Shown: one piece after another, positions 1 to 64,000 of the stretch
How positions within the stretch are numbered: the first letter of the stretch is position 1
How the letters are laid out: each line of letters opens with the position of its first letter
Assembly: GCF_004661485.1 (NCBI RefSeq)
Contig: NZ_PQVH01000016.1
Location: forward strand, 1-64,000
Reading direction: 5' to 3'
Source of the DNA: Methylotenera oryzisoli
GTDB lineage: Bacteria > Pseudomonadota > Gammaproteobacteria > Burkholderiales > Methylophilaceae
DNA length: 64,000 nt
Program-made: the position numbers and the translations under genes
Notes under the pieces: generated by a model
The model's input: only the letters and a program-made list of their open reading frames with translations
Told to the model about the DNA's origin: nothing
Database searches by the model: none

Positions 1-234
<234 letters not shown>

Positions 235-236
<2 letters not shown>

Positions 237-260
237 AAAACCCGCCGAAGCGGGTTTTTT
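235..260. terminator. Bidirectional rho-independent terminator between tadA and the BI-1 gene
   Basis: CCCGC-CGAA-GCGGG hairpin at 241-254, preceded by a run of A and followed by six T. It can end transcription of tadA rightward and of the Bax-inhibitor-1 gene leftward. Confidence 0.85.
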
Positions 261-293
261 AAAATCCAACGTATGTACTAACGCAATACATGA

Positions 294-983
294 TTAGTCA
301 TTACTGCCCATCAAGCCCATTAACAACTGTAACAAACTAGTGAACAAGTTGTAGATACTTAAGTACAGACCTAATGTTGCCATCACATAGTTAGTTTCAC
401 CGCCATTAACGATACGGCTAACGTCGTAAAGAATAAAGCCTGAAAACAAAATCACACCAATTGCAGACATCGCAAGCGCCATTGCTGGGATTTGTAAAAA
501 GATATTAGCCAATGAAGCAACAATCATTAATACAATACCCACCATTAAAAACTTGCCCATAAAGCTAAAGTCTTTTTTGGTAGTAGTAGCAATACCAGCT
601 AAGGTCATTAAGATGATGCCAGTACCGCCAGCCGCTAAGCCTACGATTTGTGCACCATTACTTAAATGCAAAGCATGTTGAAGGATTGGGCCAAGCAACA
701 TACCCAGCAAGAATGTTAAGCCTAATAAAATTACCACGCCTACACTGCTGTTACGGTTAGCTGCAATCGCAGCAAACAAGCCGTACATTACTGCCATTGC
801 ACCAATCGCGAACATAAATGGATGCTGCTGCGCAATAGAAAAATTAATACTCATACCAATAAATGCACCAATCACTGTTGGGATCATGGTCAGACCCAGC
901 AAGGCGTATGTATTACGCAAAACACGATTGGTCGCTAACTCGGTCGATTCTGAACGACCTAGTACTGGAGTGTTATCTAACAT
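294..983 (-). CDS. Bax inhibitor-1 / YccA family membrane protein
   Basis: A 229-residue, very hydrophobic protein with about seven predicted membrane segments after a short polar N-terminus that ends in an NRVLRNTYALLGLTM-type segment typical of bacterial BI-1 (YccA/YbhL) proteins. The ATG at 983 has an AAGGAA ribosome site at good spacing. Bacterial members sit in the inner membrane; YccA binds and modulates FtsH, and others are pH-gated calcium leak channels. Which role applies here cannot be read from the sequence. It is probably a separate transcript, 74 bp downstream of nagZ in the same direction and ending at the shared terminator. Confidence 0.85.
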   Translation of the reverse strand: MLDNTPVLGRSESTELATNRVLRNTYALLGLTMIPTVIGAFIGMSINFSIAQQHPFMFAIGAMAVMYGLFAAIAANRNSSVGVVILLGLTFLLGMLLGPILQHALHLSNGAQIVGLAAGGTGIILMTLAGIATTTKKDFSFMGKFLMVGIVLMIVASLANIFLQIPAMALAMSAIGVILFSGFILYDVSRIVNGGETNYVMATLGLYLSIYNLFTSLLQLLMGLMGSND

Positions 984-1057
984 TGTTTATTTCCTTATAA
1001 TTAAAAATACACCTGAAGCTAAGATACCGATTTACGCATTAAGTTTCAAGGCTTTTA

Positions 1058-2104
1058 TTAAGCGAACAACTCACCTTCTACAACACCCACCTGCGCAACT
1101 TGGTGCAGTGCACGTACGAAATCTGCACTTTCATGCAATCCATCCATGGATAATGGATGCTTATGCCCATGCATACGCGCTAAGCGGCTCAGACTTTGTG
1201 CTGAAATAGTCCAGCTAAGGTTATCTAACAGTTCATCTGCCATCGCGGGTTGATTGCATAGTAATACCATATCGCAACCCGCAGTAAGTGCCGCCAGTGC
1301 CCGCGTAGTTACATCACCGCCTGCTGTAGCGGCTTCCATGCTTAAGTCATCACTAAAAATCACACCATTAAAGCCTAGGCGTTCACGCAGTATTTTTTGT
1401 AACCAGCGTGGCGAAAAACCAGCAGGCTTACTATCCACTTTAGGGTAAATCACATGCGCAGGCATAATTGCCTGAATGCCATCATCAATCAACATTCTGA
1501 ACGGCTGCATATCGTGTTGCGCAATTTGGTCAAAGTCACGTTCATCTACCGGCATACTCACGTGAGAGTCAGCCACCACAAAGCCATGCCCAGGGAAATG
1601 CTTACCCACAGCGGGCATCCCGCCTTTTTTCAAGCCCTGCATGAGCGCATAGGCTAGGTCGCTAATCGCTTGGGGGTTTAAATGAAACGCACGATCGCCA
1701 ATCACCAGGCTATCGCCATAATCCATATCCAGCACTGGCGTGAAGCTAAAATCCACGCCATGCGCACGCAACTCTGCGGCCAAAATCCAGCCAGCTTCTG
1801 TCGCTAACTCTTTAGCCTTTTTAGGATTTTTATCCCAGATTTTGCCAAACTCACGCATAGGCGGGATTTTAGTAAAGCCTTCTCTAAAACGCTGTACGCG
1901 TCCACCTTCATGGTCCACTGCAATCAATAAGGGTGGCTGACGTACCGCGTGAATACTCGCAGTCAACGCCTTAAGCTGGGCATTGTTTTCATAATTGCGC
2001 TTAAATAGAATCACACCACCAACCAGTGGATGCTTCAAACGCCTAATGTCGTCATCGGTTAACTCTGTACCGACAACATCTAACATCACTGGACCTAAAC
2101 TCAT
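1058..2104 (-). CDS. nagZ: Beta-N-acetylhexosaminidase NagZ (glycoside hydrolase 3)
   Basis: A 348-residue single-domain GH3 protein, the usual size for NagZ. It has the KHFPGHG loop followed by the ADSH catalytic Asp-His pair (around residues 170-185) and the nucleophile segment [12 protein letters not shown] (around 250). NagZ acts in the cytoplasm, removing N-acetylglucosamine from GlcNAc-anhydroMurNAc peptides during cell-wall recycling. There is no signal peptide, as expected. It is the last gene of a leftward run, 12 bp after a peptide-transport permease gene, and that context supports a muropeptide-recycling operon. Confidence 0.95.
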
Positions 2105-2116
2105 GCTATCTCTTTC

Positions 2117-2908
2117 TTAATCGGGTTTTCTAACATCTAAGGCGTCTCGTAGATAGTCTCCGCCTAGATTAATCGCTAAAATCAAACTCATCAAGCACCC
2201 ACCTACAATCAGCACATAATGTGGTGCTATCAACATATAACGCACAGCATCTCTCAACATCGCACCCCAAGAGGCATCGGGTGCCTGAATCCCCAGCCCT
2301 AAAAACGACAAGCTGGCCTCGGCAATCATCACACTCGCTAAACTGTAAGTGGCTTCTACTACCAAAATGGATGCCAACAACGGCAAGATATGCCGAAACA
2401 GTAAGCGCGGCACCCCCGCCCCCAAAGACTCAGCCGCTATTACGTGCTGGCGATGCCGTAAACTCAAGGTCTGCCCACGGGTTAGGCGCGCATAACTCAC
2501 CCAGCCAGTTAAGCATAGCGCTATCATTAAATTACCAAGCCCTGGCCCCAACACCGCGGCAAAAGCAATTGCCAATAAAATACCGGGGAATGCCAAAAAG
2601 ATATCGGTAATCTGCATCAAAATTGCATCCACTCTGCCGCCGTAAAAGCCGGCCAGCAAGCCGACAAATACGCCTATTGCCATGGTCACGGCGGTAACGA
2701 CCAGCGCCACCCATAGCGACACTTCGACCCCGCTTAACACACGCGCAAAAATATCGCGGCCTAAATCATCGGCACCGAACCAATGCTGCATAGTCGGCGC
2801 CTGTAAAATAACATTCAGGTCAATCGTATTAGCATCAAGCTGCAGCAGGTTCTTCGCCAGCACGGCAATCAACCATAGCGCTAAAATCGAATAAGATAAA
2901 AATTTCAT
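2117..2908 (-). CDS. Oligopeptide ABC transporter permease, DppC/OppC type
   Basis: A 263-residue inner-membrane permease. The N-terminal helix is followed by HWFGADDLGRDIFARVLSG, the signature of the C-type peptide permeases, then the BPD_transp_1 domain with an EAA-type loop (ESLGAGVPRLLFRHILP) for ATPase docking. It pairs with the B-type permease 25 bp upstream. No ATPase genes (DppD/F-like) are present in the cluster, so ATPases must come from elsewhere. The substrate is unknown; the nagZ and L,D-transpeptidase neighbours suggest murein peptides. Confidence 0.9.
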   Translation of the reverse strand: MKFLSYSILALWLIAVLAKNLLQLDANTIDLNVILQAPTMQHWFGADDLGRDIFARVLSGVEVSLWVALVVTAVTMAIGVFVGLLAGFYGGRVDAILMQITDIFLAFPGILLAIAFAAVLGPGLGNLMIALCLTGWVSYARLTRGQTLSLRHRQHVIAAESLGAGVPRLLFRHILPLLASILVVEATYSLASVMIAEASLSFLGLGIQAPDASWGAMLRDAVRYMLIAPHYVLIVGGCLMSLILAINLGGDYLRDALDVRKPD

Positions 2909-2933
2909 CGAATGATCTTAACCTTTAGTTCTG

Positions 2934-3848
2934 CTACGCATGGCGTACTCTAGGGTCGGCTAATCTGTATAAAATATCGGTCAACAGATTGACCAGCACA
3001 TAACTTAAAGCCACAATCAGCACACATGCCTGCGTAACTGGATAATCACGCTTTTCTATACTTTCCACCAACAAACGGCCAATACCATCCCAGCTAAAGA
3101 TCGTTTCAGTAATCACAGTGCCGGCAAGCAAACTGCCCATCTGCAAGCCTACAATGGTAATGATCGGCAATAACGCAGCACGCAAGGCATGGCGCAAAAT
3201 CACGGTTCGCTCACTTAAGCCCTTGGCACGCGCAGTGCGAATATAATCATCGTTTAGCACTTCCAGTAAACTGGTGCGCGTCATCCGCGTCAAAATAGCG
3301 CTTAGGCCAAACCCTAAGGTAATGGCTGGCAAAATAATAGACGTGCCTGTATCCATGCCGCTCACGGGCAACCAACCTAGCCACACCGCAAAAATCAGCA
3401 TCAGCACAGGCCCCAGCCAAAACGCAGGCATCGCAGATAAGCGCACAGAAACGATAGTGACCACAAAGTCTTGCCAGTGTCCGGCTTTAAGTGCCGCAAA
3501 CACACCTAACGGCACACCGATCACAATACCAATCAGCAAAGACAGCAATGCCAACTTTACGGTGGCAGGATAGCGTGCCTTGATTAACTCAACAATCGGC
3601 GTTTGCGTATGTATAGACTGCCCAAAATCCCCCTGCATCAGCTTTGCCACATAGTGGCCAAACTGCTGAATCAGCGGCTGATTTAGTCCTAAGTCGGCAC
3701 GTAAGGCTGCGCGATCCGCCATGTTAGCAGACTCACCTAACATCACATCGACAGGGTCACCCGGTACCAGATGAATCAATAAAAAAGTAAGCAGCAATAC
3801 GCCAAAAATGACGATGAACAGACTGGTTAAACGTTGGATGATACCCAT
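2934..3848 (-). CDS. Oligopeptide ABC transporter permease, DppB/OppB type
   Basis: A 304-residue permease with the N-terminal VPGDPVDVMLGESAN periplasmic segment of B-type peptide permeases (around residues 28-45). Several membrane helices follow, with an EAA loop (RTARAKGLSERTVILRHALR) around 205-225. Its N-terminal helix is typical for the family and the start is an ATG. It forms the channel with the downstream C-type permease. It sits between the L,D-transpeptidase-fold gene and the second permease in a leftward run. Confidence 0.9.
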   Translation of the reverse strand: MGIIQRLTSLFIVIFGVLLLTFLLIHLVPGDPVDVMLGESANMADRAALRADLGLNQPLIQQFGHYVAKLMQGDFGQSIHTQTPIVELIKARYPATVKLALLSLLIGIVIGVPLGVFAALKAGHWQDFVVTIVSVRLSAMPAFWLGPVLMLIFAVWLGWLPVSGMDTGTSIILPAITLGFGLSAILTRMTRTSLLEVLNDDYIRTARAKGLSERTVILRHALRAALLPIITIVGLQMGSLLAGTVITETIFSWDGIGRLLVESIEKRDYPVTQACVLIVALSYVLVNLLTDILYRLADPRVRHA

Positions 3849-3951
3849 CAGTACTTCTCGTTAAACCAATAAACATGGGTAATCAATGACAATCGCTTTG
3901 GACAAACGGATATCAGCTCACAAGATATGCGCATTAAACTAGCCATGTGTA

Positions 3952-4431
3952 TTAATCAGTAATCAGCACATTAGTGCCAACTTCAACTAAATCAAACAGT
4001 TCAACGATATCTACGTTGCGCATACGGATGCACCCATGCGACTCGGGCTTGCCTACGGCAACACTATCAGGCGTGCCATGGATATAAATATAACGCTGCA
4101 TGGTATCTACATTGCCCAAGCGATTTTTGCCAACTTCACGGCCAGATAGCCACAAAATACGTGTCAGTATCCAATCACGTCCAGGGAACTCCGTCATCAG
4201 TGCAGGGGTGCAAATTTCACCAGTGGGCCTACGCCCAACAAACACAGTATTGATGGGTTGATCACTGCCAATTTTGGCGCGAACCACATGCGCGCCAATA
4301 GGCGTGCAGCCGCTATTTTTCTCGCAGCCTACGCCATTAGCCGCAGTAGAGATCACATAACTCGCTTTGACCGTGCCTTGCGCATCCAACAACGTCAAGC
4401 GCTGCTGCGAAATAGAAATATTAATCTGCAT
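3952..4431 (-). CDS. L,D-transpeptidase (YkuD) fold protein without signal peptide
   Basis: A 159-residue protein consisting of little more than a YkuD domain. The catalytic motif is complete: the HGT histidine around residue 119 and S-H-G-C-I-R-M-R with the nucleophilic cysteine around 135. YkuD enzymes make or edit 3-3 peptide crosslinks or attach proteins to murein in the periplasm. The N-terminus begins directly with a beta strand and shows no signal peptide or membrane anchor, which is unusual. The start overlaps the end of the upstream binding-protein gene by 11 bp, so translation is probably coupled. It may act on recycled peptides in the cytoplasm or be exported by another route; neither is shown. 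Confidence 0.85.
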   Translation of the reverse strand: MQINISISQQRLTLLDAQGTVKASYVISTAANGVGCEKNSGCTPIGAHVVRAKIGSDQPINTVFVGRRPTGEICTPALMTEFPGRDWILTRILWLSGREVGKNRLGNVDTMQRYIYIHGTPDSVAVGKPESHGCIRMRNVDIVELFDLVEVGTNVLITD

Positions 4432-5884
4432 AAGCGCTTATTGTAGCTAAATCATCCCAATTACCATCTGGTTTTGGCGCGTAGTTACTAATTTTTTTAT
4501 TCAACACTGCAAACTGTCCCTCATACCATAGCGGAATATAAGGTAGCTGCTCGTGTATCCTTTGCGTGGCGCCTTGCCAATCTTCTTTTGCTAGCAGGCT
4601 ATCCAATTTCATATCAGAGAATCTGCCCCGATTAAATCCATTAGGTGGCACGCTATTGGTATTAAACGCCTTAGCGTAAATTTCAGGGGTTTTAATGCCA
4701 ACCCAAGTTAAACCATATAGTTGAAAGTTTCCATGCTGTACATCTTCAAAAAAGGTACCCCAATCCAGACTGCGAATTTCCAGTGCAATACCTGCCGGGC
4801 GCATCTGCGCCTGCAGTATTGTTGCAATCCGCACTCGCTGTGCATCGGTAGAGGTTTTATAAACTAACTTTAGCGGCAAGCTGACCCCAGCCTCGCGGAG
4901 CAACTGTTGAGCTAAGGCTGGGTTGTAATCATAGGCGGCCAAGCTGGCATTCCCAGCATAATGCTCGGGCGGTAGAATTGCTCCCGCAATACGAGTGTGG
5001 TTCACCATCACTTTTTCAATCAATGCAGGTCGGTCAATGGCATGCGCAATGGCTTGCCTGACTTTGAGTTTACTTAACACCGGGTCTTGCGTGTTTAAAC
5101 CTAAATATGAGTAGTTCATCCCGACACTGGTCTTTACCGTGACCTCTGACTTGGTTTGCAAGTACTTGACCAACTCTGCTGGCAACTCACCCTGCAACAA
5201 GTCGGTTTCGCCACGCAGCAGCTTTAATACACGCACGGTCGGGTCTTTTACTTCACTGAGCGCGATAATTTGGCCATCGGCAACTCTACGCAATATCAAT
5301 TTGTTATTTTTCTCAACAAACGCCAGCGGCCCGCTACCTACCGGATAGCGTGCAAAATCATGCTGCTGCTCAAGTAATGGCTTGGGCATGATGCCAATAA
5401 TCAACTTGGCCACAAAGTGAGGATCTGGCTGTTTGAGATGAAAAGTTAAGCGGTCTTGATCATGCACCACGATATTTTGAATATTGGCATACTCTGCACT
5501 AAGCGGAGAGTTTGCCAATTGCGTGATAGCGTCATAAGTGGCTTTTACATCTGTCGCATTGAGCGGTAACTGGTTATGAAATGCCGCGCGCGGCGACTTT
5601 AAAGTAATGAGATATTCGGTAGCGCTCAGCATCTGCCATGTGGCCAATTTGGGGCTAGGCTTAAAGTGCTGATCAAAATCTACCAGGGGTTGATAAATTA
5701 AGCGAATCACGCGCTCGGAAGCTGCGTCTGTAGCCACCCGCGGATCTAAACTTAATGGCGCTTGAGATAGCGCAAAATGAATAGGCTGATGGCTATTACC
5801 ATGCTTATTTTCATGCTTGCTTTCAAGCCCGCAAGCACTCAACTGCAAAACGCAAATTAGCAATAAAACGTTAAAAAATCTCAT
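4421..5884 (-). CDS. Peptide ABC transporter substrate-binding lipoprotein (SBP_bac_5 family)
   Basis: From the chosen ATG the protein is 487 residues. The signal peptide ends in the lipobox Leu-Ser-Ala-Cys, so it is a lipoprotein. The body shows the family-5 binding-protein pattern: FALSQAPLSLDPR near the start, LRGETDLLQGELPAELV in the middle, KVRQAIAHAIDR around residue 285, and a C-terminal YIPLWYEGQFAVLN segment. An in-frame TTG 13 codons upstream (5923) would put polar residues before the signal peptide, so the ATG at 5884 is preferred. As first gene of the leftward run with permeases and nagZ, it presumably sets substrate specificity. Confidence 0.88.
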   Translation of the reverse strand: MRFFNVLLLICVLQLSACGLESKHENKHGNSHQPIHFALSQAPLSLDPRVATDAASERVIRLIYQPLVDFDQHFKPSPKLATWQMLSATEYLITLKSPRAAFHNQLPLNATDVKATYDAITQLANSPLSAEYANIQNIVVHDQDRLTFHLKQPDPHFVAKLIIGIMPKPLLEQQHDFARYPVGSGPLAFVEKNNKLILRRVADGQIIALSEVKDPTVRVLKLLRGETDLLQGELPAELVKYLQTKSEVTVKTSVGMNYSYLGLNTQDPVLSKLKVRQAIAHAIDRPALIEKVMVNHTRIAGAILPPEHYAGNASLAAYDYNPALAQQLLREAGVSLPLKLVYKTSTDAQRVRIATILQAQMRPAGIALEIRSLDWGTFFEDVQHGNFQLYGLTWVGIKTPEIYAKAFNTNSVPPNGFNRGRFSDMKLDSLLAKEDWQGATQRIHEQLPYIPLWYEGQFAVLNKKISNYAPKPDGNWDDLATISAYAD

Positions 5885-6000
5885 GCGTATCAGTTTACTT
5901 GATTTATAAAAATAAGGATTCAAGCGGATGCTAAAAACGCAGACTTTATCTACGGAGATTCAGAAAATATTACATTTTTAGCCCATCAATCACCGCCGAT

Positions 6001-6042
6001 TTGATTTGCATCAAATGCCATTGCCTCAAGCTGCGACAAAAT
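6001..6042 (+). promoter_or_regulatory. FNR/Anr-type box and -10 element of the ccoNOQP promoter
   Basis: TTGAT-TTGC-ATCAA at 6001-6014 is a perfect FNR consensus. A CAAAAT hexamer (4 of 6 to TATAAT) lies at 6037-6042, exactly the 32-bp centre-to-centre distance expected for a class II FNR promoter with the box at -41.5. ccoN starts 65 bp further on. Confidence 0.85.
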
Positions 6043-6106
6043 GCCACGTGTAGAACTAGCACTAAATTATTAATGGCACTTTAAAAGCACTTTGGGGGAG
6101 AACTAA

Positions 6107-7543
6107 ATGCAAGTCTCGCATTCGCAATCAAACACGTACAACGACTCAGTTGTACGGCAATTTTCTATCATGGCCGTGGTTTGGGGCGTGGTCGGCATGT
6201 TGGTGGGCGTGATTATCGCCGCGCAACTTGTTTGGCCTGAACTTAATCTGGGCCTACCTTGGACCAGCTTCGGACGCTTGCGTCCACTACACACAAATGC
6301 AGTTATTTTTGCATTTGGCGGCTGTACTTTATTTGCTACCTCGTACTATGTGGTGCAAAGAACCTGTCACACCACTTTATTTTTACCATCATTGGCAAAA
6401 TTTACATTCTGGGGTTGGCAAGCAGTGATTGTAGCAGCAGCAATTTCATTACCTTTAGGTTTCACCCAAGGTAAAGAATACGCTGAGCTAGAGTGGCCAA
6501 TTGACTTACTGATTGCCGTTGTTTGGGTTTCTTACGCGATTGTATTCTTTGGCACGATCGGCACACGTAAAGTAAAACACATTTATGTAGCAAACTGGTT
6601 CTTTGGCGCATTTATCCTGACCGTTGCTTTATTGCACATTGTTAACAGCGCGGCAATGCCTGCCAGTTGGATGAAGTCATACTCAGCTTACGCTGGTGTA
6701 CAAGATGCAATGGTGCAATGGTGGTATGGTCATAACGCAGTTGGCTTCTTCTTGACTGCTGGCTTCTTGGGCATCATGTACTACTTTATTCCTAAGCAAG
6801 CTGACCGCCCTGTGTACTCATACAGCTTATCTATTGTGCACTTTTGGGCATTGATTTTCACTTACATGTGGGCGGGTCCTCACCACTTACATTACACCGC
6901 TTTGCCTGACTGGACACAATCATTAGGTATGGCGTTCTCATTGATTTTATTAGCACCAAGCTGGGGTGGCATGATCAACGGCATGATGACTTTATCTGGC
7001 GCATGGCACAAATTACGTACTGACCCTATTTTGCGCTTCTTAATCGTTTCATTGTCTTTCTACGGCATGAGTACGTTTGAAGGACCAATGATGGCGATTA
7101 AAACCGTTAACTCACTTTCACACTACACAGATTGGACCGTAGGTCACGTGCACTCTGGTGCTTTAGGCTGGGTTGGCTTGGTTTCTATGGGTGCGCTTTA
7201 CTACATGGTGCCACGCTTGTTTGGTCAAAAACAAATGCACAGCATCAAGGCAATTGAGCTGCACTTCTGGTTAGCAACAGTGGGCATTGTGCTTTACATC
7301 GCAGCACTTTGGATTTCTGGCGTGATGGAAGGCTTAATGTGGCGTGCAATCAATACTGATGGCACATTGACTTACACCTTTGTTGAATCAGTAAAAGCCA
7401 AACATCCTTACTACATTATCCGTATGTTAGGCGGCCTACTATACCTCAGCGGCATGACCATCATGTTGTGGAACGTTATTAAAACAGCAACCAATGGCAA
7501 AGCTGCTACGGCGACCATTCCTGCCGTTGCTGCTCACGCTTAA
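6107..7543 (+). CDS. ccoN: cbb3-type cytochrome c oxidase subunit I
   Basis: A 478-residue catalytic subunit of the high-affinity haem-copper oxidase, with about 12 membrane helices. Visible ligands include the H-T-N-A-V segment near residue 62 (low-spin haem), [18 protein letters not shown] (CuB histidine and cbb3-type tyrosine region), the [15 protein letters not shown] His-His pair for CuB, and [11 protein letters not shown] near residue 345 for the haems. A strong GGGGAG ribosome site precedes the ATG. It is the first gene of ccoNOQP and reduces oxygen to water at low oxygen tension. The FNR box upstream fits microaerobic induction. Confidence 0.97.
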
Positions 7544-7553
7544 GGAAACAATC

Positions 7554-8180
7554 ATGTCAAATCAAGATACAAATACTGGCTTCAGCCACGAAAAAATTGA
7601 GACCAACAACTTCCTGATGATCGTACTGATATTGGTAGTGGTTGCTTTTGGTGGCTTGGTGGAAATTGTACCGTTGTTCTTTCAAAAATCCACCACAGAA
7701 CCTATCAAAGGCTTAGAGCCATACTCAGCAGTACAGCTCGCCGGCAGGGACATTTACATTCGTGAAGGCTGCTATAACTGCCACTCACAAATGATTCGTC
7801 CATTCCGTGCCGAGACTTTGCGTTATGGCCACTACTCAGTTGCTGGTGAGTTTGTTTACGATCACCCATTCCAATGGGGCAGCAAACGTACTGGCCCAGA
7901 TTTGCACCGTGTTGGCGGAAAATATAGCGATGAATGGCAACGCATACACTTAATCAACCCACGCGATCTAGTGCCGGAATCTATCATGCCAGCCTACCCT
8001 TGGCTTGAAACCAACAAAGTGGATGCCAGCTCACTAGCGCCTAATATGCGTGCATTACGCGCAGTGGGTGTGCCATACACAGACGCACAAATTTCCAGTG
8101 CAGCTGAGGAAGCTAAAGGCGTTTCAGAGTTAGATGCAGTGATTGCCTATTTGCAAGTATTGGGCACGCATCTTAAATAG
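7554..8180 (+). CDS. ccoO: cbb3-type cytochrome c oxidase subunit II (monohaem cytochrome c)
   Basis: A 208-residue subunit with one N-terminal membrane anchor and a single haem c motif, CYNCH, followed by [15 protein letters not shown], the CcoO signature. The ATG at 7554 has an AAGGA ribosome site. An in-frame start 60 bp upstream would lie inside ccoN and is not used. The gene follows ccoN by 10 bp. The protein passes electrons from CcoP to CcoN in the periplasm. Confidence 0.96.
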
Positions 8181-8212
8181 CCTATAAATTTTAATGAATA
8201 AGGAGCAATACC

Positions 8213-8350
8213 ATGGATATCAATACGTTACGAATTATTGCCACGATTGCTAGCTTTGCCGTGTTTGTCGGCATCATGGTATGGGCTTGGAAACGCCGCA
8301 ATACATCAGAATTTAAAGATGCAGCTAACCTGCCCTTTACTCATGATTAA
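8213..8350 (+). CDS. ccoQ: cbb3-type cytochrome c oxidase small subunit
   Basis: A 45-residue protein between ccoO and ccoP: an N-terminal membrane helix (about residues 6-26) ending in VWAWKRRN, then a short polar tail. Size, topology and the aromatic-basic helix end match CcoQ/FixQ, which stabilises CcoP in the oxidase complex. An AAGGAG ribosome site lies 7 bp before the ATG. The gene is short and easily missed. Confidence 0.93.
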   Translation: MDINTLRIIATIASFAVFVGIMVWAWKRRNTSEFKDAANLPFTHD

Positions 8351-8412
8351 AGTTTAAACGTCTAAATAAAAACTTTTTAAAACTTCATCACAGAAGTTTA
8401 GAGGAAAACAAA

Positions 8413-9327
8413 ATGAGTGACTTTACCAATAGTTTTTGGCCAATATTTATTACGGTAATCTCTTTGGCCGGCGTATTTGGTTGTGCATTATTACTATGGC
8501 TGACCAGCAAAATTAAAGCGAACAGTCCTAATGGTGACAATACCAATGGCCATGTATGGGATGAAAATCTACGTGAAATGAACAACCCATTACCGCGCTG
8601 GTGGGTATGGATGTTTATTATCACCATCGTGTTCTCATTGTTTTACTTTGTTTCTTATCCATCACTGGGCGCCAACCCAGGTAAGTTAGGTTGGACACAA
8701 GCAAAACAATACGAGCAGGAAATGGCAGTTGCTAACGCAAAAATTGCCCCGCTTTATGCAAAATATGCGGCCATGCCGATTGATCAGTTAGCTGGCAATA
8801 AGGAAGCAAAAGCCATCGGCGAACGTTTGTTTATGAACAACTGTGCGCAATGCCATGGCTCTGATGCTCACGGTAGCAAAGGCTTTCCTAACTTAACGGA
8901 TAACGATTGGATTCATGGCGGCAGCCCTGAAAAAATCACCGAAACCATCACCAATGGACGCATTGGTATGATGCCGCCAATGGCAGCTGCCGTAGGTAAT
9001 GAAGAAGACGTAAAAAATGTTGCCAACTATGTGTTGAGCATCTCAGGCAACAAGCATGACAGTGCACGAGCTGCATTAGGTAAAGAGAAATTTGCCGCTT
9101 GTGCTGCCTGCCATGGTGCAGATGGTAAAGGCAACCAAGCGATTGGCTCTCTTAACTTAACAGACGGTATCTGGTTGCATGGCGCTGGTGAGGAGGCGAT
9201 TATCAAACGCATTAATCATGGCATCACTAACCAAATGCCGGCACAGTCAGCTAAATTCTCACCTGAGCAAATTCATGTATTAACTGCTTACGTGTGGGGC
9301 TTATCTAACAACGCTAATCATCAATAA
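8413..9327 (+). CDS. ccoP: cbb3-type cytochrome c oxidase subunit III (dihaem cytochrome c)
   Basis: A 304-residue protein with two N-terminal membrane helices (about residues 8-30 and 60-80) and two haem c motifs, CAQCH (around residue 146) and CAACH (around 230), each with a distal methionine. Between the helices lies the HVWDENLREMNNPLPRWWVW segment conserved in CcoP. An AGAGGA ribosome site precedes the ATG. It accepts electrons from soluble cytochromes and feeds CcoO. It is the fourth structural gene of the operon. Confidence 0.96.
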   Translation: MSDFTNSFWPIFITVISLAGVFGCALLLWLTSKIKANSPNGDNTNGHVWDENLREMNNPLPRWWVWMFIITIVFSLFYFVSYPSLGANPGKLGWTQAKQYEQEMAVANAKIAPLYAKYAAMPIDQLAGNKEAKAIGERLFMNNCAQCHGSDAHGSKGFPNLTDNDWIHGGSPEKITETITNGRIGMMPPMAAAVGNEEDVKNVANYVLSISGNKHDSARAALGKEKFAACAACHGADGKGNQAIGSLNLTDGIWLHGAGEEAIIKRINHGITNQMPAQSAKFSPEQIHVLTAYVWGLSNNANHQ

Positions 9328-9344
9328 AAGTATTATTTACTAAC

Positions 9345-10790
9345 ATGAGAAGCTCAAACAACCTGAAGGCCTCAACAAATACAGATGCACCTAAAGAGGC
9401 CGCTGTAATCCATTTGTACGCTGCGGCGGAGAAAATATATCCACGCAGCACCTTCGGGTTTTTTACAAAATGGCGCTGGGCCATGATATGGCTCACCCAA
9501 ATTGTTTTTTACGGTACACCTTGGATAGAATGGGGTAACCGCCAAGCCTTATTATTTGATTTAGAAGCCAAACGCTTTTACATCTTTAATCTAGTGCTAT
9601 ATCCGCAAGATCTGATTTACCTCACTGCAATTCTTATTATCTCCGCACTCTCATTGTTTCTGTTTACGGCGATTGCCGGCCGCCTATGGTGTGGATACAC
9701 CTGCCCTCAAACGGTATATACCGAGATATTCCTCTGGATTGAAGCAAAAATTGAAGGCGATCGTGCCGCCCGCATCAAATTAGATAACGCCGGCTTATCA
9801 AGCCAAAAACTGATTAAAAAAAGTAGCAAACATTTTGTATGGATAGCACTGTCACTATGGACTGGCTTTACCTTTGTTGGATATTTTTCACCTATCCGTG
9901 AATTAGGCTCTGCCGTCGTTAACCTAGGGCTTGGTCCTTGGGAAACGTTCTGGATTGGTTTTTATGGTTTTGCCACCTACGGCAATGCCGGCTTCATGCG
10001 TGAACAAGTGTGTAAATATATGTGTCCTTATGCTCGCTTTCAAAGTGCCATGTTCGACGATGACACTTTGATTGTGACATACGATGAAGCACGTGGAGAG
10101 CCGCGTGGTAGCCGCTCACGCAAAGCAGATTTAACCAATCAAAACTTAGGTTCATGTATTGATTGCAGTATGTGTGTGCAGGTATGCCCTACCGGCATTG
10201 ATATCCGCAAAGGTTTACAGTACGAGTGTATTGGCTGCGGGGCATGCGCTGACGTATGCGACACTGTCATGGATAAAATGGGCTATGACCGTGGTTTAAT
10301 CAAATACTCTACACAAACCGCCATCGTTAACGGCTGGTCACATACGCAAATGTTAAAGCGTATTATGCGACCTCGCGTGATGATTTACGCCGCTGTACTA
10401 GTGTTGCTAGTGATAACGCTATGCACAAGTCTGTGGCTGCGAGACCCATTTAAAGTTGATGTGATTCGCGACCGCGGCGTCATGGCGCGCTTGGCTGAGG
10501 GCGGCATGCTAGAAAACGTATATCGTCTGCAGATTATGAACGCAACGGAGTCCGCGCAACACTATCAATTAAGCGCCACCGGGCTTGATGGCCTCGTAGT
10601 GCAATCGGATGTATTAGATGCTAACCGTACCGTAATAGTCAATGCGGCTGAGACTCGCGGAGTACCGGTCAGGCTGCAAATTCCGGATGGTTCAGTCAAA
10701 TCTGGATCACATGCAGTGGCATTTAGCATCCATGCAGTAGAAGATGACGCTACCGTAACCGAAAAATCAATTTTTCTAGTTCCTAGGTAA
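9345..10790 (+). CDS. ccoG: cbb3 oxidase accessory protein CcoG (FixG/RdxA-type polyferredoxin)
   Basis: A 481-residue membrane protein with two 4Fe-4S ferredoxin motifs, CIDCSMCVQVCPTG (around residue 270) and CIGCGACADVCD (around 295). The N-terminal helices carry the family's CGYTCPQTVYTE and CKYMCPYARFQ segments, and the periplasmic C-terminus has an Ig-like FixG domain. CcoG is thought to reduce copper during cbb3 assembly. It follows ccoP by 17 bp in the same direction. Confidence 0.95.
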   Translation: MRSSNNLKASTNTDAPKEAAVIHLYAAAEKIYPRSTFGFFTKWRWAMIWLTQIVFYGTPWIEWGNRQALLFDLEAKRFYIFNLVLYPQDLIYLTAILIISALSLFLFTAIAGRLWCGYTCPQTVYTEIFLWIEAKIEGDRAARIKLDNAGLSSQKLIKKSSKHFVWIALSLWTGFTFVGYFSPIRELGSAVVNLGLGPWETFWIGFYGFATYGNAGFMREQVCKYMCPYARFQSAMFDDDTLIVTYDEARGEPRGSRSRKADLTNQNLGSCIDCSMCVQVCPTGIDIRKGLQYECIGCGACADVCDTVMDKMGYDRGLIKYSTQTAIVNGWSHTQMLKRIMRPRVMIYAAVLVLLVITLCTSLWLRDPFKVDVIRDRGVMARLAEGGMLENVYRLQIMNATESAQHYQLSATGLDGLVVQSDVLDANRTVIVNAAETRGVPVRLQIPDGSVKSGSHAVAFSIHAVEDDATVTEKSIFLVPR

Positions 10791-10863
10791 CTTTAATATC
10801 TAGATAGTTTTAGGTAATTAATAACGCAATCACTCATGTTATTTATAGCAAGCAAAGGCAATC

Positions 10864-11148
10864 ATGAACTATATCAACAACAATGACTTAGACACTGAGG
10901 CGCCATCCAAAGCATGGTGGTATTATGGTCACATGTGGTTAGTGGTGGGTGGGCCATTAACCGTGGTGGTAGCATCATTTATTACCCTCTACTTTGCCAT
11001 TAAATTACCAGACCCGGTAGTTGATGCAGATTACTATCGTAAAGGCATTGAAATTAACAAAACATTAGAGGGAAGACACGATGGTTTGGTGCCAGCCATT
11101 CAAGGGCGCAACCATGCGGCTACTGGCATAAAACCCAGTCAACCTTAG
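10864..11148 (+). CDS. ccoH: FixH/CcoH family protein
   Basis: A 94-residue protein with one membrane helix (about residues 22-47) preceded by PSKAWWYYGHMW and followed by LPDPVVDADYYRKGIEIN, the conserved FixH/CcoH pattern. It assists cbb3 oxidase assembly. It lies 73 bp downstream of ccoG with no terminator between. The copper ATPase ccoI and ccoS are not in this window. The 215 bp that follow carry no clear FNR box or terminator. Confidence 0.88.
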   Translation: MNYINNNDLDTEAPSKAWWYYGHMWLVVGGPLTVVVASFITLYFAIKLPDPVVDADYYRKGIEINKTLEGRHDGLVPAIQGRNHAATGIKPSQP

Positions 11149-11363
11149 CACCAATCACGCTAGCTAAAATCAGCCATCACTATCATATTAAAGTTAAGTG
11201 GCGCTTAAGCTAATGTCATTTTGCATCCGATGTCTTCATTGCTTTTCATCTCAATAAAGCAGTCAAAAAAATCTGCTAGCATTGTCCATCAACTAGATGC
11301 ATGATGTTAATCACCACTAGTAGATATATTTAGTTGATTAATAGGCTTAAAGGAGTATGACCG

Positions 11364-13742
11364 ATGAGCGAAAAAGCAGACACTAACCTACTATCTACCC
11401 AAGAGCTGACACTGATTCATCGTTACTGGTGTGCATGTAACTACTTGTCTGCAGGCATGATCTATCTGCGCGACAACCCCCTTCTAAAGCAACCTCTGAA
11501 ACCAGAACATATCAAGCAACGTTTACTTGGCCATTGGGGCTCTAGCCCGGGCTTAAGTTTTGCTTATGTACACATTAATCGATTAATCAAAAAATATGGT
11601 CTTAGCGCTATTTTCCTCGCAGGTCCAGGGCATGGCGCACCTGGGGTATTAGGTCCCGTTTATCTGGAAGGCACTTACAGTGAGGTTTACCCCAATAAAA
11701 GTGAAGACGAAGAAGGCCTGCAACACTTTTTTAAAGAGTTCTCATTCCCTGGTGGGATAGGCAGCCATTGCACTCCTGAAATGCCAGGCTCGATTCATGA
11801 AGGTGGCGAACTAGGCTACAGTATTTCACATGCGTTTGGCGCAGCCTACGATAACCCGGATTTACTGGTGACGGTGATGGTTGGCGATGGCGAATCTGAA
11901 ACGGGCCCACTTGCTACCTCTTGGCACTCAAATAAATTCCTTAACCCCATACGCGATGGCGCTGTGTTGCCGATACTCCATCTCAATGGCTACAAAATTA
12001 ACAACCCAAGCATACTATCCCGTATTTCGCATGATGAACTAAAGCATCTATTCATGGGCTATGGATGGACACCTCATTTCGTAGAGGGTAGCGACCCTAG
12101 TTTAATGCATCAGAACATGGCCGCGACACTAGAACGATGTGTTCAGGAAATTAAATCAATCCAGAAAACAGCACGTAATACTAACAATCCCAAGCGTCCA
12201 CTATGGCCGATGATTGTATTGCGTAGCCCTAAAGGATGGACTGGCCCACAAGAGGTTGATGGTCATAAGGTAGAAGGTTTCTGGCGGGCGCATCAAGTGC
12301 CGATGAGCAACATCAAGGATAACCCGCAGCATCTGCAACAATTAGAGGCTTGGCTGCGTAGCTATCAACCAGAACAGTTGTTTGATGAAAATGGTCGATT
12401 AAAGGCTGAATTAAAATCACTCGCCCCACAAAAAGAACAACGCATGAGCGCAAACCCTCACAGCAATGGTGGGCTGCTGCGCAAGGCGTTACGTATGCCA
12501 GACTTTAGCGATTACGCGGTTGCATTAGAGGCGCCAGGCAAGCTTTCTTCCCCCAATACCAAACCCTTAGGTAAGTTCTTACGCGATATCATGCAAAAAA
12601 ACATGCATAACTTTCGCGTATTTGGCCCAGATGAAAACAGCTCAAATAAGCTGGATGACATCTATGAAGTGAGTAAAAAAACCTGGTTGGCTGATTACCT
12701 GCCAGAAGATGCCGATGGCGGTGAGCTATCTCCTGACGGACGCGTGATGGAGATGCTGTCTGAACATACTGTTGAAGGCTGGTTGGAAGGCTATTTACTG
12801 ACAGGTCGCCACGGCTTCTTCTCAACTTACGAGTCTTTTGTGCATGTCATTGACTCCATGTTTAATCAACATGCCAAATGGCTAGCGATGTCTAAAGATG
12901 TGCCATGGCGCGCGCCGATATCTTCTCTCAATTTGCTGATTACCTCTACCGTGTGGCGGCAAGATCACAACGGATTCACACATCAAGACCCAGGTTTTTT
13001 AGACATAGTGGTTAACAAAAGCCCGGAGGTTACCCGCATTTATTTGCCGCCCGATGTGAACTGCTTACTATCAGTGGCAAACCACTGTCTCAACAGCACA
13101 GATTATATTAATGTGATTGTGTGCGACAAACAAAAGCATCTTCAATATTTAAATATAGACGCGGCCATTGAGCATTGCACCAAAGGCTTAGGTATATGGG
13201 ATTGGGCAAGTAACGACCAAGGTGAAGAGCCAGATTTAGTCATGGCGTGTGCAGGCGACATCCCGACCAAAGAAGCACTGGCGGCAACTTCGTTATTACG
13301 CGAGCACTTTCCAACACTTAAAGTGCGCTTCATTAACGTTGTAGACCTGTACAAATTATCACCTCAAATCGAGCATCCTCACGGCTTATCTGATCGTGAA
13401 TTTGATAGCTTATTTACCACGAACAAACCCATTATCTTTAACTTCCACGGCTACCCATACTTGATCCATCGCCTTGCCTACCGTCGCACCAATCATGGCA
13501 ACCTGCATGTGCGGGGCTACAAAGAAAAAGGCAGCATCAATACACCATTGGAGCTCGCTATACAAAATCAGATTGATCGATTCAGCTTAGCGATTGATGC
13601 GATTAACCGCATTCCATCTTTGCAAAAAATTGGCGCGCATGTTCAAGAAAAGCTACGTAACAGACAGATTGAGTGTTGCAGATACGCCTATGAACACGGT
13701 GTTGACTTACCGGAAGAAGATGAATGGTCATGGAAACACTAA
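11364..13742 (+). CDS. xfp: Xylulose-5-phosphate / fructose-6-phosphate phosphoketolase
   Basis: A 792-residue thiamine-diphosphate enzyme of full family length. Visible signatures are GPGHGAPG around residue 88, ending in the [27 protein letters not shown] segment around 130-157, and the [12 protein letters not shown] cofactor motif around 173. It splits xylulose-5-P or fructose-6-P into acetyl phosphate plus a triose or tetrose phosphate. The gene overlaps ackA by 19 bp, so acetyl phosphate can be converted straight to acetate and ATP. AAGGAG precedes the ATG. In a sugar-phosphate methylotroph this would make C2 units without decarboxylation; that role is inferred. Confidence 0.96.
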
Positions 13743-14848
13743 ACACACTTACCATCAATTGCGGCTCGTCCAGCCTCAAGGCCAGCCTGTTTTTGGCAGA
13801 TGGTCAGCGTATTAACTATTGTTACAGACAAACGCCTGATCATCATGGCAACTATCATGCTGAAGCGTTTGAGCATTTACTGCGTGACTTAAAAAACTCG
13901 CCACTTTATGCCAGCAAGCCAACATTAATGCCTACGCTACTGATTGGTCACCGTTTTGTGCATGGTGGAGACATTGCTGAAGCCGCCAGAATTATTGATG
14001 CCAGCGAACGTAGTCGACTTGAAAGCATCACGCATTTAGCGCCACTCCATATGCCAAGTAATCTGCAAGGTGTAGATATTTGCACTCAGGCATTTGCACA
14101 TCAGTTTAAATTAATCCAAGTTGCCTGTTTTGATACAGCCTTTCATCACACACTTTCTGAGCTAGCTTATCGTCTGCCTATACCCAAAGCACTCGACTAT
14201 CGACGTTACGGCTTTCATGGGCTAAATTATGCCAATATTGCAGGGCAACTAAGACAGCACCTTGGTACAGCTGCAAATGGCCATATTGTGATTGCCCACC
14301 TTGGCAGCGGTGCCAGCTTATGCCTGATTAAAAATTTACGCTCTATTGATACCAGCATGGGCTACTCGCCTGCCGGCGGCATCCCTATGGCAACTCGTAG
14401 TGGAGATATTGACCCAGGCGTCATGTTAGAACTCGCCAAAAAATATGACGATCAGGCCTTATCAACACTGGTTTATCAAAAAATGGGCTTACTGGCACTT
14501 TCCAATGGCGAAAGTAGCGATATGTCGACACTGATTACAAGCAACAGCGTACAAGCCAAGTTCGCAATTGCATTTTTTACCAGACAAGTAAGAGCGGCAA
14601 TCGGCGCATACGCGGCTAAAGTGGGCGGTATTGATGCCATCGTCTTTACTGGCGGCATTGGGGAGCACTCTGCGTTAATCCGCAGTATGATTTGTGAGCA
14701 TCTTGAGTTTATGGGGTTTAAACTAGATATTGAAAAGAATCAGGAACATGCCACAATATTAAGTAACGCAGATTCAAAACCAATTTTGATGATTCCGGCG
14801 GATGAGGAAGCCGAAATTGCCAGATTAGCGCATAGCTTCAGTCATTAA
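13724..14848 (+). CDS. ackA: Acetate kinase
   Basis: A 374-residue ASKHA-fold kinase with [13 protein letters not shown] at the N-terminus (phosphate loop), FDTAFH near residue 140, GFHGLNY around 165, [10 protein letters not shown] around 190, and FTGGIGEHS near residue 310. It converts acetyl phosphate and ADP to acetate and ATP, or the reverse. The ATG at 13724 has GGAAG 7 bp upstream; a second ATG at 13730 is possible but less well spaced. The start lies within the end of xfp, which indicates translational coupling. Confidence 0.95.
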
Positions 14849-14873
14849 GCACTGCTTTATTGAGGAGAATAAC

Positions 14874-15761
14874 ATGCTACCCATTACCCATGTAGTTGTA
14901 GGTACAGACTTCTCTGCCGAGGCGGACTTAGCGGTAAATCGTGCGGCCTCAATCAGCAAAGCACTCGGCGCCAAACTGCACCTGATCCATGTCGTGCATC
15001 CACTTGATTTATACGCAGGCTCAGAGCTTTCATTCAGTTTTCAAACGCACTATCAACAAGCACAACAAGAGATAGTGAAAACTCAAATTGATACATTGGC
15101 ATTTAAACTTCGAGAGCAATTTAATATCGCCGTAGAAACCGCAACCCGCATAGGCCGAGCGCATACGGAAATCTCCAATTATGCAGAGCAAGTCCATGCA
15201 GGACTGATTGTAGCAGGCGCACAGGGACAACACACATTAGTCGAAAAGTTATTGGGATCCACCAGCGCACGGCTGATGGCAGTTTCAAAAAGCGCTATCT
15301 TGATTGTTAAAAACAAAGAGATCACTACACCGCCATATCGTCATGTGATCGCTGCGGTGAACTTCTTAGCTGGCGCAGAAAATGTCCCCACCATGACACG
15401 GACTATTGCCCCTGATGCACAAATTGAAGGCTTACTGATATTTGACACCAATCAGGAGGCACACATGTATAAAGCCGGGATGAACGAAACCCTGTTACAG
15501 CAATACCGCACTCAGGCATTAGCAGATGCCGATCATAAGTTAAGTGCAATTTTTAATGAACAAACACTCGGTAAAAAAGTATCAAGAACTATACTTTCAG
15601 GCTACCCATCGCAAAGCATTTGTAGCCATGCAGAAGCACAACATGCAGACTTAATCACACTGGGTAAAAATGAAAAAAGTGGTCTTGAAAACTGGCTGCT
15701 TGGCAGCGTGAGTAAAGGTGTTGCTTATGCTGCGGGGTGCGATGTACTGCTGGCTAACTAG
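14874..15761 (+). CDS. Tandem universal stress protein (two UspA domains)
   Basis: A 295-residue protein made of two UspA folds. The first (about 1-148) starts with VVVGTDFSAEADLAVNRA and ends with the GSTSARLMAVSKSAILIVK ATP-binding pattern. The second (about 150-295) ends with GSVSKGVAYAAGCDVLLAN and has the weaker motifs usual for such pairs. It has a TGAGGAGAA ribosome site and follows ackA by 25 bp, so it is the third gene of the xfp-ackA unit. Such proteins are often induced by energy stress or low oxygen; the specific role is unknown. Confidence 0.9.
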   Translation: MLPITHVVVGTDFSAEADLAVNRAASISKALGAKLHLIHVVHPLDLYAGSELSFSFQTHYQQAQQEIVKTQIDTLAFKLREQFNIAVETATRIGRAHTEISNYAEQVHAGLIVAGAQGQHTLVEKLLGSTSARLMAVSKSAILIVKNKEITTPPYRHVIAAVNFLAGAENVPTMTRTIAPDAQIEGLLIFDTNQEAHMYKAGMNETLLQQYRTQALADADHKLSAIFNEQTLGKKVSRTILSGYPSQSICSHAEAQHADLITLGKNEKSGLENWLLGSVSKGVAYAAGCDVLLAN

Positions 15762-15787
15762 CCACATTTACCTATCACTGAACAGCA

Positions 15788-16636
15788 TCAAGGGCTTACA
15801 TACACAGTCATACCGCACTCTCGGATACGCTGCGCCACTGCTTCTAGCCATTCAGCAGGCAAGCGTGACAGTCTATCCACTTCAGCCTGCTCTGAACGAC
15901 GCGCAAGCCCATAAAGATGCACGCCTTTAATCACATCTTTTGCCTGACTAATCAAGGCAAGATAGTCGCTGATATCCGCTTCACTTGGCGGTACGCCATC
16001 TAACGAGAACATGCAGGTTTGTATAAAGGTTGGGCAAGCCTCTGCACATTGTCTCAACCGTTGTAAATGACTCTCAGGATTAAGGTTAACGTCATTCACG
16101 CGTGCGATAGCAGCTTTAGAGCCACCGTCCACCTTAAACCAAACCTCACCATTCAGTGTTGCCAGATGCTTCATGCTCTCCAGCACCAAAGGCTTATCCA
16201 TCAAACTGCCGTTGGTAATAAGGCGTACTTTAATTTTGCCAAGCAAGTCAAAATCACGCAGTACGTTCTCCACCAATGTCAGCACTTGTGGAAACTCTTT
16301 CGCGCTAGTGGGCTCGCCATTTCCAGAGAATGCAATGTCTTTAAGCTGACGGTCGCCTTCTTGAACATGACGTTGCATAAAATCACCATGCAGCAGGTCA
16401 TGCAGAAAGCCTCGCAACTCTTGCTCTAATATATTCAGCTCAATTGGCGGCGGCGATCCGCGCGTCAGGTTAGGCACATTGCAGTAGATACAACGCCAGT
16501 TACAGGCATTATTGACATTCAGGTTGATACCGACAGACACGCCACCTGCGCGCCGTGAAATCACCGGGTAAATGTATTTGAGCCCCACTACATCACGGTT
16601 ATGATCAGTAGTGGTTAGATGAATTTTTGTGGTCAT
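15788..16636 (-). CDS. Radical SAM protein of unknown specificity
   Basis: A 282-residue protein with the radical SAM cluster motif CNWRCIYC (CxxxCxxC) near residue 45. GNGEPTSAKEFPQV follows, a variant of the SAM-binding GGEP loop, with LITNGSLMD in a later barrel strand. The start is the ATG at 16636; the longer form begins with a TTG at 16663 and adds nine non-conserved residues. It resembles short-chain radical SAM proteins of the activating-enzyme or MoaA-like group, but no C-terminal auxiliary cluster is obvious. It is convergent with usp. The substrate is unknown. Confidence 0.8.
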   Translation of the reverse strand: MTTKIHLTTTDHNRDVVGLKYIYPVISRRAGGVSVGINLNVNNACNWRCIYCNVPNLTRGSPPPIELNILEQELRGFLHDLLHGDFMQRHVQEGDRQLKDIAFSGNGEPTSAKEFPQVLTLVENVLRDFDLLGKIKVRLITNGSLMDKPLVLESMKHLATLNGEVWFKVDGGSKAAIARVNDVNLNPESHLQRLRQCAEACPTFIQTCMFSLDGVPPSEADISDYLALISQAKDVIKGVHLYGLARRSEQAEVDRLSRLPAEWLEAVAQRIRECGMTVYVSP

Positions 16637-16699
16637 GCAGGAGTCGTTACTTTTAAATAGCAAATGACTTGAAGCTCGTCATTAAAATTACGTGAGGCT

Positions 16700-17446
16700 T
16701 TACAATAAAGTTTGTGGATTGAATATTTTTTTCAACGCTTCTGGTGCCAGAATTTTGACGTAACGCTGTTTTACTTCAATAATGCCGTCCTCACTAAATT
16801 TAGAAAAAGCACGGCTCACGGTTTCTAATTTAAGGCCCAGATAACTGCCGATTTCTTCACGCGTCATCCGTAGTACCAATTCAGATTGAGACAACCCTCT
16901 GGCATGCAGGCGCTGCAAAAGGTTAAGCAAAAACGCTGCTAAACGCTCTTCTGCACGCATATTACCTAGCAACATCATCACACTATTCTCACGCACGATT
17001 TCACGGCTCATAATTTTGTGTACATGCCTTTGTAGCGCTGGTAACTCACGCGACAGGTCTTCCACCGTGGCAAACGGCATCACGCAGACTTCTGCATCTT
17101 CTAACGCTACCGCATTGCAGTTATGGCGATCACTCACGATACCATCCATGCCAATAATTTCACCCGCCATTTGAAAGCCAGTCACTTGCTCGCGGCCATC
17201 TTCACTGGTCACACAGGTTTTAAAAAAACCAGTACGGATGGCATACAGCGAAGTAAATGTATCCCCGCTATTAAATAACAACTCCCCCTGCTTAACCCGG
17301 CGGCGCTTTTCAACGACCTCATCGAGCCTTTTCATTTCATCCACATTGAAGCCAACCGGCATGCAAAGCTCGCGCAGATTGCAATTAGAACAAGCGACTT
17401 TAATGGCTTCTAGATTTAAAACAGGTTGCATACTGTGCCCATTCAT
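16700..17446 (-). CDS. fnr: FNR/Anr-type oxygen-sensing transcription regulator
   Basis: A 248-residue Crp/Fnr protein. The four Fe-S cysteines are present: C19-x2-C22-x5-C28 and C110, the FNR spacing. A cyclic-nucleotide-fold sensor domain follows, then a helix-turn-helix with the recognition segment LGLKLETVSRAFSKF, where the E-SR residues read TTGAT half-sites. It should bind DNA as a [4Fe-4S] dimer when oxygen is low. It diverges from hemN, and a perfect FNR box in the shared spacer suggests autoregulation. Matching boxes occur at ccoN and ompW. Confidence 0.95.
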   Translation of the reverse strand: MNGHSMQPVLNLEAIKVACSNCNLRELCMPVGFNVDEMKRLDEVVEKRRRVKQGELLFNSGDTFTSLYAIRTGFFKTCVTSEDGREQVTGFQMAGEIIGMDGIVSDRHNCNAVALEDAEVCVMPFATVEDLSRELPALQRHVHKIMSREIVRENSVMMLLGNMRAEERLAAFLLNLLQRLHARGLSQSELVLRMTREEIGSYLGLKLETVSRAFSKFSEDGIIEVKQRYVKILAPEALKKIFNPQTLL

Positions 17447-17521
17447 ACGATTTCATTAAATATACCGCTTTCGGCAGTTTGTCGCCAGTGAATTAAATAA
17501 TCGTTACTGCATAATTATCTT

Positions 17522-17535
17522 TTGATGTGTATCAA
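17522..17535. promoter_or_regulatory. FNR-type box in the fnr-hemN divergent promoter
   Basis: TTGAT-GTGT-ATCAA, a perfect FNR palindrome 76 bp from the fnr start and 196 bp from the hemN start. Thirty-two bp away on each side lie weak -10-like hexamers: CAAAGT at 17558-17563 for hemN, and TATTTA on the minus strand at 17494-17499 for fnr. The box could therefore serve both genes. Confidence 0.85.
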
Positions 17536-17569
17536 AGGCTTTTGCTTATAGTGATGGCAAAGTATAGCC

Positions 17570-17638
17570 CTGCAGTTTGCCCTGTAAATATTAGGTTTTC
17601 ATCGTAAAAAGAATGCGCTGTCGCTAGGCAAACTGCAG
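17570..17638. repeat. 12-bp perfect inverted repeat in the hemN leader
   Basis: CTGCAGTTTGCC at 17570-17581 is the exact reverse complement of GGCAAACTGCAG at 17627-17638, separated by 45 bp. It begins where the FNR-driven hemN transcript would start, so it could close a long stem in the 5' leader or form paired regulator sites. The function is unknown. Confidence 0.6.
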
Positions 17639-17730
17639 TAAAGCAACTCATTTAGAGTTCAATTAAACGCCATTGAGCAGAGTGCATTTTATATTTACAG
17701 GATAAACCAAACGGTTTAGGAGTCACAATC

Positions 17731-19179
17731 ATGGTTGCCAACAACACAATCAACTTTCCTAGCAATCAACCTACCAATAAGCAGGTTGCAGCAAAAAGCA
17801 CGCTACCGACACTCACCCCAGAAACCTTACAAAAATTTGACGTTTCCGGGCCTAGATACACCTCTTACCCCACGGCAGACCGCTTTGTAGAGGCGTTTAC
17901 TGAGGAGTCTTATAAGCAGACGCTAGCACAGCGCAGGATTGGCGGCTTAACACTGCCGCTCTCAATTTATGTGCATATTCCATTTTGTGAATCACTGTGC
18001 TTTTTCTGTGCATGTAACAAAATAGTGACTAAACATCACGAGCGTAGCGTAGAGTATTTAAGATATCTAAGCCGCGAAATTGATTTGCACATTGAGCATT
18101 TAGGCGCAGGACAAACTATATCTCAACTGCATTTAGGCGGTGGCTCCCCTACATTTTTCAGTGATGAAGAACTCAGTGAACTGATGGCGATGATACGCCG
18201 CAGCTTTGTGTTAGCCCCGAATGGCGAATACTCAATTGAGGTTGATCCCCGCACCGTGAACGAACAGCGCTTGGCACATTTAGCCTCACTTGGTTTTAAT
18301 CGCCTAAGTTTTGGTGTGCAGGATTTTGACCCTGAAGTGCAAAAAGCCGTGCATCGCATCCAGCCTGCGGAACAGGTGTTTTCATTAGTGGAGGCCGCAC
18401 GGCGCTTAAAGTTTGATTCAGTCAACGTGGATTTGATTTATGGCTTACCTAAGCAGTCACCAGAGTCATTCTCAAAAACCTTAGCGCAAATTGTAGAGCT
18501 AAGGCCAGAAAGAATCGCGCTATATGCTTATGCACATCTGCCAGAGCGCTTCAAACCACAACGCAGAATCGACACTTATGAGTTACCTGCAGCATCTGCA
18601 AAAATAGCGATGCTATCCAACGCCATTGCCACATTCCTTAACGCAGGTTACGTGTATGTGGGTATGGATCATTTCGCCCTACCTACTGACGCACTAGCAA
18701 TCGCCAAACGCCAAGGGAGATTGCATAGAAACTTCCAAGGCTATAGCACACAGCCAGACTGCGATTTAATCAGCCTAGGCGTTTCTGCCATTGGCCGCGT
18801 AGGGGCAACTTACAGCCAAAATGCAAAAACATTAGAAGAGTATTACGACTACCTTAACCAAGGCAGATTCCCTATCGTGCATGGCTTGGCACTGACCCGA
18901 GATGACTTGGTACGCCGTGCGGTCATCATGGCTATTATGTGCCAAGGGGAGTTGCAATATGAAGCGATTGAGCTTGCCTACATGATTAACTTTAAACAAT
19001 ACTTTGCCACTGAACTAGAAGCACTTAAAGAGCTAGAAAAAACCGGCATGGTCACGTTAGATGAAAATAGCCTGCAAGTGACCGATTTTGGCTGGTTTTT
19101 TGTACGTGCGGTAGGCATGGTATTTGACCGTTACCTACAAACCGACCGCAATCGCGCTAGGTTCTCAAAAATCATTTAA
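17731..19179 (+). CDS. hemN: Oxygen-independent coproporphyrinogen III dehydrogenase
   Basis: A 482-residue radical SAM enzyme. The N-terminus has FDVSGPRYTSYPTADRF, then the cluster motif CESLCFFCAC (cysteines 86, 90, 93, plus 95) as in HemN proper. GGGSPTFFS and the C-terminal HemN domain follow. It decarboxylates coproporphyrinogen III to protoporphyrinogen IX without oxygen, supplying haem when the aerobic enzyme cannot work and so matching the cbb3 oxidase nearby. About 26 residues precede the conserved start and look disordered. The AGGAG site lies against a small TAAACC/GGTTTA hairpin (17703-17718). Divergent from fnr. Confidence 0.96.
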   Translation: MVANNTINFPSNQPTNKQVAAKSTLPTLTPETLQKFDVSGPRYTSYPTADRFVEAFTEESYKQTLAQRRIGGLTLPLSIYVHIPFCESLCFFCACNKIVTKHHERSVEYLRYLSREIDLHIEHLGAGQTISQLHLGGGSPTFFSDEELSELMAMIRRSFVLAPNGEYSIEVDPRTVNEQRLAHLASLGFNRLSFGVQDFDPEVQKAVHRIQPAEQVFSLVEAARRLKFDSVNVDLIYGLPKQSPESFSKTLAQIVELRPERIALYAYAHLPERFKPQRRIDTYELPAASAKIAMLSNAIATFLNAGYVYVGMDHFALPTDALAIAKRQGRLHRNFQGYSTQPDCDLISLGVSAIGRVGATYSQNAKTLEEYYDYLNQGRFPIVHGLALTRDDLVRRAVIMAIMCQGELQYEAIELAYMINFKQYFATELEALKELEKTGMVTLDENSLQVTDFGWFFVRAVGMVFDRYLQTDRNRARFSKII

Positions 19180-19217
19180 ATACTTATCTAGCTCAACTAT
19201 TTAAAGCTCCAAATAAA

Positions 19218-19248
19218 AGCCTAGCTAAATTAGCTAGGCTTTTATTTA
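19218..19248. terminator. Rho-independent terminator after hemN
   Basis: Hairpin AGCCTAGCTA-AAT-TAGCTAGGCT at 19218-19240, followed by TTTATTTAT and preceded by AAATAAA, so it may work in both directions. Confidence 0.85.
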
Positions 19249-19344
19249 TCAAGCATTTTGTAGGATCTATTTTATTTTCGAAGTTTCTATTTCAATAAAA
19301 GAATAGATTAACTGTACAGTTATATTGCTTTATCTAATGGTTGC

Positions 19345-19364
19345 TTTCGGCCCAAAGCAGTCAT
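19345..19364 (-). repeat. Left 20-bp boundary repeat
   Basis: TTTCGGCCCAAAGCAGTCAT, the exact reverse complement of 23242-23261. The sequence TGCTTT-CGGCCC-AAAGCA here (19342-19359) is itself a 6-bp hairpin. Confidence 0.75.
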
Positions 19365-19394
19365 TAAATGTATCTCATGACGCAAAAATAAGTA

Positions 19395-19880
19395 TTAATT
19401 TGCGAGTGCTTTCTCGTCGTCGGCGCTCAGTTCGTCCAATACTGAGCGTGCCGGACGCGGTGCACCGAGGTGTAGGTAACGGAGTTCATCCATAAAGGCA
19501 CTCCAAAGTGAAGGGCCTCCCTTTTCCAGCCGCTCGGCCCGCAAAGATGCTTCCTTACTCGGATGTGTATGCCGAAGACCCCATGCAGCCATCTGTGCTA
19601 GCAGAGGGACAAGCTGTATGGCCGCTTCCGTGAGGCTATAGATACCTTTCTGCTGATGATTCGGATCAGGAGATCGTGTCAACAGGCCTGACGCGGCCAG
19701 GTGCTTCAGCCGGCTTGCGAGGATGTTCGAAGCAATGCCTTCCTCGTTTTGCTCCAGCAAGTTGCCATAGCTACGTCGATTCCCGAACATGACATCGCGT
19801 ATAACGATCAGACTCCAGCGGTCGCCGATCTGCTCAAGCGTCAGGTTGATCGGGCAGCCCGATCGTCTTGTTTGTTGCAC
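19395..19880 (-). CDS. HxlR-family winged-helix transcription regulator
   Basis: A 161-residue regulator. Conserved features are an N-terminal cysteine in RRSGCPINLTLEQIGDRWSL, RRSYGNLLEQNEEGIASNILASRLKHL forming the recognition helix region, and the GIYSLTEAAIQLVPLLAQMAAWG wing and dimer helix. It starts with GTG behind a good AAAGGAGAA site. HxlR proteins usually respond to electrophiles, often through the N-terminal cysteine, and control adjacent genes. It diverges from the metallo-hydrolase gene. Two identical-type palindromes lie in the 277-bp spacer on top of its own likely promoter. Confidence 0.92.
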   Translation of the reverse strand: MQQTRRSGCPINLTLEQIGDRWSLIVIRDVMFGNRRSYGNLLEQNEEGIASNILASRLKHLAASGLLTRSPDPNHQQKGIYSLTEAAIQLVPLLAQMAAWGLRHTHPSKEASLRAERLEKGGPSLWSAFMDELRYLHLGAPRPARSVLDELSADDEKALAN

Positions 19881-19902
19881 AGCAATTCTCCTTTAATTTC
19901 CA

Positions 19903-19955
19903 CTTGCATTATGCAAGCATTAGGAATAATATACAACCACTTGCACTTTGCAAGT
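19903..19955. promoter_or_regulatory. Tandem palindromic operators, probable HxlR sites, with the regulator promoter
   Basis: CTTGCA-TTA-TGCAAG at 19903-19917 and ACTTGCA-CTT-TGCAAGT at 19939-19955 share the form CTTGCA-N3-TGCAAG, with centres 37 bp apart. On the minus strand, TTGCAA at 19948-19953 and TATTAT at 19926-19931 with a 16-bp spacer form a plausible promoter for the regulator gene. One operator covers its -35 and the other lies downstream of its -10, the arrangement expected for autorepression. Confidence 0.75.
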
Positions 19956-20106
19956 TAATAGAGATGCTAGCGGATCGACAAATTAATCGAGCATGTTTGC
20001 GGCTTTTATCCCTGGTACGGCGTCAATTCGGCCGCTCAGGTAGTAGCCGGAAAGGTGGCAACCACAACACGTCACGATGAACCGACGTTCTGCTAAAGAT
20101 CAATAC

Positions 20107-20128
20107 GTATGTACGTGTGCGTACATAC
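20107..20128. promoter_or_regulatory. 9-4-9 perfect palindrome upstream of the metallo-hydrolase gene
   Basis: GTATGTACG-TGTG-CGTACATAC, 30 bp before the ATG at 20158. Its sequence is unrelated to the CTTGCA operators, so it may be the site of a different regulator (TetR- or MarR-like in form) not encoded in the window, or a leader hairpin. Confidence 0.6.
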
Positions 20129-20157
20129 CTCACCATACACAATAGATAGGAAACACT

Positions 20158-21141
20158 ATGAAACTCTCTACCATCACTTCGCGTACCTTGCTCGCGGTGT
20201 CGTTAGCATTCGCTAGCACCTTAGTTGCTGTAGTACCGGCCCAAGCTGCTGCACCGATGCAGCACAAGCAGGTTGCCGGCTTCTATCGCACGATGATTGG
20301 CGACTATGAAGTTACCGCTCTCCATGACGGTGGCGGCCTAATTGATTCAAATCTATTGCATGGCGACCCGGCACTCATCCAGTCCCTATTGGCTCGCTCC
20401 TTCGAAAGCGACCCCAAGAATGTCTCTGCTACCGTCCAAGGCTACCTCGTCAACACCGGATCCAAGCTTGTTCTCATCGATACTGGTTCAGGCGGTCACT
20501 GGGGGCCTCCCACTTTGGGTAATCTCGTGCAGAATCTGAAGGCCTCCGGCTACAAGCCGGAGCAGGTTGATTTGGTGCTGCTAACCCATCTTCACGGTGA
20601 CCATGCTGGCGGAATCTACAAAGACGGCAAACGCGTTTTCCCGAATGCGACCGTGATGATGAAGAAGGCCGACGCCGACTTCTGGCTGTCGAAGGAAATC
20701 ATGGCCAAGGCCCCGGAAGATGCAAAGGTCTTCTTCAAAATTGCACAAGATGGGGCAGCGCCTTATATGGCTGCAGGTAAATGGAAGACTTACGAAGGCA
20801 TGGACGAAATCGCCCCCGGCATTGCACCTTATGCCATTCCTGGGCACACACCAGGCCACACTGGCTACATGATTTCCTCGAAGGGTCAGTCTCTGCTGGT
20901 CTGGGGCGACGTAGCTCATGTCGGGGCCGTCCAGATGCCACACCCGGAAATTAGCATTGTGTTCGACTCGGACAGCGAATCGGCAGTCAAAACACGTGAA
21001 GCTCTTATGGTGAAGCTCGCTACGGACAAGACCATGATTGCTGCAGCTCACATGCCGTTCCCTGGTCTTGGGCGTCTTCGCGAAGCTGACAACGGCGTTG
21101 GCTACGACTGGGTGCCGGTGACCTTCTTTAACCTGAAGTGA
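20158..21141 (+). CDS. Exported metallo-beta-lactamase-fold hydrolase
   Basis: A 327-residue protein with a clear Sec signal peptide (about residues 1-30, ending AQA-A). Zinc ligands are THLHGDHAGG (around residues 142-151), PGHTPGHTGY (around 225), the aspartate in WGDVAHVG and a late histidine in AAAHMPFPG. The metal site is therefore complete. The pattern resembles the lactonase/hydrolase subgroup of the MBL superfamily rather than true beta-lactamases. A GATAGGAA ribosome site precedes the ATG. It is the first gene of the rightward cassette and probably acts in the periplasm on a small ester, lactone or similar compound. The substrate is unknown. Confidence 0.9.
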   Translation: MKLSTITSRTLLAVSLAFASTLVAVVPAQAAAPMQHKQVAGFYRTMIGDYEVTALHDGGGLIDSNLLHGDPALIQSLLARSFESDPKNVSATVQGYLVNTGSKLVLIDTGSGGHWGPPTLGNLVQNLKASGYKPEQVDLVLLTHLHGDHAGGIYKDGKRVFPNATVMMKKADADFWLSKEIMAKAPEDAKVFFKIAQDGAAPYMAAGKWKTYEGMDEIAPGIAPYAIPGHTPGHTGYMISSKGQSLLVWGDVAHVGAVQMPHPEISIVFDSDSESAVKTREALMVKLATDKTMIAAAHMPFPGLGRLREADNGVGYDWVPVTFFNLK

Positions 21142-21142
21142 G

Positions 21143-21415
21143 ATGAACCATGACTTAAAGGACCCGCGCATCACACCCATGTTCGCCGACATGCACGGTT
21201 TTCCTCCACTGCTCATCCATGCCGGAAGCGACGAAGTACTTCTAGACGATGCGCTGGAAATTGACCGCAAGGTTCGCGCGGCAGGCGGCGAGTTGCATCT
21301 TGAGGTCTGCCGGGAGATGCTGCACGTCTGGCACATTCAGACAGGCTCTTTGCCTCAGGCCCACGACGCGCTGCAGAGAGCCGGCGAGTTTCTCATCGGG
21401 CACCTCGAGAGGTAG
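21143..21415 (+). pseudogene. C-terminal remnant of an alpha/beta-hydrolase (hormone-sensitive-lipase type)
   Basis: Ninety residues starting DLKDPRITPMFADMHGFPPLLIHAG. They match the final third of HSL-family esterases: GSDEVLLDDA carries the catalytic aspartate and MLHVWH the catalytic histidine. The HGGG oxyanion loop and the GDSAGG nucleophile elbow are absent. The preceding gene stops only 2 bp before this frame's ATG, so there is no room for the missing 200 or so residues. A deletion that joined the metallo-hydrolase gene to the end of an esterase gene explains this. It could still be translated but should lack esterase activity. Confidence 0.8.
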
Positions 21416-21454
21416 CATGCGCGCGCACTCTGCGAAGACGCAGACACTCGATAT

Positions 21455-21515
21455 GAGATTGTAATGACTACTGACAACACATTAGATAGGAGATTGCAAT
21501 GACTACTAACACCAA
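21455..21515 (+). repeat. Duplicated translation-start region before the NTF2-like gene
   Basis: The segment at 21455-21480 (GAGATTGTAATGACTACTGA and following bases) is repeated with a few changes from 21490. Each copy has a ribosome-site-like stretch and ATGACTACT. The first copy encodes a 12-codon frame (ATG at 21464) whose TGA overlaps the true ATG at 21499. It may be a coupling leader or the scar of a lost gene. Confidence 0.6.
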
Positions 21516-21909
21516 CACGCTGGGAACGGCATGGATGCAAATCGTCATGAAGAAAGGAACCAGCGACTTCGCGACGTCGTTTACCGCTGACGCCAGCCTT
21601 CAGACCTCGGCACTCAGTAAAGCAGTGATCGGCCCGACACTCATCGGGGCATTCTTTACCGCGACGAGTACGATGTACGAACACTTCGTGTTCACTGCGG
21701 AGACGGTTGACGGTGCGAAGACTTACCTTGAGTGGGATGCCATCCACGATGGCAAGCCAGTCGCTGGAGCCACCATCATCACTCGTAATGAGTCTGGACT
21801 TATCGCCAACATCAAGCTTTTCCAGAGCCCGTTTCCCATCGTTCGTGAGTTCTCGTCTGGCCTCAAGGAGCGACTCGAAGGAACACTCGACCAGGACTTT
21901 TTTAGCTAA
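21499..21909 (+). CDS. NTF2-like (SnoaL-fold) protein
   Basis: A 136-residue protein with the size and alternating pattern of the NTF2/SnoaL fold: ADASLQTSALSKAVIGPTLIGAFFTATSTMYEHFVF near the middle, then YLEWDAIHDGKPVAGATIITRNESGLIANIKLFQSPFPIV, the usual paired C-terminal strands. Such proteins bind small hydrophobic ligands and act as isomerases, cyclases, hydratases or simply carriers. No catalytic residue can be assigned with confidence. An AGGAGATTGCA ribosome site precedes it. It belongs to the accessory cassette. Confidence 0.75.
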   Translation: MTTNTNTLGTAWMQIVMKKGTSDFATSFTADASLQTSALSKAVIGPTLIGAFFTATSTMYEHFVFTAETVDGAKTYLEWDAIHDGKPVAGATIITRNESGLIANIKLFQSPFPIVREFSSGLKERLEGTLDQDFFS

Positions 21910-21970
21910 GCCGGGAAACAGCTCACGTCATCGCCTCATTTAACCTGAACAACACAAAAAGGTAACACTC

Positions 21971-22384
21971 ATGCCAATATTTCACGCCTACATTCCGGCT
22001 CAAAAGTTCTCCAGCGAAGAAAAGCGAGCTCTGGCAGATGCCTTAAATCTCGCGCTTCATGAAGCCATGGATACGCCGATGGATGACCGTTTCGTCATCA
22101 TCAGTGAGCACAAGGACGATGAGTTCTTCATCCATCCGACTTTTCCTGACCTGAAGAGATCCGACAAGCGCATGCTCGTAACGGTGACGTCCGGCACGAG
22201 CAGGACGGTGGAGCAGAAACGCAAGCTCGCGAAGTTGGTCACCCGATACGTAGTAGAAAAGGTTGGCGTCAGCCAAGACGATGTCACCCTGCTGATGTAT
22301 GCTATTCCCTTGGAGAGCATGAGCTTCGGCGGTGGCAAGCTGGTCTCAGACATCGACCTTTCTATGCCTTGGGTAAATAAGTAG
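21971..22384 (+). CDS. Tautomerase-superfamily protein
   Basis: A 137-residue protein that begins Met-Pro, leaving Pro1 as the catalytic base after Met removal, which is the hallmark of the superfamily. MPIFHAYIPAQKFSSEEKRA and a second half TVTSGTSRTVEQKRKLAKLV suggest two fused 4-oxalocrotonate-tautomerase-like beta-alpha-beta units. Members tautomerise or dehalogenate unsaturated acids. An AAAAAGGT ribosome site lies upstream. Placement beside NTF2-like and flavin genes suggests degradation or detoxification of an unsaturated or aromatic compound; this is inference. Confidence 0.85.
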   Translation: MPIFHAYIPAQKFSSEEKRALADALNLALHEAMDTPMDDRFVIISEHKDDEFFIHPTFPDLKRSDKRMLVTVTSGTSRTVEQKRKLAKLVTRYVVEKVGVSQDDVTLLMYAIPLESMSFGGGKLVSDIDLSMPWVNK

Positions 22385-22493
22385 GAAGACAAAGCTGAAG
22401 CGGGGTAGCGTAATTGACTTGAAACGGATATTTCATTCGTTTCTGAAGCGTGGTGGCTGTATTCCTTGCGCCCCTACCAAAAGAGGTAAAACT

Positions 22494-23111
22494 ATGACCG
22501 ACTGGCATTTCTACGAACCGGCGCAGGGGCATTCCCTGCGTCACGATCCGCTTAACGCCATCGTCGCTCCGCGACCGATCGGCTGGATCAGCACAGTCTC
22601 TAACGACGGCGTGCGAAACCTTGCGCCCTACAGCTTCTTCAACCTGTTCAGCTACAAGCCGCCGATTGTCGGCTTTTGCTCGCTTGGTGCGAAGGACTCG
22701 CTCGCCAACGCGCGTGACACCGGCGAGTTCGTCTGGAATCTGGCGACGCGAGAGCTCGCCGAGGCGATGAACACCTCCGCGGCGATGGTGCCAGCGAACG
22801 TAGATGAGTTCGAGTTAGCCAAGTTGGAGACGCTGTCTTCTGCCAAGGTGCGGCCATCGCGCGTTGCGGCTAGCCCGGTGCAGTTCGAGTGCGTGGTCAC
22901 CCAGATCGTGCAGCTTGAGGCGCAGGGCGGCACGGCGCTCCCGGCGTGGCTGGTGTTGGGGGAAGCAGTAGCGATCCACATTAACAGGCAACTGATCAAA
23001 GACGGTGTGTACCAGACTGCGCAGGCGCACCCGATCCTGCGCGGCGGTGGGCCGGCCGACTACTACGAAATCGGCGCGGGGCAGCTCTTCACGCTTGAGC
23101 GACCGGGGTGA
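22494..23111 (+). CDS. Flavin reductase-like / DIM6-NTAB family FMN-binding protein
   Basis: A 205-residue split-barrel flavoprotein with PLNAIVAPRPIGWISTVSNDG, NLAPYSFFNLFSYKPPIVGF and KDSLANARDTGEFVWNLAT, the FMN-binding pattern of the flavoprotein-oxygenase/flavin-reductase group. The ATG at 22494 follows an AGAGGT ribosome site. A longer frame starting at a TTG (22419) adds unconserved residues and is not used. It may supply reduced flavin to a partner oxygenase, but none is encoded next to it. Last gene of the cassette, clearly GC-rich. Confidence 0.88.
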   Translation: MTDWHFYEPAQGHSLRHDPLNAIVAPRPIGWISTVSNDGVRNLAPYSFFNLFSYKPPIVGFCSLGAKDSLANARDTGEFVWNLATRELAEAMNTSAAMVPANVDEFELAKLETLSSAKVRPSRVAASPVQFECVVTQIVQLEAQGGTALPAWLVLGEAVAIHINRQLIKDGVYQTAQAHPILRGGGPADYYEIGAGQLFTLERPG

Positions 23112-23507
23112 TTGACTTGGCGTTGAGCGACCTGAGCAGAAGGGTGAAAGGCGCGAGCTGTCGCTTAGCTAATTCGGGGGCAACCTAATAGATAAAACAG
23201 TACATTTCACATGTCATTAATGAGGGTTGAACTATTTCTGGATGACTGCTTTGGGCCGAAACTGGCTACTGGTTCGATATAACGCCATAATAATAAAAGC
23301 CCTTATATGGACTCTTGTTACTTGTTGAAATCTAATTTTTTGAGAAAAATATAGAAATCAGTGAGAACCTACACACTTGCAATCCATAGCAAGCTAAAAG
23401 TTGCATCCTAATCTACACTGCAAGCTTAAGCACCCATCTACTCATAACGCGATATCATATCTCACTATGCTAGCGTAAATATGCATCTATGACGCAAGCC
23501 TACCGAC
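23112..23507. other. Intergenic stretch at the right cassette boundary
   Basis: No supported gene. GC-rich sequence ends near 23185 and AT-rich host-like sequence begins; the right copy of the boundary repeat lies at 23242-23261. The rest to the ompW terminator shows no convincing frame, promoter or RNA gene. Confidence 0.6.
23242..23261 (+). repeat. Right 20-bp boundary repeat
   Basis: ATGACTGCTTTGGGCCGAAA, inverted relative to the left copy at 19345-19364 and identical over all 20 bases. Confidence 0.75.
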
Positions 23508-23541
23508 AATAAAAAAAGCCCCTGCTACGAGTAACAGGGGC
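23508..23541 (-). terminator. Rho-independent terminator of ompW
   Basis: GCCCCTG/CAGGGGC stem at 23518-23541 with a run of T on the minus strand (AAAAAAA at 23511-23517 on the plus strand). Confidence 0.85.
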
Positions 23542-23596
23542 AAACGTGGAGGCCTACAAACTTGTTAAATGACTGAGTATTAACTCATCACTATAT

Positions 23597-24286
23597 TTAG
23601 AATTTTTTACCGATACCGATACCAAATACCCATGGGTTGATATCTAGTGAGTCAATTTTTGTCCAGCCACTTGCTGTCTTCAATTTAACGGTTGTATCAA
23701 TCGTCACGTATTTAACGTCAGCATTAATCAACCAGCCGTCTTTCAAGTTAACATCAACACCAGCTTGCAATGCATAACCCCAGCTATCGTTATCCACTTT
23801 GATTTTTGAACCAGCTAAGGCATTTTGTCTAATGTTAAGCTTTTTATCCAAGAAGTTAGTGTAGTTAATACCAGCACCCACATATGGATCGATGGTTTGG
23901 TCAGGATTAAAGTGCCATTGTGCAGTCAATGTTGGTGGCAAAGCATCTACGCTACCCAATAATTGATTACCAACTGTTGCGTTGGCATCACCTTTGATAC
24001 TCACATCATGTTTAGAGCCAGTCGCCAAGATTAATTCAGCAGCGATGTTTTTTGTGATGTAGTAAGAAATATCCAGCTCAGGAATCGTGTGGCTGTCCAC
24101 AGACAACTCAGCACCCGGTGACATTACGTTAGCTACGTTTTTGTTAACGGTTTTACCCAATTTACTATCTTCATTTGGGCTAACATTAGCAGCACGCACA
24201 CGCACTACCCAGTCACCTGCTTCGGCTTGCGCTAACATTGGGGCAAATACAGCAGCGATTGCTAACACTAATACTGACTTCTTCAT
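23597..24286 (-). CDS. ompW: OmpW-family outer membrane protein
   Basis: A 229-residue precursor with the signal peptide MKKSVLVLAIAAVFAPMLAQA. The mature part starts GDWVVRVRAANVSPNEDS, a typical OmpW opening, and continues with PTLTAQWHF, DPYVGAGINYTNF and a C-terminal aromatic GIGIGKKF that fits beta-barrel insertion. OmpW forms an eight-strand barrel with a hydrophobic channel. The ATG at 24286 has GGAGAG upstream; a longer frame to 24379 would run through the promoter and is rejected. An FNR box and a perfect -10 lie upstream, matching the known anaerobic control of ompW in enterobacteria. Confidence 0.93.
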   Translation of the reverse strand: MKKSVLVLAIAAVFAPMLAQAEAGDWVVRVRAANVSPNEDSKLGKTVNKNVANVMSPGAELSVDSHTIPELDISYYITKNIAAELILATGSKHDVSIKGDANATVGNQLLGSVDALPPTLTAQWHFNPDQTIDPYVGAGINYTNFLDKKLNIRQNALAGSKIKVDNDSWGYALQAGVDVNLKDGWLINADVKYVTIDTTVKLKTASGWTKIDSLDINPWVFGIGIGKKF

Positions 24287-24337
24287 TTTTTTCTCTCCAC
24301 TTAAAAATAAATTAACTAATGTAAATTCGATGGACGA

Positions 24338-24379
24338 ATTATATTGAGCTAATTTCAGATGCATTTTGATTTGCATCAA
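24338..24379 (-). promoter_or_regulatory. FNR-activated promoter of ompW
   Basis: TTGAT-TTGC-ATCAA at 24366-24379 and TATAAT on the minus strand at 24338-24343. The 32-bp centre distance is exactly that of class II FNR activation (-41.5). The box is identical, including the spacer, to the one upstream of ccoN. Confidence 0.88.
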
Positions 24380-24437
24380 GTGAAGCGCTGCTAGTCAGAA
24401 ATTGTTGCCGTTTTACAACGGCAACTTGAGATGTATA

Positions 24438-25814
24438 TCAGTGTTTAAGCGTAAATAAAGCGATAGACTCGACATGCGCCGTGTGCGGGAACATATTAAT
24501 GACGCCAGCTGCTTTTAATTGGTAGCCTTTTTCATTCACCAACACACCCGCATCGCGTGCCAAAGTGGCTGGGTTGCAAGAGACATAAACGATAGACTCA
24601 GGCTGATTGCTAGTATCTAGTGCTTTAACTAATTCAAACGCACCATCACGCGGTGGGTCAACCAGCCACTTATCAAAACGCCCTAAACCAGTTAAAGCTT
24701 CAGGTGTCATTTTAAACAAGTCAGCTACGCCAAATTTAACGTGATTAATCGCATTTAACTGCGCGCTCTCATTGGCACGCTCAACCAGATTAGCCAACCC
24801 TTCCAAGCCCAACACCTGTGCACCGCTGCGTGCGATAGGCAGTGTAAAATTACCAATTCCACAGAAGAAGTCGGCAATCTTCTCATGTGCCTGTGGTGCA
24901 AGTAGCTGCATGGCACGGCGTATCATCACCTGATTAATTTGTGGGTTTACTTGCGTAAACTCGTTCGGTTTGAACGGATAAGTTAAGCCAAACTCCGGCA
25001 GGCTATATTGCAACTGACTGCCGCCTAATGGATAAAACGGCTTAATGGTGTCTGGCCCTTTGCTTTGTGTCCAAACCTGCACACCATGCTCATCTGCAAA
25101 CGCTTTCAGCAGAGCCTCATCTTGCGCGGTTAACGGTGCCATAATGCGCAGAATCAACACCACTACAGACTTACCGGTTTGTGCCGTTGCGTCGGGTTCA
25201 CCCACCGCTAATTCGATTTGAGGTAATTTATCTCGAATGCTTAATTGCACGATCAAATCTTGCAGTGGTGCGATTAAAGCAGAAACTTCCGGCACTAATA
25301 CTTCACAACTATTCATGTCCGCAACAAAACGTGTGGATTTTTCATTAAAACCAACCAATACACGCTGTTTCTTCTCTACGTATTTAACACTTAAGCGTGC
25401 CTTGTGGCGATAACCCCATGTTGGGCCATAGAGTGGTGGCAGCATGTTTTCGGCTTTCACTTTACCGATATGCCATAAATCACTCTCAAGCAAGCGCTGC
25501 TTGGTGGCAACCTGCGCGGCAAAATCCAAGTGTTGTAATTTACACCCGCCGCACACACCAAAGTGCGGGCACTTAGGCGTGACGCGCTGGTTAGACTGTT
25601 TTAACACCTCCACCACATTCGCCACTTCGTAGCTCGGCTTAATCCGCTGCGATTGGAAAGTAACTTTTTCACCCGGCAATGCGCCATCCACAAAAATCGT
25701 TTTACCCTCAAAATGGGTAACGCCACGCCCCTCTTGGTCTAGTGATTCAATCACAGCAGTTAGGATTGGTGCTGGTACATTTTCAGCTTGCGCCTTATTT
25801 CTTCGTTTTCTCAT
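24438..25814 (-). CDS. rlmD: 23S rRNA (uracil-1939-C5)-methyltransferase RlmD
   Basis: A 458-residue enzyme: an N-terminal TRAM domain ([25 protein letters not shown]), the 4Fe-4S motif [17 protein letters not shown] around residues 85-100, a SAM-binding [13 protein letters not shown] around 310, and the catalytic-cysteine segment [14 protein letters not shown] around 410. It methylates U1939 of 23S rRNA. Length and motif order match RlmD rather than the related RlmC or TrmA. Single gene on the minus strand. Confidence 0.95.
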
Positions 25815-25992
25815 AGGCTAAATTTTACCGCAGAGCTTGTGTTAGAGGAAATTATCTTATTTTGCTAAACTAGAAATGAGCACGCAAATGACCGCTGACC
25901 TCAACAATTAAATACTGCTATGCCGGAAAACAATCAAGTAACAATAAAAAACGTTTTGCTTTATAACTAACAATAACAATAAGGAAATCAAC

Positions 25993-27081
25993 ATGCTTCC
26001 AGTTAGATCTACCCTGCTAATCTCAGCTTTACTGCCGTCGTTAATACTCATCGGCTGTGCTGCACCGCAAACGCGTGCGCCCAGTATTAACAACGCAACC
26101 ACCGATGCTGAAACAAAAAAACAGCAGGAACTAGTGGTTGAAGACTACATGAGTAACTATAAAAAACTGCAAAATGTTTCTTCACGCATTATCACTAACG
26201 GCACGGATTTATGTGGAGATAAAACATCCAGTTACTATGGGTTTAACTATTGGAATCAAGATGGCTTTAAACCAGCCTGGAAAGAGATCACCAAATCTAA
26301 ATACAACTTGGATGAAAAATTCAGGATTCTGCACGTCGTAGAAAAATCTCCCGCTGAAAAAGCTGCACTGAAAGAAGGGGACGTTTTAGTTTCTATTAAC
26401 CACTGGCTAGTACCAATTGGTAAAGATGCAGATAAACAGTTAGCGCAAAAACTGGCGGAGCAAGGTAAAAGCCTAGGCCCTGTCGAGCTTGCTGTATTAA
26501 GAGATGGCGCCGAACATAAAGTATCCATCACACCAGTCAAATCTTGTGACTTTCAAGTGCACCTAGCACCAGATGACACCAAAAATGCTTATGCAGATGG
26601 TACCAACATTGTCATGTACAAAGGCATGATGGACTTCTTCAAAACCGATGAAGAGATGGCACTAGTACTTAGCCACGAGCTTGCACATAACGCCATGAAA
26701 CACATCGAAGCTAAAAAGAAAAATGCAACCACCGGCGGCATCTTAGGCTTATTACTGGATATTGCTGCCGCAACTGCAGGCGTTAATACCAATGGTGACT
26801 TTAGCCGCATGGGCGCTGGCATTGCTGGCAATGCGTACTCGGTTGAGTTTGAGCAAGAGGCGGACTATGTAGGCCTATACATCATGCAAAAATCCGGCTT
26901 TAACATTGATAACGCGGCTGGTTTCTGGCGCAGAATGGCAGTGAATAACTCTCAAGCCATCACCATTAAATCGTCGCACCCTACTACACCACAACGTTTT
27001 GTAGCGATTGAGGAAACCGTAAAAGAAATTAAAGGAAAAATTGAAAAGGGTGTAGTACTGACCCCTGAACTTAAGAAATAG
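25993..27081 (+). CDS. M48-family metalloprotease lipoprotein with PDZ domain
   Basis: A 362-residue protein. The signal peptide ends with a Leu-Ile-Gly-Cys lipobox around residue 22. A PDZ-like segment, FRILHVVEKSPAEKAALKEG, lies around residues 113-132. The peptidase domain has SHELAHNAMKH (HExxH zinc motif) around 230 and a downstream EFEQEADYVGL third ligand around 285. PDZ before M48 is an uncommon layout compared with BepA/LoiP. It is probably a periplasmic envelope quality-control protease. AAGGAAATC precedes the ATG. Confidence 0.88.
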   Translation: MLPVRSTLLISALLPSLILIGCAAPQTRAPSINNATTDAETKKQQELVVEDYMSNYKKLQNVSSRIITNGTDLCGDKTSSYYGFNYWNQDGFKPAWKEITKSKYNLDEKFRILHVVEKSPAEKAALKEGDVLVSINHWLVPIGKDADKQLAQKLAEQGKSLGPVELAVLRDGAEHKVSITPVKSCDFQVHLAPDDTKNAYADGTNIVMYKGMMDFFKTDEEMALVLSHELAHNAMKHIEAKKKNATTGGILGLLLDIAAATAGVNTNGDFSRMGAGIAGNAYSVEFEQEADYVGLYIMQKSGFNIDNAAGFWRRMAVNNSQAITIKSSHPTTPQRFVAIEETVKEIKGKIEKGVVLTPELKK

Positions 27082-27110
27082 CGATTAAAGCAATAACCAG
27101 CAGAAACGAC

Positions 27111-27150
27111 AAAAGAGCTAATAGGAACGGCCCTACTAGCTCTTTACTGT
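27111..27150. terminator. Hairpin between the M48 gene and the convergent exonuclease gene
   Basis: A 13-bp stem, AAGAGCTAATAGG against CCTACTAGCTCTT with one mismatch, at 27113-27144. It has A-rich sequence on the left and T-rich on the right, so it may stop both converging transcripts. Confidence 0.65.
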
Positions 27151-27175
27151 TTACTCTTGGGCACTCTCTTGCAGA

Positions 27176-27949
27176 CTACTTCCAAGCAGCCAGAAACTCT
27201 GGCCAATGCGGCGCGGTATAACCTGATAACGTATCACGCACTAGCTCGATTTCTGCGGCATAAGCCTCAGGCGTCAAGTGGCCGCGCATCAATTGGAACC
27301 TCAAATAAACCAGATGTGTGTTGGCCACATCAGTTTCACAATAATCTCTGATTTCAGCAATCTTGCCTGCCTTATACGCATCCCAGACCTTGCTGCCATC
27401 CATACCTAGCTTACCCGGGAAGCCGCACAGTTTGGCCAAATCATCCAGCGGTGCATTAGCACGGGCATTAAACATTGCCATCACATCCATCAAATCTAAA
27501 TGCCTAGTGTGATAACGGCTGATATAGTTATTCCACTTAAACTCTTTATCGTCTTCGCCTAAATCCCAATAGCGGCTGGCATTAATACCATGAATCAATG
27601 CGCGGTAATGCAGCACAGGCAAATCGAAGCCACCACCGTTCCAGGAGATAATTTGCGGCGTATATTTCTCGATACCATCAAAGAAGCGTTGAATAATTTC
27701 AGCTTCTGTTGAGTCCGGGTCACCAAGTGTCCATACTTTAAAGTGCTTGCCTTCACGTAGCGCACAAGAAATGGCGCAAACACGGTGCTGATGTAAAGGT
27801 AAAAACTCCGTGCCATTTTGCTGGCGGCGTTGGTGCAAGGCAATATTCGCTACATCTTCATCCGAAACGTCAGCGGGTAAATCCAATAAGCTACGGATAC
27901 CATCGGTATCAGGAATGGTCTCAATATCAAAAACTAAAGTAGGTGTCAT
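27176..27949 (-). CDS. 3'-5' exonuclease of the PolB-like DEDD family
   Basis: A 257-residue protein. VFDIETIPD (exo I, Asp and Glu) is at residues 6-14, SWNGGGFDLPVLHYRA (exo II) around 100-115 and RDYCETDVANTHLVYL (exo III) around 205. This matches the predicted 3'-5' exonucleases related to the DNA polymerase B proofreading domain. There is no polymerase domain. The nucleic-acid substrate is not known. It lies 64 bp downstream of the ydbL-like gene in the same direction. Confidence 0.85.
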   Translation of the reverse strand: MTPTLVFDIETIPDTDGIRSLLDLPADVSDEDVANIALHQRRQQNGTEFLPLHQHRVCAISCALREGKHFKVWTLGDPDSTEAEIIQRFFDGIEKYTPQIISWNGGGFDLPVLHYRALIHGINASRYWDLGEDDKEFKWNNYISRYHTRHLDLMDVMAMFNARANAPLDDLAKLCGFPGKLGMDGSKVWDAYKAGKIAEIRDYCETDVANTHLVYLRFQLMRGHLTPEAYAAEIELVRDTLSGYTAPHWPEFLAAWK

Positions 27950-28013
27950 GTCAGGGCTTTATTAAAATCTAAGAAAACTCGGAGTAAAGAAAAGGCGAAA
28001 TAATAAATCTCGA

Positions 28014-28430
28014 CTACTTTTTGGTCCAGCCACTGGCTCCCTGCACCCACCATCCGCCTTGCGCTTTATCAATCCAACGGCTTGCAAAGGTGTTTTGAAT
28101 TTCAGCTTGCCATTCAGGATGGCCGTTTGCTGTCGCAATCTCTTGGTACAGTTTAGCGCGGTCTGCATTCTCTGCCGCCACTACCCCGTTTAAGCCTGCA
28201 CGCTCTTTAAGCGGCACAGCATTCGCATCACGTACCGCAATCAGGCCATCTTTGGTCAAGCCAATAGCGCCACTTGCATAATGCGAAGCAAGCTGGGCAT
28301 GGCGAGCTTGCATACTGCCCTTAATCGCAGAAATTGCCGGGGTATTTACTTCTAAATCTGCAGCAGCCACTACTACTTGGTTTGCAAGCATCACCACCAA
28401 TAACATCACACTGAATAATATTTTTTTCAT
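28014..28430 (-). CDS. ydbL: YdbL-family periplasmic protein (DUF1318)
   Basis: A 138-residue precursor with signal peptide MKKILFSVMLLVVMLANQ...AAA. The DUF1318 body shows KGSMQARHAQLASHYASGAIGLTKDGLIAVRDA and a C-terminal WWVQGASGWTKK. There are three consecutive ATG codons; the third (28430) sits at the best distance from the AAGGA site. In E. coli, YdbL is encoded with ydbH and ynbE and modulates the YdbH-YnbE intermembrane bridge. The same three genes occur here in the same order. Confidence 0.88.
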   Translation of the reverse strand: MKKILFSVMLLVVMLANQVVVAAADLEVNTPAISAIKGSMQARHAQLASHYASGAIGLTKDGLIAVRDANAVPLKERAGLNGVVAAENADRAKLYQEIATANGHPEWQAEIQNTFASRWIDKAQGGWWVQGASGWTKK

Positions 28431-28484
28431 CATCATTCCTTCAATTCAATCATTTATTTGCTTAAATTTAAGCCGTACTTCAAG

Positions 28485-28661
28485 TTACTGAGGCTCTACC
28501 GTAGTTGTGCTTGGCTTTTCCGCGCCATTTTTCAGCTGCCATACATCATCAATAATCTTATCCGCGGCTTTTTCTGCGGCAGCTGCCGGAAAATAAATGT
28601 TAATAGTGACGCAAGCGGGTAAAGCGCATGCCAGTAACAAGGCGATTGACCAGTTTTTCAT
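28485..28661 (-). CDS. ynbE: YnbE-type small outer-membrane lipoprotein
   Basis: A 58-residue protein, MKNWSIALLLACALPACVTI at the start, with a lipobox ending at Cys17. NIYFPAAAAEKAADKIIDDVWQ follows, the conserved YnbE pattern. In E. coli, YnbE multimers bind the C-terminus of YdbH and complete an envelope-spanning bridge for lipid transport to the outer membrane. It lies between the ydbL-like and ydbH-like genes on the same strand. An AGGTAATG-type site precedes the start. Confidence 0.9.
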   Translation of the reverse strand: MKNWSIALLLACALPACVTINIYFPAAAAEKAADKIIDDVWQLKNGAEKPSTTTVEPQ

Positions 28662-28764
28662 TACCTATCCTTTTATCATTGAATGTATTGCGTTAAAACT
28701 ATTTTAATTCAGGGCGCTTAGTGCATCATATATATTGCAGCATTTATCCAAAATGCACAGTGTG

Positions 28765-30588
28765 CTAACGCACTACAGCCTTAGTGTTGCCATCAATCAC
28801 GCGCTCAATACGCGCTAACAGCTCGCTCCAGCCTACTGTCTGATTGTACCCCATCACCGTAATCGCAGGGATGCCACTTCCTTTAACGATAATGTACCCA
28901 TGCGCGGTTGACTCCACACCACCCATTTCGCAAATATCATTGCGTAAGCGGCAACTTAGCCCCATCTTGCCGTAATTAAACTGCTCAAAAAAACGTAAAA
29001 AACTACGCTGCACGGCAGCAGCTGCCCCACCGCCACCTAATGCTGAAATATTTTCTACCGCTCGTTGTGAAATCTTTTTGGGATATTTACCTGGGCTACT
29101 CTGTATCCGAGCATCAAAGGTCACCGGCTTCCAGTTTTGCAGCTCCAAGCCTTTAATATCGCCATCCAATTTACCTTCAATGGCTCCAAATGAAAATGTT
29201 CGGGTAAGCTCGCCTAGCTCTAAATTTCTTAAGGCAATATCCGCATTTAATTTAGGTGCAATGCCCAAGGGCGTGCGCATAGTCAGCTGTGTGACCGTCG
29301 CTGTGCCATTAAATACATTGAGTACCACACTGCCATCCGTAGTGAGTATGCCGCCACTGTAGGTCACTAAAGGAATTTGCGCTGACGCCTTACCTAACAT
29401 TCGTGGCAGCTTAAGTTGCGTACTAAAGCCTTCCATCGAAATTGGCTCCAACTTAGCGCTCAAGTGCCAAAACCACTCATTGTGCAGACGCGTTGCGGAT
29501 AGATTAGATAAGCTTAAAGCACCATCTAACACTGGCAGACGAATATTAGGCGCAGTGATTGCATAGCGGTTCACCTCTGCATTAATTTCGGTTTGACCTA
29601 ACGGCAAATTGAGCAAACTGCCACGCGCATAACTCAAGCGTACTGGGTTGGATGCCTCGTAACTCCATGGGATATTTGCATTTAGCTGATAAAAAGCAAA
29701 CTTATTATTAATATCCACCACATCTACATCATTCAGCTGCAAATTGAATGATTGCAACTCTGTATTTTTTACTTTAAGTTGCAATGCGGCCGTGCCATCA
29801 ATCGTCGCATTATTAAATGCGGTATTGCCTAACAATGGCTTGAACAGCAAAGGATAAGCCGCACCAAGATCTAGTTTTGGTAGTTTGGCATTAAAATCCA
29901 GCAGCTTAAAGTCACTAAGACGCACAGCACCATCCGCATCCAGCTCACCCACACGGTTAATTTTAAAATGCGCCTGATTAACCTCAAGCACATCATCTCT
30001 TAACGTGCCAGCCGCCTGTAACGCATGACCGCCACTTTCAATATAAAAAGGTTGCCAGAATACTTCACCAGTTTGCCAATCCAGAGAGGTCCGCCAACGC
30101 CACCCTTGCGCTTCGCGTTTTAGTGCAATGGCCATTACACCGCTCAGCTTTTCTGCGGCATGCAACCCAGCTTCATCACTAAAGCTGCCGCCCTTTAAGT
30201 ATAGAGCCGCATCAACATCCAGCTGATTGCGCTGAAATAAATGGTTGATATCCAAATTAAAAGGCAAATCTAGGCGTGCGCTTTTTAAGCGACCATTGTC
30301 ACAGCGCACCGCATCAACACTGCGCCGTTGTGGCAGATTGCAACTGAGATCTAGCTGCGTCCACGCATTCGGTTTGTGCTGCACATCTGCTTCTGCTGGT
30401 TTTAATGCCGCATGTAACGTAACGCTAGGTTTAGGCTGGGTCAGCTGAACCTTCAGTGCAATGTCTTTGGCAGTGCCCATTGCATGCTCAAGACGCTCTA
30501 CGCTGATAGAAACCTCAGAAACCGCATGTGCAGCAATGCTATAGCAGATTAAACAGCAAACACTAACAATGCGACTAAGCGCGATCAT
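28765..30588 (-). CDS. ydbH: YdbH-like AsmA-superfamily intermembrane lipid-transport protein
   Basis: From the ATG at 30588 the protein is 607 residues, with an N-terminal hydrophobic signal or anchor (MIALSRIVSVCCLICYSIAAHA). A long beta-rich body follows with repeated hydrophobic-polar strands. The C-terminal GVESTAHGYIIVKGSGIPAITVMGYNQTVGWSELLARI is typical of the DUF2125/YdbH-like end. E. coli YdbH is about 880 residues, so this is a short form. It starts 10 bp after cysM; a frame beginning at 30660 would overlap cysM and is rejected. YnbE and YdbL homologues follow. The likely role is phospholipid transfer between inner and outer membranes. Confidence 0.8.
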   Translation of the reverse strand: MIALSRIVSVCCLICYSIAAHAVSEVSISVERLEHAMGTAKDIALKVQLTQPKPSVTLHAALKPAEADVQHKPNAWTQLDLSCNLPQRRSVDAVRCDNGRLKSARLDLPFNLDINHLFQRNQLDVDAALYLKGGSFSDEAGLHAAEKLSGVMAIALKREAQGWRWRTSLDWQTGEVFWQPFYIESGGHALQAAGTLRDDVLEVNQAHFKINRVGELDADGAVRLSDFKLLDFNAKLPKLDLGAAYPLLFKPLLGNTAFNNATIDGTAALQLKVKNTELQSFNLQLNDVDVVDINNKFAFYQLNANIPWSYEASNPVRLSYARGSLLNLPLGQTEINAEVNRYAITAPNIRLPVLDGALSLSNLSATRLHNEWFWHLSAKLEPISMEGFSTQLKLPRMLGKASAQIPLVTYSGGILTTDGSVVLNVFNGTATVTQLTMRTPLGIAPKLNADIALRNLELGELTRTFSFGAIEGKLDGDIKGLELQNWKPVTFDARIQSSPGKYPKKISQRAVENISALGGGGAAAAVQRSFLRFFEQFNYGKMGLSCRLRNDICEMGGVESTAHGYIIVKGSGIPAITVMGYNQTVGWSELLARIERVIDGNTKAVVR

Positions 30589-30598
30589 ATTGGGTGTA

Positions 30599-31486
30599 CT
30601 ACGACGGATAAACACCTGTAGAGAGGTAACGATCACCTCTGTCACACACAATGCTGACAATCACGGCATTTTCCACACGTTTAGACAATTGCAATGCGGC
30701 ATACAAAGCCCCTCCGGATGAAATGCCGGCAAATATACCTTCCATTGTGGCTAATTTACGTGTGGTATCTTCGGCATGCTTCTGGCTCACGTAAATCAGC
30801 TCATCCACTGCACTGGCATTATAAATACTCGGCAGATACGCTTCCGGCCATTTACGAATACCAGGAATTTGCGCCCCTTCTTCAGGCTGTACGCCCACAA
30901 TTTGAATATTAGGATTTTGCTCTTTCAAAAAACGTGAGGTACCCATGATAGTGCCAGTTGTGCCCATGCTAGATACAAAATGTGTGACTTTACCCTCGGT
31001 ATCACGCCAGATTTCAGGGCCCGTCCCCTCATAATGTGCTAATGGATTGTCTGCATTGCCAAATTGGTCAAGCACAATACCTTCGCCTTCTGCCTGCATT
31101 TTCATGGCAACATCGCGTGCTAGTTCCATACTGCCGTCTTTAGGAGTCAGCACCAACTCTGCGCCATAGGCCTTCATGCTTTGGCGGCGCTCTACGCTCT
31201 GGTTGTCTGGCATGACCAAGATCATTTTATATCCACGCATCGCCGCCACCATCGCCAGCGCGATACCGGTATTGCCGCTCGTTGCTTCAATCAAAGTATC
31301 GCCCGGTTTAATCTCGCCACGGGCTTCTGCACGCGTAATCATCGAATATGCAGGTCTATCTTTCACTGAACCGGCTGGGTTATTCCCCTCAAGCTTCAAT
31401 AAAATAGTATTACTGGTATTCCCCGCCATACGTTGCAATTTAACTAATGGCGTATTGCCGACGAAGTTGTCTATCGTTTTGTACAT
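30599..31486 (-). CDS. cysM: Cysteine synthase B (O-acetylserine sulfhydrylase)
   Basis: A 295-residue PLP enzyme. NPAGSVKDRPAYSM carries the cofactor lysine (around residue 42), EATSGNTGIALAMVAA forms the substrate loop (around 68), and GTTGTIMGTSRFL binds PLP phosphate (around 175). The length and KDRPA match CysM rather than CysK. It makes cysteine from O-acetylserine with sulfide or thiosulfate. The ydbH-like gene follows at 10 bp, so they probably share a transcript. Confidence 0.95.
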   Translation of the reverse strand: MYKTIDNFVGNTPLVKLQRMAGNTSNTILLKLEGNNPAGSVKDRPAYSMITRAEARGEIKPGDTLIEATSGNTGIALAMVAAMRGYKMILVMPDNQSVERRQSMKAYGAELVLTPKDGSMELARDVAMKMQAEGEGIVLDQFGNADNPLAHYEGTGPEIWRDTEGKVTHFVSSMGTTGTIMGTSRFLKEQNPNIQIVGVQPEEGAQIPGIRKWPEAYLPSIYNASAVDELIYVSQKHAEDTTRKLATMEGIFAGISSGGALYAALQLSKRVENAVIVSIVCDRGDRYLSTGVYPS

Positions 31487-31528
31487 TCAATCAATTCTCT
31501 GCTGTTTCACATCTGTTGTCATTTAGAT

Positions 31529-32023
31529 TTACTTTTTACTATTTAATTTAAGCAAATACACGGCATACGCACCAAAACCGATAAAAGCGATAAGCGACAT
31601 CTGCGGGATAGTCAGCCCTAAAAATGTCCAGTCAATCGCAGCGCAATCACCAGTGCCTTTAAACACTAGTGTCAAGGCTTTTTGTAATGGGAAGTTCTCA
31701 AACATGTAATCAAAACCCACGCCACAGTCTGCAATCATCTCTTCTTTATGTGCTTGTATCCACCAATGGCGAATGGCAACACCCGCGCCGCCCAATGCTG
31801 CCAACACTTGAAATAGTGATTGAAACTTCAAGCACTTAGGCACCAATGCCGCCACTAAAAACAAAACACCCAGTGACATAAACACGATACGCTGTGAGAT
31901 GCACAACGGACAGGGCTCCAAGCCGAATTTTGTTTGTATCCACAATGCCAGCCCAACCAACGCAAAGCAGCCCACAAAACCTATGAAATAACCTGTTCGT
32001 CCAATAAGAATTTTATTTAGCAT
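31529..32023 (-). CDS. dsbB: Disulfide bond formation protein B
   Basis: A 164-residue inner-membrane protein with four helices. The first redox pair is in EPCPLCISQR (CxxC), and a second cysteine pair is separated by a periplasmic loop, DCGVGFDYMFENFPLQK to TGDC. DsbB reoxidises DsbA and passes electrons to quinone. The ATG at 32023 is preferred over an in-frame GTG at 32035. It diverges from xseA. Confidence 0.93.
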   Translation of the reverse strand: MLNKILIGRTGYFIGFVGCFALVGLALWIQTKFGLEPCPLCISQRIVFMSLGVLFLVAALVPKCLKFQSLFQVLAALGGAGVAIRHWWIQAHKEEMIADCGVGFDYMFENFPLQKALTLVFKGTGDCAAIDWTFLGLTIPQMSLIAFIGFGAYAVYLLKLNSKK

Positions 32024-32076
32024 GATGTCCGTCACGATATAATCTCAAAAAATCATTTTAACGGATTAAGCCCATT

Positions 32077-33306
32077 TTGACAGACTTCGCAGCAAATTTA
32101 TCTCAGGAAGGCAGTTCCAACGCTAAAGTGCTGACTGTCAGCGAACTTAACCGCATAGCAAAAAATATTTTGGAACAAAGCTTTCCACTGTTTTGGGTCT
32201 CTGGCGAGGTGTCTAACTTTACGCGTGCGGCCAGTGGCCATTGGTACTTTTCACTCAAAGATGCAGGTGCGCAAGTGCGTTGCGTCATGTTTAAAGGTCG
32301 CAATAGTTACGTTGACTTTACCCCGCGTGAGGGAGATAAAATCGAAGCGCGCGCCACAGTGACACTATACGAAGCACGTGGCGACTTTCAGCTTACGGTA
32401 GAGTTTGTGCAACGTGCAGGACTAGGTGCACTATTTGAAGCGTTTGAAAAACTGAAAAGAAAACTCAGCGCTGAAGGTTTATTTGATGCTGACATCAAGT
32501 GCGCAATTCCCAAACACCCCAAACAAATTGGCGTGGTAACCTCTGCCGATGCCGCCGCATTAAGAGATGTGCTCACCACACTCAAACGCCGCATGCCCAA
32601 CATCCCGGTTATTATTTACCCTACCCCGGTGCAAGGCAAAGGTGCCGCGCAGCTTATCGCCAATGCAATCAACACAGCGCATGAACGTGCCGAGTGTGAT
32701 GTGCTCATTATTTGTCGCGGTGGCGGCAGTATTGAAGACTTATGGCAGTTTAATGAAGAAATTGTCGCCCGTGCGATTGCCAACTGCACCATCCCAACCA
32801 TTAGCGGCGTTGGGCATGAAACCGACTTCACCATCTGCGACTTTGTGGCCGACACTCGCGCGGCAACTCCCACTGCCGCCGCAGAACTGGCAACACCGTC
32901 GCGTGCAGATATACTGAATAAAACTAATCAGTTAAAGCTACAGTTGGCAAAAAACATGCAATTTGTACTAAACCAGAAATCTCAAGCTTTAGACTACCTA
33001 GCACGCAGAGTGATTTCACCATCACAGCAAATCGCACAGCAAAAAAACCAGGTCATACAGTTAACTAATCGCCTGAACAATAGCATCAGCCAGCAATTAC
33101 AGCGCAAGCAACAAAACCTGCTGCGCCTTAACCAGAATCTACAACACCTAAATCCACAGGCAGTACTCACGCGCGGCTACGCTTTTGTACAAAACAAATT
33201 AGGTAATATCGTCAGCACCAGCAGTCAATTGCAAAATGGGGATGAAGTCACCTTAACTTTTGGTTCAGGCTCTGCTGAAGCCAATATTACAAAAATAAAA
33301 CACTAG
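32077..33306 (+). CDS. xseA: Exodeoxyribonuclease VII large subunit
   Basis: A 409-residue protein. An N-terminal OB fold ([24 protein letters not shown]) is followed by the catalytic core with [17 protein letters not shown] around 210 and [20 protein letters not shown] around 245. The C-terminal part is long, glutamine-rich and coiled-coil. The start is a TTG at 32077, needed to include the conserved N-terminus; no better ATG exists. With XseB (not in the window) it degrades single-stranded DNA in both directions. Confidence 0.94.
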
Positions 33307-33360
33307 GCGAATTAATTTTTCAATCGAAACAAATACAAATTGATTGGTTTAGTACAGAAA

Positions 33361-33390
33361 TTGACTGATAATAGCCACCTCAATTATTAG
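33361..33390 (+). promoter_or_regulatory. Possible sigma-70 promoter of kup
   Basis: TTGACT at 33361-33366 and TTATTA at 33384-33389 with a 17-bp spacer, ending 18 bp before the kup ATG. A short leader would result. Prediction only. Confidence 0.35.
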
Positions 33391-33407
33391 CATGCAATCA
33401 AACGACA

Positions 33408-35291
33408 ATGTCATCAGCCTCTGGTAACAACACCAATCGCTCAGCACTTACACTTGCCGCACTAGGCGTGGTTTTTGGAGATATTGGTACAAGCCCCCTC
33501 TATACCATTAAAGAAGTGTTTTCAGTTGGAGCACATCCGGTACCACTCACTGAAACCAATATGTTTGGTATTTTATCGCTTATTGTTTGGGCGCTTATTA
33601 TGGTGGTGTCGGTTAAATACGTCGCATTTGTGATGCGAGCGGATAACCGCGGCGAAGGTGGCATTATGGCGCTGCTGGCACTGGCGAGTCGCAACGTTGC
33701 AAAAAACCCGGAAAAACAGCGCAACATCATGCTATTAGGCATTTTAGGTGCTTGTATGTTTTATGCAGATGGCATTATTACCCCTGCAATTTCAGTATTA
33801 TCAGCGGTGGAAGGTTTGGAAGTTTCCGCCCCAATTCTGCACCCGCTTATCCTCCCGATTACACTGGTCGTATTATTTCTCTTATTCTGGGCACAAAATA
33901 AAGGTACCGCACTGGTAGGCGCTTTTTTTGGCCCTATTATGCTGATATGGTTTAGTACCTTAGCAGTATTGGGCATCCATGGCATTATGCAGTACCCGGC
34001 CATCATCAATGCGCTCAACCCGATTTACGCTATCCACTTCTTCCAACTCAGCCCTTGGATTGCCTTTGTGGCATTAGGCGCGGTGGTGCTGGCGGTAACT
34101 GGTGCTGAAGCACTCTATGCCGACATGGGGCACTTTGGGCGCTTTCCGATTCGGATGGCATGGTTCGGCTTTGTATTGCCTGCACTCATCCTGAACTATT
34201 TTGGACAAGGCGCACTCGTGCTCAAAAATCCAGCTACAGTCAAAAATCCTTTTTACCTGCTTGCGCCTGAATGGATGTTATTCCCGCTAATTATTTTAGC
34301 GACCATGGCGGCAGTAATCGCCTCGCAAGCAGTGATTACCGGCGCGTTTTCCGTATCACGCCAGGCATTGCAACTGGGCTTTTTGCCACGTATGCATGTA
34401 TCGCACACCTCTGAAAGCCAACAAGGGCAAATCTACATGCCGCGCGTTAACTGGGGGCTAATGATTGCGGTTATGGTCCTTGTCATCGGCTTTGGTTCAT
34501 CAGGCAATCTGGCAGCAGCCTACGGCATTGCTGTGACCGGTGATATGGTGATTACCACCCTACTGGCTGGCATTGTGTTCCACAACTTATGGGGCTGGAG
34601 CAAACTGCGCACCGGTGCCTTGGTTGCCCTATTTTTAACTGTTGATATCGCGTTCTTTAGTGCCAACGTACTTAAAATTCCTGATGGCGGCTGGGTGCCG
34701 TTAATCATTGGCGTGGTCATTTTCACCTTGATGATCACCTGGAAAACTGGCCGCAACATGCTGTACAAGCACCTTAAAAACGAAGCGATGGCATTGGATC
34801 CTTTCATCGAAGCCATTAGTGCACACCCACCAATGCGTGTTGCCGGCACTGCATTATTCATGACCCCCAACCCAGAGGGCGTACCGCATGCCATGTTGCA
34901 TAATCTGAAGCACAATAAAGTGCTGCATGAGAAAGTGGTGATCCTGACAGTGAAGTTCTTAGACTTTCCGCGTACCGCACCTAGTGACCGCGTGACCGTT
35001 GAAGTCTTACCGCATGAGTTTTACCGCGTGACGGTGCAGTACGGGTTTAAAGATGAGCCAGACTTACCTAGAGACCTGGCACTGTGCGCAGAAAAAGGTT
35101 TGGTGTTGGAGGCAATGGACACCTCCTACTTTATCGGTAAAGAAATTTTAATTGCACATGAATCACCAGAAATGGCTTACTGGCGCAAAAAAATATTTAT
35201 TGGGCTGTTCCGCAGTGCAGAAACAATTACCAACCAGTTTAAGCTACCACCCAACCGTGTGGTTGAACTTGGGACGCAAGTCACCTTCTAA
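33408..35291 (+). CDS. kup: Kup-type low-affinity potassium uptake protein
   Basis: A 627-residue protein with about 12 membrane helices and a cytoplasmic C-terminal domain. The N-terminal ALGVVFGDIGTSPLYTIKEVF is the family signature, followed by NRGEGGIMALLALA and GACMFYADGIITPAISVLSAVEG. It imports K+ with protons. Length equals E. coli Kup (622). Transcribed alone, with the structured spacer at 35292-35536 after it. Confidence 0.96.
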   Translation: MSSASGNNTNRSALTLAALGVVFGDIGTSPLYTIKEVFSVGAHPVPLTETNMFGILSLIVWALIMVVSVKYVAFVMRADNRGEGGIMALLALASRNVAKNPEKQRNIMLLGILGACMFYADGIITPAISVLSAVEGLEVSAPILHPLILPITLVVLFLLFWAQNKGTALVGAFFGPIMLIWFSTLAVLGIHGIMQYPAIINALNPIYAIHFFQLSPWIAFVALGAVVLAVTGAEALYADMGHFGRFPIRMAWFGFVLPALILNYFGQGALVLKNPATVKNPFYLLAPEWMLFPLIILATMAAVIASQAVITGAFSVSRQALQLGFLPRMHVSHTSESQQGQIYMPRVNWGLMIAVMVLVIGFGSSGNLAAAYGIAVTGDMVITTLLAGIVFHNLWGWSKLRTGALVALFLTVDIAFFSANVLKIPDGGWVPLIIGVVIFTLMITWKTGRNMLYKHLKNEAMALDPFIEAISAHPPMRVAGTALFMTPNPEGVPHAMLHNLKHNKVLHEKVVILTVKFLDFPRTAPSDRVTVEVLPHEFYRVTVQYGFKDEPDLPRDLALCAEKGLVLEAMDTSYFIGKEILIAHESPEMAYWRKKIFIGLFRSAETITNQFKLPPNRVVELGTQVTF

Positions 35292-35536
35292 CACTGGGTA
35301 AGATGTAAATCTTGGGGAAAGCAGAGTAAATCGTCAAGCGAGATGAAATACAAGGCCTACGAGACGCAGGAACCGAGATAGTGCGGCATTCAGCGAAGTT
35401 GCAAATACCGAGCAACGAGGCGATTCGCTGAGTCAGGCACTTGTTTCGTGCTTTCCCTTGTTTAGTTATCGCATGACATTCAACCAAACCGCATGTCATG
35501 CGTTACTGTTTAGACCACGCCTACGGATTAATAAAA
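35292..35536 (+). ncRNA. Structured kup 3' spacer, candidate RNA element
   Basis: No convincing coding frame. Nested stems CAGCGAA/TTCGCTG (35391-35397 with 35424-35430) enclose GTTGC/GCAAC (35398-35402 with 35412-35416). A small GCAC/GTGC hairpin follows with a weak T run (35437-35457). A 10-bp perfect inverted repeat, CGCATGACAT/ATGTCATGCG, lies at 35470-35502. Composition differs from other spacers here. It could be a kup terminator region, a small RNA, or a remnant of a repeated element. Confidence 0.4.
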
Positions 35537-36382
35537 ATGATACCTCTATTCAGATTCAAACGATCCAGCCTCATTATCTCAGCAGTATTCATGGCTTACT
35601 TAAGCGGCTGCGCCACCACAACCCAAGACAGCGTATCCGGGGTAAAACGTACTCAGTTACTACTCCTGCCGGAGTCACAAGTCACCACCATGTCGACTCA
35701 GGCTTATACCCAAACCTTGCAAGAGGCTGAAAAGAAAAAAACCCTCAATGCTAATAAAACGCAGCTTGAGCGCGTACGAAAAATCTCCAACAGGCTCATC
35801 GCTCAGGTCGGTGTATTTAGACCAGATGCCTCCCAGTGGAAATGGGAAGTCAACGTAGAAAATAATGACGAACTTAATGCTTATTGCATGCCTGGCGGAA
35901 AAATCATGGTGTACACAGGCTTGATAGATAAACTAAAAGCGACCGATGATGAACTAGCCGCCGTTATTGGCCATGAAATCGCCCATGCACTGCGTGAACA
36001 CGGGCGCGAGCGCATGTCACAAGCATACGTGCAACAGTTTGGCTTGCAGGCCCTAGGCGCGGTGCTATCTTCCAGTACCGGCGCTGTTGTTGGTAATGCG
36101 TCCATGCAGGCAGCCAGCATGGGCTCACAACTGTTTTTTGCATTACCTAACGGACGCGAGCAAGAGCGTGAGGCTGATAAAATTGGTTTAGAGCTTGCCG
36201 CGCGTGCTGGTTACAATCCAGACGCCGCCGTCACCTTGTGGCAAAAAATGGAGGTGCAAGGTGGTGCAAAACCACCTGAGTTTCTTAGCACCCACCCAGC
36301 CAGTGCAAGCCGCATTGCAGAATTACGTGCATTAGCGCCTAAAGTTAGGCCGCTTTACAACGCAGCAAAAACTGGCAAGTAA
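35537..36382 (+). CDS. M48-family metalloprotease lipoprotein (LoiP/BepA-like)
   Basis: A 281-residue protein. From the ATG at 35537 the signal peptide ends in Leu-Ser-Gly-Cys. The zinc motif is GHEIAHALREHGRERMS (HExxH) around residues 154-170, with the third ligand in REQEREADKIGLELAARAGY around 215. SNPDAA-type and LSTHPASASRI segments near the C-terminus are typical of this group. It is a periplasmic or outer-membrane-anchored quality-control protease. An upstream ATG at 35498 would place charged and aromatic residues before the signal peptide. It has no PDZ domain, unlike the M48 gene at 25993. Confidence 0.9.
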   Translation: MIPLFRFKRSSLIISAVFMAYLSGCATTTQDSVSGVKRTQLLLLPESQVTTMSTQAYTQTLQEAEKKKTLNANKTQLERVRKISNRLIAQVGVFRPDASQWKWEVNVENNDELNAYCMPGGKIMVYTGLIDKLKATDDELAAVIGHEIAHALREHGRERMSQAYVQQFGLQALGAVLSSSTGAVVGNASMQAASMGSQLFFALPNGREQEREADKIGLELAARAGYNPDAAVTLWQKMEVQGGAKPPEFLSTHPASASRIAELRALAPKVRPLYNAAKTGK

Positions 36383-36512
36383 CCCTCACTGATAGCGATT
36401 ACTCAAGCGTACAGCGTAAGTTGTGCGCTTTATTTTTGGGCTATTCTCCTGTTTGAGTTAAAATGTCGCATTAATTAATTTACCAACTTATTCAAAATCA
36501 ATAGAGACTTTT

Positions 36513-37340
36513 ATGGATCCACGTCAAAGCATTATAGAAGCAGCGTTTGAAGACCGCGCCAACATCAACCCAGGCAATGCATCTGCTGAAATCAAAGCTA
36601 CTGTAGCGTCTGTGCTTGCAGATTTAGATAGCGGCAAACTACGTGTAGCTAGCCGTGTAGCTGATACGCAACAATGGGAAACACACCAATGGTTGAAAAA
36701 AGCAGTTTTGCTTTCATTCCGTCTGAAAGACAATGAGTTAATGGATGATGGCGTCACCAAATACTTTGATAAAGTACCGCCAAAATTTGCTGATTACACT
36801 GAAGAAGATTTTAAAGCAGGCGGCTTCCGTGTGGTGCCGAATGCAATCGTACGTCGCGGTTCATTTATCGGTAAAAATGCGGTATTGATGCCTTCATACG
36901 TCAACATCGGTGCTTACGTGGGCGAAGGCACCATGGTAGACACATGGGCAACCGTAGGTTCATGCGCACAAATCGGTAAAAACGTACACTTAAGCGGTGG
37001 CGTAGGTATTGGTGGCGTATTAGAGCCTGTACAAGCTGGTCCTACCATCATTGGTGACAACTGCTTCATCGGCGCGCGTTCTGAAGTAGTTGAAGGCGTG
37101 ATTGTTGAAGATAACTGCGTAATCTCTATGGGTGTTTATATTGGTCAATCAACCAAAATCTATGACCGCGAAACAGGTGAAGTGTTCTACGGCCGCGTAC
37201 CAGCAGGTTCTGTAGTGGTTTCAGGTAACTTGCCATCAAAAGATGGAAGCTACAGCCTTTACTGTGCAGTCATCGTGAAAAAAGTGGATGCTAAAACACT
37301 AGGTAAAGTAGGCATTAACGAATTACTTCGCGGTATTTAA
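36513..37340 (+). CDS. dapD: 2,3,4,5-Tetrahydropyridine-2,6-dicarboxylate N-succinyltransferase
   Basis: A 275-residue left-handed beta-helix enzyme. The hexapeptide-repeat region runs from about residue 105 to 225 ([34 protein letters not shown] and following). The DapD signature [15 protein letters not shown] is around residue 165. It succinylates tetrahydrodipicolinate in lysine and diaminopimelate synthesis. dapE lies two genes downstream in the same run, giving two steps of the succinylase branch together. Confidence 0.96.
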
Positions 37341-37361
37341 GCTTTAGAAGCCCAAAATACA

Positions 37362-38851
<1,490 letters not shown>

Positions 38852-38920
38852 CAGGTAAACGTGAGGCGGTTTGATCAAAGACCGCCTGTTTATATGCTCA
38901 ATCCAATCGCTTACAAAATA

Positions 38921-39826
38921 ATGACCTACAATCAAGAAACTACCGAACTGCTGACAATACGTGACTGGATCAGATTCGCCGTGAGCCAATTTGAAGTCTC
39001 CGACATTTTTTACGGTCACGGCACAGACAACAGCTACGACGAAGCGTTGTGGCTCGTCATGGGGGCATTGCACCTACCGCTAGATACACTTGATAACTTT
39101 CTAGACGCAAAGCTTACCAACAGCGAGCGCAGCAAACTCGCTAGCTTTGTAGAACAACGCATTACCAAACACACCCCCACCGCTTATCTGTTAAAACAAG
39201 CTTGGTTGCAAGGCTTTAAATTCTTTGTTGATGAGCGTGTGCTGATTCCACGCTCTTTTATTGCCGAACTATTAGTCAACGATGGTTTAGCGCCTTGGAT
39301 TGAGTTCCCGGAGCTGATCAACAATGCGGCAGACATTTGCACTGGTAGTGGCTGTTTAGGCGTGCTATTAGCGGATGCATTCCCAGATGCGGCAGTCGAT
39401 GTGATTGATATTTCACAAGATGCGATTGATGTGTGTAACATCAATATCAACAGCTACGGTTTACAAGACCGTATTACCGCCATTAAATCAGATATGTTTA
39501 GCCAACTAAAAGGCAAACAATACGACTTAATCATTAGCAACCCTCCCTACGTAGATGCACCATCCATGGCTGCATTGCCCGCAGAATATCGCAATGAGCC
39601 ACAACTGGCCCTCGGCAGTGGTGTTGCTGGCCTGGACCATACGCATACCATTTTGCGCGAAGCTGCCAACTATTTGACTGAAGACGGGATACTCGTTGTT
39701 GAAATTGGCCACAACCGTGATGCAGTGCTCGAAGCTTACCCAGACCTACCATTTACTTGGCTAGAAGTGTCGTCAGGTGATGCTTTTGTATTCCTACTCA
39801 CTCGCGATCAATTAGTAGCACTGTAG
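38921..39826 (+). CDS. prmB: 50S ribosomal protein L3 glutamine methyltransferase
   Basis: A 301-residue SAM methyltransferase. The PrmB-type N-terminus is TIRDWIRFAVSQFEVSDIFYGHGTDN, then FFVDERVLIPRSFIAELL, DICTGSGCLGVLLA (SAM loop) and IISNPPYVDAPSM (NPPY catalytic motif). It methylates the glutamine of ribosomal protein L3. A GTG start at 38861 would add 20 unconserved residues, so the ATG at 38921 is preferred. It follows dapE. Confidence 0.93.
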   Translation: MTYNQETTELLTIRDWIRFAVSQFEVSDIFYGHGTDNSYDEALWLVMGALHLPLDTLDNFLDAKLTNSERSKLASFVEQRITKHTPTAYLLKQAWLQGFKFFVDERVLIPRSFIAELLVNDGLAPWIEFPELINNAADICTGSGCLGVLLADAFPDAAVDVIDISQDAIDVCNININSYGLQDRITAIKSDMFSQLKGKQYDLIISNPPYVDAPSMAALPAEYRNEPQLALGSGVAGLDHTHTILREAANYLTEDGILVVEIGHNRDAVLEAYPDLPFTWLEVSSGDAFVFLLTRDQLVAL

Positions 39827-40162
39827 CAATTACAGCTAGATACCTATCAAACACCAGACGGCAAGCAAAGGATTACTTGCTGTCTAGTGATACACCCGCC
39901 GTCCAGCGCGCGAACAGCCTGCCCACACAAAGCGCTTTCCTATTAGTAAAGCACGCTGTGATAAGCACGAATATCAACAAACACATCCGCAATTAAAACG
40001 CTACATTCAGAATAAATACAGCCAGTCGCACATTGCGATTATAATTCGGCAGTATTCTCACTCTCTGTGACATAAAAAACTGTAACGAGAAGCGAATGTC
40101 AGTCGCCAACACGACGCAATAAAACCAACTATATATACAATTACCAGCAAGGTTAACCCATT
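39827..40162. other. Intergenic region after prmB with a long hairpin
   Basis: No supported gene. A 14-bp stem with one mismatch and one G-U pair joins CACCAGACGGCAAG (39852-39865) to CTTGCTGTCTAGTG (39876-39889) around a 10-base loop, with no T run after it. A TATAAT-like hexamer at 40040-40045 has no good -35. The remainder is AT-rich leader of the methyltransferase gene. Confidence 0.5.
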
Positions 40163-41305
40163 TTGAACGACACCCCAACAATCAGCTGGCAAGAAGCTAG
40201 CAAAACCAAAACCAGCGTATGGCACTCTGAAAATGCAACACCTGCACCAAAAAAAGTACAGGTTGCAGACGACACCATCAAAGCCGATGCTGCTTACAAG
40301 CTATGCTGCGAAGGCACGGCACTGTTATGGCGCGGTGATTTTCAAAATGCAAAACAGCTGATGCAGGCCATCTCGCGCAGAATCGATCGCCCGGGTAAAA
40401 AGCCGAAAAAAGCACCCACCAATATGACGGAAGCGTTTCATTTGCATCGCCAAGCGCAATCACAAAAGGCTCGTATTTTAGGCATGTTATTGCTAGAAGT
40501 CAGTGTTGGCTATCATATCAATCTACGTCGTGCCCCAGATATCAAAGCTGCTTGCGAGCATGCCTACGGCAAAAGCACACAGTCATTTGTGGTGTCCTTA
40601 CGGGAGATTCTAGGTTTAATCGGCGCTTACGAGTGGAGCAAAAATGGCGTAGAAATTAGTGTCATTAACAATAAAATCCACCCGAGCTACGGTGTGTTTT
40701 CACCGATTCGCGGAGAATACCTAACGCTAGTAGATACAGCGCCATTGCCAACTCCATGTACCACAGCGTTTGACATTGGTACCGGTACCGGCGTGCTGGC
40801 GGCAATACTGGCAAACCGTGGCGTTAAAACTGTTATCGCAACCGACAATGCGCAACGCGCATTGGACTGCGCACAAAAGAATATCAACCAGCTTGAGATG
40901 AAAAATGCAGTGACCGTGCTCAATGCAAACCTATTTCCAGATGAGTCATACGGCAAAGCTGATTTAATTGTATGTAATCCACCATGGTTACCAGCAAGAC
41001 CAAGCTCAGTGCTGGAGTCTGCCATCTATGATGAGAACAGCCAAATGCTAAAAGGCTTCTTAAATGGCCTTAAAGCGCATTTAAACGATGCTGGTGAGGG
41101 CTGGTTAATACTTTCAGACTTTGCTGAACACTTAGGCTTAAGAACACGCGATGAGCTGCTGGCATGGATAAGCGCAGCAGATTTAAAAGTAATTGATAAA
41201 ATGGACACCAAAGCATCACATAACAAAACACTAGATGCGAGCGACCCTTTGCATGCAGCAAGAAAAGCAGAAGTGACCTCATTGTGGCGTCTTACTAAGA
41301 AATAA
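40163..41305 (+). CDS. Class I SAM-dependent methyltransferase (PrmC/RlmG-like MTS domain)
   Basis: A 380-residue protein. The C-terminal half has TAFDIGTGTGVLAAILANRG (SAM loop, around residue 205) and ADLIVCNPPWLPARP (NPPW motif, around 275). The motif implies N-methylation of an amide or a nucleobase. The N-terminal half of about 170 residues is helical and not recognised. The start is a TTG at 40163, because the frame is well formed from there and no early ATG exists. The target could be rRNA or a protein. Confidence 0.82.
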   Translation: MNDTPTISWQEASKTKTSVWHSENATPAPKKVQVADDTIKADAAYKLCCEGTALLWRGDFQNAKQLMQAISRRIDRPGKKPKKAPTNMTEAFHLHRQAQSQKARILGMLLLEVSVGYHINLRRAPDIKAACEHAYGKSTQSFVVSLREILGLIGAYEWSKNGVEISVINNKIHPSYGVFSPIRGEYLTLVDTAPLPTPCTTAFDIGTGTGVLAAILANRGVKTVIATDNAQRALDCAQKNINQLEMKNAVTVLNANLFPDESYGKADLIVCNPPWLPARPSSVLESAIYDENSQMLKGFLNGLKAHLNDAGEGWLILSDFAEHLGLRTRDELLAWISAADLKVIDKMDTKASHNKTLDASDPLHAARKAEVTSLWRLTKK

Positions 41306-41322
41306 TCACTGACTGCAATAAT

Positions 41323-41350
41323 AAAAATAGCCCATAAATGGGCTATTTTT
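41323..41350. terminator. Bidirectional rho-independent terminator
   Basis: Near-perfect stem AAAAATAGCCCAT/ATGGGCTATTTTT between the convergent methyltransferase and lipoprotein genes. Confidence 0.9.
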
Positions 41351-41371
41351 AATTCACGATATATTTAAAGT

Positions 41372-41764
41372 TTATTTAGTGCTGACTTTTGTTTCAGGAA
41401 CAAGAACAATAGTCACATCCTCAGGATAACGATACATTGCACCTGTAATCATGTCTGTGATTCCTAGATCTAGTAATACGCCTGTAACGCCTGCCCCCGT
41501 TGCACCACTTACAATCTTGGTAGTTGACTGTGCGTAACCTTCAGCATTACAAACAACGACAATATCATCCTTATCCTTACCTACTTGAATAATGTTAGAT
41601 TTACCACTAATGCTACCAAGCTTACCATCTCCTACACGGCTAACTTCACAAACAGCCTCTTTAGGTTCTAGTTTAAAAGTAATTAATTGCTGAGTGCCCT
41701 GAGATATAGTGGCGCAACCGCTCACCGATAGTAGGATACCTAATGATATTAAATTCTGACGCAT
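41372..41764 (-). CDS. Small lipoprotein of unknown function
   Basis: A 130-residue precursor with the lipobox Val-Ser-Gly-Cys at about residue 17. The mature part has two cysteines (CEVSR, VVCNAEGY) spaced to form a disulfide in a small beta domain resembling PEGA-like folds. A Gly-rich hydrophobic segment (GATGAGVTGVLLDLGITDMITGAMYRYP) and a short tail follow. The GxxxG-rich segment might insert in or pack on a membrane. The family resemblance is weak and no function is claimed. Confidence 0.7.
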   Translation of the reverse strand: MRQNLISLGILLSVSGCATISQGTQQLITFKLEPKEAVCEVSRVGDGKLGSISGKSNIIQVGKDKDDIVVVCNAEGYAQSTTKIVSGATGAGVTGVLLDLGITDMITGAMYRYPEDVTIVLVPETKVSTK

Positions 41765-41831
41765 ATTTATGCCTTATTATTATTTATTGAGTACAGGATT
41801 CTACATTAGAAGGCATCCGACAAAGTAACTA

Positions 41832-42956
41832 TTAACCTCTGCCCCGATTCCTATCATTTTTCTTCTGCATCTGTGGCGCGTTTAAATCACTGGTCTGGCG
41901 CACACGACGATTAGCTGCTGGTTTTCTTGGTGCGGGTTTCTTAGCAGCTGTACCACGTGCTGAATCCGGTTTACCACGATAGCCCTTAGCATCGCCTTCA
42001 GCGGCATCACGCGGTGGCCTATCCAACGCACTAACACGTTGCTTACGTACTTTTGGCGTAAACACCGCGGTTGATTTTAATTTCTCGCGTTGTGTTAATT
42101 GGCGTAACGGTGCTTTTGGTACGGGCAAGTCTGCCCATTCTAATAAACCGACAACTTCTTTTTGTTCCAGCTTCAGCATTTTACCGCGCTTAACACGTGG
42201 AGGTAGGTTCACCGGGCCAAAGCGCACGCGCATTAGTCTGCTTACAGGTAATTGAAACGCCTCAAACAGCCTACGCACCTCACGGTTACGGCCTTCACGC
42301 AGAATCACCTGATACCAGTGGTTTGCGCCTTCTCCGCCCTGCGGGATAATGCTATCAAAATTAGCTGGGCCATCTTCCAGTTCGATACCTTCTTTAAGCT
42401 GTGCGATTTGACCTTCTGTCAATTCACCAAAAATACGCACTGCATACTCACGTTCTACTTCATAGCGTGGGTGCATAAATCGGTTTGCTAGCTCACCTGA
42501 AGTTGTGAATATCAATAAGCCACTGGTATTCATATCCAAACGGCCAATGGCAATCCATTTACCATGTTTCACTTTTGGTAATTTATCAAACACGCTCGCA
42601 CGACCTTCCGGGTCGTCCTGGCTCACGATTTCACCTTCAGGTTTATGGTAAATCAATACTTGCGGTAACTCAGGCTCAAACGGCAAACGTAATGGGCGGC
42701 TATCTAAACGTACCACATCATGCTCAGTCACGCCTGCACCTACCTCGGCAACTTTACCGTTAACGGTCACACGGCCGCTGGCAATCAGCTCTTCCATGTC
42801 GCGACGCGAACCTAAGCCCGCCAATGCCAATAGCTTGTGCAAGCGTTGCGTTGGTACAGCTGGCGCATCTGGATCTACAGCAAGCGGTGTGAAATTGGTA
42901 GTTGGTCTGCGTACAGGACGTTGCGGATCGCGTTGTTGCTTAAAAGGACGTGCCAT
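41832..42956 (-). CDS. rluB: 23S rRNA pseudouridine-2605 synthase RluB
   Basis: A 374-residue protein: an N-terminal S4 RNA-binding domain (QRLHKLLALAGLGSRRDMEELIASGRV), then the RsuA-type catalytic domain with IAIGRLDMNTSGLLIFT (catalytic Asp) and VILREGRNREVRRLFEAF. The last 90 or so residues form a lysine- and arginine-rich low-complexity tail that varies in the family and may bind rRNA. It lies downstream of scpB in the same direction, across a 242-bp gap. Confidence 0.94.
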   Translation of the reverse strand: MARPFKQQRDPQRPVRRPTTNFTPLAVDPDAPAVPTQRLHKLLALAGLGSRRDMEELIASGRVTVNGKVAEVGAGVTEHDVVRLDSRPLRLPFEPELPQVLIYHKPEGEIVSQDDPEGRASVFDKLPKVKHGKWIAIGRLDMNTSGLLIFTTSGELANRFMHPRYEVEREYAVRIFGELTEGQIAQLKEGIELEDGPANFDSIIPQGGEGANHWYQVILREGRNREVRRLFEAFQLPVSRLMRVRFGPVNLPPRVKRGKMLKLEQKEVVGLLEWADLPVPKAPLRQLTQREKLKSTAVFTPKVRKQRVSALDRPPRDAAEGDAKGYRGKPDSARGTAAKKPAPRKPAANRRVRQTSDLNAPQMQKKNDRNRGRG

Positions 42957-43198
42957 GATAATTCGCTAATTTGATTGAATATTGCAATTTTACCGCAGAT
43001 AAAGTAAATCGCAGTAGATAAAATAGATTTATCACCAGTGATGACAGTGATATCGGCACTTAGGGTTGCAATATCAAGATTATTTTATTGAGATTAAGTG
43101 ACTAGGTTTGCCGACTTTAGCTTGGCTGACTGTTTTGCAATTTGCAATCAAATCGCAAAAAAATAAAGCAGTCTGGCATGTTTACTTAGATGCGATTG

Positions 43199-43738
43199 TT
43201 ACGCCCCAGGCTGCACAAATACTTCCATCGCCGGCAACTCATCCAAAGAACGTAAGTTAAAGTCATTCAAGAAATGCTTAGTGGTTGCATATAAAGAGGG
43301 GCGGCCCGGCACCTCGCGCTGACCAACCACATCAACCCAATCACGCTCTTGTAACTGACGCATCACATTAGGGTTAACGGCCACACCTCGAATCTCTTCA
43401 ATATCACCGCGCGTTACGGGTTGGCGATAAGCAATAATCGCGAGGGTCTCCATCACCGCACGCGAGTATTTCACCTGTTTTTCTGGATGCAGACGCATTA
43501 AATAAGTCGTATATTTTTCCCGCGCCTGAAAACGATAGCCAGAAGCCACCTGCACCAATTCCATGGTGCGCTCTGCCCAATCCTGCTTTAATTCATCGAG
43601 CAGCATGCGCAGCGTTGCACGCTCCATGCGCTCAGTAAATAAGCGCAGCATGTCATCTAAAGACAATGGCTGATGTGAGGTCAGCAAGGCTGCCTCCAGC
43701 ACATTTTTCAATTCACGAATATTACTGGCTTCACTCAT
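43199..43738 (-). CDS. scpB: Segregation and condensation protein ScpB
   Basis: A 179-residue protein with two winged-helix domains: NIRELKNVLEAALLTSHQPLSLDDML at the start and KYSRAVMETLAIIAYRQPVTRGDIEEIRGVAVNPNVMRQLQERDWV in the second half. The ATG at 43738 overlaps the end of scpA by 8 bp and begins the conserved region; the longer frame to 43810 is rejected. ScpB dimers bind ScpA in the SMC condensin complex. Confidence 0.93.
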   Translation of the reverse strand: MSEASNIRELKNVLEAALLTSHQPLSLDDMLRLFTERMERATLRMLLDELKQDWAERTMELVQVASGYRFQAREKYTTYLMRLHPEKQVKYSRAVMETLAIIAYRQPVTRGDIEEIRGVAVNPNVMRQLQERDWVDVVGQREVPGRPSLYATTKHFLNDFNLRSLDELPAMEVFVQPGA

Positions 43739-44516
43739 CGCTGTTGATTTGTACATATATCGGTGAAAAAGCCTGCTGCTGAGTAATACGCAATAAACCT
43801 TCGCGTGCAAGCTCCAATATCGCTAAAAAACATACCACTAATTTTGGAATACCATCATGGGCGATATCAAACAGTTCGGTAAATTCCAGCATGCGTGCAG
43901 ATTGTAGGCGACGAAGAATCAGGCTCATATGCTCTCGCACAGAAAGCTCAGCACGCCCTACTTTATGATGCTGAAAGTGGCTAGCCCGCTTCAGCACATT
44001 ACGCCACGCCTCAGTCAGGTCAACTAAGCTGACTTCCGGTGGCTTCACTAAACTGATTTGTTCAAAATAGGCACTGGCAACGCTAATACCATCACCAACT
44101 TTCGGCATCTCATCCAGTCTCTGCGCTGCAAGCTTGATGGCCTCATACTCCATCAGGCGTCGCACTAGTTCAGCACGCGGGTCATCTTCTTCTGCGATTT
44201 CTGCTGGTTTAGGCAATAACATGCGTGATTTAATTTCAATCAGCATCGCCGACATCAGCAAATAATCCGCGGCCAGTTCCAGCTTGATTGCCCGCATTTT
44301 TTCTACATACTGCACGTATTGACGGGTTAAGTCCGCCATCGGAATATCTAGAATATCTAAATTATGTTTACGGATTAAATACAGCAACAAATCCAGCGGG
44401 CCTTCAAAGGCCTCTAGGTAAACCTCCAAGGCATCTGGCGGAATATATAAATCTTTGGGGAGGGTTGTGAATTCCTCACCCTTAATTTTTGCATTGCGCT
44501 GGGCCTCTATCACCAT
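43731..44516 (-). CDS. scpA: Segregation and condensation protein ScpA (kleisin)
   Basis: A 261-residue protein. EAFEGPLDLLLYLIRKHNLDILDIPMADLTRQYV is the kleisin N-terminal signature (around residues 34-66). It continues with AADYLLMSAMLIEIKSRMLLP and a C-terminal winged helix (LELAREGLLRITQQQAFSPIYV). ScpA links ScpB to the SMC heads. Its stop overlaps scpB, and it starts 6 bp after trpS. Confidence 0.94.
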   Translation of the reverse strand: MVIEAQRNAKIKGEEFTTLPKDLYIPPDALEVYLEAFEGPLDLLLYLIRKHNLDILDIPMADLTRQYVQYVEKMRAIKLELAADYLLMSAMLIEIKSRMLLPKPAEIAEEDDPRAELVRRLMEYEAIKLAAQRLDEMPKVGDGISVASAYFEQISLVKPPEVSLVDLTEAWRNVLKRASHFQHHKVGRAELSVREHMSLILRRLQSARMLEFTELFDIAHDGIPKLVVCFLAILELAREGLLRITQQQAFSPIYVQINSDE

Positions 44517-44522
44517 ATAGCG

Positions 44523-45725
44523 CTAGCTATAATTCAACCCCATCGCATCACGCACATCACGCATGGTTTCACGCGCTAGCTTTCTTGCACGCTCGCAACC
44601 ATCAGCAACAATGTTTTTCACTAAGGTTGGGTCTTCTGCATACTCTGCAGCACGTTCTTGAATCGGTTTTAGCTCTTTAAGCACACCCTCAATCACTGGG
44701 CCCTTACACTCAATACAGCCGATGCTTGCGCCTCGACAGCCAGATTGCACCCAATCTTGGGTAGATTTGTCTGAGTAAATTTCATGCAACTGCCATACTG
44801 GACACTTTGCCGGATCACCTGGATCAGTGCGACGAATACGCGCAGGGTCTGTCGGCATGGTTTTGATTTTTTTAGCAACGCTATCTACATCTTCACGTAA
44901 TGAAATCGTGTTGTTGTACGATTTAGACATTTTTTGGCCATCTAAACCTGGCATTTTTGATGCCGGTGTTAACTTGTAGTCTGGCTCGATCAAAATCATT
45001 TTGCCACCGCCCTCAAGATAACCCAGCAAACGCTCTTTATCGCCCATGCTCATGCCTTGTTGCTCTTGAATCATCGCACGTGCTGTTTCCAAGGCTTCTT
45101 CGTCGCCACTTTGCTGATAAGCAGTACGCATTTCCTGATAGAGCGAACCACGTTTGCTGCCTAGTTTTTTAATCGCGGCTTCAGCTTTTTCTTCAAAACC
45201 TTTTTCTTTGCCGTAAATATGGTTAAAGCGACGCGCAATCTCACGCGTGAATTCAATATGCGGAATTTGGTCTTCACCTACAGGCACCTGTGTTGCCTTG
45301 TAGATTAAGATATCGGCACTTTGCAGTAATGGATAACCTAAAAAGCCATAGGTTGATAAGTCTTTACTTGATAACTTTTCTTGCTGGTCTTTATAGGTAG
45401 GCACGCGCTCTAGCCAGCTCAAAGGAGTAATCATCGAGAGTAATGTGTGTAACTCTGCATGCTCTGGTACGCGAGATTGGATAAAGATAGTCGCACTTGC
45501 TGGGTCTACACCGGCGGCTAACCAGTCAATCACCATTTCCCACACGCTTTCTTCAATCACCTCTGGCGTATCGTAGTGCGTAGTTAACGCATGCCAGTCG
45601 GCAACAAAAAACAAACACTCGTGTTCATGCTGCAAGCGTATCCAGTTTTTCAACACACCGTTATAGTGCCCTAAATGCAGATTGCCTGTAGGGCGCATGC
45701 CCGATAAAACGCGTTCTATTGCCAT
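44523..45725 (-). CDS. trpS: Tryptophanyl-tRNA synthetase, long form with a four-cysteine motif
   Basis: A 400-residue class I synthetase, longer than the common 330-residue type. NLHLGH (HIGH motif) is at residues 15-20 and GQKMSKS at 263-269. About 80 extra residues lie between the Rossmann fold and KMSKS (roughly 171-255), including a GMSMGDKERLLGYLEGGGKMILIEP segment. Cysteines 308, 330, 337 and 340 form C-x21-C-x6-C-x2-C in the anticodon-binding half, close to the [4Fe-4S] motif known from Thermotoga TrpRS. It is first in the run trpS-scpA-scpB. Confidence 0.95.
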   Translation of the reverse strand: MAIERVLSGMRPTGNLHLGHYNGVLKNWIRLQHEHECLFFVADWHALTTHYDTPEVIEESVWEMVIDWLAAGVDPASATIFIQSRVPEHAELHTLLSMITPLSWLERVPTYKDQQEKLSSKDLSTYGFLGYPLLQSADILIYKATQVPVGEDQIPHIEFTREIARRFNHIYGKEKGFEEKAEAAIKKLGSKRGSLYQEMRTAYQQSGDEEALETARAMIQEQQGMSMGDKERLLGYLEGGGKMILIEPDYKLTPASKMPGLDGQKMSKSYNNTISLREDVDSVAKKIKTMPTDPARIRRTDPGDPAKCPVWQLHEIYSDKSTQDWVQSGCRGASIGCIECKGPVIEGVLKELKPIQERAAEYAEDPTLVKNIVADGCERARKLARETMRDVRDAMGLNYS

Positions 45726-45796
45726 GTGATGAAAAACCCTAAATTAAATATGTGCTTATTATACTAACTATGCTGGCAAAGCCAATCACCCAGTGC

Positions 45797-46432
45797 TTAC
45801 AAAAGATTGCTCAGCAATCCGCCTACTAGGCTAATTAACGGCTGCAGGATACTACCCAGTACGCCAGTAAATAAAAGTACGATTAAAATAACAAAACCAT
45901 ATGGCTCTATTCTGGCAAACGGACGCGCCAGTCGGTACGGCAACAAACTCACGGCAATACGCCCGCCATCCAACGGCGGCAACGGCAATAAATTAAGTAC
46001 CATTAAAACCAAATTAATCTTGATGCCGGCTTCAGCCATTAACGAGACTGGGTAAGCAATCGCGTCGGGGGCGAACGCAGCGTATTTCAGCGCGAGCACC
46101 CAGAACACAGCCATGACAAAGTTTGAAGCTGGCCCCGCCGCCGCCACCCACAGCATGTCTTTCTTAGGATTACGCAAACGCCCAAAATCCACAGGGACAG
46201 GTTTAGCCCAGCCAAACAAAATACCGCCCAGCATAATGGTTAACGCTGGCAGCACAACTGTACCAAACGGATCAATATGCTTTAACGGATTAAGCGTAAT
46301 GCGCCCGGCATTAAAAGCCGTCATATCGCCAAAATACTTTGCCACATAGCCGTGCGCAGCTTCGTGCACGGTAATGGCAAAAATCACGGGCAATGCATAA
46401 ACTACTATTTTTTGTATGATGGTTAGTTCCAT
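45797..46432 (-). CDS. M50-family site-2 protease-like membrane peptidase
   Basis: A 211-residue membrane protein with about five helices. The zinc motif TVHEAAHGYVAKYFGD (HExxH) is near residue 22, and the second metal segment NLLPLPPLDGGRI (NPxPxxDGGR form) is around 150. This is the short standalone rhomboid-unrelated S2P group common in betaproteobacteria. It starts at the ATG at 46432; an upstream frame to 46507 adds polar residues before the first helix. The substrate is unknown. It is downstream of the yciO gene. Confidence 0.9.
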   Translation of the reverse strand: MELTIIQKIVVYALPVIFAITVHEAAHGYVAKYFGDMTAFNAGRITLNPLKHIDPFGTVVLPALTIMLGGILFGWAKPVPVDFGRLRNPKKDMLWVAAAGPASNFVMAVFWVLALKYAAFAPDAIAYPVSLMAEAGIKINLVLMVLNLLPLPPLDGGRIAVSLLPYRLARPFARIEPYGFVILIVLLFTGVLGSILQPLISLVGGLLSNLL

Positions 46433-46543
46433 AAATCGCTCTACTCTAGGTATGTATTGGGAATATGTTGCGGGTATGTATTTTGGGCAGATGATTAACC
46501 CAATCAATCAAAATCTTATTTACCCCAATTACACTTACCACGG

Positions 46544-47170
46544 TTAAAAAGAAAACGGGCTTAAGTCGCCCAAACCTTCACGCACCAGCACAGGAGTGTC
46601 ACCGGTTAAATCAATCACGGTAGTCGCGCCAGCCTCGCAATGCTCTACCTCAATCACTAAATCCACCACATGCTCCAAGCGCTCACGAATTTCCCATGGT
46701 GCCATCATAGACACATCCTCTTCATGAGGTAAACTCAAGGTCATGCTAAGTAATGGCGTATCAATTGCCTCTAGCAAAGCCTGCACCACAGGATGCTGCG
46801 GTACGCGGATGCCGATGGTACTGCGTTTGGGATGCTGTAATTTACGCGGCACTTCACGCGTAGCATTCAGGATAAAAGTGTAAGCACCTGGCGTATTGGC
46901 TTTCAGTAGCCGAAACTGGCTATTACTCACCACCGCGTAGTTACCTAACTCACCCAAGTTACGGCACATCAAACTGAATAAATGTTTATCATCTACCGCC
47001 CGTATCTGACGAATACGTGCCTGCGCATCTGCGTGCCCAAGCATACACCCCAAGGCATAGCCTGAATCTGTAGGGTAAACAATCACGCCACCTTTACGTA
47101 AAATATCCGCGGTTTGTGCAATTAGACGTGCCTGAGGGTTACTTAAATTAATATTAAAAAATTGTGACAT
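46544..47170 (-). CDS. yciO: YciO/Sua5 (YrdC-domain) family protein
   Basis: A 208-residue YrdC-fold protein. AQTADILRKGGVIVYPTDSGYALGCMLGH is the nucleotide-binding start, KRSTIGIRVPQHPVVQALLEA the central motif, and DLTGDTPVLVREGLGDLSPF the end. The KxR-S/T residues of threonylcarbamoyl-AMP synthases are partly present. The length and ending match YciO rather than TsaC. It follows the PHP gene at 6 bp, a pairing also seen in other proteobacteria (trpH-yciO). Confidence 0.88.
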   Translation of the reverse strand: MSQFFNINLSNPQARLIAQTADILRKGGVIVYPTDSGYALGCMLGHADAQARIRQIRAVDDKHLFSLMCRNLGELGNYAVVSNSQFRLLKANTPGAYTFILNATREVPRKLQHPKRSTIGIRVPQHPVVQALLEAIDTPLLSMTLSLPHEEDVSMMAPWEIRERLEHVVDLVIEVEHCEAGATTVIDLTGDTPVLVREGLGDLSPFSF

Positions 47171-47176
47171 GTATCC

Positions 47177-48055
47177 CTAATTTTCTATTGGTGACGGATC
47201 GGATGGCAACCGCACATGAGGCCAATCTTGCCACACGGGGATGCATCCACTGGGCAATGCAGGCAAACGCCCCATTTCCATAAAGCTGATACCTTTACCG
47301 TGGTAATCAGAACCTTGAGATGCCTTTAAACCGAATAATTGTGCATATTTTGCATATTCAACATACTGCGCGCCGGTGTGGCTACCCGTCACCACCTCAA
47401 TCGCCGTGCCGCCCAGCCCTCTAAACTCCTCAAGTAGCAACAACATATTGGTGCGGCGTATATCATAACGCCCAGGATGCGCGAGAACGGCCTCGCCCCC
47501 ACTATTAACAATCAAACTCACGGCTGATTCTAAATCCATCCATTGGTGGTCAACAAAACCGGGCTTGCCTTTGACTAGATACTTTTTAAATACCGATTTT
47601 GTATCTTTGGCATACTGATGCTCCACCAGAAAGCGTGCGAAATGCATACGTGTCAGTATGCTTTGCCCCGCGCGGGCAGAAGCCCACTCAAAACTTCCAT
47701 GAATACCAGACTTCTCTAGTCCAGCCGACATCTGCTTAGCGCGCTCCAAGCGACCTTGGCGTACAGCAGCCAATCCAGTCTTGAGCGCCTCATTTTCCAC
47801 ATCGACATTTAAGCCAACGATATGCAAGGTGCGTTTTTTCCATGTCACTGAAATTTCCACGCCGTGGATTAATTGAATACCATGCAAGCTAGCCGCCTGT
47901 CGCGCCTCGGGTAGGCCGCTTATATCATCATGGTCGGTGAGCGCAAGCACACTTACCCCGTGTTGCGCCGCATGTGCAACAAGCTCGGTTGGAGAAAGTA
48001 AACCATCAGAAATATTGGAGTGTGAATGTAAATCTATCATTAAACCATTGGTCAT
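47177..48055 (-). CDS. PHP-domain phosphoesterase (RNase AM / TrpH type)
   Basis: A 292-residue protein. DLHSHSNISDG carries the first metal histidines, LALTDHDDISGL the next, GVEISVTW and HIVGLNVD follow, and VLAHPGRYDIR and SQGSDYHGKG complete the trinuclear site. This matches YciV/TrpH, a 5'-3' exonuclease that removes nucleotide phosphates and trims rRNA. The start at the ATG at 48055 is chosen over a TTG at 48076; the ATG at 48040 is also possible. It diverges from yciB. Confidence 0.88.
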   Translation of the reverse strand: MTNGLMIDLHSHSNISDGLLSPTELVAHAAQHGVSVLALTDHDDISGLPEARQAASLHGIQLIHGVEISVTWKKRTLHIVGLNVDVENEALKTGLAAVRQGRLERAKQMSAGLEKSGIHGSFEWASARAGQSILTRMHFARFLVEHQYAKDTKSVFKKYLVKGKPGFVDHQWMDLESAVSLIVNSGGEAVLAHPGRYDIRRTNMLLLLEEFRGLGGTAIEVVTGSHTGAQYVEYAKYAQLFGLKASQGSDYHGKGISFMEMGRLPALPSGCIPVWQDWPHVRLPSDPSPIEN

Positions 48056-48231
48056 CAACAGCTTGCGCCAGCTCAACCCCTAAGAAAATACCTGATTAAA
48101 ACGCTTCATGTATTTCACATCAACTAAAATTACGCCTTGCAGACGAGTAACTATAATAGCAAAATAGCACATCGAGCCAAAGTATTGTTTGGCACCCGTG
48201 GTCGCTAAGTTTTTATTTACAAAGAGTGAAT

Positions 48232-48783
48232 ATGAAGTTTCTGTTTGATTTGTTCCCCGTTATTTTGTTTTTTGTTGCTTTCAAATTTTTTGGTATTTTC
48301 ACTGCAACCGCCGTGGCCATCGTTGCCACAATCGCGCAGATTGTCTATGTCAAAATCAAACATGGCGTGGTCGAAAAAATGCTCTTACTCAGCGGTGTAA
48401 TCATCACCGTGTTTGGCGGCGCCACTTTATTACTGAAAGACCCTACCTTTATACAATGGAAGCCCAGCATTTTATACTGGCTATTTGCAGCGGGCTTGCT
48501 GATTTCCCAGCTCTTTTTTAAGAAAAATCCGATGCGTAGCCTAATGGAAAAGCAGGTTAAATTGCCAGATAATGTTTGGTCAGCCCTTAACGTTGCCTGG
48601 GCCCTGCTGTTCACCGCACTAGGCTTTATCAACCTTTATGTGGCGTTTAACTACTCACAAGATACTTGGGTAAACTTCAAACTATTCGGCATTACCGGCA
48701 TTATGTTTGGCTTTATTATTTTGCAAACCATGATGATCAGTAAGTACCTACCAAAAGAAGACGACAAAGGGGATGCACAATAA
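48232..48783 (+). CDS. yciB: Inner-membrane septation/intracellular-septation protein A (YciB)
   Basis: A 183-residue protein with about five or six membrane helices. It begins [21 protein letters not shown], the family's conserved start, with [13 protein letters not shown] and [17 protein letters not shown] in the middle. The ATG at 48232 is used rather than a GTG two codons earlier. YciB links to cell-envelope synthesis and division complexes. A TATAAT-like hexamer is at 48152-48157. Stop and the next start share one base (TAATG). Confidence 0.92.
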
Positions 48784-49082
48784 TGTGGTATGCAATCATG
48801 GCCGAAGATACGCCTAACAGCTTAGAAAAACGCTTGGCAACACGACCCGAGCACCTTAGCCGCCTGCAAGACTTGCAAAATGCAGGCCGTCTGCTACTTG
48901 CTGGCCCTTTTCCTAGCATAGACAGTACAGACCCTGGCCCAGCTGGATTCTCAGGTAGTTTAATTGTAGCCGAATTTGCAAGTCTGGAAGAAGCCACCAC
49001 TTGGGCTAATCAAGACCCATTCGTTACCGCTGGTGTTTATCATCAAGTCACAGTGAAACCTTTTAGAAAAACACTACCCTAA
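48783..49082 (+). CDS. yciI: YciI-family protein
   Basis: A 99-residue ferredoxin-like-fold protein. It starts [31 protein letters not shown] and contains [12 protein letters not shown] and [13 protein letters not shown], with the conserved His and Asp of the YCII domain. It is coupled to yciB through a 1-base overlap. The family has a putative catalytic His-Asp pair but no settled role. Confidence 0.92.
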
Positions 49083-49113
49083 GTATCACTTACTGAGCAT
49101 TAATAATCTAAAA

Positions 49114-49368
49114 ATGATTGATCTAATCAAAGCACGTTTACAGGCGTTAACCCCTACTGCGCTGGATTTAATAGACGAAAGCGCGCTACATGCCGGCCAT
49201 CAGGGCAATGGCGGTGGTGGACATTACAAGCTCAATATCACCAGCTCGCATTTTTGCGGCAAATCACAGATAATGCGTCATCGCCTTGTGTATCAGGCGC
49301 TGGCAGATTTAATACCGCACAAGATTCACGCACTCAGCATTCATGCAATTGCAACAGATGAAGTTTAA
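49114..49368 (+). CDS. BolA-family protein
   Basis: An 84-residue protein. SALHAGHQGNGGGGHYKLNITSSHFCGKSQIMRHRLVYQALADLIPHKIHALSI has the BolA fold signature, including the conserved RHRLVY segment and C-terminal histidine. BolA proteins partner monothiol glutaredoxins in Fe-S handling. It is the third gene of the yciB-yciI-bolA run, with a peptidyl-prolyl isomerase after it. Confidence 0.93.
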   Translation: MIDLIKARLQALTPTALDLIDESALHAGHQGNGGGGHYKLNITSSHFCGKSQIMRHRLVYQALADLIPHKIHALSIHAIATDEV

Positions 49369-49419
49369 AATACGTCACAAATTTATTACCTAAATTTAAT
49401 ACTTAAGGATGTTTTACTA

Positions 49420-50208
49420 ATGAAATTAACACAAACATTAATTGCCGTTGCTATTTTATCGATGACTCCATCAGCATTTGCCGCTGATGCGCTAGCAACA
49501 GTGAATGGCAAGCCTGTTAAACAATCACTCTATGATGTAATCGTCAAAGATGTGACTGCTAACGGCCAAAAAATCGACGCCAACACTAAAGCAGCAATTA
49601 TTGATGAGCTTGTTAGCTCTGAGCTGGTATATCAAGAAGCGCAAAAGCTAGGCCTAGATAAACAACCTGACTTCCAAGCGCGCGAAGAGCTGGGTAGTCG
49701 CAAACTACTGACTAGCGTTTTCCTGCAAGACTATGTTAAAAAACATCCGGTTTCAGACGCAGATACAAAAGCGGCTTACGAGAAATACAAAACCGCATAT
49801 GGTGATAAAGAATATAGCGCACGTCATATTTTAGTTAAAACTGAAGCGGAAGCTAAAGACATCATTGCTCAACTAGGCAAAGGTGGCGATTTTGCAAAAC
49901 TTGCCAAAGAAAAATCATTAGACCCTGGCTCTAAAGAAAAAGGTGGCGATTTAGGCTGGTTCTCACCAGCAACCATGGTAAAACCATTTAGCGATGTAGT
50001 AGCTAACTTACAAAAAGGCGCAACATCAAACAGCCCGGTGCAAACGCAATTTGGCTGGCATGTAATTAAGCTTGTAGACACACGTCCTGCGCAGCCACTG
50101 CCTTACGAGAAACTAAAAGATGGCTTACAAAAAAATCTGCAACAACGTAACCTAGAAAAATTAATGAGCGACTTACGCGCTAAAGCAAAAATCGATATTA
50201 GCAAGTAA
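49420..50208 (+). CDS. Parvulin-type peptidyl-prolyl cis-trans isomerase, periplasmic
   Basis: A 262-residue precursor with signal peptide MKLTQTLIAVAILSMTPSAFA. A SurA/PpiD-like N-terminal helical part follows (about 25-125). The rotamase domain runs from EYSARHILVKTEAEAKDI around residue 127 to FGWHVIKLVDTRPAQ around 215, with GGDLGWFSPATMVKPF in between. It helps fold exported proteins. It is the last gene of the run and is followed by a strong terminator. Confidence 0.93.
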   Translation: MKLTQTLIAVAILSMTPSAFAADALATVNGKPVKQSLYDVIVKDVTANGQKIDANTKAAIIDELVSSELVYQEAQKLGLDKQPDFQAREELGSRKLLTSVFLQDYVKKHPVSDADTKAAYEKYKTAYGDKEYSARHILVKTEAEAKDIIAQLGKGGDFAKLAKEKSLDPGSKEKGGDLGWFSPATMVKPFSDVVANLQKGATSNSPVQTQFGWHVIKLVDTRPAQPLPYEKLKDGLQKNLQQRNLEKLMSDLRAKAKIDISK

Positions 50209-50223
50209 TTACAAGGCTGTTAA

Positions 50224-50250
50224 AAAGGCTCCAGTGATGGAGCCTTTTTT
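50224..50250 (+). terminator. Rho-independent terminator after the isomerase gene
   Basis: AAAGGCTCC-AGTGAT-GGAGCCTTT stem followed by further T residues. Confidence 0.9.
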
Positions 50251-50318
50251 ATCTGTACGACCTTTTTATGCTGCGCGTTATTTTTCGACGACTGCCTGCA
50301 ATTTCTCTTAAATTATGC

Positions 50319-50337
50319 GATAATAAGAATTGTTATC
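50319..50337. promoter_or_regulatory. Fur box upstream of feoAB
   Basis: GATAATAAGAATTGTTATC matches 15 of 19 positions of the classical Fur consensus, with both outer hexamers intact. It lies 9 bp before the feoA ATG, so repression would block initiation. Confidence 0.82.
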
Positions 50338-50346
50338 ATCTATAAA

Positions 50347-50592
50347 ATGCATCCTTCAATCTATATGCAATTTTTATCACAATTAAAAGCTGGTCAACGT
50401 GCGGTTATCTCAGCGATAGAAGCTGAAGACTCATTGTTTCATCGCCTCACGGCGCTGGGATTTCGCGTAGGCAAGCCTTTAAGCATTATGCGTCGTGCCA
50501 GCTTTAACGGTCCGATCCATGTGCGCCTTGGCACAACAGATGTCATTCTGCGTGCCACTGAAGCTGACCGTATTCAAATCAACGCAATATAA
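50347..50592 (+). CDS. feoA: Ferrous iron transport protein FeoA
   Basis: An 81-residue SH3-like protein. LSQLKAGQRAVISAIEAEDSLFHRLTALGFRVGKPLSIMRRASFNGPIHVRLGTTDVILRATEADRI is the FeoA domain. The ATG at 50347 is used; one at 50365 (MQFLSQLK) is also possible and closer to the family's start. It assists FeoB, 10 bp downstream, and is probably under Fur control. Confidence 0.93.
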   Translation: MHPSIYMQFLSQLKAGQRAVISAIEAEDSLFHRLTALGFRVGKPLSIMRRASFNGPIHVRLGTTDVILRATEADRIQINAI

Positions 50593-50602
50593 AGTTAAAT
50601 AA

Positions 50603-52393
50603 ATGAAGCGTATTGCGTTACTCGGTATGCCAAATACTGGAAAATCCACGCTATTCAATCGCATTAGCGGTGCTTCTGCGCGCGTGGGTAACTGGCCAGG
50701 CATTACAGTCGACTTACTAAGCGCCAAAATCTTGCTTGGCGGCAATATAGTAGAGCTGATTGATTTACCAGGTATTTATGACCTGCATGGCTTCTCCGAG
50801 GATGAACAAGTCGTTAGACACTTCATCACCAGCAATCCAGTTAACTTACTGGTGGTACTACTCAATAGCACCCAAATTGACCGCCAGCTATCGCTACTGC
50901 TGCAAATTAAGAAATTGGGCTTTCCGATTGTGCTTGCGCTCAACATGGCTGATGAGGCAAAACGCGCAGGCATTACAATTGACGTAGATGGCTTAAGCCA
51001 AACCTTAGGTCTGCCAGTTATTCAGATTAGTGCAAAATATGGCGACGGCTTACCAAAAGCGTTAGCTGCCGCCACCGCTATGATTAATCAGCAAGACACA
51101 ACCACCAACCCGCAGAGCATTGGCCTCATGCTAAAAGAAGAGCATGAGATTGAGGATGAAATGCATGAGCTGATTCAGCAGCATGTACAGATTCCAACTA
51201 CGCTCACGGACGATGTGACAGACAAAATAGACAGAGTGTTATTGCACAAATGGCTGGGTTTACCGCTATTTTTTGCTGCGATGTTTCTACTGTTCCAATT
51301 TATCTTCGCAGTAGGTGCTCCAATACAGGATGGCTTGGCCTGGCTATTAGACCTATTGCGCACTGAGCTACTAAACCCGCTATTTACCAACGCTCCCACA
51401 TGGTTAAGCGGCCTGATGCTGGATGGCATTTACAATGGCGTAGCCACGGTTGCCGCATTTGTGCCGATTATTATCTTATTCTTCTTAGTGATGTCCATGG
51501 TAGAAGACAGCGGCTATTTGTCACGCGCAGCGTTTCTCATGGATGCCATCATGGCAAAAATGGGCCTGGATGGGCGCAGCTTTGTCATGATGCTGATGGG
51601 CTTTGGCTGTAACGTGCCGGCGATTATGGGTACGCGCATCATGCGCTCACGTAGCATGCGCCTGCTCACCATGCTGGTGATACCGCTGTCATTGTGCTCT
51701 GCCAGAATGCAAGTGTTTATCTTTATGATTGCAGCGCTGTTTAGCCCAAGCAAAGCACCGTTAATCTTGTTCTCGCTATACGTGATGAGTTTCTTCACTA
51801 TGTTTTTAACCGCGCTTTTATTTCAAAACCAATATAAAAATACTGAGCCCTTTATTTTAGAGCTGCCGCCTTACCGCTTCCCTACTCCGCGCCAGATTGT
51901 TTTGCGCGGCTGGCATGAAGTAAAGCACTTTTTAAACCGTGCAAGCAAATTTATCGTACTGGGTGTAGTGCTAGTATGGCTATTGACCAATTTCCCCAGC
52001 AATGTAGCGCCTGCAAGTATCGACACCTACGCAGGCCAAATCGGCGTATTCTTTACGCCAATACTAGACCCGATCGGGATTAATCACGAGCTTGCGATTG
52101 CCTTAATTTTTGGCTTTGTTGCTAAAGAAATTGTGGTGGGTGCACTGGCGGTTATTTATGGCCTGCAAGGCGATGCGCTTATGGCACAAATGGCAACGCA
52201 AATCGACTGGGTACAGGCATTAAGCTTTATGCTGTTTACCTTGATTTACACCCCTTGCCTATCTACGATTGCCACGATTAAAAATGAATCAAAAAGCACC
52301 GCATTTATGTGGCTATCGATTGCCTGGTCTTTAGGTCTAGCATGGGTTGTTAGCTTTATCTTCTACCAAAGTGCTCGTCTACTCGGGTACTAG
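50603..52393 (+). CDS. feoB: Ferrous iron transporter FeoB (short form)
   Basis: A 596-residue protein. Its N-terminal GTPase domain has GMPNTGKSTLF (G1), DLPGIYDL (G3) and NMAD (G4). Membrane gates follow: SRAAFLMDAIMAKMGLDGRSFVMMLMGFGCNVPAIMGTR with the conserved cysteine around residue 333, and a second gate with AKEIVVGALA. It is about 170 residues shorter than E. coli FeoB, in line with a compact FeoB type. No feoC follows. It imports Fe2+. Confidence 0.94.
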   Translation: MKRIALLGMPNTGKSTLFNRISGASARVGNWPGITVDLLSAKILLGGNIVELIDLPGIYDLHGFSEDEQVVRHFITSNPVNLLVVLLNSTQIDRQLSLLLQIKKLGFPIVLALNMADEAKRAGITIDVDGLSQTLGLPVIQISAKYGDGLPKALAAATAMINQQDTTTNPQSIGLMLKEEHEIEDEMHELIQQHVQIPTTLTDDVTDKIDRVLLHKWLGLPLFFAAMFLLFQFIFAVGAPIQDGLAWLLDLLRTELLNPLFTNAPTWLSGLMLDGIYNGVATVAAFVPIIILFFLVMSMVEDSGYLSRAAFLMDAIMAKMGLDGRSFVMMLMGFGCNVPAIMGTRIMRSRSMRLLTMLVIPLSLCSARMQVFIFMIAALFSPSKAPLILFSLYVMSFFTMFLTALLFQNQYKNTEPFILELPPYRFPTPRQIVLRGWHEVKHFLNRASKFIVLGVVLVWLLTNFPSNVAPASIDTYAGQIGVFFTPILDPIGINHELAIALIFGFVAKEIVVGALAVIYGLQGDALMAQMATQIDWVQALSFMLFTLIYTPCLSTIATIKNESKSTAFMWLSIAWSLGLAWVVSFIFYQSARLLGY

Positions 52394-52585
52394 TATCGGT
52401 TACGACTTAAGACTTAGGCTCAAGTTACAATGTTGACTTGGGTTTCAATCTGGGCTACTAACTGGCTGGACGCTCATTCAGTCATCTCATTGATTGCTGA
52501 TTGAGAAACTCCCATCCCCATAAAACTTAACTAGCCTTACAATGTGAGATTAGCTATTTAGCCTAACTTTCAGCAGCATTTAATC

Positions 52586-53839
52586 GTGACAAATTCATCT
52601 AACATTGTGAAATCGCCTAAAGTTGCCATCGTTGGTGGCGGCCCCGCAGGGCTCATGGCTGCAGAAACTTTAAGCCTAGCAGGCATCCACGTAGATTTAT
52701 ACGACGCGATGCCAAGCGTAGGCCGTAAATTTCTAATGGCAGGCAAAGGTGGCATGAACATCACCCATTCTGAAGCGCCAGCACCGTTTCTCGCGCGTTA
52801 TGGCACACGCCAAACACAGATTGCACCACTACTAGATACCATGGACCCACAAGCGCTGCGTAAATGGATACATGGGTTAGGCATTGATACTTTTGTCGGC
52901 TCTTCCGGGCGTGTATTTCCAACAGAGATGAAAGCAGCGCCGTTATTACGTGCCTGGTTACATCGCTTACGTGAAGCTGGCGTTAACTTTCATGTGCGTC
53001 ACCGCTGGACAGGCTGGGACAACGGCAAACCAGCGTTCAGCACACCTGATGGAGCCACTGCCTGTGAGGCGGATGCAGTGGTGTTTGCCTTAGGTGGTGG
53101 CAGCTGGGCCAAACTAGGGTCCGACGGCACATGGGTAAACCTGTTTAGCGATCATGGCATACCAGTATCTCCATTAAAGCCAGCCAATTGCGGCTTTAAT
53201 ACACACTGGAGCGAGCACTTCACCTCTCGCTTTGCTGGCTACCCGCTTAAGACAATTGCAATATCAATATTGGATGAACACAAACAAGCCCAGCGCAAAC
53301 AAGGCGAATGCATGATTACGCAAAATGGGATAGAAGGCGGCTTAATTTATGCACTTTCTGCCAATATCCGCAACACGATAGACACCTGCGGTGAAGCCAC
53401 CATATATTTAGATTTACTCCCTGACAAATCGCTAGCGCAGGTACTGGCTGACGTAAGCCACCCACGCGGCTCGCGCTCGCTATCGAGCCACCTCCAAAGT
53501 CGACTTGGCATCAAAGGCATTAAAGCTGGCTTATTGCGAGAATTGGTATCCGCAGAAGACTATACGCAGCCAGTTAAGCTTAGCAACGCAATTAAAGCGT
53601 TGCCGCTCAAGCTGACCTCAACACGCCCGATTGATGAGGCCATCAGCAGCGCAGGCGGGGTTAATTTTGAATGCTTAAATGAACACCTGATGATAAAGAA
53701 CTTACCTGGCGTGTTCTGTGCAGGAGAAATGCTAGACTGGGAGGCTCCCACTGGTGGCTACCTGCTCACAGCTTGCTTTGCGTCTGGCCGTAGCGCCGGA
53801 TTAGGGGTTATAGATTGGTTAAACACCAAAACGGGCTAA
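52586..53839 (+). CDS. BaiN/HI0933-like FAD-dependent oxidoreductase
   Basis: A 417-residue flavoprotein. VAIVGGGPAGLMAAETLSLAG is the FAD-binding Rossmann motif at residues 12-32, then AGKGGMNITHSE is characteristic of the HI0933 group. The C-terminal VFCAGEMLDWEAPTGGYLLTACFASGRSAG is the second FAD motif. It starts with GTG. It has the length and segments of the TIGR03862 subgroup. The substrate is unknown. Confidence 0.88.
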   Translation: MTNSSNIVKSPKVAIVGGGPAGLMAAETLSLAGIHVDLYDAMPSVGRKFLMAGKGGMNITHSEAPAPFLARYGTRQTQIAPLLDTMDPQALRKWIHGLGIDTFVGSSGRVFPTEMKAAPLLRAWLHRLREAGVNFHVRHRWTGWDNGKPAFSTPDGATACEADAVVFALGGGSWAKLGSDGTWVNLFSDHGIPVSPLKPANCGFNTHWSEHFTSRFAGYPLKTIAISILDEHKQAQRKQGECMITQNGIEGGLIYALSANIRNTIDTCGEATIYLDLLPDKSLAQVLADVSHPRGSRSLSSHLQSRLGIKGIKAGLLRELVSAEDYTQPVKLSNAIKALPLKLTSTRPIDEAISSAGGVNFECLNEHLMIKNLPGVFCAGEMLDWEAPTGGYLLTACFASGRSAGLGVIDWLNTKTG

Positions 53840-53871
53840 ATGCAATGTGACTGTTTAAAATGCAACGCGCA

Positions 53872-54213
53872 TCACGCCCTAAACATGAAATAAACGGCTC
53901 CCATCAAGCACAGCCCTGCCCATAGAAAATCCAGCTTCATTGGCTGTTGCATATAAAAAACCGCAAATGGGACAAATACCGCTAAGGTAATGACCTCTTG
54001 CAATATCTTCAGCTGCGCGAGCGACATCACGGTAAACCCAATGCGGTTTGCCGGCACCTGAAATAAATACTCAAAGAGCGCAACACCCCAGCTAAGCAGC
54101 GCGGCAATTATCCAAGGCTTGTTATTGAGATTTTTTAAATGGGCATACCACGCAAACGTCATAAATACGTTAGAAATGGTAAGTAACAGGATAGTTTTAA
54201 AAATGACGGGCAT
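53872..54213 (-). CDS. DMT-family small membrane protein (DUF486)
   Basis: A 113-residue protein with four membrane helices: ISNVFMTFAWYAHLKNLNNKPWIIAALLSWGVALFEYLFQVPANRIG and FTVMSLAQLKILQEVITLAVFVPFAVFYMQQPM are the DUF486 signatures. ATG at 54213, one codon inside a longer TTG frame. The function is not known. It is convergent with the flavoprotein gene. Confidence 0.88.
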   Translation of the reverse strand: MPVIFKTILLLTISNVFMTFAWYAHLKNLNNKPWIIAALLSWGVALFEYLFQVPANRIGFTVMSLAQLKILQEVITLAVFVPFAVFYMQQPMKLDFLWAGLCLMGAVYFMFRA

Positions 54214-54339
54214 CAACTAGACGAGCTTAAGCGGAGCTACAATCATGAAACAACGATTACACCATGTGCCAGATTGCAGGGCAAGTGCAGCAATAAGAGC
54301 AAAGATACGCCCTTATGCGCCGCATTGCCCAGCTTAGCG

Positions 54340-54690
<351 letters not shown>

Positions 54691-54798
54691 CTAATAGTAT
54701 TTAACTTTTATAATTGTATTGATGACAGCTTTGATGCATTTTCTTTAAATTCTGCAGTGACGCTTCCCAACATCAATCGATGCTGATTTCATATTAGC

Positions 54799-56418
54799 CT
54801 AGTTTAATCTAGTTTTCCAATATTCGTTTAGCTTCGCAGTAATCGGGTAACGTCTGTCCTTACCAAACCCTTTGTCTGTGATACGCACCCCCACTGGCGA
54901 CTGTCTGCGTTTATACTCATTACGGTCAATCATGGCAATCACCCGATTGATATCTGCAATCGGGTAGCCTAGCGTAACAATATCCGCCCGAGATAAGTCA
55001 TCTTCGACATAAGCTTCAATAATGCCATCCAACACGTCGTAAGGCGGCAAGCTGTCCTGATCCACCTGATTAGCCCTCAGCTCTGCAGAAGGTGGCCGCG
55101 TGATGATACGCTCAGGAATCACCCTAGAGAGCTGATTACGATAAGCACATAAGCGATAAACCAAGGTTTTAGGGACATCTTTCAATAAAGCAAAGCCGCC
55201 TGCCATGTCACCATAAAGCGTGCAATAACCCACAGCCATTTCGCTCTTATTACCGGTTGTCACCACGATGCTGCCAAATTTATTGGATATTGCCATCAAG
55301 AGCATACCGCGAATACGCGCCTGCAGATTCTCCTCTGTCGCGTCAAACGGCCTATCCCCAAACTGCGGAGATAATGCACTTAAATAACTGTCGTACAACG
55401 GCTTAATTGCAATCTCGCTGTACTCTACGCCAGCAAGGTCTGCCATTTCACGCGCATCATTCACGCTAATATCCGCAGTAAACTCCGATGGCATCATGAC
55501 AGCATGCACTTTATCCGCGCCAATAGCATCCACCGCCAGTGCCAACGTGAGTGCAGAGTCCACACCACCAGACAGGCCAATGACCACACCGGGAAAACCA
55601 TTTTTATTCACATAGTCAGCCAAGCCCAATTTTAATGCTTTATACACCGTTGCTTCAAGTGACTGGCTTTGTGTAATTTCCCCATAGATAGGCTGGGCTT
55701 GCTCAAACTCTACTAGTTCCAGCTGCGACTCAAATGCATCTAGCTCGGCAACCAACTCGCCTTGCGCATTTAATACGAAAGAAGCGCCATCGAATACCAA
55801 TTCATCCTGACCACCAACCATGTTGACATAAACCACTGGCAGGTTGTTTTCTAAAGCACGCTGTCTTAACACCTCAAATCGGGTGCTTTGTTTTTTCATA
55901 TGGTAGGGTGAGCCATTCATCGCAATTAATAGTTCAGCGCCTGCTACTTTTGCCAATAATGCCGGCTTTTGCTCCCAGACATCAGCGCAAATTAAAAGAC
56001 CAACCTTAACACCACAATGATTAAACACCAGCGCCTCAGAGCCCGGTGTGAAATAACGCTTTTCATCAAACACGCCATAATTTGGCAACGCTTGCTTATG
56101 ATAAGTGGCGACAATGCTGCCACCTTCTAGGATTGAGGCCGCGTTAAAGCACTGATCGCCCTGTTGATGCGGATGCCCCACAATCACTGTAATATCTGGC
56201 AATTGCTTGGCAAGCGCAGCTAGTGCATCCTCACAAGCCAGCAGAAAATCTGGACGTAATAGTAAATCTTCAGGAGAGTAACCACATAAGGAAAGCTCGG
56301 GCGTTACCACTAAAGTTGCGCCCTGCTCTTTAGCCATAGCAGCATAAGAAACGATTTTTTTTGCATTGCCAGCTAAGTCTCCGACAATACAATTGATTTG
56401 CGCGATTGCAATTTTCAT
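54799..56418 (-). CDS. nadE: Glutamine-dependent NAD+ synthetase
   Basis: A 539-residue two-domain enzyme. The N-terminal nitrilase domain has TPELSLCGYSPEDLL (Glu, around residue 42), HKQALPNYGVFDEKRYF (Lys) and GLLICADVWE (catalytic Cys). The C-terminal synthetase has VIGLSGGVDSALTLALA (P-loop) and TTGNKSEMAVGY around 395. It amidates nicotinate adenine dinucleotide using glutamine. Adjacent to glnB in the same direction. Confidence 0.95.
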   Translation of the reverse strand: MKIAIAQINCIVGDLAGNAKKIVSYAAMAKEQGATLVVTPELSLCGYSPEDLLLRPDFLLACEDALAALAKQLPDITVIVGHPHQQGDQCFNAASILEGGSIVATYHKQALPNYGVFDEKRYFTPGSEALVFNHCGVKVGLLICADVWEQKPALLAKVAGAELLIAMNGSPYHMKKQSTRFEVLRQRALENNLPVVYVNMVGGQDELVFDGASFVLNAQGELVAELDAFESQLELVEFEQAQPIYGEITQSQSLEATVYKALKLGLADYVNKNGFPGVVIGLSGGVDSALTLALAVDAIGADKVHAVMMPSEFTADISVNDAREMADLAGVEYSEIAIKPLYDSYLSALSPQFGDRPFDATEENLQARIRGMLLMAISNKFGSIVVTTGNKSEMAVGYCTLYGDMAGGFALLKDVPKTLVYRLCAYRNQLSRVIPERIITRPPSAELRANQVDQDSLPPYDVLDGIIEAYVEDDLSRADIVTLGYPIADINRVIAMIDRNEYKRRQSPVGVRITDKGFGKDRRYPITAKLNEYWKTRLN

Positions 56419-56463
56419 TGATGAATGACTACTTTAATTTAGATAAAACAAATCGCCTAGGCA

Positions 56464-57417
56464 TCAATAGCTACCGCCAGCATCTTTAATCAATTTAACG
56501 ATTTCAGTATGCTGCCCCTTGAGCGCATACACCAAAGCCGTTAATCCATACTGATCTTTAGCTTTCACTTTTGCATGGTGATCAAGTAGCAATTTCACCA
56601 TTTCAGCATCACCATTATCAACTGCGATATGTAGCAATGGTGTACCTTGTGAATCAAGGTTATTCACATTAGCGCCGGCCATCACCAACACTCGTACCAC
56701 CTCAATTTTTGCTTTTTTTACTGCCCAAGTCAGCGCAGTCCACTTGGTTGAGTCTTTCTGATTGATCTGCGCACCATGTTTAAGTAAAAAATCTACGACT
56801 GGCGCATGCCCTTCACGTGCAGCAATCATCATTGCTGTAATGCCAAAGCTATCCTGCATGCTGACATCGGCTTTGTTTTCCAGCAATACTCGCACTGTTT
56901 CAACATCACCGCTTTTAGCCGCGTGCATTAATACTGTTTTGCCATCGTCGCTTTTAATATTGACATCAGCACCGTACTTAACCAGCAAGGCTACGGTTGC
57001 AGAATATCCAGAAGAGGCAGCCAAGCCAAAAGCACTCCAGCCAGCACCATCTCTAGCGGCAGAATCTGCACCTAGCTCCAGTAGCTTTTTGACTGTAGCA
57101 ACATGATTCTTTTTCGCCGCATACATTAAAGCAGTCCAAGCATCGTTGTCCTTCGCATTAATATTGGCGCCTTTGGCAACAAGCGCAGCGACGACATCCG
57201 CGTTATCCTTACGCGCAGCATACATCAACGCGGTAATACCCTCTTCATCTTTAATATTAGGATTAGCGCCACTCGCCAGCATGGCATTGACTGTGGCTAC
57301 ATCACCCTTTGAAGCTGCTGTCAGCAAATAGGCAATATCCTCTGCTGCATAAGCCAGCGGCGCTGCTAACAAACCTGTGAGCAATAGGGTAAATAAGCGT
57401 ATAGCCAATGTTTGCAT
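56464..57417 (-). CDS. Exported ankyrin-repeat protein
   Basis: From the ATG at 57417 the precursor is 317 residues, with signal peptide MQTLAIRLFTLLLTGLLAAPLAYA. About eight 33-residue ankyrin repeats follow, each of the form GxTALMYAAxxGxxxxVxxLLxxGAxxN, filling the rest of the protein. It is probably periplasmic and mediates protein binding; partners are unknown. A longer frame to 57510 overlaps sucD and is rejected. It is 28 bp downstream of sucD, so probably cotranscribed with sucCD. Confidence 0.88.
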   Translation of the reverse strand: MQTLAIRLFTLLLTGLLAAPLAYAAEDIAYLLTAASKGDVATVNAMLASGANPNIKDEEGITALMYAARKDNADVVAALVAKGANINAKDNDAWTALMYAAKKNHVATVKKLLELGADSAARDGAGWSAFGLAASSGYSATVALLVKYGADVNIKSDDGKTVLMHAAKSGDVETVRVLLENKADVSMQDSFGITAMMIAAREGHAPVVDFLLKHGAQINQKDSTKWTALTWAVKKAKIEVVRVLVMAGANVNNLDSQGTPLLHIAVDNGDAEMVKLLLDHHAKVKAKDQYGLTALVYALKGQHTEIVKLIKDAGGSY

Positions 57418-57445
57418 AGGTTTCACTAAGTAATCGCTCTCTAAA

Positions 57446-58327
57446 TCAAAGGTTTTTTTGACGCATCGCTGCCAGCACAGCCTCGCCCAAGCCTGCAGGT
57501 GAGCTTGCAACTACTGCACCTGCAATTTCCAAGGCACGAATCTTGTCTGCGGCTTTACCGCTACCGCCAGAAATAATCGCCCCCGCATGACCCATGCGTT
57601 TGCCCGCTGGCGCAGTTTGGCCTGCGATATACGCAGCTACTGGTTTACGCACATTGCTCTTAATAAACTCGGCCGCCGCCTCTTCATCTGAGCCACCGAT
57701 TTCACCCACCATAATAATGGCTTCGGTTTCAGTGTCGGCTTCGAACATTTCTAAGCACTCAATAAAGTTAAGGCCTTTGATCGGGTCGCCACCAATACCG
57801 ACACAAGTGCTTTGCCCTAAATTCAATGCTGTGGTTTGATGCACCGCCTCATAAGTAAGCGTGCCTGAGCGCGACACCACGCCAACTTTGCCGCGCAAAT
57901 GGATACTGCCTGGCATAATGCCGATTTTGCATTCATCCGGTGTAATCACGCCCGGGCAGTTTGGCCCGATTAAACGCGTGCCATTGGCTTTTAATGCGGC
58001 TTTAACGTTTAACATATCTAAAACAGGGATGCCTTCAGTAATACAAATGATCAGTTCAATGCCTGCATCACTAGCTTCTAAAATGGAGTCTGCTGCAAAT
58101 GCAGGCGGCACATAAATCACACTGGCATTTGCGCCTGTAGTACGCACCGCATCACGCATGGTGTTAAATACTGGTAGGCCCAAATGTAACTGGCCGCCCT
58201 TACCCGGCGTAACGCCACCGACCATTTGTGTGCCGTAAGCCAGCGCTTGCTCGGAGTGGAAAGTACCTTGTTTACCAGTAAACCCCTGGCATAGCACTTT
58301 GGTATTTTTATTCACTAAAATACTCAT
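57446..58327 (-). CDS. sucD: Succinyl-CoA synthetase (ADP-forming) subunit alpha
   Basis: A 293-residue subunit. The CoA-binding N-terminus is [34 protein letters not shown], the middle has IGPNCPGVI, and [14 protein letters not shown] carries the phospho-histidine around residue 248. It forms the alpha-beta synthetase with SucC, overlapping it by 4 bp. Malate thiokinase (MtkB) is a close relative; without an alignment the assignment to succinate rests on length and typical sequence. Confidence 0.92.
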
Positions 58328-59487
58328 GCTACCACCGCCTTTACTGCTTGCTGTGCAGCATCAGTTAAACCTTCAGCCGAAATAATATTAAGCCCGCTTG
58401 TTTGTAACATTTTTTTACCTAAATCCACATTCGTACCTTCTAAACGCACAATCACAGGAATTTGCATACCTACTTCTCGCACCGCGGTAATAATGCCTTC
58501 CGCGATAATATCGCAACGCATAATACCGCCAAAAATATTCACTAAAATTGCTTTTACATTGCTGTCAGCTAAGATAATTTTGAACGCCTTGGCTACCGTT
58601 TCCGCCGTGGCACCACCGCCTACATCCAAAAAGTTAGCAGGCATACCGCCATGTAGCTTAATCAAATCCATAGTCGCCATGGCAAGACCTGCACCGTTGA
58701 CCATACAGCCAATATTACCGTTCAGCGCGATATAGTTTAAGCCGGCATGATGCGCAACCGCTTCCTTACTGTCCTCTTGGCTCCAGTCACGTTGCTCTGC
58801 TAAAGCTTTTTGACGATACAAAGCATTATCATCAACGCTCATTTTGCAATCTAACGCATAGAGTTTGCCGTCAGTTGTCACCACCAATGGGTTAATTTCC
58901 AGCAAGGCTAAATCGTTGTCTTTAAACAAGCGGTATAAACCTTTTAACAGCTTAGTAAACGCGCCAATTTGGTCACCGCTTAAATCGAGCTTAAAGGCTA
59001 AATTACGAGCTTGAAAATCCACCAAACCATTGAGTGGATCGCAGACTTCTTGCAAGATTTTTTCTGGGCTAGTGTGCGCAATTTCTTCAATATCCATGCC
59101 ACCTGCCACTGACGCCACCACCACCACGCGCTCTAATGTTCTATCGACCAACATAGATAAATAAAGCTCACGTGCGATAGGCAGTGTTTCCTCAACCAAC
59201 ACTTGATTCACTGGTTGTCCATCTGGTGCATTTTGATAAGTAACTAGCGTTTTGCCTAACAACTCACCCGCAACATTCTGCGCTTCAGTAGCAGACTTCA
59301 CCACTTTGACGCCGCCAGCTTTACCACGGCCGCCAGCATGCACTTGTGCTTTCACAACCCAGCCATCGCTGGCGATTTCGGTAGTGACGCTTACCGTTTC
59401 TTTCGCAACTGCAACAACTTGACCACGAGGCACTGGAATGCCGTATTTTTGAAGTAGTGTTTTCGCTTGATACTCATGCAAATTCAT
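58324..59487 (-). CDS. sucC: Succinyl-CoA synthetase (ADP-forming) subunit beta
   Basis: A 387-residue ATP-grasp subunit. The start [22 protein letters not shown] is typical, with [18 protein letters not shown] around 45-62, [23 protein letters not shown] around 195, [18 protein letters not shown] and [16 protein letters not shown] for substrate binding. It makes succinate and ATP from succinyl-CoA, or the reverse. The MtkA relationship is as for sucD. It is divergent from serB. Confidence 0.93.
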
Positions 59488-59625
59488 AAAAATAGCTCGA
59501 TTTAAAGGTTATGCACATTTTCTCGCAATTCAGAGAAATGCGCTAGCAAAGTAATGTAAGTTGATGCCATTAATGAAGTGGATAGTCGAGTGTATAATAA
59601 AACTTTACGTTCAGATTGTTTACTT

Positions 59626-60465
59626 ATGCGTTTAGTTGTTCAAGGCAAGGCCATTACTTTTGCACATTTAGCTCATATTCACCAACTCTGCGCCTCTAGC
59701 GTGCAATTTGTTCAAATCGCGCAACATGGCTACTACCTGGCCAACCAGTCTGAAATAAACCCATCCGTTCAGCAATTTTGCGCAGAACAAAATATAGACT
59801 GCGCTTATGTAGGAAACGACCAGCTGATTCAACACTATGGTTTATGCGTCATGGATATGGACTCAACCTTGATCAGCATTGAGTGCATTGATGAAATTGC
59901 GGACATGGTCGGTTTAAAGCCGCAAGTAGCCGCTATTACTGAGCGCGCCATGCAAGGCGAGCTAGACTTTGCACAAAGCCTGCGGGAGCGTGTGGCTTTA
60001 CTTAAAGGCTTGCAAGAGTCTGACCTGATGCGCGTGCTGAACGAGCGCCTGCAACTCAATCCTGGTGCCCAGCAGTGGATAGACAACTGCAAAGCGAACA
60101 ATATCACTACACTATTGGTATCTGGCGGCTTTAACTTCTTTGCAGACCGGGTAAAAGCCATGTTAGGGCTGGATTACGCAGTTGCCAATACATTAGAAAT
60201 TATCGATGGCAAGCTCACAGGTAAGATTTTAGGCAATATTGTGGACGCACAAACCAAAGCGGACGAGTTAGTGAAACTGCGTGATCGTTTAGGCCTGAGC
60301 GCAACACAAACCATTGCCATCGGCGATGGTGCAAACGACCTGAAAATGATGTCTGTTGCAGGGGTTGGGATTGCTTACCATGCAAAACCAGTGGTACAAG
60401 CGCAGGCAAGCTATGCACTCAACCACATGGGCTTAGATGGCGTGATTAATTTATTCGCCAGCTAG
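59626..60465 (+). CDS. serB: Phosphoserine phosphatase
   Basis: A 279-residue protein. An ACT-like N-terminal region of about 80 residues precedes the HAD domain: VMDMDSTLISIECIDEIAD (nucleophile Asp), LLVSGGFNFFADRVK and IAIGDGANDLKMMSVAGVGIAYHAKP. It performs the last step of serine synthesis. The ATG at 59626 begins the recognisable region; a GTG frame at 59578 would add 16 residues and is rejected. It ends close to the convergent DUF455 gene. Confidence 0.95.
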   Translation: MRLVVQGKAITFAHLAHIHQLCASSVQFVQIAQHGYYLANQSEINPSVQQFCAEQNIDCAYVGNDQLIQHYGLCVMDMDSTLISIECIDEIADMVGLKPQVAAITERAMQGELDFAQSLRERVALLKGLQESDLMRVLNERLQLNPGAQQWIDNCKANNITTLLVSGGFNFFADRVKAMLGLDYAVANTLEIIDGKLTGKILGNIVDAQTKADELVKLRDRLGLSATQTIAIGDGANDLKMMSVAGVGIAYHAKPVVQAQASYALNHMGLDGVINLFAS

Positions 60466-60469
60466 TAAA

Positions 60470-61258
60470 TCACAACAGTGCCAGCTCGGCCTCAGTAAAG
60501 CCTGCTTTGCGCCTAGCCTCTAAATTAAAAGGCTTACGCAAGGTTGGCGCACTGTACTGCTCAGCCAGTGTGGCATAAGTGGCTATCGGCTCTAATTCGC
60601 GCTTACTGCACAACCAATTAAACCAGACATTGCCAATCGCAACATGGCCAATCTCGTCGCGCAGGATAATATCCAGAATACCCGCCATGGCAACATCGCC
60701 AATTTGCGCAAATTTATTTCTCAAGGCAGGGCTGGCATCTAAACCACGTGCCTCCATAGTGCGTGGCACCAGCGCCATTCTTGCCAGCACATCATCTTGC
60801 GTACGTGCCACCATTTCCCATAGGCTATCATGGCCAGTAAAATCACCATACTGGTAACCTAGCGTTTGCAGATGCGCATTAAGCAAACCAAAATGATAAG
60901 CCTCTTCAGCCGCCACTTTTAACCAATCCGCGTAATACTGCTGCGGCATACCGGCAAAGCGCCAAATGGCATCCAAGGCCAAATTGATCGCATTAAACTC
61001 GATATGTGCCAAAGCATGAATCAAGCCGGCGCGCCCCTCCTCTGTGCGCATTGAGCGCTTACCTACTTCTAGAGGAGAAACTAATACCGGTCGCTCTGGG
61101 CGGCCTGGAATAGGCTGAGTGGACATCAACTCACATTCTACATCCAGCGCCAACGCACCTGACTGCCAAGATTGATACAGCGCGGTGACTGCGCTGGTTT
61201 TTTGTATAAGCTGACATTCAGCCAAGCAGCCAAGCGCTGCCTGCCTTAACTCTTGCAT
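60470..61258 (-). CDS. DUF455-family ferritin-like protein
   Basis: A 262-residue helical protein. Four carboxylate/histidine iron motifs are visible: HALAHIEFNAINLALD (around residue 90), AAEEAYHFGLLNAHL (around 130), and RDEIGHVAIGNVWFNW (around 215). This is the DUF455 group of di-iron ferritin-like proteins, distantly related to MiaE-type hydroxylases. Substrate unknown. Confidence 0.85.
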   Translation of the reverse strand: MQELRQAALGCLAECQLIQKTSAVTALYQSWQSGALALDVECELMSTQPIPGRPERPVLVSPLEVGKRSMRTEEGRAGLIHALAHIEFNAINLALDAIWRFAGMPQQYYADWLKVAAEEAYHFGLLNAHLQTLGYQYGDFTGHDSLWEMVARTQDDVLARMALVPRTMEARGLDASPALRNKFAQIGDVAMAGILDIILRDEIGHVAIGNVWFNWLCSKRELEPIATYATLAEQYSAPTLRKPFNLEARRKAGFTEAELALL

Positions 61259-61353
61259 TGATACTTTCCGTTCATAAACCTTGTTAACTTGGTACTGGTT
61301 AGTTTGTTGCTGGCGCTTGTTTATTCAACCGCAATAGCCACGATTCCTTACGA

Positions 61354-62262
61354 CTAATAATGATGCGATGCAGGTACAGGTTTAGCGCCATCTAACGCGA
61401 TGAAATCTAACTCTCCCGCTTTCATATCCGGCACCAATAAATAGCGTTCATCTTTTGTGATGGCGATATCTGCCGCAGATTGATAGCCCGCTTTGATTAG
61501 GGAAACATCCCCCATCATATTAACGCTAAATACTTTGCCATTTTTCCAATCACTCACATACATCACACCGCTAGAGTGGTGTACCACCCCATCACCACCA
61601 CCAAAGCCTTCTGCTAGGTCTGATAGTTCTGCAGTAGATGTATTTAAGCTGTACAACACGCCAGAACTAAAATCTACATAAATTAGATTATTGCCAGTAT
61701 CGTCGGCAAGCAGGCCATTAGGCGCTTTTACGCGTGAGTCTTGCGTATCTTTAATCAATAAAATCACTTCGCCACGCGGAGTGATTTTATAAATCGCGCC
61801 GCCTGTACCTGTGTTGAATAAATCGCCGCTATCGCTTACATACAAGTTGCCTTGCAAGTCTGCCTCAAGGTCATTTAAGAAAAGCGGCACATTTGGAAAT
61901 GCCTCTGGCGCCACAAATACACTCATCTGCCCCTTAGCGTTAATTTTAAGTATTTTGGTTTTATCGGCCACATATAAATTATCGCCAATGATAGCCAAGC
62001 CTTTAGGGTCATCTAAGTTGCTGGCAAATACGGTGACATTCCCACGCTGATCCACCACACTGATTCGGCCATCGCCATTTTTACCAAACTCATTAATCTC
62101 AGAAATAAATATTCTGCCGTCTTTTGCCTGCACCGCAGATTCTGGTGTCTTTAGTCCTGTGATTTTCTTCGCGGCGTAGGTCAATGATTTTGTAGATTGG
62201 CACCCAGCTATCAGTAGGCCAGCCATCAGCCACGCGCTTAATTTTATATATTTTCTTATCAT
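61354..62262 (-). CDS. Lipoprotein with SMP-30/gluconolactonase-like beta-propeller
   Basis: A 302-residue precursor. The lipobox is Leu-Ile-Ala-Gly-Cys at about residue 20. Six repeating blades follow of the form KxxAVQAKDGRIFISE, DDPKGLAIIGDNLYVAD and NDLEADLQGNLYVSDSG, as in SMP-30/NHL-like propellers. There is no clear catalytic signature, so a binding role is as likely as lactonase activity. ATG at 62262; a longer TTG frame is less likely. It is next to a second propeller gene and may share a pathway. Confidence 0.8.
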   Translation of the reverse strand: MIRKYIKLSAWLMAGLLIAGCQSTKSLTYAAKKITGLKTPESAVQAKDGRIFISEINEFGKNGDGRISVVDQRGNVTVFASNLDDPKGLAIIGDNLYVADKTKILKINAKGQMSVFVAPEAFPNVPLFLNDLEADLQGNLYVSDSGDLFNTGTGGAIYKITPRGEVILLIKDTQDSRVKAPNGLLADDTGNNLIYVDFSSGVLYSLNTSTAELSDLAEGFGGGDGVVHHSSGVMYVSDWKNGKVFSVNMMGDVSLIKAGYQSAADIAITKDERYLLVPDMKAGELDFIALDGAKPVPASHHY

Positions 62263-62315
62263 ATTAATCCCCAAAAAAAATGCACTCAACGCACAGCTGA
62301 TGCAACAGCATGCTG

Positions 62316-62909
62316 CTAGAACCCCATCGCTCTCACTTTAGGTGTTGGAAACAAAGTCACCATACTACAAGGCGTATTGCCAACTTGTGCTGGCCCGTTC
62401 ACATAGGCTTGCAAAGCTTTATCTGCCTGCATTTTAGCTACCATATCATCAACGGCAAGCGTATAAGCTTTCTTTATCCAAGATTCAGGCTGAATGCCTA
62501 GTACGCCATGCACTTGAGAGCGGCCAACATAAGTAGCCAGATGTTCGCCGACGCCTTTATAAGCACTAGCCGTCACTTCTGCATAAAACATCTGTACTTG
62601 TGGGTTGTAAAATAGCTCAGGCTGCACCCAGAGCAAAGCTTTACCGGATTGATTTGCATCACAGACCGTCACATCGCCGTATGCAGCCGTAAGCTTTGGC
62701 ACGACAACTTTTTCAACGACGGGGCCTTGGTAAAACCAGTAATCTTGATACGGATGCCAAAGTTTGATTGGGTTTGTATAATCAACAGGCTGAATATACA
62801 TCAACAACTTGGATGAAACCTTATTATCGGCAGGCTCTGCAGCATACACGTTTACACTGCTGCCTATGGCGGCCAACAGCGCGATTAATTTAATTACACT
62901 CTTCTTCAT
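62316..62909 (-). CDS. Exported protein of unknown function
   Basis: A 197-residue precursor with signal peptide MKKSVIKLIALLAAIGSSVNVYA. I do not recognise the family. The mature protein has two cysteines, one in TVCDANQSGKALLW and one in GNTPCSMVTLF, that could form a disulfide, and aromatic-rich segments (KLWHPYQDYWFYQGPVV, PELFYNPQVQMFYAEV). The AALLAAIGSS signal fits Sec export to the periplasm. It is between two exported propeller genes on the same strand, 9 bp after the upstream one. Confidence 0.7.
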   Translation of the reverse strand: MKKSVIKLIALLAAIGSSVNVYAAEPADNKVSSKLLMYIQPVDYTNPIKLWHPYQDYWFYQGPVVEKVVVPKLTAAYGDVTVCDANQSGKALLWVQPELFYNPQVQMFYAEVTASAYKGVGEHLATYVGRSQVHGVLGIQPESWIKKAYTLAVDDMVAKMQADKALQAYVNGPAQVGNTPCSMVTLFPTPKVRAMGF

Positions 62910-62918
62910 TCAGTTATC

Positions 62919-64000
62919 CTACTTAAATTTATAACTAATACGGTAAATGGCATTCGCTTTATCATCCGATACATAAAGCGCACCGTCCGCACCGACTAAA
63001 ACATCAACAGGCCGACCCCACGCTTGTTGATTAGACAGCCAGCCGGTTGCAAAATCTTCCACTGCCAGCGGCTCATTAGCCTTGAATTTTACTCTAACTA
63101 GCTGATAACCAGCGGGCTGTTTACGGTTCCATGAACCATGTAAGGCCACGATTGCGTCTGTTTTATAAGCTGACGGCCAATTGGTTTTATCTAAAAAGGC
63201 AATGCCGATAGGGGTGGTATGTGCTTTAAAACTGACTGCAGGCGCTTGTGTGGTATCACAGAAACCGGCAGCCCCTTTAAAGTTAGGGTCTTCAAACTGC
63301 GTACCAATTTCCTTACTCCCACCCCAACAATGAGGCCAGCCATAATGTTTACCTGCCTCAATCTTATTTAAATGCTCAGGCGGTAACTCATCATTTACTG
63401 CACCACCTAGTATGCCGCTGCGGTTATCCGCACCATTATTAGTCGCGTACATCGCGCCAGTCAACGGGTGCCATGCAAACCCTTGTGAATTACGTAAACC
63501 GCGTGCAAATATAGCAGACTGCTGGTGACGCCCCAAGGTTGTTAATGCTCCCGCTGGCTTACCTTCAAGGGTGTATCTGAGCATCGTCGCTCGCATCGGT
63601 TCATTTTCTACACAAACATTACAACTCGAGCCTACGTTGATATACAAAAAACCATCTGGCCCTAACTTAATATTTTTAAGTGTATGCCCACCTGTAGGGA
63701 GGTTAGTAATAAAAGCTTGTGGTTTAGACCAGCCTTCACGCTCGTGCGCCACACGCACCACGCCATCTTGATTGGCAATTAACAAGCTACCACCTACAAA
63801 CGCCAGCCCTTGAGGTGCATTGAGGTTCTGCGCAACAGTAATCGCCTCATCAGCAACGCCATCATGATTACGGTCTGGCAACATGACAACACGATTGCTG
63901 CCGACGGTAGACACATACAGATTACCCTTTGCATCCAGTGCCATCATCCTAAGGCCAGATAACTGCGCACCGTTTTTAGTATTAAAATCTGCGAACACCT
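62919..64000 (-). CDS. PQQ-type sugar (sorbosone) dehydrogenase-like beta-propeller, N-terminal part outside the window
   Basis: At least 360 residues; the frame is open to the window edge, so the true start and any signal peptide are missing. It has GLRMMALDAKGNLYVSTVGSNRVVMLPDRNHDGVAD, NAPQGLAFVGGSLLIANQDGVVRV, FARGLRNSQGFAWHP, HYGWPHCWGG and VDVLVGADGALYVSDDKANAIYRI. This pattern matches the sorbosone/glucose dehydrogenase propellers that bind PQQ, with the LRNSQGFAW segment. Likely periplasmic. No PQQ ligand can be confirmed. Confidence 0.8.
   Translation of the reverse strand, partial: VFADFNTKNGAQLSGLRMMALDAKGNLYVSTVGSNRVVMLPDRNHDGVADEAITVAQNLNAPQGLAFVGGSLLIANQDGVVRVAHEREGWSKPQAFITNLPTGGHTLKNIKLGPDGFLYINVGSSCNVCVENEPMRATMLRYTLEGKPAGALTTLGRHQQSAIFARGLRNSQGFAWHPLTGAMYATNNGADNRSGILGGAVNDELPPEHLNKIEAGKHYGWPHCWGGSKEIGTQFEDPNFKGAAGFCDTTQAPAVSFKAHTTPIGIAFLDKTNWPSAYKTDAIVALHGSWNRKQPAGYQLVRVKFKANEPLAVEDFATGWLSNQQAWGRPVDVLVGADGALYVSDDKANAIYRISYKFK

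What the first reader, a model, noticed from the sequence alone, without database searches (positions are those of the whole stretch)
19345..23261. Regulated accessory cassette: secreted MBL hydrolase, NTF2-like protein, tautomerase and flavin reductase under an HxlR regulator
Six genes of foreign composition form a compact, divergently regulated unit between two housekeeping genes that each have their own terminator. The enzyme mix (hydrolase, tautomerase, flavin-dependent step, NTF2-like carrier or isomerase) suggests stepwise breakdown or detoxification of an electrophilic or lactone-like compound. I know of no named system with this combination.
Basis: partly seen in the sequence, partly recalled or inferred. 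Interest (0 to 1): 0.75.

Follow-up and report, generated by a model that had tools for sequence, protein, structure and literature searches.

The report
Mobile self-regulated lactone-hydrolysis gene module
A bacterium has picked up a self-regulated block of genes, probably for breaking down ring-shaped ester compounds, that occurs in unrelated bacteria, and here it is bordered by a matched pair of short inverted sequences of a kind that also borders other shared gene blocks in related bacteria.

Summary
The cassette is real, and the given coordinates are exactly the ends of a perfect 20-bp inverted repeat. It is a shortened copy of an eight-gene operon, hxlR | mbl-hsl-ntf2-tau-flr-abh-ech, found whole or in part in 14 other loci of three phyla at 79-96% protein identity and in none of 186 other family genomes searched. 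Five genes are intact; the sixth ORF is a dead esterase remnant. A paired operator occurs in 12 of 12 regions where hxlR adjoins mbl. The hydrolase is of the dihydrocoumarin hydrolase/methyl parathion hydrolase family, with the dihydrocoumarin-hydrolase state at all five switch positions. I favour aromatic lactones or esters as substrate, not acyl-homoserine lactones.

The unexpected part is the boundary. Half-sites of this kind lie at identity breakpoints of other regulator-plus-stress modules in the family (both ends of one type, one end of two more) and, in related form, of a hydrolase-bearing block in two Pseudomonas species. No recombinase is identified, and no second bounded copy of the window module was found. 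Verdict: reader partly right; the boundary is the novel part.

The parts
19345..19364 (+). left terminal half-site, arm of the perfect 20-bp inverted repeat
   Evidence: same kind of half-site lies at ends of other modules
19395..19880 (-). HxlR-family regulator, 161 aa, one N-terminal Cys (Cys9) present in all 13 aligned copies (window and 12 loci)
   Evidence: (PF01638, 58.6 bits)
19903..19917 (.). operator 1, palindrome CTTGCATTATGCAAG
   Evidence: also D2
19940..19954 (.). operator 2, palindrome CTTGCACTTTGCAAG, 37 bp from operator 1
   Evidence: also D2
19904..19953 (.). overlapping divergent promoter-like elements: + strand TTGCAT-17-TAATAT (19904-19932, read by eye); - strand TTGCAA-16-TATTAT (19953-19926)
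   Evidence: minus-strand one (2 promoter-like sites found in the region against 4.0 in shuffles, so weak alone); the plus-strand one was not listed there and is read
20158..21141 (+). metallo-beta-lactamase-fold hydrolase of the dihydrocoumarin hydrolase / methyl parathion hydrolase family, 327 aa; N-terminal signal-like segment read by eye
21143..21415 (+). remnant: last 90 aa of a hormone-sensitive-lipase-type esterase; about 628 bp deleted (my arithmetic from the alignment blocks), among them the part with the catalytic serine
21499..21909 (+). NTF2/SnoaL-like protein, 136 aa
21971..22384 (+). tautomerase-superfamily protein with Pro after Met, nearest solved relative FG41 malonate semialdehyde decarboxylase (E 2e-9)
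22494..23111 (+). flavin reductase-like protein, 205 aa
23242..23261 (-). right terminal half-site, arm of the perfect 20-bp inverted repeat

Best explanation
This is a horizontally acquired, self-regulated accessory module. Function: it is a shortened copy of a conserved eight-gene operon. HxlR probably sits on two 15-bp palindromes that overlap the divergent promoters and shuts off both hxlR and the operon; an electrophile or the substrate, perhaps through Cys9, releases it. The exported metallo-hydrolase then opens aromatic lactones or aryl esters of the dihydrocoumarin type outside the cytoplasm; the NTF2-like protein, the tautomerase and the flavin protein process the products inside. In complete copies two serine esterases and an enoyl-CoA-hydratase-like protein take part as well; here one esterase is a dead remnant and the last two genes are missing. 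Mobility: in this genome the operon probably entered or moved as a unit bounded by inward-facing half-sites, the kind that lies at the ends of other regulator-plus-stress modules in the family. Shown here by sequence: conserved operon, horizontal spread, conserved operator, enzyme family and switch residues, half-sites as ends of some other modules. Inferred: repression, inducer, substrate, order of steps, and movement of this particular copy by the half-sites.
For: Operon: relatives of the six window ORFs in 14 other loci at 79-96% identity, all 14 with MBL and NTF2-like genes; eight genes complete in the standard order in 4 of 14, and with hxlR moved in 1 more. Horizontal: hosts are labelled in three phyla and the MBL tree mixes them, though only 2 of 14 inner branches are well supported. 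In the genus, 8 of 51 other genomes give any MBL match, the best-scoring at 38% identity; 0 of 186 other family genomes give an NTF2 match; 15 of 15 fetched congeneric hemN-ompW stretches (of 51 congeners) lack an insertion. Regulation: paired palindromes in 12 of 12 intergenic regions where hxlR adjoins mbl, the window included (10 of 12 with both exact, 11 of 12 at 37 bp spacing); none in L012 and L015, which have no hxlR there; degraded in L016, where hxlR has moved. Enzyme: OPHC2 E 9e-96, reconstructed dihydrocoumarin hydrolase (5hif, 6c2c) E 3e-86; Leu72, no 193 insertion, His258, Ile271, Phe273, read from the alignments against the list in PMC8222346 (passages). Old yellow enzyme in the held flank of 23 of 82 MBL loci, 22 of them within 4 kb. 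Boundary: 12 of 43 cross-genome alignment ends lie within 20 bp of a half-site against 0.31 expected, largest of 5000 shuffles 3; over 100 bp, identity 0.99-1.00 inside and 0.20-0.63 outside the ends of the 7.8-kb old-yellow-enzyme module.
Against: No activity was measured. OPHC2 turns over dihydrocoumarin only modestly, and its authors think it may not be a lactonase, esterase or phosphotriesterase by nature, so dihydrocoumarin may only mark the class of substrate. Of the 23 loci with an old-yellow-enzyme gene, 13 share one arrangement in Oxalobacteraceae, and the four complete operons (L011, L013, L014, L089) have none in the held flank. The half-site is not at the operon ends in the 14 relatives, so it did not travel with the operon over long distances. 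No second copy of the window module bounded by the sites was found, so its boundary is inferred from other modules; of those, only one type shows half-sites at both ends, and 31 of 43 alignment ends are not at a site. At one end of that module in G003 similarity runs on for about 143 bp past the site. None of the six ORFs is a transposase or recombinase. No empty site with a scar was recovered. The window copy may work poorly without its esterase, second hydrolase and hydratase.
Confidence: 0.6

Rival explanations
1. An organophosphate-pesticide degradation cassette: the hydrolase is a methyl parathion hydrolase.
For: Methyl parathion hydrolase 1p9e matches at E 1e-80 and OPHC2, isolated as a phosphotriesterase, at 9e-96.
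Against: All five positions that turned dihydrocoumarin hydrolase into methyl parathion hydrolase are in the older state. The operon copies are diverse (median dS 0.38 between relatives for MBL), which I take to be too much for a recent pesticide trait.
Confidence: 0.1
2. A quorum-quenching cassette that destroys acyl-homoserine lactones.
For: Best NCBIfam match is the AidB lactonase model (199 bits).
Against: That score is far under the curated cut-off of 360; AiiA and AttM models score 52 and 40 bits. OPHC2 hydrolysed none of the tested acyl-homoserine lactones detectably (PMC3817169 passages).
Confidence: 0.07
3. A general electrophile or quinone stress operon with no dedicated catabolic substrate; the enzymes are broad detoxifiers under a thiol-sensing HxlR regulator.
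For: N-terminal Cys in 13 of 13 HxlR copies, as in thiol-sensing members such as YodB (recalled); old-yellow-enzyme genes near 23 of 82 MBL loci, GST and aldehyde dehydrogenase genes near the Agrobacterium copy; other modules with such ends carry stress functions.
Against: The signature enzymes are an exported lactonase/esterase-family hydrolase and, in complete copies, two serine-esterase-family proteins, which fits ester or lactone substrates better than quinones.
Confidence: 0.3
4. The inverted repeat is not a module end but a dispersed palindromic repeat (for example a transcription signal) that happens to lie on both sides of a gene block which entered by ordinary recombination.
For: The left copy is close to a short full palindrome on its own; such palindromes are dispersed in the family; most alignment ends (31 of 43) are not at a site; a related site pattern is not enriched over its reversed control in 82 other loci (11 against 20).
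Against: Perfect over 20 bp at exactly the two ends and, at 2 mismatches or fewer, nowhere else in this genome; half-sites are identity breakpoints at both ends of one other module type, at one end of two more, and in related form at both ends of a Pseudomonas block; neighbouring sites face inward in 20 of 30 cases where chance gives a quarter (stretches partly selected).
Confidence: 0.25

Closest known systems
Dihydrocoumarin hydrolase / methyl parathion hydrolase / OPHC2 family (metallo-beta-lactamase fold)
   Same: Sequence family, metal-binding motif, signal-like N-terminus, dihydrocoumarin-hydrolase residues at the five switch positions
   Different: Here inside a conserved HxlR-regulated operon; the passages read describe the enzymes and not such an operon
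HxlR/YodB-type thiol-sensing repressor with divergent operon (YodB recalled)
   Same: Family, N-terminal Cys, divergent gene, palindromes over the promoter-like elements
   Different: Palindrome CTTGCAN3TGCAAG in a pair 37 bp apart and the target operon; inducer unknown
7-hydroxycoumarin catabolism hcdDEFG of Pseudomonas mandelii 7HK4 (PMC7913881, abstract and passages)
   Same: Reduction of a coumarin to a dihydrocoumarin followed by hydrolysis; an FMN-reductase-superfamily gene (hcdG) in the cluster; the authors looked for the hydrolase and had not established it
   Different: Reductase is of alcohol-dehydrogenase type; no HxlR, NTF2-like, tautomerase or metallo-hydrolase gene is named in the passages read
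pdif (Xer) modules of Acinetobacter plasmids and integron gene cassettes (both recalled)
   Same: Accessory modules bounded by short inverted sites, adjacent modules sharing a junction, no transposase inside
   Different: Site unlike dif as recalled; modules carry several genes with their own regulator; recombinase unknown
Tn7-like transposons
   Same: A TnsA/B/C/D-TniQ set lies beside one such module in this genome
   Different: Its TnsA-side end shows no half-site, no tns relative is in the window, and the other fetched family loci gave only one weak TnsB match of 27%

Membership tests
Dihydrocoumarin hydrolase (DHCH/MPH/OPHC2) family | Full-length similarity and the dinuclear metal-binding motif HxHxDH plus later His/Asp ligands (ligand positions beyond HxHxDH recalled) | tested here: met
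   E 9e-96 to 1e-80 over about 300 residues; THLHGDH, GHTPGH, WGD, AAHMPFPG aligned with the solved proteins
Dihydrocoumarin hydrolase (DHCH/MPH/OPHC2) family | DHCH state at positions 72, 193, 258, 271, 273 | tested here: met
   5 of 5 in the older state, read from the alignments against the list in PMC8222346
Methyl parathion hydrolase proper | Derived residues l72R, 193S insertion, h258L, i271T, f273L | tested here: not met
   0 of 5
Dihydrocoumarin hydrolase (DHCH/MPH/OPHC2) family | Hydrolysis of dihydrocoumarin | not testable with these tools
   needs purified enzyme
AHL lactonase (AidB, AiiA) | NCBIfam equivalog cut-off | tested here: not met
   199.4 of 360 bits (AidB), 51.6 of 375 (AiiA)
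HxlR regulators | Pfam HxlR domain over cut-off | tested here: met
   58.6 bits against 20.8
Thiol-sensing HxlR regulators (YodB type, recalled) | Conserved N-terminal Cys that senses electrophiles | tested here: inconclusive
   Cys9 in 13 of 13 copies; NCBIfam RrpB redox regulator model 44.9 of 175 bits, below cut-off; sensing itself not testable here
HxlR regulators | Binds the divergent operators | not testable with these tools
   conservation only
Malonate semialdehyde decarboxylase | Pro1 and two catalytic Arg (residues recalled) | tested here: inconclusive
   Pro after Met present; of the two Arg of the 2aag enzyme one aligns with Gly and one with Arg; FG41 enzyme scores best
Hormone-sensitive-lipase esterase | Intact nucleophile region (GxSxG type, recalled) | tested here: not met
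   only the last 90 of 297 residues remain
Tn7-like transposon | tns genes inside the element and matching ends | tested here: not met
   no tns relative in the window; no half-site at the TnsA-side end of the Tn7-like set in contig C11; the other end of that set was not defined
Insertion sequence or composite transposon | Transposase inside, target-site duplication | tested here: not met
   none of the six ORFs matches a transposase; no direct duplication beside the ends printed, judged by eye
Integron gene cassette | attC site and promoterless gene | not tested
   attC was not searched for; the module has its own regulator and operators, unlike a typical cassette (recalled)

The most novel reading that the evidence does not exclude
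Inward-facing half-sites (CGGCCCAWAGCNGWCATT and close variants), often abutted as junctions with a 17-nt spacer, define a class of transposase-less mobile modules in which each module is a regulator-plus-stress unit: metal efflux with a two-component system, NO detoxification with an Rrf2 regulator, old yellow enzyme with dehydrogenases, catalase-like with MarR, and this HxlR lactonase operon. They line up in arrays like cassettes, jump between genera, occur in the window's family and, in a related form, in Pseudomonas, and are moved by an unidentified recombinase acting in trans.
Probability: 0.4. Interest if true: 0.85.

Novelty: new variant of a known kind. Interest (0 to 1): 0.6.

Why it matters
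For the enzymes: the natural role of the dihydrocoumarin hydrolase lineage, the stock from which a pesticide hydrolase evolved (PMC8222346, passages), is not settled (the OPHC2 paper calls its native substrate unknown), and a conserved regulated operon with a readable operator makes inducer and substrate directly testable. For genome evolution: if the half-sites are module ends, they give a simple sequence handle to find, delimit and count self-regulated stress modules that move without carrying their own transposase, and to hunt for the enzyme that moves them.

Tried and rejected
1. That the inverted repeat belongs to the operon everywhere: rejected. At up to 5 mismatches in 20, 13 of the 14 relatives have no copy in the held stretch, and L016 has two 5-mismatch hits, not at the operon ends (the L022/L023 hits of that call led later to the Pseudomonas block). 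A search for an exact 15-bp inverted repeat within 1.5 kb of the operon ends found none in 13 relatives (L015 not included); direct repeats of about 150 bp were seen in L018 and L021 and not followed up. Integrase-core genes were counted in 11 of the host genomes but not placed relative to the operon, so that call decided nothing.

2. That the Tn7-like set in contig C11 is the mover: not supported.

3. Empty site of another module (G173, beside a conserved gene): the right-hand gene is found in 12 of 15 genomes of that genus, but the left neighbours differ in the 8 stretches fetched, so no clean empty site.

4. Spread of the half-site: 0 of 368 other genomes of a class-wide sample at 1 mismatch in 21; 0 viral contigs with the exact junction; short-query plasmid searches gave only weak matches, E 0.4 or more, one Rhizobium region looked at without result. 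The right flank 23100-23610 has no plasmid match. The site pattern is not enriched over its reversed control in 82 relatives (11 against 20).

5. Structure of the NTF2-like protein: AlphaFold2 model of low confidence (mean pLDDT 46.6); not searched further.

6. Literature: no paper in the library holds HxlR, tautomerase and flavin reductase together, or gene cassette, inverted repeat and Methylophilaceae together; sequence-string searches gave only papers on unrelated subjects by their titles; searches showed nothing on such modules in the rows listed (10 of 308, 12 of 79, 1 of 1). Only the open library was searched, so absence from print is not shown.


Full report
What is there. The flanking genes are hemN and an OmpW gene. 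The interval is richer in GC than the rest of the window, 54.3 against 45.8%. Its two ends are the arms of a perfect 20-bp inverted repeat.

The 90-aa ORF is not a gene of its own. It matches only the last part of hormone-sensitive-lipase models, and relatives carry the whole 297-aa esterase between the hydrolase and the NTF2-like gene. Alignment blocks before and after overlap by about 12 bp at 21146-21157, which fits one deletion of about 628 bp. The part with the catalytic serine is gone.

Relatives. A search of one genome per species with the hydrolase confirmed 169 relatives and kept the best 80. Thirteen of these 80 (L009-L021), and a region of an Agrobacterium plasmid found by DNA similarity (L089), carry neighbours from the same operon. 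Of these 14: hydrolase and NTF2-like gene 14, whole esterase 13, HxlR 12, full tautomerase 8 (besides, L015 is cut by the contig end, L019 has an internal gap and L010 a fragment), full or nearly full flavin reductase 8 (L010 a fragment), a second alpha/beta hydrolase 7, an enoyl-CoA-hydratase-like gene 6. The standard eight-gene order is complete in L011, L013, L014 and L089; L016 has all eight with hxlR at the other end; L021 lacks only the esterase; L017 has a changed order. Hosts include Acinetobacter, Pseudomonas, Variovorax, Ralstonia, Duganella, Geomonas and a MAG called Deltaproteobacteria. The hydrolase tree places the window beside the Agrobacterium copy (support 91/87) in a set with Geomonas, Acinetobacter and two Pseudomonas, but only 2 of its 14 inner branches are well supported. 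In the window's own group the operon is alone: in the genus 8 of 51 other genomes give any hydrolase match, the best-scoring at 38% identity; 0 of 186 other family genomes match the NTF2-like protein; 15 of 15 fetched hemN-ompW stretches lack an insertion. The family is probably Methylophilaceae; that is my inference, no call names it.

Selection. Median dN/dS of the window copy against relatives is 0.11 for HxlR, 0.13 hydrolase, 0.17 NTF2-like, 0.12 tautomerase, 0.13 flavin reductase and 0.16 for the esterase remnant, against 0.16, 0.17, 0.22, 0.11, 0.11 and 0.11 among relatives (8 to 14 relatives per gene). This argues against long decay. The remnant is slightly higher than in relatives, but it is short and the difference small.

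Regulation. Two palindromes CTTGCAN3TGCAAG lie between the divergent genes, at 19903-19917 and 19940-19954. Including the window, 12 intergenic regions have hxlR beside the hydrolase gene: all 12 have the pair, 10 with both copies exact, 11 with 37-bp spacing (L020 has 38; L009 has two mismatches in one copy and L017 one). L012 and L015, with no hxlR there, have none, and L016, with hxlR moved, has degraded ones. The palindromes overlap promoter-like hexamers in both directions (minus strand, plus strand by eye). A Cys near the N-terminus is present in 13 of 13 HxlR copies. I infer an autorepressing, ligand- or thiol-released switch; no binding was tested.

Enzymes. The hydrolase is nearest to OPHC2 (E 9e-96), reconstructed dihydrocoumarin hydrolase (3e-86) and methyl parathion hydrolase (1e-80). 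PMC8222346 (passages) lists five changes that made methyl parathion hydrolase out of a dihydrocoumarin hydrolase; read from the printed alignments, the window protein has the older state at all five. For OPHC2 the best tested substrate was dihydrocoumarin, acyl-homoserine lactones were not hydrolysed detectably, and, as the efficiency was modest, the authors think that the native substrate is unknown and the function may be another (PMC3817169, passages). Of 82 hydrolase loci, 23 have an old-yellow-enzyme gene in the held flank of up to 8 kb, 22 within 4 kb (some flanks are shorter); 4 of the 23 were checked by Pfam and all 4 confirmed. Thirteen of the 23 are one arrangement in Oxalobacteraceae (facing genes, end to end), but others differ: directly upstream in the same direction (L049, L050), in the place of hxlR (L012), beyond hxlR (L010), to the left of the operon (L017, L019), and in a Pseudomonas block (L022, L023, L090). 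Reduction of an unsaturated lactone followed by hydrolysis is chemically sensible and is the proposed route for 7-hydroxycoumarin in Pseudomonas mandelii, where the hydrolase was not established (PMC7913881, abstract and passages). Against it, the four complete operons have no such gene in the held flank; this genome has three elsewhere. The tautomerase is closest to FG41 malonate semialdehyde decarboxylase, the flavin protein to nitrilotriacetate monooxygenase component B, and also matches 2-nitrobenzoate nitroreductase. Their steps are not assigned.

The boundary. The half-site occurs at up to 2 mismatches at 35 places in 19 of 187 family genomes, with 1 match of the reversed control. It is also found paired as GCTTTGGGCCG-17 nt-CGGCCCAAAGC (16 distinct places in 7 of 187 genomes at up to 3 mismatches, control 0). 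In the window's genome a near copy starts a 7.8-kb block with an old yellow enzyme and a luciferase-like oxidoreductase (Pfam), dehydrogenases and two regulators (by eye). This block is 92.6% identical to one in another genus (G166) and 94.8% to one in G003, with a partial copy in G014. Against G166 the homology starts 9 bp outside the left half-site and ends at the outer base of the right one. Over 100 bp, identity against G166 is 0.99 inside and 0.20 and 0.36 outside; against G003 it is 1.00 and 0.99 inside, 0.25 outside on the left but 0.63 on the right, where similarity runs on for about 143 bp. Over 16 contig stretches, 12 of 43 distinct alignment ends lie within 20 bp of a half-site, against a mean of 0.31 and a largest value of 3 in 5000 shuffles. 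These 12 come from three module types: 7 from the old-yellow-enzyme module, 2 from a 6.9-kb block and 3 from a 1.7-kb block; the last two show a site at one end only. Neighbouring sites more than 100 bp apart face inward 20 times, outward 4, same way 6 (stretches partly selected). One contig (G166 C15) holds three site-bounded segments in a row: two-component system with RND efflux; Rrf2 regulator with NO reductase, NnrS and flavohaemoglobin; and the old-yellow-enzyme module. Others carry MarR with catalase-like and GST genes, or LysR with an EamA-type transporter; for these I have no second copy to show breakpoints.

Outside the family, two Pseudomonas species share a 12.5-kb block at 98.5% that holds a 68-69%-identical hydrolase, an alpha/beta hydrolase, a short-chain dehydrogenase and an old yellow enzyme. 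Its ends fall within 10 bp of inward-facing sites of a related sequence, CGACCCATAGCTGCC and, inverted, CGGCCAATAGCTGCC. Ungapped identity over 100 bp is 0.77 inside and 0.37 outside on the left, 1.00 inside and 0.23 outside on the right. So two different hydrolase-bearing blocks are bounded by sites of one kind. With two cases this may be coincidence, and the site pattern is not enriched in the loci as a whole.

What moves them is unknown. A Tn7-like gene set lies beside the old-yellow-enzyme module in this genome (TnsA, TnsC, TnsD and TniQ over cut-off; the TnsB fragment only a weak rve match under cut-off), but its TnsA-side end lacks the half-site, and the other family loci fetched gave only one weak TnsB match. 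No target duplication is visible by eye at the ends printed.

Verdict. The cassette is a real, conserved, horizontally spread and regulated operon, most likely for aromatic lactones or esters, partly degraded here. As an operon it is a new variant of a known kind. The half-site modules are the more novel part and rest on three module types in one family and one block in Pseudomonas.

Noticed in passing
own genome contig C11 81306-89087 (L183, L187): 7.8-kb module with old yellow enzyme, luciferase-like oxidoreductase, dehydrogenases and two regulators (the last by eye), shared with two other family genomes and in part with a third, ending at half-sites.
   Followed up: yes
own genome contig C11 89977-97946 (L187, L188): Tn7-like transposition genes TniQ, TnsD, TnsC, TnsB, TnsA beside that module; element ends not defined.
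   Followed up: partly
L136 and L186, G166 C15 25102-47052: Three regulator-plus-stress segments in a row, separated by 52-bp junctions of two half-sites.
   Followed up: partly
L022 and L023 3204-15742: 12.5-kb block shared by two Pseudomonas species with differing flanks, ends near related half-sites; part of it is on plasmid pBS1141 next to an IS3 transposase.
   Followed up: partly
L018 near 7023 and 10476; L021 near 6920 and 12573: The operon is flanked by direct repeats of roughly 150 bp in these two genomes.
   Followed up: no
window 19395-23111: Median synonymous distance to relatives is higher for HxlR and hydrolase (0.52, 0.60) than for tautomerase and flavin reductase (0.29, 0.25), so the copy may be a mosaic.
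   Followed up: no
L012 6796-7845: In Geomonas an old-yellow-enzyme gene lies directly upstream of the hydrolase where hxlR is otherwise found, and the operators are gone.
   Followed up: no
window 21444-21513: Two tandem copies (83% alike) of a 35-bp stretch end at the start of the NTF2-like gene and repeat its ribosome-binding-site-like and ATG region.
   Followed up: no
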